A model generated the notes under the pieces. It ran no database searches. It was not told the origin of the DNA and was given only the letters and a program-made list of their open reading frames with translations. From contig PATH01000011.1 in assembly GCA_002712325.1 (NCBI GenBank), forward strand, positions 2,094 through 40,968: DNA of 38,875 bases. The letters are read 5' to 3'. This DNA comes from Acidimicrobiaceae bacterium. Lineage in GTDB: Bacteria > Actinomycetota > Acidimicrobiia > Acidimicrobiales > UBA8592. Positions 1 to 38,875 of the stretch are shown here, in pieces. Numbering within the stretch: the first letter of the stretch is position 1; each line of letters starts with the position of its first letter. The translations under genes and the position numbers were made by a program.

Positions 1-561
1 CTCTCGACGGAACTGAGCTAGCTCGTTTCGGGCACCATTAAAATGATTTTTCTCAGCAATTTTAGCAACAACCATCCGTAACTCATCTTCATCTATCCCA
101 TACTTCTTTGCATAAGCTGGGAGAACAAGACTGTACATTGCCGCCGCAGTTAGAGTTCGATTTGTTCCAGCTGTCGGCATTGGGAAGGCATTCAAACCTT
201 GGTACCCGCTGTCCTTGACCTTTTCCACACCTACAGCCATTGCCGTATCATAAGCTCCACTGGCTACTGCATAGCATGCTTGTCTGAGAGCTTCCGACCC
301 TGTTGCACAGTAGTTTTCAACTCTGGTAACTGGTTTACCGTGAAGTTTCATTGGCATAGATAGTGTCAATCCACTCATACCACTTTGAGCAGTACCTACC
401 CAGTACGCATCGATGTCCTCAGCGGTCAGTTCTACTGCTTGCAAAGTTTGCGTCGTCGCATCTATCAATAAGTCATCAGCACTTTTATCCCAGTGTTCTT
501 TAAAAGGGGTACAGCCTATTGAGATAATGGCAACCTTATCTTTGATCCCATTCGATGCCAT
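1..561 (-). CDS. thiolase / SCP-x-like acetyl-CoA acetyltransferase (3' end truncated by window edge)
   Basis: Reverse translation from ATG at 561 gives MASNGIKDKVAIISIGCTPFKEHWDKSADDLLIDATTQTLQAVELTAEDIDAYWVGTAQSG...VTRVENYCATGSEALRQACYAVASGAYDTAMAVGVEKV, with a thiolase active-site-type Cys in NYCATGSEAL; runs off the window. Confidence 0.8.
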   Translation of the reverse strand, partial: MASNGIKDKVAIISIGCTPFKEHWDKSADDLLIDATTQTLQAVELTAEDIDAYWVGTAQSGMSGLTLSMPMKLHGKPVTRVENYCATGSEALRQACYAVASGAYDTAMAVGVEKVKDSGYQGLNAFPMPTAGTNRTLTAAAMYSLVLPAYAKKYGIDEDELRMVVAKIAEKNHFNGARNELAQFRRE

Positions 562-563
562 AG

Positions 564-2012
564 TTATTCCTTTGTAGATCGTAACGGACGGACTTTCCAA
601 AAGTAATTATGGATCCCGTCTGCGGTAAATAATTTCCGAAAAGTAGGTTCTACGCTCATCCCTATCTCTACTTCATTTGCTCCTACATCGGTTATTTCTA
701 TTGGTATTCGTCCTCCATTATCAAAGTCCACCACAGCAAATACCACTGGTGGGTTCTGTGAGTAAACTAGGTGGTCAACGGTAAATGTGGTGACAGTACC
801 GATGGAGGAAGCCATTGTCTGGGTTAACATAGCATCGCTGTTATCATTTTCATCGATTGATAGGCGTGACGGGGGCATATGAATAAGTCCCGATTGGTCG
901 CCACGTGATGCAACAAAGCCATGCTTCCAGCTTGATTCTCTTTTTGAAGCAGACGCAGAGATCCGAGAGGGTGCGGGTCGATTCGGTGGTTGAACAGGTA
1001 GCATTTCTCGCCACTGAAGAAATTTCCCATAGGAAACATCAGATCGGTTTTCGATTTGGTCTTCAATTGGATTCACAACTTTATTGTCACTTGTAACTTC
1101 AAAGATCAGTATCTCAACACCATCGTTGAAAGAACATAAGGCTACATTTTGCCCTACCTCGGCATGTTCCAATGCAGAAAGGAGAAGCAAGCCTGCTTCG
1201 GCGGCACCCGCGTTTCCAATGCTTGAAGCAACATTATCTTGGAAACTTTCAGCAGTGATAACTTTAGTAGCTTGACGTTTCACTCTTTCATTTTGGCCAG
1301 ACAAAATTACAGTACTCACATCGCTTTCTTGGAGACTGCTATTCGCTAAAGCTTGAGTCCATGCTTCCTTAATCAATGGAAGGTAGGCATCTTCTACGAA
1401 ACGCGACTCCCATTGCTTTGCTACTTTTTCTCGAGGGTTACGCCACCTATCTATGAATTCCAATGTTTCGGAAGACCCGCCAAGATACCTAGCCAGTAGC
1501 TGGTCATCATTTGCATCACCGATCAGGAAAGCAACTGCTGCATCACCACCTAGACCTTCGTCAGGGCTTGATGGCAAACCTCCACGTATATCTGCTTGAA
1601 CGAGCAACACAGTTTGATTTGAAGTTAGCGCTGTTTTCATAGCACCAATTCCTGATTTCAAAGCTCCATTAAAGTCATATGCTGAGATAGTTTTGGGTAA
1701 TTGAAGTGCAGAATGAATCACGTTTGCGTTTGTCTTTTCCAAATAAGGTGGTTCTGAGGTCGTAAACCACAATGCTTCAGGTTTAGCATCCCCCCCTGCA
1801 GAAACAATCATTCGGGCAGCTTCGAAACCCATTGTGACTGTATCCTCATCATGTGCTGCTACTGATCGAGTACCAGATGCACTGCCCGTGCCGAAAAAAT
1901 CAGTTATATCTGTTCGCTTCAATCGGTAGTGCGGTATATAGGCTGCACTTTTGACAATTCCTCTCACGCTCTTATTGTAGTGATTTTTGTGCAACGTGAG
2001 TGATGGTCGCAA
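564..2012 (-). CDS. HMG-CoA synthase-like (thiolase-fold) protein fused to a C-terminal DUF35/OB-fold domain
   Basis: 482-aa ORF; N-terminal KASIII/HMGCS-like pattern (VRGIVKSAAYIPHYRL..., GGDAAVAFLIGD, SSIGNAGAAEAGLLLLSAL) and C-terminal OB-fold-like region (TVDHLVYSQNPPVVFAVVDFDNGGRIPIEITD). The true start may be the internal GTG before RGIVKSAAY. Confidence 0.7.
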   Translation of the reverse strand: MRPSLTLHKNHYNKSVRGIVKSAAYIPHYRLKRTDITDFFGTGSASGTRSVAAHDEDTVTMGFEAARMIVSAGGDAKPEALWFTTSEPPYLEKTNANVIHSALQLPKTISAYDFNGALKSGIGAMKTALTSNQTVLLVQADIRGGLPSSPDEGLGGDAAVAFLIGDANDDQLLARYLGGSSETLEFIDRWRNPREKVAKQWESRFVEDAYLPLIKEAWTQALANSSLQESDVSTVILSGQNERVKRQATKVITAESFQDNVASSIGNAGAAEAGLLLLSALEHAEVGQNVALCSFNDGVEILIFEVTSDNKVVNPIEDQIENRSDVSYGKFLQWREMLPVQPPNRPAPSRISASASKRESSWKHGFVASRGDQSGLIHMPPSRLSIDENDNSDAMLTQTMASSIGTVTTFTVDHLVYSQNPPVVFAVVDFDNGGRIPIEITDVGANEVEIGMSVEPTFRKLFTADGIHNYFWKVRPLRSTKE

Positions 2013-2023
2013 CGTTCAAGAGT

Positions 2024-3211
2024 CTAACCGACACCTTTTTTATATAGCAAGAGAAGGTCTTCGTCGCTTTGCGCTTCTAAAAGAGCATCCGTCCACCGGT
2101 GAAATCTCTGTCCACCTTCTTCGTTTCGGCCAAAATAAAAGTGAGATTTTGCTCCAGTTTTAACTGTTTTTTGGATCCTGTTTCCTGTGAAATAGTCTTC
2201 TTCCGCTACTACATAACGGAGAAATTCCATTGTTCTAGCAATTTCTTCTTTTTGCTCAGAGTTAGGCTCAAAGGTAGCAAGGAAATTCTGATGGGTTACC
2301 GATGTGTCGGGGTCAGCTCCGGGAAATAGTTGCGAAATCATGTAGATGTGCCCACCAGCTTCAAAGGAAGCGATTGAGATATGGGGAAAGATTGTCCATA
2401 CTCCACTCACTAATTTTGTATGAGACCATTCTTCTTCAGGAATATCAACTAGGTCTAGCAATCTGTGGTCAGGTGCTTGTACTCGTTGATGGGGACCCCA
2501 ATTATCAAAAATAGATTTGTTGTTATATTCAGGGCCGAAGGTATTTTTATGAAGTATTGGCAAGTGATAAAAATCAAGATATCCATCGTATGCAACTTTC
2601 CAGTTTGGGCCTTCAATTGTTTGTTGCCCGACTAGATGGCAGTTAGCAAGGTCATGACTCTCTAAATACTCGTCATATCCAGCTAAAAATTCGTTCAAGT
2701 GCAAATCTGTCTTTGGAGTAATGGAGCCCCAAATAATCCCTACCCTCTCCTCAACATTTAATGGCGTTAAGCCAAGGCAAGAAGTATCGACTTCACCAAA
2801 TTCTTTCTCGTCAAGTATTGCGACCAGATCTCCTGCCAAGTTATATGTCCATGCGTGATATGGGCATGCAAAGCTTCTTGCACGGCCTTTTCCTTCGTCT
2901 AGTATTTGTGCCCCTCTGTGGCTACACATATTGACGAAGCCTCCTACACTTCCATCTCTGTCTCTGACGAGGATTAAGGGAACACCGCAAACTTCCATCG
3001 CTTTATAATCACCGGGCTTTTGCAGCTCGCATGAGAATCCTAAAACCAGAGGAACTCGTCCGAAAATTAATTCCATTTCAGCTTTCCAACGTTCCTCATT
3101 GAAATAGTTTTGTACAGGTATTTCTACTACCGTTTCAGCAAGTGGTACGGTTCCATTCACAGCATGATGTATATGACCTCGTGCTAGTTCAATTAACTTC
3201 TCTCTCGACAT
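2024..3211 (-). CDS. aromatic ring-hydroxylating oxygenase, Rieske [2Fe-2S] alpha subunit-like
   Basis: Rieske motif CSHRGAQ...CPYHAW; DGYLDFYHLPILH resembles the mononuclear iron site. Confidence 0.85.
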   Translation of the reverse strand: MSREKLIELARGHIHHAVNGTVPLAETVVEIPVQNYFNEERWKAEMELIFGRVPLVLGFSCELQKPGDYKAMEVCGVPLILVRDRDGSVGGFVNMCSHRGAQILDEGKGRARSFACPYHAWTYNLAGDLVAILDEKEFGEVDTSCLGLTPLNVEERVGIIWGSITPKTDLHLNEFLAGYDEYLESHDLANCHLVGQQTIEGPNWKVAYDGYLDFYHLPILHKNTFGPEYNNKSIFDNWGPHQRVQAPDHRLLDLVDIPEEEWSHTKLVSGVWTIFPHISIASFEAGGHIYMISQLFPGADPDTSVTHQNFLATFEPNSEQKEEIARTMEFLRYVVAEEDYFTGNRIQKTVKTGAKSHFYFGRNEEGGQRFHRWTDALLEAQSDEDLLLLYKKGVG

Positions 3212-3278
3212 TTCCCCTCCGGTCTACATATAGTTTTGCATGAAATAGGTGCCTGTGTCATTTCGGATAAATATTACC

Positions 3279-3986
3279 TTAATCTCTGCATTTTCCGCTT
3301 GAAACCCCAGATAGATCGTATCCTTCCGCGACTTTAACAAACTCTGAGCTTGAGATGCCGTAAGAAATCTCATTTTGGATAGTTGATCTTGAAAATATCA
3401 ATCCGACCACCTGTCCTTTTGCATTAATTATCGGCCCTCCTGAGTCTCCTGCAGTTACGTCAGCCGATAACTCCAAACCAGACCGAGTATGCTTGCCCTC
3501 GCCATAAATATCTGCGATCACAATGTTGAGCAGTCTCAAAACCGTAACAGGGATATTCTCTACAAATCCCTGACCCCCGACCAGAATGGAGCCCCTTTGA
3601 TTTTCTTTGGGTTCTGCGACTTGAAGAGGAGTTATTGTAATATCAGGACTTTTCAAAAGTGCTAAATCAGTTTCGAAGTCAGCTTTGATCGGATACGTAG
3701 TACTTCTATTCCCATTGAAATCAATCACCTCTATCTTCTCAATTCCCGCTATGACATGAGCGTTCGTCAGAATCCCCTCCTCAATAAGAACTCCCGTGCC
3801 AAAAGAGCTTTTCCCACATGCTAGACCTTCGACTATGAACACAGAGTTTCGAGCTTCATTTAGGACCTGATCCGGAACAGGCATCTCTTGACGTCCACAG
3901 CTCAAGGAGATCAAGATTAGACATATCAATGCCGATTTCACTGGAGCTTGCTTGAACATATCTAAAACAGTAGCCCCACTTAACAT
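3279..3986 (-). CDS. trypsin-like (S1) serine protease, probable lipoprotein
   Basis: N-terminal hydrophobic segment with lipobox-like LISLSC; catalytic triad-like TNAHVI, DLALL, TAGDSGGP. Real start may be the internal Met (MFKQAPVKS, ~3959). Confidence 0.75.
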   Translation of the reverse strand: MLSGATVLDMFKQAPVKSALICLILISLSCGRQEMPVPDQVLNEARNSVFIVEGLACGKSSFGTGVLIEEGILTNAHVIAGIEKIEVIDFNGNRSTTYPIKADFETDLALLKSPDITITPLQVAEPKENQRGSILVGGQGFVENIPVTVLRLLNIVIADIYGEGKHTRSGLELSADVTAGDSGGPIINAKGQVVGLIFSRSTIQNEISYGISSSEFVKVAEGYDLSGVSSGKCRD

Positions 3987-4048
3987 ATTAAGCGCTTAGG
4001 ATGAAGTCTTGGTTGGGCTAAAGAACTGTTACGTAAGGTAGGAAGAGA

Positions 4049-4939
4049 ATGACAGACCAAGAGATTCGAGGGGTCTGGATAGGGCTGAGTGGGTACATAC
4101 TTTGGGGGCTGTCCCCTATCTTTTGGAAAGCCTTGAATCAGGTTGAAGCTATGGACATCGTTTCCTGGCGTGTGATCTGCACATTTATCTTTGTCGTAAC
4201 CTGCAACTCACTACTTCGCTTAACAAGGCGGGGGAAAGTGGATCATTTACCTTTTTCCCGTAATAAGCTATCAGTCCTTGGAGGGGGTCTAATTGGGCTT
4301 AATTGGGCGATATTTGTTTGGGCAGTTGAATCAGAACGTGTGGTTGAAGCCTCATTAGGCTATTTCATGAATCCTTTAATGAATGTTTTTCTTGGTGTCG
4401 TCTTCCTTGGCGAAGCACTCAGGAAAGCGCAATGGCTTTCTGTAACTTTCGCTGCTGCAGGTGTGCTATGGCTTACAGTTACACTTAACGCCTTTCCTTG
4501 GGTATCTCTAACGTTAGCAATATCATTTGCGCTCTACGGTCTGATAAGGAAGGTCGCTCCAGCCAGTCCTCTCCAAGGGTTAAGAGTTGAGACTTCCGTC
4601 CTGCTAATCCCTGCAGTCGTTTTCGTTCTACTACGAGGTAACGCTGAAGAGAATCTAACGAGCGATACGACTACTGTAATCCTGATCTTGCTGTCTGGCA
4701 TGGTAACAGGCATTCCTCTACTGCTCTTTGCTTCTTCAGCTAAACGCATTCCCCTAAGTATCCTCGGAATATTGCAGTACATTACCCCTACAATCCAATT
4801 TCTACTTGGCGTTTTCGCATACAACGAAACCTTTGACGCTAACCGATTGATTGGGTACTCAATAATTTGGTCAGGTTTGGTTATCTTTGCACTAGATAGT
4901 TTTCGATTTACTTCTAAAGAGTCTGGGCAAAAGACATGA
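4049..4939 (+). CDS. rarD: EamA-family transporter, RarD type
   Basis: 296 aa; RarD-like start GLSGYILWGLSPIFWKAL, multiple hydrophobic segments, C-terminal LGVFAYNETFDANRLIGYSIIWSGL. Confidence 0.85.
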   Translation: MTDQEIRGVWIGLSGYILWGLSPIFWKALNQVEAMDIVSWRVICTFIFVVTCNSLLRLTRRGKVDHLPFSRNKLSVLGGGLIGLNWAIFVWAVESERVVEASLGYFMNPLMNVFLGVVFLGEALRKAQWLSVTFAAAGVLWLTVTLNAFPWVSLTLAISFALYGLIRKVAPASPLQGLRVETSVLLIPAVVFVLLRGNAEENLTSDTTTVILILLSGMVTGIPLLLFASSAKRIPLSILGILQYITPTIQFLLGVFAYNETFDANRLIGYSIIWSGLVIFALDSFRFTSKESGQKT

Positions 4940-5033
4940 ATGGAATTTTCTTAACTAATTCTTACTGTTCTTTAAAGATCCCTTTACTAATATTAGGAAT
5001 AATAAAGTCCAATCCAAGTGAAAGGACGGTCAG

Positions 5034-5543
5034 ATGACCATTAGAAATTTACGAAAGAATTTACTGGTAGCGATAGTCTCTTCTTCGTTATTAGCGGGAG
5101 TTGTCATTGCGATACCATTTGTCGCTAATGCAATGAACGGATCTACGGAAAAGGTGATGCTGTTAGAGGATACTGATGCTGCTACAGAAGATAAACAACG
5201 TAGCGATGTGAAGAGCGAAATGAAACAAGAGAGAGGCAAAGTACGCCATTTCCTTGGATCTGTAATGGAAAGCCTCGGAATAGAAAAAGCTGACATCGAA
5301 ACAGGAATACGCAACGGATCAACTCTCGGCGAAGTCGCAGAATCTAAGGGCATTTCAAATGAGGATCTCGCCTCAGCGATTACTTCGATAATGACAGAGA
5401 AATTAAATGAAGCAGTAGCCGAGGGTAAAATCACCGCCGATGAAGCTCTTGCGAAAGCTGACAACATTCAAGAACGAGCTCAACAACTGATAAATAAACC
5501 CCTTGACCAGAAACCTGGTAAAGGCCACAACCACAGAGGTTAA
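5034..5543 (+). CDS. small secreted protein of unknown function
   Basis: 169 aa; signal peptide-like N-terminus (LRKNLLVAIVSSSLLAGVVIAIPFVANA), SD GAAAGGA upstream, helical segments with IETGIRNGSTLGEVAESKGISNEDLASAI, His-rich C-terminus. Confidence 0.65.
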   Translation: MTIRNLRKNLLVAIVSSSLLAGVVIAIPFVANAMNGSTEKVMLLEDTDAATEDKQRSDVKSEMKQERGKVRHFLGSVMESLGIEKADIETGIRNGSTLGEVAESKGISNEDLASAITSIMTEKLNEAVAEGKITADEALAKADNIQERAQQLINKPLDQKPGKGHNHRG

Positions 5544-5590
5544 GGAGGTCATCTACCCCTCTCTGTAGCCTTACCCCTCAAGCTACGAAC

Positions 5591-5630
5591 TCCTGCCGGC
5601 TGGTTAATCTAGCCGGCAGGAATACTTTTT
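5591..5630 (+). terminator. Rho-independent terminator after the small secreted protein gene
   Basis: Perfect 11-bp inverted repeat TCCTGCCGGCT (5591-5601) / AGCCGGCAGGA (5611-5621), 9-nt loop, then TACTTTTT. Confidence 0.8.
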
Positions 5631-5704
5631 GCAGTTATAAGGAAGTCGAAAACTTAGATGCACTTATTTCATCTATCGTGATTGTCTGCACTACTCTTAA
5701 ATCC

Positions 5705-6679
5705 ATGCGTGCTTGGCAAGTATCCCAGCTGGGGAACCCTATTGATGTGCTGGAACTTAATGAAGTAGAAGAGATCTCTGATCCAATCGAAGGTCACGTT
5801 CAAGTTTCGATACAATCCGTTGGTATTTCCTTTCCTGATGTTCTTCAATGCAGAGGCGAATACCAGATAAAGCCAACGTTGCCTTGGACCCCTGGTGGTG
5901 AAAGCGCAGGTACTGTTACCAAAATTGGTGAAGGTGTTAGCGATATTGCGCTAGGAGATAGAGTAATGATGCTTGGAGGTGGCTTAATTGAACGAGTAAA
6001 TGTCCGAAGCACGGGAGTGTGGAAAATCCCTGACAATTTTGCTTACGAGAAAGCTGCAGCTGTTCCTGTGAATTATGGAACGACATGGTTCGCGCTTCAC
6101 CAAAGAGGAAATATACAATCTGGAGAAACTTTATTGGTCACTGGCGCTGCAGGCGGCACAGGATCTGCTGCAATACAATTAGGCAAAGCTGCGGGAGCTA
6201 ATGTAATTGCCGTTGCTGGTGGAACTGAAAAGACTGAGCAAGCAAAATTTCTTGGGGCAGACCATGTTATAGACCACCAAATAAATAGTAACTGGGTCGA
6301 CGAAGTTCGTGAATTTAGCAACGGCGGAGTTGACGTTGCATATGACCCCGTTGGAGGGGATACCACTCACCAAGTACGTAGGTGCATGGCTTGGGATGGC
6401 CGACTCCTTATTATCGGGTTTGTCGCTGGGATACCAGACTTACCTGCTAACCACATGCTCCTCAAAAACTACAGCGTCGTTGGTGTCCATTGGGGGGCTT
6501 CCTTAGGAAGAGACCCACAATCATTAAACGAACAAATGCATTCAGTCATAGCACTTGCAGAAAAGGGATTTGTCGATCCGTTGATCTTCCAACCATATGA
6601 ATTTGAAAACGGAGCGTTGGCGGTGCAGGATTTAGCTGATCGAAAAACCTGGGGGAAGGTTATAGTTCGTGTCGGGTGA
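5705..6679 (+). CDS. NADPH:quinone oxidoreductase / zinc-type alcohol dehydrogenase-like (MDR) protein
   Basis: MRAWQVSQLGNPIDVLELNEV..., nucleotide-binding motif VTGAAGGTGSAAIQLGKAAGA; ORF track extends to 5678 but homology-like start is the Met at 5705. Confidence 0.85.
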   Translation: MRAWQVSQLGNPIDVLELNEVEEISDPIEGHVQVSIQSVGISFPDVLQCRGEYQIKPTLPWTPGGESAGTVTKIGEGVSDIALGDRVMMLGGGLIERVNVRSTGVWKIPDNFAYEKAAAVPVNYGTTWFALHQRGNIQSGETLLVTGAAGGTGSAAIQLGKAAGANVIAVAGGTEKTEQAKFLGADHVIDHQINSNWVDEVREFSNGGVDVAYDPVGGDTTHQVRRCMAWDGRLLIIGFVAGIPDLPANHMLLKNYSVVGVHWGASLGRDPQSLNEQMHSVIALAEKGFVDPLIFQPYEFENGALAVQDLADRKTWGKVIVRVG

Positions 6680-7547
6680 TATTCCTGACAACTTTAATCA
6701 TCTTCGCGTACATCGCGAAGGAAGAGTCTTGAATGTTGAGATAGATAACCCCCCTATCAATCTAATAACTATTCCTCTTCTCCTTGACTTCATCAATCTA
6801 ACAAAATGGGCGCAAGACGATGGAGAAAGCACTGTTCTCGTCCTAAGAAGTAGCGTTGAAGGTTTCTTTATCGCTCACTTTGATGTTGAAGCACTTCTTT
6901 CAATGGATTCAGGTGAGAATAACGCCAGTGGTTCAATAACTTCCTTTGACGAATTATGCCTTCGGTTTCAGAAGATGAATAAGGTAACTATCTGCGTAAT
7001 TGAAGGAAGAGTCGGCGGAGGGGGAAGCGAAATAGCTATGTCATGCGATCTCAGGTTTGCTGCTTCTGAAACAGCTATTATGAACCAAATGGAGGTTCCG
7101 ATTGGAATAATTCCAGGTGGAGGTGGAACACAACGGTTACCGGCCCTAGTCGGGTACCCCCGAGCCTTAGAATTGATCATCGGAGGGCTTGATTTGGATG
7201 CAACTACTGGAGAGAAGTGGGGTTACTTCAACAGAACTCTGCCCAAACCTGAGCTTGACGTATATGTGCAAAAATTACTCAATCGCATAGCCAGCTTTAA
7301 TCCCGAATCTGTTAGATCTGCGAAAGAGGCACTCCAGGCCACGCAACCCGACTTTGTACCCGGATTAATCACAGAAAATATTCTTTTCAACGACAGAAAT
7401 AATTCCGACTCTGGCAAAAGATTAATGCAACTATTTCTTCAATTGGGTGGCCAAACAAAAAGTCAGGAGAGCAGAATAGAGGAATTCGCTTTAGAGGTTG
7501 CAAAAAATGCACTCGAGCCCGAGAATAACATTTCAGGGGAACCATGA
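6669..7547 (+). CDS. enoyl-CoA hydratase/isomerase family protein
   Basis: VEIDNPPINLITIPLL, VIEGRVGGGGSEIAMSCDLRFAA, PIGIIPGGGGTQRLPALVG; GTG start, overlaps the preceding gene. Confidence 0.85.
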   Translation: MSGDIPDNFNHLRVHREGRVLNVEIDNPPINLITIPLLLDFINLTKWAQDDGESTVLVLRSSVEGFFIAHFDVEALLSMDSGENNASGSITSFDELCLRFQKMNKVTICVIEGRVGGGGSEIAMSCDLRFAASETAIMNQMEVPIGIIPGGGGTQRLPALVGYPRALELIIGGLDLDATTGEKWGYFNRTLPKPELDVYVQKLLNRIASFNPESVRSAKEALQATQPDFVPGLITENILFNDRNNSDSGKRLMQLFLQLGGQTKSQESRIEEFALEVAKNALEPENNISGEP

Positions 7548-8206
7548 TAAAAGACATTGAGGAAATTCGATCTTTTCGAAGAAGCGGAAAATTCATGCAC
7601 ATCTTTTCAAAGATTTTCTCAAAGCACGATTTCCAAACCGAGTTAGACCTCCCTAAATCCTCCCCCATTATCTTCGCAGCGAATCACCGAAGTTTTTTTG
7701 ATGTCATAATTGCGTGGGCATTCTTTTCCTTAAGCGGAGTTAATTGTCATTGCTTCATACGCGCTGACTTGTTCAACAAGCCCCTCATGGGAACATGGTT
7801 GAGGAAAAATGGATGCATCGCAGCATCACGAAGCACAAGAGAAGAAGCTGAACTGCAAGCTATTAAGAAGCTAGAAGCCGGTTATGCAGTTGCAATCATG
7901 CCTGAAGGAAGACTCGTGCCTCCTAATGAAAGACCAGAAGGCGTAGGACAAGGACGCCCAGGTATCTCTCGAATTGCTCGTGCTACGGGAGCCACAATTG
8001 TTCCTGTCGCCATCACCGGAAGCGACATTGTATGGCCAATCGGTAAGGGGTTCCCTATTCCACGTCTGAAGCGTCCAATGATAAAAGTACGCTTTGGAGC
8101 ACCTTTCAACCTTCCATCCGATGATGATATCGATAATGCAAATCTTGTGATGCAAAAGATAAAGAGCCTCTTGGATTCAATGACGAATCCAAAACATAAT
8201 CCCTAG
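7544..8206 (+). CDS. 1-acylglycerol-3-phosphate acyltransferase (PlsC-like)
   Basis: Acyltransferase motif NHRSFFD, MPEGRLVP; ATGA overlap with preceding ORF. Confidence 0.8.
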   Translation: MIKDIEEIRSFRRSGKFMHIFSKIFSKHDFQTELDLPKSSPIIFAANHRSFFDVIIAWAFFSLSGVNCHCFIRADLFNKPLMGTWLRKNGCIAASRSTREEAELQAIKKLEAGYAVAIMPEGRLVPPNERPEGVGQGRPGISRIARATGATIVPVAITGSDIVWPIGKGFPIPRLKRPMIKVRFGAPFNLPSDDDIDNANLVMQKIKSLLDSMTNPKHNP

Positions 8207-9195
8207 CGCTGATCATCCCCCTGACGGAAGACTTTCGTAATTTCATTAATTGCATGAAGCAAATCATCCGACAAAGGATTCTCCACGGCATTAATTGCAT
8301 CATCCAACTGCGACGGTTTTGTAGCTCCGACAATAGGGGAAGTTATGACAGGATTCGCAAGAACCCATCCGATAGCAAGGTGCGCAAGAGTAATTCCCGC
8401 CTGATTCGCCAAAGGTTTAAGTGCATCTACGGTATCGTGCATCATATCATTCCAGTATCTATCTAGATATCGATCTCCCTGTCCTCCCTGCAACGTGAAC
8501 CTCGACCCATCTTCAGGACCACTACGTTTGTGCTTGCCTGTCAAAAATCCACCTGCAAGGGGGTTGTACGGAATGACCCCAATATCCGAAAACTTACATA
8601 GATCAAGAAGTTCACGTTCAGGCTGACGGAATAAGAGATTATAACGGGGCTGAACTACATCAAATCGGATTGTTTTTGATATCGATGCCTCACCTAGCGT
8701 TAGCGCCAATAACCAAGCTGGATAGTTACTACAACCGGCGTAAAGTATTTTTCCTTGCCGTACAAGGTCATCTAGAACTCCTAAGGTCTCATCTATCGGA
8801 GTTTCATAATCAGGGAAATGAACCTGGTAAAGGTCAATGTAATCGGTTTGGAGCCTTCTGAGAGAGTCTTCTACAGAATCTAAGATATTTCGTCTACTAG
8901 CACCACCCTGCCAAGGATTCTTTCCCGTAGGAGCCCAGAACTTAGTCGCAAGCACAACATCTTCCCTACGTGTCTTCATCCACCGGCCAATAATATTCTC
9001 CGTTTCACCTACCAAATCCGGAACTCCATTGGCTGGATATATATCAGCAGTATCGATGAAAGAAATACCTGCGTCTAAGGCATAGTTAAGAATGGAGTGA
9101 GATATATTTTCATCACACTGATTACCAAATGTCATAGTTCCAAGGCATAACCGAGAAACTTTCAAGCCTGTTCTCCCTAAACGTTTATGTTCCAT
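8203..9195 (-). CDS. aldo/keto reductase
   Basis: MEHKRLGRTGLKVSRLCLGTMTFG, FIDTADIYP, LATKFW, YIDLYQVHFPD, GCSNYPAW. Confidence 0.9.
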   Translation of the reverse strand: MEHKRLGRTGLKVSRLCLGTMTFGNQCDENISHSILNYALDAGISFIDTADIYPANGVPDLVGETENIIGRWMKTRREDVVLATKFWAPTGKNPWQGGASRRNILDSVEDSLRRLQTDYIDLYQVHFPDYETPIDETLGVLDDLVRQGKILYAGCSNYPAWLLALTLGEASISKTIRFDVVQPRYNLLFRQPERELLDLCKFSDIGVIPYNPLAGGFLTGKHKRSGPEDGSRFTLQGGQGDRYLDRYWNDMMHDTVDALKPLANQAGITLAHLAIGWVLANPVITSPIVGATKPSQLDDAINAVENPLSDDLLHAINEITKVFRQGDDQR

Positions 9196-9209
9196 CTTCT
9201 TCCATTCTC

Positions 9210-9593
9210 TTATATTGTTTGGCAGTCAGACCCGCAAGAGTGGTTATCGTTTGTGGAGCTCTGAGCAGGCCGATGCAAAATTCCGGAATCAAAAGATATC
9301 TTCCATAGTGAAGCACTGACATCAGAATTTTCAACCTTAGAGGCAATCCCATCAATAATCAGGCTGTAGCCTCCTACCTCTTTCGGTGGCCATAACATTG
9401 TTACCTGAGCGCAGTTTTTAAGATTTTTAGTTCCTCTTTTCCCAACAGTAAACACAAGGCCATCATTGTCTGTGACAAATGTTAAGTTTGCGACATGTGG
9501 ATGTCCGTCTGCAGTAGCTGAAATAAAATAGGTTGACGTCCCGAACTCTTCTATTGTTTTCAGAATATCTTTTGCCGATACGGGAATACTCAT
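9210..9593 (-). CDS. pyridoxamine 5'-phosphate oxidase-like FMN-binding protein
   Basis: FGTSTYFISATADGHPHVANLTFVTDNDGLVFTVGKRGTKNLKN; start assigned at MSIPV, giving a 4-nt overlap with the upstream gene. Confidence 0.6.
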   Translation of the reverse strand: MSIPVSAKDILKTIEEFGTSTYFISATADGHPHVANLTFVTDNDGLVFTVGKRGTKNLKNCAQVTMLWPPKEVGGYSLIIDGIASKVENSDVSASLWKISFDSGILHRPAQSSTNDNHSCGSDCQTI

Positions 9594-10063
9594 GCAAAAA
9601 CTGTCCGGCCTATCCATTCAGCAATAAGTGCAGGTTTTTCTTGTCCTTCAATTTCAACTGTCATTAGCCGTGTCATGTCAATTGCGCTCCCTTTGAGAAC
9701 AACATCAATTGTTTGCGAAGTTGCACGTATTCGGGACCCTGCAGGAACAGGATTTATGAACCTTACCTTATTTAAACCATAGTTAACCCCCATGAGAACT
9801 CCATCAAGCCTTGGAGTATCAACTGGAATCGTTGTGGACAAATGAACCAGCATGGATAATGTCAAGAAACCATGCGCAACTGTTCCACCAAATGGTGTTT
9901 GAGCGGCCCGCTCAGGATCTATATGTATAAATTGGTGATCCAGCGTCGTATCTGCAAAGTCATCTATTCGCTCTTGTGTCAATTCAAACCAGTCACCAGC
10001 TACGGGGTCTACCCCTATTGAGGACTGCATTGATTCGTATGCTTTCTGGGCGTTCTCACTCAT
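9590..10063 (-). CDS. MaoC family (R)-specific enoyl-CoA hydratase-like protein
   Basis: Hot-dog hydratase motif DDFADTTLDHQFIHIDPERAAQTPFGGTVAHGFLTLSM. Confidence 0.9.
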   Translation of the reverse strand: MSENAQKAYESMQSSIGVDPVAGDWFELTQERIDDFADTTLDHQFIHIDPERAAQTPFGGTVAHGFLTLSMLVHLSTTIPVDTPRLDGVLMGVNYGLNKVRFINPVPAGSRIRATSQTIDVVLKGSAIDMTRLMTVEIEGQEKPALIAEWIGRTVFA

Positions 10064-10071
10064 ATATTCTC

Positions 10072-10091
10072 CTAATCTAAAACAAGATTAG
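10072..10091. promoter_or_regulatory. perfect inverted repeat CTAATCT-aaaaca-AGATTAG upstream of the maoC-like gene (candidate operator)
   Basis: 7-bp arms at 10072-10078 and 10085-10091 within the divergent intergenic region (10064-10184). Confidence 0.35.
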
Positions 10092-10184
10092 ACCCTCAAA
10101 TTGATCTATTGAAATCCAAATGTTCTATCTTGAGAAAAACTTTTCAAATATGCGATTTCGCTAATTTGATGCTATCCATTCAGT

Positions 10185-10787
10185 GTGGCAACTTTTCCTG
10201 ATCCATTGCGAATCCTAGACCTAGCCCAAACACGGTCAGCTTCGGTTCTTGCGTCAATTAGTCACGATCAACTTGGTCTTCCTACTCCTTGTGACGAATG
10301 GTCTGTGAGGGATGTTATAAATAAACTCGTAGCCTCGACTCTTCTGTTTGCATCTTTTGGAAGAAGAGAAGATGGTGATCCAAATCTAGATCTAATCAAT
10401 CCTAGAGACTTGATAGGCGATGATCCGCTAGGGACATTTAGCTCTGCAGCATTAGAATGCAGAGCAGCTTGGAGATCCCCCGGAGCGCTTGAAGGGATGG
10501 CAACCTCAACTATTGGAGAAGCAAAGGCGCGCTCTGTTCTTAATGCAAGGATCTTTGATACGACAGTTTTAAGCTGGGATATAAGCAAAGCTTGCGAAGT
10601 GCAACACTTTATAGATGAGGAACAAGCATCTTATGTTCTTCGAGTAGCGAATGCTCTCGTTCCAGCAGTTCGATCTCATAACAGAGCGCGCTATAAAGAT
10701 CCTATTTCCGTTACCGAGAATTCCTCAGATCTTGACAAGTTGATTTCCGTAACCGGCCGTGACCCTGAGTGGAGAACGGGAGATTAG
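10185..10787 (+). CDS. TIGR03086-like / mycothiol-dependent maleylpyruvate isomerase-like (DinB fold) protein
   Basis: GTG start; CDEWSVRDVINKLVAS typical of the family. Confidence 0.65.
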   Translation: MATFPDPLRILDLAQTRSASVLASISHDQLGLPTPCDEWSVRDVINKLVASTLLFASFGRREDGDPNLDLINPRDLIGDDPLGTFSSAALECRAAWRSPGALEGMATSTIGEAKARSVLNARIFDTTVLSWDISKACEVQHFIDEEQASYVLRVANALVPAVRSHNRARYKDPISVTENSSDLDKLISVTGRDPEWRTGD

Positions 10788-10792
10788 ATTTT

Positions 10793-12025
10793 TTAACTCC
10801 GAGGGACTTCAATCCAAGGTATTTCTTTATCAACTCTGGGCTCTCCAGGAAGGCCAAGCACTTGTTCGCCCAATATATTTCGCATGATTTCCGAAGTTCC
10901 GCCTTCGATTGAATTGGCTCGCACTCTAAGGAAGGCGTAACGGGGCCCATGGATTGACCCATCTGTAGATAATAACTCTGGACGGCGGAAAGTGTAGTCA
11001 TAATCGATTTGCCCCTCAGGACCCATCAAGTCGAGACATAATTCATAAATAGCTTTATTCAATTCAGCGGAAGCAAGTTTTCCGATTGACCCTTCTGGAC
11101 CGGGGTTCCCAGCCTTTGCAGCAACTGATGCACGTTGGTTAGTTAGGCGAAGTGCCTCAGCTTTAGCCCATAGATTCATTAATCTATCCTGACTAGCTTT
11201 ATTTCTCCTGTCTTTAGGTAAGGATTTCCAGAGTTCTACCGCATCACTTATTGGCCCCATCCCTGGCTTGGATGTACTACCTCCGCTACTTCCACCTATC
11301 GCCGACCTTTCATTCATTAATGTTGTTAGCGAAACTCTCCACCCTTCACCGACATCACCAATTCTATGGCTATCCGGTATTCTGACTTCTGTAATATATA
11401 CTTCGTTAAATTCAGCTTCGCCAGTAATCTGTCTTAGGGGTCGAACTTCAACTCCTTCAGCATGCATGTCTAAGGCAAAATAAGTCATTCCTTTGTGTTT
11501 AGGTAATTCAGGATTACTTCGTGTAACTAGCATTCCCCAGTCACCAAGGTGGGCTAAAGTATTCCAAACTTTCTGCCCACTAACAACCCACTCGTCACCA
11601 TCTCGCTCTGCTTTACATGCAAGACCGGCGAAATCGGAACCAGCTCCAGGTTCTGAAAATAATTGGCACCATCTTTCTTCACCAGTGAACATTGGTTTCA
11701 GAAAACGTTTCTTTTGTTCTTCCGTTCCGTGAGTAGAAATAGTGGGGCCAGCGAGAGACATGAAAAAAGTGGTTGGGTCAGTAGGCGCAGCTCCGGCTTC
11801 ACGCATTCTTCGCTCAATAATTCTTTGGAGATTCGGACGTAACCCCATTCCCCCTTGACCTTCGGGAAAGTGTATCCAAGCTAAACCTGCATCAAACCGA
11901 GCTGAACGAAAAGCAACGTCATCTATTTCATGAGGGTTGAACTCCCCAAGAAATTTATCAATTTTGAGATTCAGAGCTTTTTCCGATTCTTCTATATTCA
12001 GATTCGTATCAAGTATTTGGCTCAT
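10793..12025 (-). CDS. acyl-CoA dehydrogenase
   Basis: QLFSEPGAGSDFAGLACKAERDGDEWVVSGQKVWNTLAH, RVRANSIEGGTSEIMRNILGEQVLGLP. Confidence 0.92.
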   Translation of the reverse strand: MSQILDTNLNIEESEKALNLKIDKFLGEFNPHEIDDVAFRSARFDAGLAWIHFPEGQGGMGLRPNLQRIIERRMREAGAAPTDPTTFFMSLAGPTISTHGTEEQKKRFLKPMFTGEERWCQLFSEPGAGSDFAGLACKAERDGDEWVVSGQKVWNTLAHLGDWGMLVTRSNPELPKHKGMTYFALDMHAEGVEVRPLRQITGEAEFNEVYITEVRIPDSHRIGDVGEGWRVSLTTLMNERSAIGGSSGGSTSKPGMGPISDAVELWKSLPKDRRNKASQDRLMNLWAKAEALRLTNQRASVAAKAGNPGPEGSIGKLASAELNKAIYELCLDLMGPEGQIDYDYTFRRPELLSTDGSIHGPRYAFLRVRANSIEGGTSEIMRNILGEQVLGLPGEPRVDKEIPWIEVPRS

Positions 12026-12067
12026 TGTTTTTTCCTTTCATTGAAACCAATTTAAAGCTTTTAATAA

Positions 12068-13066
12068 TTATTCCGGTATTCGTAGGTTAGGATCCGCACC
12101 TGTTGCTAGATTACTGGGGCCATCGTGTTGGAAGCGCCTCCATGCTGCTGCTCCAATCATTGCGGCATTATCCGTGCAATACGACCTGCTCGGAATAAAT
12201 GGTTTAAGTCCTTCTTTAGGACACGCATCTAAGATTGCTTCTCGTAGCCGCGAATTTGCTGCTACCCCGCCACCGATGCAAACACCTACCGCATTCTGGT
12301 CTTTAGCGGCTCTTATTGTTTTGGTAACTAATACATCCACTACAGCTTCCTGAAAGGATGCGGCAATATTCTCATCCAATTCATCTGGATTTTTTCGTAC
12401 ATAGTTAATTACGGCTGTCTTAAGACCGCTAAAGCTAAAGTCGTAACCTTCTCCGATCATTGGTCTTGGAAAACTTATTTTAGCTTGACCAGAAGTAGCT
12501 AATTTATCAATGATTGGGCCTCCAGGGTAACCCAAGCCTAAATATCGAGCTACTTTGTCGTACGCTTCGCCTGCCGCATCATCAAGAGTCTGACCTAAAA
12601 CTCGGTAGGTCAAGTGCTCGTCCATTGAAACCAGCATCGTGTGGCCTCCTGAGACGAGCAGGATGATCATAGGAAGTTCAAGATCTGGTTCTTCTAAGAA
12701 ACTTGAATACAGGTGTCCTTCAAGATGGTTGACACCAATAAATGGTTTATCCCAAACAAGAGCTAATGATTTTGCTGCGCTAACACCAACAAGTAGGGAG
12801 CCAATTAAACCTGGCCCACGCGTTGCGGCCACTAAATCTAAGTCATGGTGCTCTATTCCTGCCTCAATTAGAGTTTGCGCAATCACTGGCGTAATAAGAT
12901 CTACATGGGCTCGGCTTGCTACTTCTGGGACCACGCCACCATATCTAGCGTGGATATCAACTTGGCTACTAACAACAGATGAGAGGACGTGTTTACCTTC
13001 TGCAACAACTGCGGCAGCTGTTTCATCGCATGACGTCTCAATTGCGAGCACTAACCCTCGAGTCAT
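12068..13066 (-). CDS. tsaD: tRNA N6-threonylcarbamoyladenosine synthase component TsaD
   Basis: LAIETSCDETAAAVV, NHLEGHLYSSFL, GGHTMLV, GGVAANSRLR. Confidence 0.96.
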   Translation of the reverse strand: MTRGLVLAIETSCDETAAAVVAEGKHVLSSVVSSQVDIHARYGGVVPEVASRAHVDLITPVIAQTLIEAGIEHHDLDLVAATRGPGLIGSLLVGVSAAKSLALVWDKPFIGVNHLEGHLYSSFLEEPDLELPMIILLVSGGHTMLVSMDEHLTYRVLGQTLDDAAGEAYDKVARYLGLGYPGGPIIDKLATSGQAKISFPRPMIGEGYDFSFSGLKTAVINYVRKNPDELDENIAASFQEAVVDVLVTKTIRAAKDQNAVGVCIGGGVAANSRLREAILDACPKEGLKPFIPSRSYCTDNAAMIGAAAWRRFQHDGPSNLATGADPNLRIPE

Positions 13067-13599
13067 TTTTTTGCATCTCCTACAAGAACAGTGAAAGGTA
13101 ATTTACATTCAATTTCTAAAAGTCTATCTGTTAAGGACCGATGTTGAAGATTTTCAATCGTCATGACTATTGCATCCTCGTTATCGGCTTGGTAATAACC
13201 TCTTCGAAGGCCAACTGGAGCAAACCCAAATTTTCGGTAGAGCCCCTGAGCCGCCTTATTAGAAGCTCGTACCTCAAGGGTTATAGTTTCGATACCCTCC
13301 TCAAGGTCATCAACTTCATTTAGCATTTGGAATAACAGAACTGACCCAACCCCAGAGGTACGATGAAGCTTTTGGGTAGCAACCGTTATGATATGGAAAT
13401 CAGTATGTGATAGTAGTCCTCCTATGAACCCAATCAATTCTGTTGCTTTGAAAGCTCCCAAGTAAATTCGATGTAGACGGGCGAGTTCCAGCTTCCACAA
13501 GGAACGCGACCAGGGTTCGGGGAATGAATCTTGATCAAGTGCACAAATTTCTTCTAAGTCATCCGGAGTTACTCTTCGAACTTCTAGCCCGAGACTCAT
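13063..13599 (-). CDS. rimI: ribosomal-protein-alanine N-acetyltransferase (GNAT), RimI-like
   Basis: GNAT motifs RTSGVGSVLLFQML, EVRASNKAAQGLYRKFGFAPVGLRRGYY; located between tsaD and tsaB. Confidence 0.88.
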   Translation of the reverse strand: MSLGLEVRRVTPDDLEEICALDQDSFPEPWSRSLWKLELARLHRIYLGAFKATELIGFIGGLLSHTDFHIITVATQKLHRTSGVGSVLLFQMLNEVDDLEEGIETITLEVRASNKAAQGLYRKFGFAPVGLRRGYYQADNEDAIVMTIENLQHRSLTDRLLEIECKLPFTVLVGDAKK

Positions 13600-14300
13600 C
13601 TGTCAACACGCCGCTTTTGTTTATCAATCTCCAACGCATCTGGTTTCCTCAGGTAAAGCGGTTTGAGCTCTGACGGCTTTATAAAGTCTTCACGCAGAGC
13701 CTTAGCATGTGCCAATTGAACAAGCGAAGACGCTGAGGGAAATGCAAGCCCGGGTTCTGCGAGATCTACCCTTTTGAGATCTTTGAAGTAATCGGCATAG
13801 CGAATAGCCCCATCTCCAACAAGCTGAACTTCATCGTTTGAGGCAAGTAACTCAGCGGATAGATCCTCTGGCGAAGTAACAAGTGGTTCTGAAATTCTTT
13901 GAATTCCTCCTGGAACTTGACGATAGTTAGCATGAAAGATCTCATCTCGTCGTGCATCAATTGCTGCAACAATCAACTTATGACAGTGCCGCACAGGATA
14001 TGCCACCAAATCAAGACTGGTAACTCCGATCATAGGAACATTCAAACCAAATGCAATTGAAATTGCTGACGTTATACCTACGCGCAAGCCGGTGTAAAGC
14101 CCTGGCCCGATGTCAACGGCGACAACACTAATTTCCTGAAGTTCAACTCGAGCCTGTTCACATACAAATTCTATTTGGGGAGTTAAATTTTCAGCATGTC
14201 GCTTTCCTCTTGACGAGTGAGCCGAGGCTAAGACACCTTCATGACCGCCTATTGCACATCCCACTTGGGGTGTGGAGCTTTCAATTCCTAAAATCAGCAT
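13596..14300 (-). CDS. tsaB: tRNA threonylcarbamoyladenosine biosynthesis protein TsaB
   Basis: MLILGIESSTPQVGCAIGG, DIGPGLYTGLRVGITSA. Confidence 0.92.
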   Translation of the reverse strand: MLILGIESSTPQVGCAIGGHEGVLASAHSSRGKRHAENLTPQIEFVCEQARVELQEISVVAVDIGPGLYTGLRVGITSAISIAFGLNVPMIGVTSLDLVAYPVRHCHKLIVAAIDARRDEIFHANYRQVPGGIQRISEPLVTSPEDLSAELLASNDEVQLVGDGAIRYADYFKDLKRVDLAEPGLAFPSASSLVQLAHAKALREDFIKPSELKPLYLRKPDALEIDKQKRRVDR

Positions 14301-14782
14301 TCAAATAAACCTTTTTTTTCAAGTAACTGCTTGAGGGGGAGCATTCGGCTATTCCAAGAGGGCCCATTTGCTGTAATCGTTATCAGGCGAGCAGTGTCTG
14401 CTTCTCCATATGCAAATGAAATTTCCAAATGGTCTTTAGGTAACGCTGAGATAATTTGATCACCCCATTCAATCAAAGTGACCGAGTTACCTTCAAACAG
14501 TTCAGGTAATGCTAAATCACGAACTTCCTCAATTTGGTCTATTCGATAAACATCAAGATGATGAATTTGCAAAGCTCCCTGATATTCTCTCGCCAAAGTA
14601 AATGTTGGGCTGGTAATAGCTTCGTTGACTCCAAGCGACGTTCCAAACCCTTGTGTAAAGGAAGTTTTCCCCGCACCTAAATCCCCAACCAAAAGAATCA
14701 AATCACTGGGTTCCACAACTTGAGCTACAGATTCTGCCACCTGATGGGTTTCGCTAAGAGTAGACGCTTTTATTTTTATCAC
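14294..14782 (-). CDS. tsaE: tRNA threonylcarbamoyladenosine biosynthesis ATPase TsaE
   Basis: Walker A GDLGAGKTSFTQGFG, SPTFTLAREY, HHLDVYRI. Confidence 0.93.
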   Translation of the reverse strand: MIKIKASTLSETHQVAESVAQVVEPSDLILLVGDLGAGKTSFTQGFGTSLGVNEAITSPTFTLAREYQGALQIHHLDVYRIDQIEEVRDLALPELFEGNSVTLIEWGDQIISALPKDHLEISFAYGEADTARLITITANGPSWNSRMLPLKQLLEKKGLFEC

Positions 14783-14841
14783 AACTTAAGGTTAGTGCTT
14801 CATAGCTACAGAATTGATGTGTTCGTGAAACCAATTGCAAT

Positions 14842-15696
14842 TTATTTGTCAGCAATACTTTTGATTGCAGTTTCAACTACAAGTGTCGCCAGTGACCGAA
14901 TTGTTGACACTTCTGCACGCACTTGTCCGGTTGCTGCAACTACCACTGCATCGCCATCACCGCTTGTATGTGCAGGGAACAAGGCTCGAGCATAACCATC
15001 ATGAGCGCTTTGGCTAACTAGAAAACATTCTGATTTCGTTAATTTTGCATTTGTAGCTACCACGCCAATAGTAGTGTTCTCGAATGGATTGACTGATGGG
15101 AAACTGAACTGCCCATCTCTTATCTTTTCTGGATATTCCCCAAAATCAATATCACCACTAGCATTAACGGCAATTAGGCAAGAAACAATTAGGTCTTCTT
15201 CACGAAGAGTTGAGCCCCCAAGACCTCCGGCTACAGCGAAGCTCTTACCTCTCCATTTAGATACAGTGGCTCCTGCTCCTGCTCCTACTCTTCCCAAAGG
15301 CGTTGTTGAAGATGCTACTGTTGCAGCTTCTTTTCCCTCTTCGTGACCTGGTCGAACCGTTGCGGAACCATTTGCGAGATCAAACAATGAGAGTCCCACA
15401 ACAATAGGTACTTTCCCTGCTGAAGTATTAAATCCGATATTCTCGCCTTCAAGAAATTCCATTACTCCTGAGCATGCGGACAATCCAAAAGCCGAACCAC
15501 CTGATAAGACCACAGCGTTAATTTGATCCACTAAACGGTTGGGATCCAAGAGAGCGAAGTCCCGCGTGGCTGGAGCACCACCTCTAATCTCACCGGAAGC
15601 TATCGTTTCCTGCGGAAAGAGAATTACCGTACAGCCAGTTTGAGCATTTAAGTCTGTCCAATGCCCCACTCTAATTCCTTCAATTTCGGTAATCAT
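14842..15696 (-). CDS. P1/S58 family peptidase (DmpA-like N-terminal nucleophile aminopeptidase)
   Basis: GIRVGHWTDLNAQTGCTVILFP, RGGAPATRDFALLDP, VVLSGGSAFGLSACSGVMEFLE, NTTIGVVATNAKL. Confidence 0.85.
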   Translation of the reverse strand: MITEIEGIRVGHWTDLNAQTGCTVILFPQETIASGEIRGGAPATRDFALLDPNRLVDQINAVVLSGGSAFGLSACSGVMEFLEGENIGFNTSAGKVPIVVGLSLFDLANGSATVRPGHEEGKEAATVASSTTPLGRVGAGAGATVSKWRGKSFAVAGGLGGSTLREEDLIVSCLIAVNASGDIDFGEYPEKIRDGQFSFPSVNPFENTTIGVVATNAKLTKSECFLVSQSAHDGYARALFPAHTSGDGDAVVVAATGQVRAEVSTIRSLATLVVETAIKSIADK

Positions 15697-15704
15697 AAGT
15701 AAAC

Positions 15705-16811
15705 CTAAATGTAACGCCTTGGGATTCTACTCTCAATACCGCAAATTATTTCATAGGGTATTGTGTCTAAACATTCCGCCCATTCTATTGCAGTAATTTC
15801 TTCGCCTAATTGGGTACCGATAAGAACGACTTCGTCTCCGGGTAGCACTTCAGTGTCTCCGCAATCGACAAGAAATTGATCCATTGTGATGTTGCCAACT
15901 ATAGGAAATTTATTTCCGCGTATGAGAACCATCCCGCCTTGTCTTCCAAAATTTCGCCTTAATCCATCTGCGTACCCCATTGGCACTGTTGCAATTCTCG
16001 TATCCTTTGGGGCACGCCAGGCAAGACCATAAGAAACACCCTCACCTTCACCTATAATTTTTGTGAAAGATACCTCTGACCGCAAACTCATCGCTGGCCT
16101 AAGTGAAACATTTTCGGACCAGCCCTACGCAGGAGAGATACCATATGTTGCGATTCCGCACCTAACCATGTCATAGCGGCCGGTAGGGAAATTTAAGGCA
16201 AGAGCAGAGTTCGCTGCATGGCAAATCTTTATCGGAACATCGACCTGATCTAATTTCTCTAGTACATGATTAAAGATGGAAAGCTGATGCTCTGAAAATG
16301 AATTATTAACATCGTCTGCAACTGCACAATGGGTCCAGATTCCTTCTAGGTTCAAGTGTTCGCGTTGTGTAACTGATTGAGCTAAGGTAACTGCAAACTT
16401 TGGTTCAGCACCGACCCTTCTCATCCCAGAGTCTATTTTTAAATGAACATTCAACATGGTGTTTACCGATGACGCTGCGGCAGCAGCAGCCGAAATTCCT
16501 TCTCCGCTATAAACAGTTGGAACTAAGCCACATTCAACGACTTCAACCATTTCTGATGGGCGTGGTTCTGAGAGTAGAAGAATCGGGGCTTCTATTCCGG
16601 CGTTTCGTAACTCTCTTCCTTCTTCAACTAAAGCAACGGCCAACCAATCGGCACCACCTTCCACTGCCGCTCGAGCAACAGGGATGGCTCCATGCCCATA
16701 AGCATCGGCTTTGACTACTGCACAGAAAAGCGAGGGCGAAACAAGTTTCTTTAGCTCCGTAACATTATCTTTGATCGCTGATAGGTTTATATCAGCCCAG
16801 GTGGGTCTCAT
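15705..16811 (-). pseudogene. alr: alanine racemase, interrupted by a single in-frame TAG at 16125-16127 (N-terminal ORF to 16125; C-terminal ORF 15705-16091 in the same frame)
   Basis: Frame is continuous (16835-16091 = 744 = 248 codons). N-part has the PLP-lysine motif VVKADAYGHG; C-part has GYADGL and ITMDQF. Reading: ...GIATYGISPA*GWSENVSLRPAMSLRSEV... . Confidence 0.85.
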
Positions 16812-18141
16812 TAAGCACCTCCGGTAAGGCCTCAATGATATCTGAGGCTATCATCCCTTCCGCAGAACAATTCTTAGAAGCATCAGCATGTATCCAAGCA
16901 CCAACTGCGGCGGCTTCAAATGGTGGAATCCTGCGAGCTAAAAGTCCCGCAATTACCCCGCTCAGAACGTCACCTGTTCCTGCAGTAGCGAGGCGTTGGT
17001 CACCATTATTGATGAGGAGACATCTTCCGTCTGGGTGAGCAACAATAGTTGTAGGTCCCTTAAGTAGGACAACGGCATTTAGTTTCGCAGCAGTTTCACA
17101 CACATCAAGAACTCGGTCCTTTTGCGGTTTGTGACCGGTCAAATATTCGTATTCCGCATCATGTGGGGTGAGAACGAGATGGTCACCATAAACTTTAGGA
17201 TCCAAACGCTGCTGACCAATCGCATACAAAGCATCAGCATCTACAACAGTTGGGATATGAATTGCAGAAAGTAACTTGTTTACAGCTTTGATAGCTGCGT
17301 CCGTTTTGCCTAACCCAGGACCCACAACTAATGATTTAAATCTTTCAAGTCCGCTTTCAATTACGTACTCGTCCCAATCATGAGACGGTAGATCAAAGCT
17401 GACTATCTCGGAGGGTGCTCCATTTAGACCGCCCGGGGTGCTTACTCTGACATAACCGGACCCGGATCTGAGTGCTGCTTGTGAGGAGAGTAATGCCGCT
17501 CCATTCATGCCTTCTGATCCGCCGATCACCCAACAAGCTGACATCCATTTATGCTCTCTTTCGGACAGGGAGCTAAGAATATTTGCAACATCTGACTTCT
17601 CAAGCATGAATGTTCGCGTCGCAGAGACATCCAACCCAATGTTGGCGACTTTTATAGCTCCGGTGTGTAAAGGCCCATTTGCGAGTAAGTGCCCAGGTTT
17701 GAGAGCTTGAAAAGTGATTGTGGCATTTGCTTTGAATGGTCTTCCTTGAGCTTCACCAGTTAAGCCGCAAATACCGCTTGGAATATCTACTGATAAAATC
17801 GGGGCAGAGAAATGTGGTGCGCAATATGCTCTCTTCAAACCTGTACCCACGGCGGCGTCAATTACTAGGTCACACCCATGAAGCTTCACTGCATCATCAT
17901 CGGCTTGAATAACATTGACCTTTACCCCCCATCTACGTAAATATTTTGCTGCTTCTATTCCATCAGCTCCATTATTTCCCTTTCCGGCAATAACTATCAC
18001 TCTTTTCCCATAGGTGCCTTGAAGCATTTGCCTGGCTTGCCAAGCGACAGCGCTGCCTGCTCTCCCAATTAATACATTAATGGATTCATCGGCTTCATCA
18101 TCAATGATCGCCATTTCGGAAGGGGTTACTACTGGAATCAT
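16792..18141 (-). CDS. nnr: bifunctional NAD(P)H-hydrate epimerase / ADP-dependent dehydratase
   Basis: N-terminal YjeF-type VIAGKGNNGADGIEAAKYLRRWG; C-terminal kinase-like LVVGPGLGK, ATAGTGDVLSGVIAGLLAR. Confidence 0.9.
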   Translation of the reverse strand: MIPVVTPSEMAIIDDEADESINVLIGRAGSAVAWQARQMLQGTYGKRVIVIAGKGNNGADGIEAAKYLRRWGVKVNVIQADDDAVKLHGCDLVIDAAVGTGLKRAYCAPHFSAPILSVDIPSGICGLTGEAQGRPFKANATITFQALKPGHLLANGPLHTGAIKVANIGLDVSATRTFMLEKSDVANILSSLSEREHKWMSACWVIGGSEGMNGAALLSSQAALRSGSGYVRVSTPGGLNGAPSEIVSFDLPSHDWDEYVIESGLERFKSLVVGPGLGKTDAAIKAVNKLLSAIHIPTVVDADALYAIGQQRLDPKVYGDHLVLTPHDAEYEYLTGHKPQKDRVLDVCETAAKLNAVVLLKGPTTIVAHPDGRCLLINNGDQRLATAGTGDVLSGVIAGLLARRIPPFEAAAVGAWIHADASKNCSAEGMIASDIIEALPEVLNETHLG

Positions 18142-18174
18142 GGATAGCTCAGCTCACACGTAACAACGACATAT

Positions 18175-21100
18175 TCAGCCGTGATTCCAATAGGAAAGCA
18201 GATCCTCTATGGGAGCAATTAGCAAGTCAACTACAGGAATAGCTGAGAGAGTATCTGCTCTAAATGTCGGTTCAGTCTCTGTGATATAATCTGAGATCGC
18301 TGTATACCTGTCCTTGTATCCTTCTAGGACATGTCTCGCAGCCTGTTCAGTTAAATAGGTTTCAAGTTCAACATGCAGAAGAGTTAAACCTACAGTCTCC
18401 TTATCTTTTATCTCGGGGACTAGGATAATGATCCGCTGATCATGCCTACCTCTCGTGATAGTTACCTCTTGTTGTAAAGCCACGAGATGTTTGCTTCCTT
18501 TTAATTTGGGGTCCCTCTCCGTTCTTGACATAAGATCATGAGCTATTCCACCCTTATCAACGACGTGTACTTGAGCAGTGCTTGATCGAACATCTCCATC
18601 AATCGCATACCTAATGAATCCTGAAATTGATTTAACAGCTGGGTCTATGGCTGCTAGATAACGAAGATTTTTGTACGAAATACGATCACGTGGTGTACCA
18701 GCTTCGAGCATCTTAGTCACAAGATTTAACTGAATAAGTTCTTCGTCAGATCTAGAAATACCCACAGTAACTGTTTTTGCTTGATGCTTTATTGCGTCAA
18801 TCGGTCTAGTAAGTTCCTCAATTCCTATTGTTAGCGCTGCATTAAGATCTTCCAATAAAGTTGCAGGCGTCCCTACTTTTCCAGTGTCTATTTGATACGA
18901 GTCAAGAGGTATTGTTCCTAGTGCATATCTATAAAGTGTCGAGATACGAGTCGCCGTGCTCGCCTCCAGGCTTCCGTTATATAAGCCCGAACGCAACCCA
19001 TCAAAGAACGTATTAGTTATTGACTGTAAGGGTTCATAAATAGACTCCATGAGTTCTTGCGCGCTTATAGATGGGTTTTCTGACAAAGTTTTCTCAATTG
19101 CTGATCTAGTCTGCCTAAAAGGTAGAGCTAAAGCATCTATCGACAAAGCAGCCTCATAGCCGAATAAATGGCCAACCATTGTTGCCAGGATAAATGATAG
19201 CTTTGGGTTTGTTTTCGGGACCACTATGACTCTATGAGCATCTGGGTATGCATTTCCATTGTCAGTGATCACGATAGGTGCCGCTTTGTGAGCCTTATAA
19301 ATTGCAACTTCTTTTGCTACGTCGGATTGCATTGAGTCATTAAGTCCGGTGGCGCAAATGAGGACTAGTGGTTCAGCAGAGAGATCGATATGTTTTTTAT
19401 CTTCCGTGAAATCCGCAGCTATCGATTTATAACAAAGCTCTGAGAGCTTTATTCGTATTTCTCTTGCAGCTACGATATTCAAGCCATTGCCGACAAGAGC
19501 CCAGTAGCGTCTTGAAGGTGCTAGTTCAAAAGCGACATCGCGTATCTGGTTTTGTTGTTTGAAGACATCCAACATTTTCTTTGGGAGTTCATTCAGTTCT
19601 TGTAAGAGAGTTTGACGACTCTCCAGCTTTTCAGAATTGATAGGTTCGTTCTTAATTTGATCCCGTATTGAGACCCCCAATAGGAAGCTTGCTGCGATTT
19701 GTGAGTAAAATGCTTTGGTCGAAGCGACACTCATTTCAATATCTCGGCCATCAGATGTATAAATAATTCCATCTGCCTTTTGGGAAAGGTCTGAGTTTCT
19801 TCTGTTCACGATAGCAATTACTGAAGCACCCCTACCCCTGACTAAATCTACTGTTCGGTTTGTGTCCGTAGTTGTCCCTGATTGGCTGATAGCAATAACG
19901 AGTGTATTCGACATGTCAGTTGAAAGCCTGAAACCTGAAAGTTCAGTTGAAGGGATTGACTCAACATCGACCTCTGTTTCCTCGCTTAGGTACTGACCTA
20001 ATGCTTGTCCCGCAACAGCGGCTGTTCCTTGACCTATAATGTAGATCTTATCTATAGAGCGATCTTCCAATTTTTTTCTTATGAATTTGGGAAATTCAAC
20101 ATCGGAGTGGGCGACTCTAAATATGCCATTGTCGTTCAACAAGTTACCTCTGAGAGTCTTTTCGAAAGATTCAGGAGATTCAGATATTTCTTTCAAAAGA
20201 AAATGTGGAAAATTCCTTCGGTCAATATCACGCGTTGTAATTTCAGCTTGTGTTAATTCATCAGCTTTGATCGGTAAAGGCGTCCCATCATAGGCGATAC
20301 GATCTAGTGACTCTAATGCGACACGTTCCTTCAGTGAAATAGAGACGATCTCTCCAGGTCCGGAAACACCGTCATTTCGGTTTGGGAGGATTTCTCCGTT
20401 CAATCGCAAATAGCTTTCTGTAGTTTCAACTAGACCATACGGTTCGCTTGCCACTACGTAGGCTTCATCTGAAAGTCCGATATACAGTCCTTGTCCGCTT
20501 CCTCGCAAAGCCATGAAAAGTTTGTTGGGTTCTAAATCGGCATTTGCAATGACGGCGATAGAGCCATCTAGAGATTGTACTGTCTGCCTGAAGGCCTCAT
20601 CAAGATTACGAACAGGCCCGTCTTGATTAGAAAGTTCATTGGAGATTATTGCCGGAATAACTTTTGAGTCTGAGGTGATGAGTTTGGGAATTTGCAAGTC
20701 TCGGATTCTTTTAAGGTCAGCGAAGTTATCGACATCTCCGTTAGCTGCGACTACTACAAACGGGCTTTCTTCACTTTCAAGTAATTCTGAGTTCATAGGG
20801 TGAGCATTCGGTTCCGAGATGATACCTACGCTCGCCCATCGTGAATGACCTATCGCTACTGCAGTTACATCCTCATTCTCAAGCGCTCTGTAAAGTAGGT
20901 CATCAGCTAGGATTAATTTACGGAGCTCTCGAGTATTATCTCCGAGTTCACCTATTTCCGAAGCTACTTTATAAACGATGCTTAACGCATTATCAAGGAT
21001 TCGTACGGATCCAGACTTGTAATTGAGATCTTTAGTTCTCTCCTCAATTTCGTGTATCACTCCAGGGTTTTCAAGATCTAATCCGTGATTTTGTATCATG

Positions 21101-21609
21101 AGATGAATTCCAGCTGAATCTCTGCCACGTACTTCAAGCCTGTCTAGCCCTGCAAGAACTTGTTGAACCGTGAGTAAAACTTCAATGAACCTATCTCCTT
21201 TTCTTCCTCCTAAAAGCTCTTCTACTAAATGTGAAACTATTACTCGGTCATTTTCAATGTGCCAGAGAAGGTCTTTCAGTTTGATTAGGTCACTATTTAT
21301 CTTTTCTAATATTTGACTATCCATTCCAGTTTGCACAAGGTCTGATTCAAAATTATCTAAATCTTCTGTGAGGATTGTACAAATCCCCTGCAATTGGACG
21401 CGAAATTGAGGGTTGTTTATCAGGCTGTTAATTCCTGCGGATCCAGAAATGAGTTCTTTAACTCTCCGTAATATTTTGATAGATCTCAGAATATCTTCAT
21501 GCCCTTGAATTCTTCCTATATTCCTTAGGTCAGCTATCTGTGTTACCTGTTCAGCTGAAAGGGGAATCCGTGATGATTTCTGTCTAGCGATGGCAATAAT
21601 CCCGCACAT
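18175..21609 (-). CDS. enlarged GlmS-like glutamine amidotransferase / SIS-domain protein (~1144 aa)
   Basis: MCGIIAI N-terminal nucleophile Cys, RLEVRGRDSAGI, GHSRWASVG...NAHP, SIS motif VIAISQSGTTTDT, SVASTKAFYSQI; next to glmM. The second of two Mets is taken as start so that Cys is residue 2. Confidence 0.8.
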   Translation of the reverse strand: MCGIIAIARQKSSRIPLSAEQVTQIADLRNIGRIQGHEDILRSIKILRRVKELISGSAGINSLINNPQFRVQLQGICTILTEDLDNFESDLVQTGMDSQILEKINSDLIKLKDLLWHIENDRVIVSHLVEELLGGRKGDRFIEVLLTVQQVLAGLDRLEVRGRDSAGIHLMIQNHGLDLENPGVIHEIEERTKDLNYKSGSVRILDNALSIVYKVASEIGELGDNTRELRKLILADDLLYRALENEDVTAVAIGHSRWASVGIISEPNAHPMNSELLESEESPFVVVAANGDVDNFADLKRIRDLQIPKLITSDSKVIPAIISNELSNQDGPVRNLDEAFRQTVQSLDGSIAVIANADLEPNKLFMALRGSGQGLYIGLSDEAYVVASEPYGLVETTESYLRLNGEILPNRNDGVSGPGEIVSISLKERVALESLDRIAYDGTPLPIKADELTQAEITTRDIDRRNFPHFLLKEISESPESFEKTLRGNLLNDNGIFRVAHSDVEFPKFIRKKLEDRSIDKIYIIGQGTAAVAGQALGQYLSEETEVDVESIPSTELSGFRLSTDMSNTLVIAISQSGTTTDTNRTVDLVRGRGASVIAIVNRRNSDLSQKADGIIYTSDGRDIEMSVASTKAFYSQIAASFLLGVSIRDQIKNEPINSEKLESRQTLLQELNELPKKMLDVFKQQNQIRDVAFELAPSRRYWALVGNGLNIVAAREIRIKLSELCYKSIAADFTEDKKHIDLSAEPLVLICATGLNDSMQSDVAKEVAIYKAHKAAPIVITDNGNAYPDAHRVIVVPKTNPKLSFILATMVGHLFGYEAALSIDALALPFRQTRSAIEKTLSENPSISAQELMESIYEPLQSITNTFFDGLRSGLYNGSLEASTATRISTLYRYALGTIPLDSYQIDTGKVGTPATLLEDLNAALTIGIEELTRPIDAIKHQAKTVTVGISRSDEELIQLNLVTKMLEAGTPRDRISYKNLRYLAAIDPAVKSISGFIRYAIDGDVRSSTAQVHVVDKGGIAHDLMSRTERDPKLKGSKHLVALQQEVTITRGRHDQRIIILVPEIKDKETVGLTLLHVELETYLTEQAARHVLEGYKDRYTAISDYITETEPTFRADTLSAIPVVDLLIAPIEDLLSYWNHG

Positions 21610-21672
21610 CATTCCATTGTAGGGATTTAAATAGCTCTTATCACGGCAGGCCTATTATCTATGGCTTGGTAA

Positions 21673-23004
21673 CTACGATTTAAGCGCTTGTTTTATTGAC
21701 TCTATGACTTCGTTTGCTACGTGATGGACTTCGGATTCTACTTCACCTTCAACCATTATTCGTAAAATTGGTTCCGTGCCTGACGGTCGAACGAGTACAC
21801 GGCCTTGCTTGGTAAATATGGATTCCGCTTCAACAATAAACGGCTGCACTTCCTCAAGAATTAGTTTTTGATTACCTAACTGGTCTTTGAGTTGTACAGA
21901 ATGGAGAACTTGAGGAAACTTTCGCATAGATGACCGAGCTAACTCGGCTAATCTCCCTTGAGATCGCTTTAAGCAATTGAGGAGGTGAATTCCTGTTAGA
22001 AGTCCATCTCCTGTTCTGGCTTGTTCTGGGAAGATTATATGTCCCGATTGTTCTCCGCCAAGACTCCATTTGTTCTCACGTAATGCTTTGAGTATATTCC
22101 TATCGCCTACAGCAGTCGTGTGGATGGTTATTCCGGCTGATTCCATTGCTTCGTGAAATCCCATGTTAGCCATTACTGTCGCAACGACGGTATCGTCTCT
22201 TAGCTTCTCTCGTTGCTTGAGGTCACGAGCAAAAATCGCCATAAGGTAATCTCCATCTATTGTGCTTCCCTCGTTGTCTATAGCTAGGACCCTGTCCGCA
22301 TCTCCATCAAAAGCTAGCCCTAAGTCTGCATTTAACTCTTTCACTACATCACGGAGAGAACTCATGTCAGTAGAACCAGAATTTCGGTTGATATTCTTTC
22401 CGTTAGGTTCAGAATGCATAACGGTAAGATCAACTCCAAGATCCTTGAATAATTGGGGTGCGATGTTACTTGCTGCTCCGTTAGCGCAATCAATAATAAT
22501 AGAGAGGTCTTGAAAGTCATTTTGTACTGATGCCTTAAGTACATTTACCCATGACTTGAGATAGATCTGACTATCTGCTGATATTTCTAAATTCCCGTCA
22601 GATGGCGGAATGGATATTCGCTTATCAAGAAGAGTTTCAATTTCCTTTTGTGTCTCATCAGAAAGTTTCTGTCCGTTAGGTAGAAAGAATTTGACACCAT
22701 TGTATTCAGCGTGGTTGTGCGATGCGGAAATGACTGCTCCAGCAATTTTAAATTCTGACGCGATATGAGCTATGCCTGGAGTTGGCACTATACCTAAATA
22801 TTGTGACTTCGCCCCTGCGGCTTTTAACCCGTCAGCCAAAGCGCTTGCAAAGTCATGTCCGGATTCTCTGCCATCCGTTCCAATCACGAATTCTTTGACG
22901 TCGATAGCTTTTGAAGTCGCAAAAGCTAGCTTGGACACTAACTTACTTGTTAATTCAGAATGAGCTAGACCCCGAACTCCATCGGTGCCAAATTTAAGTC
23001 CCAT
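21673..23004 (-). CDS. glmM: phosphoglucosamine mutase
   Basis: MGLKFGTDGVRGLA, VISASHNHAEYNGVKFF, AFDGDADRVLAID, GGEQSGHIIF, RPSGTEPILRIMVE. Confidence 0.95.
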   Translation of the reverse strand: MGLKFGTDGVRGLAHSELTSKLVSKLAFATSKAIDVKEFVIGTDGRESGHDFASALADGLKAAGAKSQYLGIVPTPGIAHIASEFKIAGAVISASHNHAEYNGVKFFLPNGQKLSDETQKEIETLLDKRISIPPSDGNLEISADSQIYLKSWVNVLKASVQNDFQDLSIIIDCANGAASNIAPQLFKDLGVDLTVMHSEPNGKNINRNSGSTDMSSLRDVVKELNADLGLAFDGDADRVLAIDNEGSTIDGDYLMAIFARDLKQREKLRDDTVVATVMANMGFHEAMESAGITIHTTAVGDRNILKALRENKWSLGGEQSGHIIFPEQARTGDGLLTGIHLLNCLKRSQGRLAELARSSMRKFPQVLHSVQLKDQLGNQKLILEEVQPFIVEAESIFTKQGRVLVRPSGTEPILRIMVEGEVESEVHHVANEVIESIKQALKS

Positions 23005-23073
23005 GTGATCTAGGGTAATGCACTTTTAATATTTGTTGATATCAAGGAAATCGGTTAGAAGGCAAATGCAGAT

Positions 23074-23466
23074 TTATCGCTTGGAGAATTGAGGCGCTTT
23101 ACGAGCTTTTTTAAGACCGTATTTCTTAGATTCCTTCTTTCGTGAGTCTCTAGTAAGAAAACCAGCTTTCTTTAGCGATTCACGATGATCACCATCGATA
23201 TCTACTAGGGCTCTTGAAATCCCTAATCTTAAAGCACCAGCTTGTCCAGTTGATCCGCCTCCATCAATTGTTGCATCTATATCAAAGGATTCACCTGTAC
23301 TAGTAATTCGTAACGGTTCAGTGATGATCATTCTGTGAGTGTCGGAAGGAAAGAAATCTTCCAGAGTCCTGCCGTTGACCGTAATGGTTCCTGATCCAGT
23401 CTTGACGCGAACGCGGGCAACGGCTCGTTTACGTCTGCCTATGGTTTGAACAAGTGCGTTTGACAT
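23074..23466 (-). CDS. rpsI: 30S ribosomal protein S9
   Basis: [24 protein letters not shown]...[19 protein letters not shown]. Confidence 0.97.
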
Positions 23467-23469
23467 ACT

Positions 23470-23922
23470 TTAAACTTCTTTCGCTCGAGCGTGATCTATT
23501 TCCAACTTGATTGGCTTCTGTGCCTGGTGTGGGTGAGATGGCCCAGCATAGACCTGCAGTTTTGATAGTTGTTGTCTACCTAACCTATTTTTAGGGAGCA
23601 TGCCTCGGATTGATTGGCGAACTATCTCAGCGGGTTTCTTTGCCAATAAATCTTGGTAACTGTCTGATCTAATACCTCCGGGAAATCCAGTATGACGATA
23701 GACAATCTTTCTTTCTGCCTTCCCGCTTGTAAGGACTACTTTGTCAGCATTTATAACAATTACGTGATCACCTGTGTCAATATGAGGAGCGAAAGTAGCC
23801 TTATGCTTTCCCCTAAGGATTTTGGCAATTTCTGTTGCCATCCTTCCTAGTACAAGACCTTCAGCATCTACAAGATGCCACGTTCGTTCTATTTCAGATT
23901 TTTTTGGTGTATATGTAGCCAC
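23470..23922 (-). CDS. rplM: 50S ribosomal protein L13
   Basis: YTPKKSEIERTWHLVDAEGLVLGRMATEIAKILRGKHK; GTG start. Confidence 0.97.
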   Translation of the reverse strand: MATYTPKKSEIERTWHLVDAEGLVLGRMATEIAKILRGKHKATFAPHIDTGDHVIVINADKVVLTSGKAERKIVYRHTGFPGGIRSDSYQDLLAKKPAEIVRQSIRGMLPKNRLGRQQLSKLQVYAGPSHPHQAQKPIKLEIDHARAKEV

Positions 23923-24037
23923 GACTTCATTCTTCTCAAGTTAACTTTTCCTAAATCAGTTAGGACAACTATCTACGATACGGTGAAACATGTCTCTAAA
24001 CAACCACTTTTTTGATACATCATTGCTTTTTTAGATC

Positions 24038-24814
24038 TCAATATCCAACCTCCATTAGGGTCAAGCCATGAGGTGGCGCTACAGGGCCAGCAAAGTTTCT
24101 ATCCCTTTTTAGGATAATCGATGACATGTCCGTTTTACCCAAACGCCCTTTCCCTATCGCTACAAGTGTTCCGACAATTGACCGAACCATTTGGTGACAA
24201 AAGGATGTGGCTGTAACCCATATTTCAACAAATGGTCCCTCACCCGTTACGTTGATGGAAATTACTTCTCTGATTAAGGAAGCATCTACCTCTTCCCCAT
24301 CGACAAGAATTGAGGCCTTTCGACAAAATGAACTAAAGTCATGCTCTCCAATCACAGCCTGAGCTGCTTGTTGCATACTGTCAAGGTCTAATTGGGTCTC
24401 AATATGCCAAGCGAATCGATGCGAAAAAGGGTCAGGGTACTCATCATTAAGGATGCGGTATCTGTATGTTCGACAAGTAGCTGAGAATCTCGCACTGAAA
24501 AGATCGTCAGCCTTTTGTATCTCTTTGATGGTTATAAATGGTGCACAGAGTTTGTTAAGAGATCTTTCAATTCTCGGAACATCAAAGGCTATAGCGTCAA
24601 AGGAGATTACTTGACCTTCAGCATGCACACCTGCGTCTGTCCGCCCTGCACACGTCAGATGTATTTCATGCCCGAGAATTCTTTCTAACGACTCCCTCAA
24701 TTTACCTGCAACTGTTTCAACATCTGGGTTTTCTGCGAAACCGTGGAAAGGTGTCCCATCGTAGGAGATGGATGCTTTGTACCGGTTCATGCCATAGGAA
24801 GGAACAGATACCAT
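24038..24814 (-). CDS. truA: tRNA pseudouridine(38-40) synthase TruA
   Basis: YKASISYDGTPFHGFA, CAGRTDAGVHAEGQVISFD, FCHQMVRSIVGTLVAIGKG. Confidence 0.94.
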   Translation of the reverse strand: MVSVPSYGMNRYKASISYDGTPFHGFAENPDVETVAGKLRESLERILGHEIHLTCAGRTDAGVHAEGQVISFDAIAFDVPRIERSLNKLCAPFITIKEIQKADDLFSARFSATCRTYRYRILNDEYPDPFSHRFAWHIETQLDLDSMQQAAQAVIGEHDFSSFCRKASILVDGEEVDASLIREVISINVTGEGPFVEIWVTATSFCHQMVRSIVGTLVAIGKGRLGKTDMSSIILKRDRNFAGPVAPPHGLTLMEVGY

Positions 24815-24846
24815 AACTTTTAGTTACTGATTGCTTTATATTTCAA

Positions 24847-25200
24847 TTAAACAAGTTCAATTCTTGCCATTGGCGCGTTATCACCGTAACGTGGACCCAT
24901 TTTTAGAATTCTGGTGTAACCACCGGGTCGATCAGCATATCTTGGACCAACATCTTCCATTAACTTATCAGCAATTTCTTGATCTCTGAGGAAGGCTATG
25001 ATCTGTCTGTGGTTATGTAGCCCGCCCTTTTTAGCTTTCGTTATTATCTTCTCTGCCACAGGTCTCATAGCTTTTGCTTTTGCTTCGGTGGTAACAATTG
25101 CCTCTGCAGCAATCAAAGAAGCTACTAGATTACCCATTATCGCTTTTTGATGTGCTGAGCTTCCACCAAAGCGTCTTCCTTTTTTAGGTTTTCCAGGCAT
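24847..25200 (-). CDS. rplQ: 50S ribosomal protein L17
   Basis: GRRFGGSSAHQKAIMGNLVASLI...RPGGYTRILKMGPRYGDNAPMARIEL. Confidence 0.96.
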   Translation of the reverse strand: MPGKPKKGRRFGGSSAHQKAIMGNLVASLIAAEAIVTTEAKAKAMRPVAEKIITKAKKGGLHNHRQIIAFLRDQEIADKLMEDVGPRYADRPGGYTRILKMGPRYGDNAPMARIELV

Positions 25201-25208
25201 TATAGATC

Positions 25209-26150
25209 CTAGTCTCTGAGGGCGAGTGCTAAGCCTCGCTCATCAAGCTTGTCAATTATTTCATCTAATGACTTTTGACCAAAGTTAGTGATAGCAAGGA
25301 GATCTGCTTCGGACTTCTGAAGAAGCTCACCGATAGTATTTACCTGAGCTCTCTTTAAACAGTTACTTGGCCGTTCTGATAGCTCAAGATCTTCTATAGG
25401 GAGCTCAAGGTCTGGTGATCCAGATGCACCTGTCACGACTTCCGTTAATTCGAGTCCTTGAGGCTCTTCACTCCAATCAGCGACGAGCTGCACAAGATTG
25501 CCCAAGGTCCCACCAGCTGATGCAAATGCATCTGCAGGAGCCATGGAGCCATCAGTTTCTATTTCAATTGTCAAGGCATCAAAATCGTTTGATTGTTCCA
25601 CTCGTGTAGGTTCAATGCTGAAGGTCACACGGCGGACTGGTGAGAATATTGAATCAACCGCTACTTGAGTAGTTGACGTGTTCCCTTCCTTGTTGGCATC
25701 CGCTGAAATATAACCTCTTCCTCGTTGAACAGTGACTTCCATTCCTAGAGACCCGGACCCATTTAATGTTGCTATGACAAGGTCTGGGTTATGAATTTCT
25801 ACATCTGCATTTGGTGAGAACTGACCTGCAGTTACTTCTCCTGAAGTGTTAGCATCTAAACGCAACAGAACAGGTTCTTCGCTGTCAGAACTCACGACAA
25901 TATCTTTGATATTAAGGAGAACATCCGGAACATCCTCAATGACTCCTTCTATCACATCAAACTCATGAATTGCATTATCAAAGAGGATATGCGTGATTGC
26001 AGCTCCTGGAATAGCGGAAAGAAGAGTACGTCGTAATGAATTTCCAAGTGTATGTCCAAATCCTGGCTCTAAAGGGGAGATTAAGAACCTTTGCTTGTTC
26101 TCTGACTCTTCATCTAAAGCCTTGATTTCTGGTCGTTGTATCAAAAGCAT
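25209..26150 (-). CDS. rpoA: DNA-directed RNA polymerase subunit alpha
   Basis: FLISPLEPGFGHTLGNSLRRTLLSAIPGAAIT; alpha-CTD ELSERPSNCLKRAQVNTIGELLQKSEADLLAITNFGQKSLDEI. Confidence 0.97.
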   Translation of the reverse strand: MLLIQRPEIKALDEESENKQRFLISPLEPGFGHTLGNSLRRTLLSAIPGAAITHILFDNAIHEFDVIEGVIEDVPDVLLNIKDIVVSSDSEEPVLLRLDANTSGEVTAGQFSPNADVEIHNPDLVIATLNGSGSLGMEVTVQRGRGYISADANKEGNTSTTQVAVDSIFSPVRRVTFSIEPTRVEQSNDFDALTIEIETDGSMAPADAFASAGGTLGNLVQLVADWSEEPQGLELTEVVTGASGSPDLELPIEDLELSERPSNCLKRAQVNTIGELLQKSEADLLAITNFGQKSLDEIIDKLDERGLALALRD

Positions 26151-26181
26151 TTTTTTACCTCTGGTCTTGTTTGTCTGTTAA

Positions 26182-26799
26182 TTACTTGCTGTATAACTCA
26201 ACAATGAGTTGTTCTCGGATTGGTATATCTATTTGTTCTCGGATTGGTAAATCACGAACTTTTGCGCCAAGCCTGTCATCAGTAAGTTCAATCCAAGCTG
26301 GAGCTTCTCGATCTAAAACGTCATTATTCCATTGAATTACGATCATTCCCTTTGCTTTATCTCGTAAAGTGACTTCATCATCTTTTCGGAGTCTGTAGCT
26401 TGGAATATCCACTCTCTTACCATTTACTGAAACGTGACCATGGTTTACGAACTGCCGTGCTTGAGGGCGAGTAGAAGCCCATCCTGACCGGTATACGAAA
26501 TTATCCAAACGTAGTTCTAGGTATCGGAGCATGTTGTCGCCAGTTACACCATCTCTTCTGCTGGCTTCTTTGAATATATTTCGAAATTGCCTTTCAGTTA
26601 GCCCGTAGGTAAAGCGAGCCTTTTGTTTTTCTTGAAGTTGCACTTTATATTCAGATGCATTTCCTCTACGTCCGGTTCTGCCATGCTCACCTGGAGGATA
26701 TGGACGCTTTTCAAGTGCATCAGCTTCTCCTTTGGTGCCCCATATATTTGTTCCCAGTCGTCTAGAAACTCGGGCTTTAGGTCCTGTGTATCTAGACAT
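26182..26799 (-). CDS. rpsD: 30S ribosomal protein S4 (no N-terminal CxxC zinc motif)
   Basis: MSRYTGPKARVSRRLGTNIWGTK...LDNFVYRSGWASTRPQARQFVNHGHVSVNGK. Confidence 0.96.
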   Translation of the reverse strand: MSRYTGPKARVSRRLGTNIWGTKGEADALEKRPYPPGEHGRTGRRGNASEYKVQLQEKQKARFTYGLTERQFRNIFKEASRRDGVTGDNMLRYLELRLDNFVYRSGWASTRPQARQFVNHGHVSVNGKRVDIPSYRLRKDDEVTLRDKAKGMIVIQWNNDVLDREAPAWIELTDDRLGAKVRDLPIREQIDIPIREQLIVELYSK

Positions 26800-27198
26800 T
26801 CAAACCCTCCGTCTTTTGACAACGGTGCATCCATTATGTGGGACTGGAGTGACATCCTTTATCCCAGTAACTTCAATTCCTGCTGTTTGAAGTGATCGAA
26901 TGGCTGTTTCTCTACCTGAACCCGGTCCCTTTACCTCAACATCAACTTTTCGGATGCCGTGGTCCATAGCTTTTCTTGCGCATTCCTCGGCAGCTAGCTG
27001 AGCAGCGAAAGGGGTGCTTTTCCTTGAACCCTTAAATCCTACGTTGCCAGCTGAAGCCCAGGCTAAAACGTTACCTTGCTGATCGCTGATAGACACGATT
27101 GTGTTGTTAAAAGAACTTTTGATATGCGCAACTCCGTGAGCAATATTCTTTCGTTCGCGTTTCTTTGGGCGCCGAGCACCAGAATTTTGTGTAGCCAT
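26800..27198 (-). CDS. rpsK: 30S ribosomal protein S11
   Basis: [30 protein letters not shown]...[18 protein letters not shown]. Confidence 0.97.
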
Positions 27199-27200
27199 AA

Positions 27201-27578
27201 TTATTTGAGAACTTTCTTCTTGCCAGCAATTGTTTTCTTAGGGCCTTTTCGCGTGCGTGCGTTAGTGTGCGTTCGCTGACCACGCACAGGAAGACCTCGT
27301 CGGTGTCGTATACCTTGATAGCAACCGATTTCCATCTTTCGTTTGATATCCTGTTGAACTTCTCGTCGTAAGTCACCTTCTACACGGAGTTCCCCTTCGA
27401 TGTAGCTACGTAATTTGGCAACTTCATCGTCGGTTAAGTTCATCACACGAGTATTTTCGTTAATCTCTGTAGCTTCGCAAACATGAGATGCAAGGGTTCT
27501 GCCAATTCCATAAATATAGGTAAGGGAGATAACTGCTCTTTTTTCTCTTGGTATATCTACACCTGCAATACGTGCCAT
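27201..27578 (-). CDS. rpsM: 30S ribosomal protein S13
   Basis: [26 protein letters not shown]...[23 protein letters not shown]. Confidence 0.97.
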
Positions 27579-27580
27579 AC

Positions 27581-27697
27581 TTATCCTTGCCTTTGCTTGT
27601 GACGGGGATTAGCTGAACAAATTACGCGAACAACCCCACTGCGTCGGATGACACGGCATTTGTCGCACATTTTTTTTACACTTGTTCGAACTTTCAT
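27581..27697 (-). CDS. rpmJ: 50S ribosomal protein L36 (Zn-binding form)
   Basis: Manually translated: [38 protein letters not shown] (38 aa; CxxC...C...H). Not in the ORF track because it is short. Confidence 0.95.
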
Positions 27698-27718
27698 TGG
27701 ATCCTTTTCGACTTGACT

Positions 27719-27943
27719 CTATTTATACCTGTAGGTGATGCGACCACGTTCTAGGTCGTATGGCGTAAGCTCAACTTGCACTTTATCCCCAGGAAGTATG
27801 CGTATGTAATGCATTCTCATTTTGCCAGAAATATGAGCTAAGACTTTATGTCCGTTTTCTAGCTCCACTCTAAACATTGCGTTAGGGAGAGGTTCAACTA
27901 CAGTTCCCTCCATTACAATTGCATCTTCTTTTGATTTAGCCAG
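27719..27943 (-). CDS. infA: translation initiation factor IF-1, apparent CTG start
   Basis: ORF track begins at internal ATG (27913), but the conserved N-terminus continues upstream as (L/M)[23 protein letters not shown] from CTG at 27943, with AAGGAG 7 nt upstream and an in-frame TAG at 27947-27949. Confidence 0.9.
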
Positions 27944-27957
27944 TGTCTATCTCCTTA

Positions 27958-28020
27958 CTAATTATTTGGTTTGGCACAGGTATTTCTGCGCGCAAAGCCA
28001 AATGAAAATCCTACCGGCAT
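27958..28020 (-). CDS. candidate 20-codon leader peptide (uORF) upstream of infA: MPVGFSFGFARRNTCAKPNN
   Basis: ATG at 28018-28020 preceded by GGGGAG with 8-nt spacing; ends TAG followed directly by TAA, overlapping the infA SD. Could be coincidental. Confidence 0.35.
   Translation of the reverse strand: MPVGFSFGFARRNTCAKPNN
27964..28003 (-). promoter_or_regulatory. bulged hairpin in the infA 5' leader
   Basis: Minus-strand RNA: AUUUGG-c-UUUG-c-GCGCAG [AAAUAC] CUGUGC-CAAA-CCAAAU; 16 bp including one G-U, two single-C bulges, 6-nt loop; ends 7 nt before AAGGAG; no U-tract on either strand. Confidence 0.65.
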
Positions 28021-28073
28021 TACTGTCACTCCCCAACCCAAAGGGAATTTGATTCTGGTTATCTTTTGAGTCA

Positions 28074-28631
28074 TTAAATATTTCTCTCTATTTCTTCTAT
28101 TACTCTCGTATGTACTTCAGTTTCAGTACCCAGACCGTCAATCACACATAAAATATTTTCACTCTCAAACCACTTAATTAAAGGAGCTGTCTCAGCTTCA
28201 TATAATTCAAGTCTTCTTGCAATGGCCTCTGGTGTATCATCTTCGCGACCTCGACTCATCATTCGCTGAGTTACTTCTTCAATTGAAACGTCTAAATTTA
28301 TTGCAAGTTTGAGACTTTCTCCAACTAGTTTTTTAAGCTCTGTAGCCTGACCGACAGTTCGCGGATAACCATCGAGGAGGAATCCCGAGTTCTGCACATC
28401 GTCTTTCGCTAGTCTCTCTGCGACTATTCCGTTAACCACCTCATCTGTTACAAGCCCGCCTGCGTCCATAATTGATTTTGCTTTGAGTCCAAGCTCTGTT
28501 CCCTCCTGCACTGCAGACCGCAGCATATCTCCAGTTGAAATATGAACGATTTGAAATCGTTCTGTGATACGGACTGCTTGTGTTCCTTTACCAGAACCTT
28601 GTCGTCCCAAAATGACCATACCTAGTGTCAT
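28074..28631 (-). CDS. adk: adenylate kinase
   Basis: MVILGRQGSGKGTQAVRI, VHISTGDMLR, GFLLDGYPRTVGQA. Confidence 0.95.
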   Translation of the reverse strand: MTLGMVILGRQGSGKGTQAVRITERFQIVHISTGDMLRSAVQEGTELGLKAKSIMDAGGLVTDEVVNGIVAERLAKDDVQNSGFLLDGYPRTVGQATELKKLVGESLKLAINLDVSIEEVTQRMMSRGREDDTPEAIARRLELYEAETAPLIKWFESENILCVIDGLGTETEVHTRVIEEIERNI

Positions 28632-28655
28632 GAATTACCTCTCTGTATATGACAA

Positions 28656-30005
28656 TTATTTCAAGAAACCCTCATAGTTTCTCATCATAAGTTGGCTATC
28701 AATTTGTTTCATTGTTTCTAGTGCAACTCCAACTGCGATCAATATGGAGATGCCACCAAAGGAGACTTGCCCTACATTTCCTTGATCAAGCACTTTTGCC
28801 AAAATGAATGTGGGTGCCAAAGCTACGAGCGCAATGAAAATTGCTCCAGCAAGTGTTATTCGATTTAGGATTTTGCCTAAGTAACGCTCGGTTTGAGGAC
28901 CTGGTCGAATGCCGGGAATAAATCCTCCTTGTTTGCGGATGTTGTCGGCCTGCTTTACTGGATCAAATGTGATGGCAGTGTAGAAGTAGGAAAACCCAAC
29001 AATTAGTAGCCCGAAGAAAAGGAGGTAAAAGGGGCTATCACTGACTACTAAATTGCTATCAATCCAGCTTTGAATGGACTCTCCCCAAGTTTTATTTGCT
29101 GGATCATTATCTGATGGAAGTACTGATACTAATAGTTGTGGCAGATAGAGGACCGAACTGGCGAAAATGATCGGAATCACTCCGGACTGGTTAACTTTAA
29201 GAGGTATGTAGGTGCTTTGTCCACCATATTGTTTGCGCCCGACTACACGTTTTGCAAACTGTACTGGTATTCGCCTTTGTCCCTGTTCTACGAAAACAAT
29301 TGCAACTAGCATCGCACCGAAAAGAATGATCACTCCTATTAAACCCCCCATACCAGCATCTGTTCTGACTAGGGCTCCTTGGTTCGGTAGAGCGGAAACC
29401 ACTGATGCAAAGATGATTAGTGACATTCCATTTCCTATGCCTTTTTGGCTGATTAGCTCTCCCATCCACATCAAAAGTGCGGTGCCTGCGGTAAGAGTTA
29501 ATACGACAAGAGCAACTCGTGGGGCTGTAAATTTGGGAAGTAGGTCGAGTTGGGTACCGCTGCTGGGGGCACTTCCAAAGCCTCCGCCTCCATTATGGAA
29601 AAGGAATGCGAAAGCAGTTGATTGGATTAGAGCAATACCTATCGTCAAATAACGGGTGGCTTGTGTGATTTTTCTTTGCCCGACTGCACCCATTTGCTGC
29701 CATTGTTCAACTCGGGGGATTACAACACCTAGAATTTGCATGATGATTGAAGCAGTTATGTAGGGCATGATCCCTAATGCAAAAATTGCGAATTGTGTTA
29801 AAGCCCCTCCTGAAAAGAGTCTCAGGAATGCTAAAGCGCCACCGTTTTCATCTGTAGTTTCTTTGAGTAACTGAATTGCGTCAATATCAATACCTGGAGC
29901 AGGAACAAAACAGCCGACACGGTACAAAGCAATCATTCCCAATGTGAATAAGACCTTATTTCGTAAGTCTTCAACACGAAACATGTTTAAAATGCTGGCT
30001 GCCAT
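28656..30005 (-). CDS. secY: preprotein translocase subunit SecY
   Basis: RVGCFVPAPGID, LGIMPYITASIIMQ, GIGNGMSLIIFASVV, KQGGFIPGIRPGPQTERYL. Confidence 0.97.
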   Translation of the reverse strand: MAASILNMFRVEDLRNKVLFTLGMIALYRVGCFVPAPGIDIDAIQLLKETTDENGGALAFLRLFSGGALTQFAIFALGIMPYITASIIMQILGVVIPRVEQWQQMGAVGQRKITQATRYLTIGIALIQSTAFAFLFHNGGGGFGSAPSSGTQLDLLPKFTAPRVALVVLTLTAGTALLMWMGELISQKGIGNGMSLIIFASVVSALPNQGALVRTDAGMGGLIGVIILFGAMLVAIVFVEQGQRRIPVQFAKRVVGRKQYGGQSTYIPLKVNQSGVIPIIFASSVLYLPQLLVSVLPSDNDPANKTWGESIQSWIDSNLVVSDSPFYLLFFGLLIVGFSYFYTAITFDPVKQADNIRKQGGFIPGIRPGPQTERYLGKILNRITLAGAIFIALVALAPTFILAKVLDQGNVGQVSFGGISILIAVGVALETMKQIDSQLMMRNYEGFLK

Positions 30006-30035
30006 ATGTTTATCCTAGCTGGTAAGAATTGGGTC

Positions 30036-30524
30036 TCATCTGTTGGTTAATGCATTCCCTTTGGCAGGTGGTCGACCTTCTCCCCAAGGTTTTGGTAAAA
30101 TCGTGACGGTTCCTCCTGCAGCAGTAATACTTTCCGCAGCTGATTTTGAAAAAGCATGAGCTGAAACGTCAATTTTTGTTGAAATTTCTCCTCGTCCAAG
30201 AATCTTGACAAGAGAGTTCTTCCTAACAAGTCCTTTTTCATGTAGTGAACTTGGAGAGACCTCCGTCATTCCTGTTTCAGCAATTGTGTCTAGGTTAACT
30301 ACCTGATACTCGACACGGAAAGGGTTATTGAAGCCCCGCAATTTTGGAAGTCGGAGATGTAGCGGGTTTTGTCCGCCTTCAAATCCAACTCTGACCGTAT
30401 TTCGAGCTCGCTGCCCTTTCGATCCTCTTCCTGCTGTTTTTCCGCCTTTTCCGCCAATTCCTCGAGCAACGCGTTTCGATCTTTTATTTGACCCTTCAGG
30501 TGGCTGTAAGTCATGGATTTTCAT
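30036..30524 (-). CDS. rplO: 50S ribosomal protein L15
   Basis: MKIHDLQPPEGSNKRSKRVARGIGGKGGKTAGRGSKGQRAR. Confidence 0.96.
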   Translation of the reverse strand: MKIHDLQPPEGSNKRSKRVARGIGGKGGKTAGRGSKGQRARNTVRVGFEGGQNPLHLRLPKLRGFNNPFRVEYQVVNLDTIAETGMTEVSPSSLHEKGLVRKNSLVKILGRGEISTKIDVSAHAFSKSAAESITAAGGTVTILPKPWGEGRPPAKGNALTNR

Positions 30525-30547
30525 GATATTCCTCTCAAAAAATGTTG

Positions 30548-30727
30548 TTAAGAAACTTCTTCGACTTCAATCAGATGTGGAACTGTATTGATCATTCCAC
30601 GAATCTCAGGTTTGTCGGGCAATGTATGCGACTTCCCTATTCTCCCTAAACCTAGTGCGCGAAGGGTTCCTCTTTGTTTTGGCTTTGATCCTATTGATGA
30701 ACGGATTTGAGTGACTTTTAATGCCAT
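30548..30727 (-). CDS. rpmD: 50S ribosomal protein L30
   Basis: [59 protein letters not shown]; true start at 30727 inside the longer ORF. Confidence 0.94.
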
Positions 30728-30728
30728 T

Positions 30729-31295
30729 TTACTTCTTCTCCAATTCGCGAACTGTGCGCTCTGATTCTTTATACGCTGTGAGCATTCCTCCTGGAACGAA
30801 CTCCTCTGCTGCGAGACCCCGTAGGCTAGCAATTTGGTCAGGTCGTTTGAGATTTCGTAGTCCATCTATAGTTGCTCTGGCAACGTTGATGTGGTTCGGA
30901 GATCCTAGTGATTTACATAAAACATCCCGAATTCCAGCTTCCTCTAGGATGATCCTCGCAGCACCGCCGGCTATTACTCCGGTACCAGGAGCTGCAGGTT
31001 TGAGCATTACACGTCCTGCGCCATTTTCTCCAATTATAGGGTGGGTCACAGTTGATCCTGCCATGGGAACTCGGAAGAGGTTTCGTTTTGCTTCTTCTGT
31101 TCCTTTTTGGATTGCTAAAGGTACTTCTTTTGCCTTTCCATATCCCAAACCAACACGGCCTTCCCCATCGCCGATTACTACAAGTGCTGTGAAGGAGAAC
31201 CTTCGTCCACCTTTCACAACTTTTGCTACTCGGTTAATGTGAATTACTCGAGAGTCTCGTAATTCGCCTGGTGCCTTTTCTTCATTCGTTTCCAT
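30729..31295 (-). CDS. rpsE: 30S ribosomal protein S5
   Basis: [43 protein letters not shown]. Confidence 0.97.
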
Positions 31296-31660
31296 TAAAA
31301 TTCCAATCCTGATTCACGTGCTGCTTCAGCTACTGCAGCAACTCTTCCGTGGTACTGTAATCCACCCCTATCAAACACAATCGAGGAAATACCAGCAGAT
31401 TTAGCACGCTCTCCAATAAGCTTTCCAACTTTAGTTGCTGCCTCTTTTGACCCTGTATTACCTGATCGTATTTCTGGTTCAAGGCTCGAAGCAGAAACAA
31501 TAGTTTTTCCTTCTTCATCGTTAATAATCTGAGCAGAAATGTGACGGTTAGATCGAAAGACAGCAAGACGTGGTCTTGAGCCTGTCCCGTGAATTTTTCT
31601 CCTGAGTCGATTATGTCGCCTTATTCGCCCATCTCGTTTGTGTTTTGCTGCGTTAACCAT
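31295..31660 (-). CDS. rplR: 50S ribosomal protein L18
   Basis: [31 protein letters not shown]...[21 protein letters not shown]. Confidence 0.96.
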
Positions 31661-31669
31661 AGTTTCGCC

Positions 31670-32209
31670 CTACTTTGCTGTCTTTCCGGCTTTGCGGATT
31701 ATACGCTCACCAACGTAACGTATCCCTTTACCCTTGTAGGGTTCTGGTTTTTTGAGAGCCCTGATGTCAGCTGCAACTTGTCCAACTACTTGTTTGTCTA
31801 TGCCGCTGATGTTTATCTCTGTCTGAGATGGGACTTCTAACGTTATCCCCTCTGGAGCTGAGTATTGAACGGGGTGGCTAAAGCCAAGTTGGAGTTCTAA
31901 AGCATTGCTTCCCTTGGATTGAGCTCGATAACCAACGCCTACAAGCTCTAACTGCTTTTGATATCCTTCAGTTACCCCTAGAACCATATTGTTGACTAGG
32001 GACCTAATCAATCCATGAAGTGCCTTTGTCTCACGCAAATCATTATCTCTTTTGACAATAATGGTTTCATCTTCCTTTTGAACTTCAATCCCTTCTGGAA
32101 TCCTTTGTGCAAGTGTTCCTTTGGGTCCCTTAATTTCAACAGAATTCTCGGTAACTACGACCTCAACGCCAGATTTAATTTCAATTGGTGTTTTTCCTAT
32201 TCGTGACAT
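31670..32209 (-). CDS. rplF: 50S ribosomal protein L6
   Basis: MSRIGKTPIEIKSGVEV...GIRYVGERIIRKAGKTAK; start trimmed from 32278 to MSRIG. Confidence 0.95.
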   Translation of the reverse strand: MSRIGKTPIEIKSGVEVVVTENSVEIKGPKGTLAQRIPEGIEVQKEDETIIVKRDNDLRETKALHGLIRSLVNNMVLGVTEGYQKQLELVGVGYRAQSKGSNALELQLGFSHPVQYSAPEGITLEVPSQTEINISGIDKQVVGQVAADIRALKKPEPYKGKGIRYVGERIIRKAGKTAK

Positions 32210-32219
32210 TTTTCCTTCT

Positions 32220-32624
32220 TTACCAGACGTAACACAGAATTTCGCCGCCCATTCGACGTTTCCGTGCCTCACGATCACTCATTAATCCTTGACTAGTTGA
32301 AACCACAGCAACTCCTAATCCACCAAGGACTCTTGGAATTTCAGTTGATTTCGAGTACACCCTTAAACCTGGCTTTGATACTCGTTTAATGCCAGAAATA
32401 ACTCGTGCTCGCGATGGCGAATATTTCATTTCTATAGTTAGAGTCTTTCCAGGTATCTCTTCATTCTCAGAGACGTTAAAGGCATTAATATAGCCTTCCT
32501 TGTGCAATAAGGTTGCTAGTGATTCTTTGAGCTTTGATGAAGGCATAGCGACATCATCATGCATTGCGGTATTCGCATTTCGAATTCTTGTTAGCATATC
32601 TGCTACTGGGTCTGTCATTGTCAT
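32220..32624 (-). CDS. rpsH: 30S ribosomal protein S8
   Basis: [30 protein letters not shown]...[31 protein letters not shown]. Confidence 0.96.
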
Positions 32625-32638
32625 CTACTAATCACTCC

Positions 32639-32824
32639 CTACCAACTGGCCTTTGTCACGCCTGGTAAATCCCCTGCGTGTGCGAGTTCTCTCAGGCATA
32701 CTCTGCATAGGCCAAACTTGCGATATACAGACCGTGGGCGACCACAACGTCTGCATCGTGTGTATGCGCGTACTTTGTATTTTGGTGTCTTTTTCTGTTT
32801 GTTTACGAGAGCTTTCTTCGCCAT
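32639..32824 (-). CDS. rpsN: 30S ribosomal protein S14 type Z
   Basis: [61 protein letters not shown]; start trimmed to 32824. Confidence 0.96.
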
Positions 32825-32825
32825 G

Positions 32826-33392
32826 TTAATTTTGTCCTTCTGTTCTGAATGGGAATGAAAATGATTCAAGAAGAGCTTTACCTTCTTGATCATTCTTAGC
32901 TGAGGTCACGATCGTTATGTCCATACCTCTTGTTGCATCTATTTTGTCGTAATCAATTTCTGGGAAAATCAGTTGTTCAGTTACACCAAACGTGTAGTTT
33001 CCATTTCCATCAAATGATTTGGGTGAGAGGCCCCTAAAGTCACGTACCCTAGGAATAGCTAGATTAATTAACCTGTCTAGAAACTCATACATTCTGTCCC
33101 CTCGAAGAGTAACTTTTGCTCCAATAGCGTTTCCTTCTCGGAGTTTGAATCCAGCTATTGACTTTTTTGCACGAGTTAGCATTGGCTTCTGACCTGTTAT
33201 TACGCTCAAATCAGAAATTGCCCCTTCAAGGAGAGATGATCTGGTAACCGCTTCGCCAACACCCATATTCACAACAATCTTGGTGATCTGAGGGACTTCC
33301 ATTATGTTAGATTTCTGAAGATCTTCTTTGAGTTTCATTCGGATCTGGTTATTGTATTGTTCTTTCAATCGCGGAACTAGTGATGTCGTCAT
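32826..33392 (-). CDS. rplE: 50S ribosomal protein L5
   Basis: [42 protein letters not shown]. Confidence 0.97.
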
Positions 33393-33700
33393 TAGAGGTC
33401 AGCTCCTGTTCGTTTGCATATTCTTACTTTCGTTCCATTGCTGTCGAATCGATAACCAACACGAGTCGGTTTGCCATCTTCAGGGCTAATAATGGCTACG
33501 TTGGAGATATCAAGTGCCATTTCTTTATCAATGATTCCCCCTTGCATTGTTTCGCGAGTGGGTCGTTGATGCTTCTTAGAAATGTTCACACCTGTGACGA
33601 TAAGTTTTCCTTCTTTGGGGTACAAAAATGACACTTCCCCTTCTTTTCCTTTGTCTTTGCCAGCAAGGACAACGACCTTGTCACCTTTTCTAATCTTCAT
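33392..33700 (-). CDS. rplX: 50S ribosomal protein L24
   Basis: [47 protein letters not shown]. Confidence 0.96.
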
Positions 33701-34069
33701 CTATAGAACCTCCGGTGCAAGGGAAACAATCCTCATGAATTGCTTGTCGCGCAATTCTCTACCTACGGGGCCGAAGATACGTGTACCTCTTGGCTGCCGT
33801 GCTTCGTTGATTAGTACTGCGGCATTTTCATCGAATCGTATATAAGAGCCATCCATTCTTCTGCTCTCTTTTTTGGTACGAACAACTACGCATTTAACAA
33901 CGTCACCTTTTTTAACCTGTGCACCCGGAATAGCATCTTTAACCGTTGCAACAAAAATATCTCCAATTGTTCCGTAACGCCTTTTGGATCCGCCAAGAAC
34001 TTTAATTACTAGTACTTCTTTTGCCCCGGAATTATCTGCAATTTTAAGACGTGATTCCTGTTGTATCAT
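33701..34069 (-). CDS. rplN: 50S ribosomal protein L14
   Basis: [33 protein letters not shown]; start trimmed to 34069. Confidence 0.96.
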
Positions 34070-34341
34070 CGGGCACGCTCCAGAATTTCCAAAATCCTCC
34101 ATCGTTTCTTCTTTGATAACGGTCGAGTCTCTTGGATACGGACCCTGTCTCCAACATTAAGATCGTTGTCAGAATCATGAACGAATAGCTTTTTTGTTCG
34201 TTGAACAGTTTTGTTATAACGACGGTGCCTTACTCGATCTACGATGGCTACCACTGCTGTTTTATCCATCGAGGTTGACACAACAAGTCCTTCTCGTATT
34301 TTTCTTGGATTAGATCGTATTTCGCTTTGATCATTCATCAT
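34066..34341 (-). CDS. rpsQ: 30S ribosomal protein S17
   Basis: [39 protein letters not shown]; start assigned at MMNDQ, overlapping the rpmC end. Confidence 0.94.
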
Positions 34342-34549
34342 TACTCTCCAGTGCTTCTGCTGCGGCAATCTCTCGTGCACGCAATTCTGTCATTGCACGT
34401 GCAACTTCTTTCTTTACTTCTTTTATTCGGCTGAAGTTGTCTAGCTGACCTGTAACAAGTTGAAATCTGAGGTTAAAGAGCTCTTCTTTGGAGTCATTGA
34501 GCGCTTCGATGAGGTCTCCATCATTTATATCTTTTAGATCTTTAGCCAT
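34331..34549 (-). CDS. rpmC: 50S ribosomal protein L29
   Basis: [60 protein letters not shown]. Confidence 0.95.
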   Translation of the reverse strand: MAKDLKDINDGDLIEALNDSKEELFNLRFQLVTGQLDNFSRIKEVKKEVARAMTELRAREIAAAEALESNDE

Positions 34550-34965
34550 TAGAATCCTTCCTTTCTGCTAACAAACTTTGCTTTTATTGGAAGTTTCTGT
34601 ATTGCGCGATTTATTGCTTGCCTTGCGATCTCTTCGTCGGGATAGGACAATTCAAACAAGACTCGTCCTGGGCGGACTACAGCAACCCAGCGTTCTACGT
34701 TTCCTTTTCCTGAACCCATTCGTGTTTCAGCAGGCTTTTCTGTAACTGGTTTGTCTGGAAAGATATTTATCCAAACCTTACCGCCACGCTTAATATGTCT
34801 AGTCATAGCAATACGAGCAGCTTCAATTTGCCTTGCGGTGATCCACCCAGGCTCTAAAGCTTGTATGCCGAAGTCGCCAAAGGAAACTTCGTTTCCTCCT
34901 TTAGCATTACCTTTCATACGCCCACGATGGTGTTTTCTGTGCGCTACTTTTCTTGGCATTAACAT
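34549..34965 (-). CDS. rplP: 50S ribosomal protein L16
   Basis: [51 protein letters not shown]. Confidence 0.97.
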
Positions 34966-35867
34966 CAGTCGGCTTCTCCTGGTCTAAAGATTGGTGTTTG
35001 GTTTTTGGAGTTAGTCAACTTTGCTATTTGTTCTTCTTCATCTAGAAGTTTTTCGAATTCAGGGTCAGCTTCCTGAACTAGTGGAGTGAGCTCTTCAACT
35101 TCAGATTCTTCTTTGTCATTAGAAGCCTTATTTCGAGCTGCAGATGATGAAACTACTTGTTTTCCTTGACTTGGGCCAGAAGTTTCTCCCGCTGCCATTG
35201 CTGCTTCGCGATCAATTTTATCTTCTGCTTGAACTTTGTAAGGAAGAATATCTCCACGGTAGATCCAAACTTTGACGCCTATTCGTCCGTATGTTGTATG
35301 GGCTTCTCTGAACCCATAATCAATATCAGCTCGAAGCGTATGCAGTGGCACACGACCTTCGCGATACCATTCAGATCTTGACATTTCTGCGCCGCCGAGT
35401 CTTCCGGAACATTGCACTCGTATCCCTAGAGCTCCGGCCTTTTGTGCGTTCTGCACTGCGCGTTTCATGGCTCTTCTAAACGCTACTCGACCTGCAAGTT
35501 GATCTGCCACACCTTGAGCGATAAGTGCTGCATCAAGTTCTGGTTGTTTGATCTCTTGAATATTTAATTGAACTTTCTGGTTCCCGGTTATTTCTGTTAG
35601 TCCAGCTCGCAGTCGATCGGCTTCAGCTCCTTTACGACCGATAACAATTCCGGGCCGAGCCGTATGGACGTCAATTCGTAGTCGGTCTCGAGTCCGCTCA
35701 ACCTCTACTCGGGAGATTGCAGCGTGGGGTAATTCGGTCATAATAAAATTGCGGACTTCCCAATCCTCAATGACGAAGTCAGCATATTCCCTGTCGGCGA
35801 ACCATCTTGACTTCCAGTCGGTAGTAACACCTAAGCGAAATCCGTATGGATTAACTTTCTGACCCAT
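34965..35867 (-). CDS. rpsC: 30S ribosomal protein S3 with acidic C-terminal extension
   Basis: [32 protein letters not shown]...[31 protein letters not shown]; ~80-aa low-complexity tail. Confidence 0.96.
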
Positions 35868-36718
35868 TATTCGTTCTCCCCATCATTATCATCTTGGTTC
35901 TCTTCCGTTTCATCGTTATCTTTTTGCATGCTGTTTGGAAGTCTAAACCCTGCAGCTTCTGCAGTTTCAGCGTTGGTAAACCACACATCAGCTTTTGTTC
36001 TTCCGAAGAAAGACGATTCTTCAGGGTGATAGATCTTTGTTGAGACTTTCGCCTTTATGGTGAAATCTGAACTTGGTGCTGACCCATCTTCAAGAGCAAA
36101 GGTTGAACCTTCTCCGTATGGGGTATCTTCAGATTCTGTGTCTGATTTTTCTGCAATCTCTTCTTGTTCAGAAGGAGTTTCCTCAACTTCGTCAACTATT
36201 GCTTCTGGGTCTTCATCAGACTGAACTTCTTCTGGCTGGCTTTCAAGTTCAGATTCCTTTGATTTAGCGACTCTTCTCTTTCTTGATTCTGCAGCGCTTT
36301 GTTGAGTTTGGTTTCCTTTAAGTTCTGCTCGTTCTCTTTGTTCGGTCAGTTCTTCTGAAGAATACCTTCCAAGAATTAACGTAATATGGCATGTCCTTTT
36401 CCTTATTCGGGTAGCTCGTCCACGAGCTCGAGGGCGCCATCTTTTCAAGGTTGGACCTTCATCTGCGTAACATGCTGAAACAAATAGCTCCTCTACAGGG
36501 ATATCATCATTATTTTCTGCATTGGCAGCAGCTGAATTAAGGCATTTGAGGACGGTGTCACTTATTCGGCGTTCAGAGAAGGTGAGAATGTTTGTAGCTT
36601 CAAAAAAAGATTTACCTCTAATAAGATTTAATACCTCTCTGACCTTGTAGGCAGATGAGCGAACATACTTAAGTTGTGCTCGAGTGCCGGGCCTTTCATT
36701 AGTTTTAGTTGCCGTCAT
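35867..36718 (-). CDS. rplV: 50S ribosomal protein L22 with long acidic and sunset-like C-terminal extension
   Basis: L22 core [24 protein letters not shown]...[29 protein letters not shown]; tail [43 protein letters not shown]. Confidence 0.93.
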
Positions 36719-36720
36719 GA

Positions 36721-36996
36721 TTATCGAACACCTCTTTCCTGCCCAGCATGAAATTTGAATGTTCTTGTAGGGGCGAATTCCCCGAGTTTGTGCCCCACCA
36801 TTGTTTCAGTTACGTAGACAGGTACATGCTTGCGACCGTCATGAACAGCTACAGTGTGTCCAATCATGTCAGGAATTATCGTTGATCGCCTTGACCATGT
36901 TTTTATTACCTCTTTAGAACCCGAAGCATTTAATGCATCTATTTTCTTGAGGAGGTGAGAATCCACGAATGGTCCTTTTTTTAGGCTTCTAGGCAT
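36721..36996 (-). CDS. rpsS: 30S ribosomal protein S19
   Basis: [23 protein letters not shown]...[29 protein letters not shown]. Confidence 0.97.
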
Positions 36997-37006
36997 AATT
37001 GTTCCT

Positions 37007-37843
37007 TTACCGGCGTGAGCCTCTTGTTCGGCGACGACGTACTATTAGTTTCTGAGATTGTTTCTTTTTGCTTCGTGTTCGAGATTCTGGTTTACCCCAA
37101 GGAGAAACTGGGTGTCTTCCTCCAGATGTCTTTCCTTCACCACCACCATGAGGGTGGTCAACTGGGTTCATTGCGACACCTCGGGTTTGAGGCCTTTTAC
37201 CTTTCCAGCGGTTTCTACCGGCCTTACCGATCTTTATGAGTTCATGCTCGGAATTTCCTACGGACCCGACGGTAGCCATAGAGTCAATCGGCACTCTTCT
37301 CATTTCAGTACTTGGAAGCCGCAAAGTAGCATAACTTCCTTCTTTAGCGACTAATTGAACACTGGAACCTGCGCTTCTAGCTAATTTTCCGCCACCACCA
37401 GGACGCAATTCAATGTTGTGAACTACAGTTCCCACGGGGATGTAACGTAATGGCAAAGCATTACCTACTCGTATTTCTGACCCTTGCCCAGACTGAATTA
37501 TCTCTCCAACCTCTAGGGAGTTCGGAGCAAGAATATATCGCTTCTCTCCATCATGGTAGTGAAGTAGTGCGATTCGGCAGGTTCGGTTAGGGTCATACTC
37601 TATTGACGCAACTGTGGCAGGTACCCCCGCTTTGTCTCTCCTAAAGTCAATTTGACGATAAAGCTGTTTGTGGCCGCCACCGCGATGTCGTGATGTTTTT
37701 CGTCCATAGTTGTTACGACCACCGGTTTTCGGCTTGCTGGTGGTTAATGACTTTTCAGGTGATGTTTTGGTGATTTCTGAAAAGTCAGCTTGTGTCTGGA
37801 ATCTTCGTCCTGGACTTGTTGGTTTCCGTCTTCTAATTGCCAC
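37007..37843 (-). CDS. rplB: 50S ribosomal protein L2
   Basis: [33 protein letters not shown]...[31 protein letters not shown]. Confidence 0.97.
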
Positions 37844-37851
37844 TTTTTCCC

Positions 37852-38139
37852 CTATACATCAAACAATTCAATAGAGTCACCTTCGGCGACTGTGACGAGA
37901 GCTCGTTTTTGGTCGGAGCGTTTACCGTATGAAAAGTTCTTTCGGTTTCTTTTGCGCTTCCCTTTTCTATTGAGGGTATTAACTTTTGTTACTCGCACGC
38001 CAAAAATCTGCTCAACAGCTTCACGAATCTGTGGTTTGGTTGCTTCGGGATGAACTTCGAAAGTGTAAACATTCTCTTCAATCAGAACATATGACTTTTC
38101 GCTAACAATCGGTTTACGTATGATATCTCTGCCATCCAT
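37852..38139 (-). CDS. rplW: 50S ribosomal protein L23
   Basis: [57 protein letters not shown]. Confidence 0.96.
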
Positions 38140-38141
38140 AA

Positions 38142-38798
38142 CTATGCTTCCTCTGTTTCACTATCAGGCTGAGAGTTAGAAGGAGCCTGATTCACTGTCG
38201 GGAGATTGTTTTTGGTGAAAACAATGGAGTCATTAACAAGAATATCAAATACATTAAGTTGATCTGCAGAGAGCACGTTCACGTTAGTGAGGTTCCGAAA
38301 ACTCTTTTGAGTGTTCATATCTTGATCATCGGCAATTATTAATACTTTTCCTTCAGCACCTATTGCTTCAAGAGCTGTCTTTGCTGCTTTTGTGCTAGGT
38401 GTTTCAAAATCCCAGGACTCGACAACGTAAATGCTGTTTGAGCTCGCTCGGTCTGAGAGAGCGGATCGTAGCGCTAGTCTTTTCATTTTTTTAGGGGTTC
38501 GTTGTGAGTAATCACGAGGTTTTGGTCCAAGTGCTATTCCACCTCCGCGCCAGTGTGGGATTCTAGAAGAACCAGCTCTTGCTCGTCCGGTTCCCTTCTG
38601 CTTCCAAGGCTTTGCTCCTCCGCCGCGTACTTCTGCTCGCGTTTTGGTGCTATGCGTGCCTGAGCGTTTAGCAGCCAGCTGAGCATTAACTACTTGATGC
38701 ATGACAGCAACGTTAGGTTCGATACCAAAGATACTTTCATCAAGTTCAACGGTTCCTGATTTTCCACCGTCAGCTTTTTTTATATCAATTTTACTCAT
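38142..38798 (-). CDS. rplD: 50S ribosomal protein L4
   Basis: [65 protein letters not shown]. Confidence 0.96.
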
Positions 38799-38875
38799 TG
38801 TCCGTCACCTGTACTAACAGGGACTTTTACTGCGTTGCGAATAACTACAGTTGCACCCTTTGGTCCTGGAACTGA
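38795..38875 (-). CDS. rplC: 50S ribosomal protein L3, C-terminal end only (truncated by window edge)
   Basis: Reverse translation [29 protein letters not shown] overlaps the L4 ATG; expected gene order. Confidence 0.85.
   Translation of the reverse strand, partial: SVPGPKGATVVIRNAVKVPVSTGDGQ

Follow-up and report, generated by a model that had tools for sequence, protein, structure and literature searches.

CUG start codon of infA and a hairpin at the predicted 5' end of its mRNA across an order of Acidimicrobiales-type Actinomycetota

Comparison of loci across an order of Actinomycetota (Acidimicrobiales-type) shows that infA, the gene for initiation factor IF1, has CUG as its predicted start codon in nearly all members. 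In the window, i.e. the whole 38,875-nt stretch of DNA analysed here, this codon follows a dedicated promoter and a hairpin close to the predicted 5' end of the RNA, and we consider this anatomy (promoter, 5'-proximal hairpin and CUG start) very probably correct. Taken together, a promoter, a hairpin at the RNA 5' end and a weak start codon subject to feedback through IF1 and IF3 would be the best explanation of the locus as a whole, one that we favour with some reserve.

Locus and annotated features

The end of adk (28074) is followed on the minus strand by infA-rpmJ-rpsM-rpsK-rpsD-rpoA-rplQ-truA; features of the infA leader are collected in Table 1. The source assembly of the window is fragmentary (1.27 Mb, 78% complete). 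As adk lies directly upstream of infA, map (methionine aminopeptidase) seems to have been lost from this operon, and in several high-GC relatives of the order the gene before infA carries a map-like 3' end.

Table 1. Features of the infA leader and coding sequence (positions in the window)
Feature	Position	Strand	Remarks
infA (IF1) CDS	27719..27943	-	74 codons + stop; start CTG 27943-27941; TIGR00008 equivalog match
infA Shine-Dalgarno (SD) AAGGAG	27951..27956	-	read in the sequence; SD core in 126/130 order loci
-35 box TTGGGG, predicted infA promoter	28031..28036	-	order-wide profile, unseeded; conserved in genus
-10 box TAGGAT, conserved CGG before it	28008..28013	-	TAnnnT in 107/115 upstream regions
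YYGGCYY element (TTGGCTT) at predicted transcription start	27995..28001	-	order-wide profile
Predicted 5'-terminal hairpin	27964..28003	-	folding; 16 bp, two single-base bulges, loop AAAUAC 27985-27980
uORF of the original prediction	27958..28020	-	judged not a gene; start, length and stop all unconserved

Translation start of IF1

The infA gene of the window has no ATG, GTG or TTG start; its CTG at 27943 stands 7 nt after AAGGAG, and an in-frame TAG (27949-27947) lies two codons upstream. Among 130 order loci with a scored start codon, CTG was found in 118, TTG in six, ATC in five and ATA in one, while ATG and GTG never occurred, which makes the start non-canonical (CTG, ATC or ATA) in 124 of 130; the TTG starts belong to one family and one other genus. 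Three order loci that could not be scored by rule have CTG (with an extension) or ATC, and eleven further loci, mostly lower-scoring infA copies, have CTG (9), GTG (1) or TTG (1). The rpmJ and rpsM genes of the same loci start with ATG 95 times, GTG eight times and TTG once (n=104), and outside the order nearly all actinobacteria examined start infA with ATG, GTG or TTG. The CTG can be read as a start rather than an ordinary leucine codon because CTC, CTT, CTA and TTA are absent from this position, whereas CTC is the commonest codon at a Leu/Met position ten codons downstream (CTC 48, CTG 30, CTT 7, TTG 5, TTA 1); the codons between the two vary synonymously. An ATG two codons before the CTG, in frame or nearby (at -13), occurs in nine loci of the genus and is absent from the window and most of the order. 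The internal ATG at 27913 was rejected as a start, since ten conserved residues would be lost and the relatives mostly encode leucine at this codon. Beyond the order, there may be other rare infA starts, with candidates for GTA in one genome of the same class and for ATA or ATT in one of the same phylum.

CUG accounts for 0.024% of bacterial start codons and reaches 0.86% of AUG efficiency in Escherichia coli (PMC11497404). Here, a universal and essential gene has this start almost without exception in some 40 families of a single order, and near-fixation of an otherwise so rare start points to selection. No report of infA with a CUG start was found in literature that included subscription papers in part. 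Annotation restricted to ATG, GTG and TTG starts would truncate or miss IF1 in these genomes.

A proposed control loop

In six relatives the initiator tRNA is normal in both anticodon (CAU) and GGG/CCC stem, which would make CUG as poor a start here as elsewhere; an altered initiator tRNA that relaxes start-codon discrimination was rejected on the same grounds. The initiator tRNA gene was not found in the window's own assembly, which is 78% complete. In E. coli, infC (encoding IF3) controls its own expression through its AUU start codon, and mutation of AUU to AUG reportedly abolishes this control. Two properties of that system recur in the order, as infA encodes a start-codon proofreading factor and has a conserved non-canonical start. 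In both cases, the gene of an initiation-fidelity factor combines a conserved, poorly used start codon with a good SD; there, the codon is AUU, the factor IF3 and the control established, whereas here the codon is CUG, the factor IF1 and the control putative.

IF1 acts together with IF3 in initiation fidelity, and both antagonise the locking of start complexes on non-canonical codons (PMC4611024). Hence a mechanism can be proposed in which CUG would keep IF1 synthesis low and subject to proofreading of initiation codons by IF1 and IF3: low IF1 would relax proofreading and allow more initiation at CUG, strong proofreading would lead to less IF1, and the result would be negative feedback. The IF3-sensitive triplets listed in the same review are AUU, AUC and AUA, with CUG not among them (PMC4611024), and direct discrimination of IF1 against CUG was not found in the literature examined. 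We put the case for such start-codon feedback on IF1 at close to evenly balanced.

The second fidelity factor shows a similar pattern, in that all 31 genomes examined, the window's own included, start infC with ATA or ATC and none with ATT or ATG. A 6-codon open frame that starts with TTG and is preceded by AAGGAG overlaps the infC start in the genome of the window. Both factors, IF1 (CUG) and IF3 (AUA/AUC), might then be made from codons that they themselves reject and be joined in one feedback loop, a suggestion we make tentatively and hold a shade less likely than not to be right. If true, it would be a second instance of autocontrol by an initiation factor and the first for IF1. No report of IF1 autocontrol was found in the literature, within incomplete coverage, and it is testable by a one-codon change.

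Counting against feedback are the six order loci with TTG and the two diverged copies with GTG or TTG, all of them canonical starts that the feedback model disfavours. In a simpler reading, CUG would only hold IF1 at a constant low level compared with the ribosomal proteins of the operon: a weak codon is an easy route to low output of a single operon gene, and where TTG has replaced CUG the start is still weakish but no longer non-canonical. However, GTG or TTG would also give low output, and still CUG (with ATC and ATA) recurs, while the other fidelity factor, IF3, likewise uses ATA or ATC only. We therefore regard a fixed low level without feedback as a real possibility, though one with the odds against it.

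Weak starts for infA have precedent in chloroplasts, where UUG is reported as the infA start codon in Chlorella and tobacco (cited in PMC9845219). There too, infA is translated from a weak non-AUG start and its expression is strongly limited; UUG, however, is a canonical bacterial alternative, whereas the codon found here is CUG, fixed in a bacterial order.

Transcription start and leader

The upstream regions of the 130 infA loci with a scored start codon were reduced to 115 by removal of near-duplicates and searched by expectation maximization (EM) seeded on enriched words. The motif TAnnnT-N6-YYGGCYY was found in 107 of these 115 regions with a log-likelihood of 595 vs 47-52 in shuffled sets, a result that is partly circular as the -10 and YYGGCYY seeds were drawn from the same data. 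TTGG at a spacing of 17 nt from the -10 box emerged unseeded (T 79%, T 66%, G 75%, G 56%), and YYGGCYY begins seven nt after the -10 box, at the expected +1. The strict pattern TTGG-N19-TAnnnT-N6-YYGGCYY has one match in the window's genome (27995-28036, minus strand) and 14 in 59 order genomes vs nine in a backward control; 11 of the 14 precede infA (8), rpmJ, rplM or rplS. This comparison shows that the adk-infA gap holds a predicted dedicated promoter of sigma-70/sigma-A type for infA-rpmJ-rpsM-rpsK-rpsD-rpoA-rplQ, and its spacing predicts transcription to start at about 28001 (+/-2). YYGGCYY as an element specific to infA was rejected, since relatives also have it in front of rpmJ, rplM and rplS.

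With a start near 28001, the RNA would begin with the hairpin, followed by a short unpaired A-rich stretch, AAGGAG and the CUG start codon. The 16-bp bulged stem described in the original prediction is both the minimum free energy and the centroid fold of a 66-nt stretch, with -19.3 kcal/mol and a z of -2.86, matched by 2 of 200 shuffles, whereas a 181-nt fold with flanks is unremarkable (z -0.62). The absence of a U-tract was also seen correctly: the stem is followed by AAUAAUUAG and does not qualify as an intrinsic terminator or attenuator. Across 107 promoter-anchored leaders, 40-nt folds have a mean z of -1.2 at the predicted +1, vs -0.4 and -0.1 at ten nt upstream and downstream, respectively, and +0.3 to -0.3 elsewhere, and only at this offset does folding exceed dinucleotide-preserving shuffles; 40-nt stretches near the start codon fold more weakly than their own shuffles. 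Folds of 50 nt gave a mean z of -0.99 vs -0.17 for the upstream control (p 1e-7). The hairpin of the window ranks sixth of the 107 by z and starts at the predicted +1, a position inferred from spacing, where the order-wide dip in folding energy also lies. Moreover, when 5' arms were matched with downstream sequences, pairing was better within the same leader than between species (p 2e-4 and 2e-3), without signal for arms from +16 on or for upstream controls; the effect is moderate, the anchor contains GGC, and relatedness among leaders was reduced, not removed.

The exact stem of the window fares differently: among the six closest sequences, pairing holds in 84% of cells, several pairs of the 3' arm are broken, and the covariation by which the stem was to be checked amounts to zero compensatory changes, because the 5' arm barely changes. 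An Rfam search of the window gave no match above the gathering score, and a permissive search gave chance-level matches only; no conserved RNA family or internal motif was found in the leader. The comparison across leaders shows that a predicted hairpin is conserved across the order in its position and not in its sequence. A processing or stabilising structure, the fallback reading of the original prediction, was supported for the placement of a hairpin at the predicted RNA 5' end throughout the order and not for the particular stem.

The same layout appears in front of rplM. Among the upstream regions of rplM in the order (n=10), seven scored above 8 bits for the infA promoter motif, six of them above 9.2 bits (95th percentile of a shuffled null), while medians were 0.9 upstream of rpsM and -4.2 upstream of rpoA. 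The seven motif-bearing rplM leaders have a mean folding z of -1.4. In the window itself, rplM (GTG 23922) is preceded by TTGTTT-17-TATCGT, six nt, TTG and TCCTAA-ctgat-TTAGGA (24003-23949, minus strand), which places a 6-bp hairpin a few nt after the predicted start; its folding (z -0.36) is not above shuffles. We take the putative promoter and 5'-hairpin layout as a promoter/leader class of some ribosomal protein operons, and its occurrence at both infA and rplM would offer a handle on the control of such operons in a little-studied group.

Because it is the place of the hairpin that is kept and not its sequence, and because the SD stays free, we infer that the hairpin marks or protects the 5' end; it would shield or define the end of the mRNA, in an arrangement common to the rplM leaders. 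Stem-loops of the E. coli ompA type stabilise an mRNA from a position at or within a few nt of its 5' end, with the SD free. The infA leader would likewise have its predicted hairpin at or near the RNA 5' end, with the SD free; here, however, the sequence is unconserved, the hairpin occurs on infA and rplM leaders, and a stabilising role is putative.

Alternatively, YYGGCYY may act as DNA, in start-site choice, in a response to ppGpp or the initiating nucleotide, or as a factor site, with the hairpin a by-product of a GC-rich initial sequence. The fixed distance of the element from the -10 box and its recurrence at the rplM, rplS and rpmJ promoters would agree with this, but the better pairing of downstream sequence with its own 5' arm and the above-shuffle folding at the +1 offset only count against it, and we consider this reading unlikely. 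Even less probable is repression of the operon by a ribosomal protein such as S4 or S13 bound to the leader hairpin. The infA leader does head a ribosomal protein operon, as do the autogenous leaders in Rfam (Alpha_RBS, L20, S15 and others), and hairpins occur on rplM leaders too; yet it has no family match and no conserved internal motif, sequence or shape beyond the hairpin, its SD is not sequestered, and rplM leaders share the layout though their product differs.

The reading frame ahead of infA

The original prediction was built on an upstream open reading frame (uORF), and its letters are exactly as described: on the minus strand, GGGGAG and 8 nt precede ATG (28020), followed by MPVGFSFGFARRNTCAKPNN, TAG (27960-27958), TAA (27957-27955) and AAGGAG (27956-27951). 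Its conservation at codon level was checked in an alignment of 15 genus members and one further sequence of the same family. GGTTGG and CGGTAGGAT are conserved there at fixed spacing and the ATG between them is not: three of the 15 have TTG at this position, six have ACG, and ATG is confined to six, the window and five near relatives. Owing to indels, the frame has variable end points or reads through past the infA start, and the tandem TAG-TAA is found in the window only. The six ATG-bearing sequences differ in the part they share, before the variable part, by two substitutions only, each of them non-synonymous. GGGGAG and the ATG sit within and between the -35 (TTGGGG) and -10 (TAGGAT) boxes, which puts the ATG ahead of the predicted +1. 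Further upstream, the frame stays open as far as a second ATG at 28074, which overlaps with the stop codon of adk and would give 38 codons. No family match was found for the uORF, and with conservation lacking as well it was rejected as a small gene, the 38-codon form included.

Translation of the uORF that melts the hairpin and delivers ribosomes to the infA SD is hardly credible, for although an SD-like GGGGAG and an ATG at proper spacing occur in the window and five near relatives, the ATG is unconserved in the genus, the stops shift, the changes are non-synonymous only and the ATG precedes the predicted +1 between the promoter boxes. Attenuation or re-initiation by this route was accordingly abandoned. 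The associated idea of feedback dependent on initiation factors survives as plausible in another place, at the CUG start codon of infA and not at the uORF.

Further observations

Three other proteins encoded on the minus strand of the window were noticed. A GlmS-like protein (18175-21612) has 1145 aa, far more than the roughly 600 aa usual for GlmS; besides its glutamine amidotransferase and SIS domains, much of its sequence is unassigned. Long acidic C-terminal extensions past the Pfam domains are present in the ribosomal proteins L22 (283 aa, 35867-36718) and S3 (300 aa, 34965-35867).
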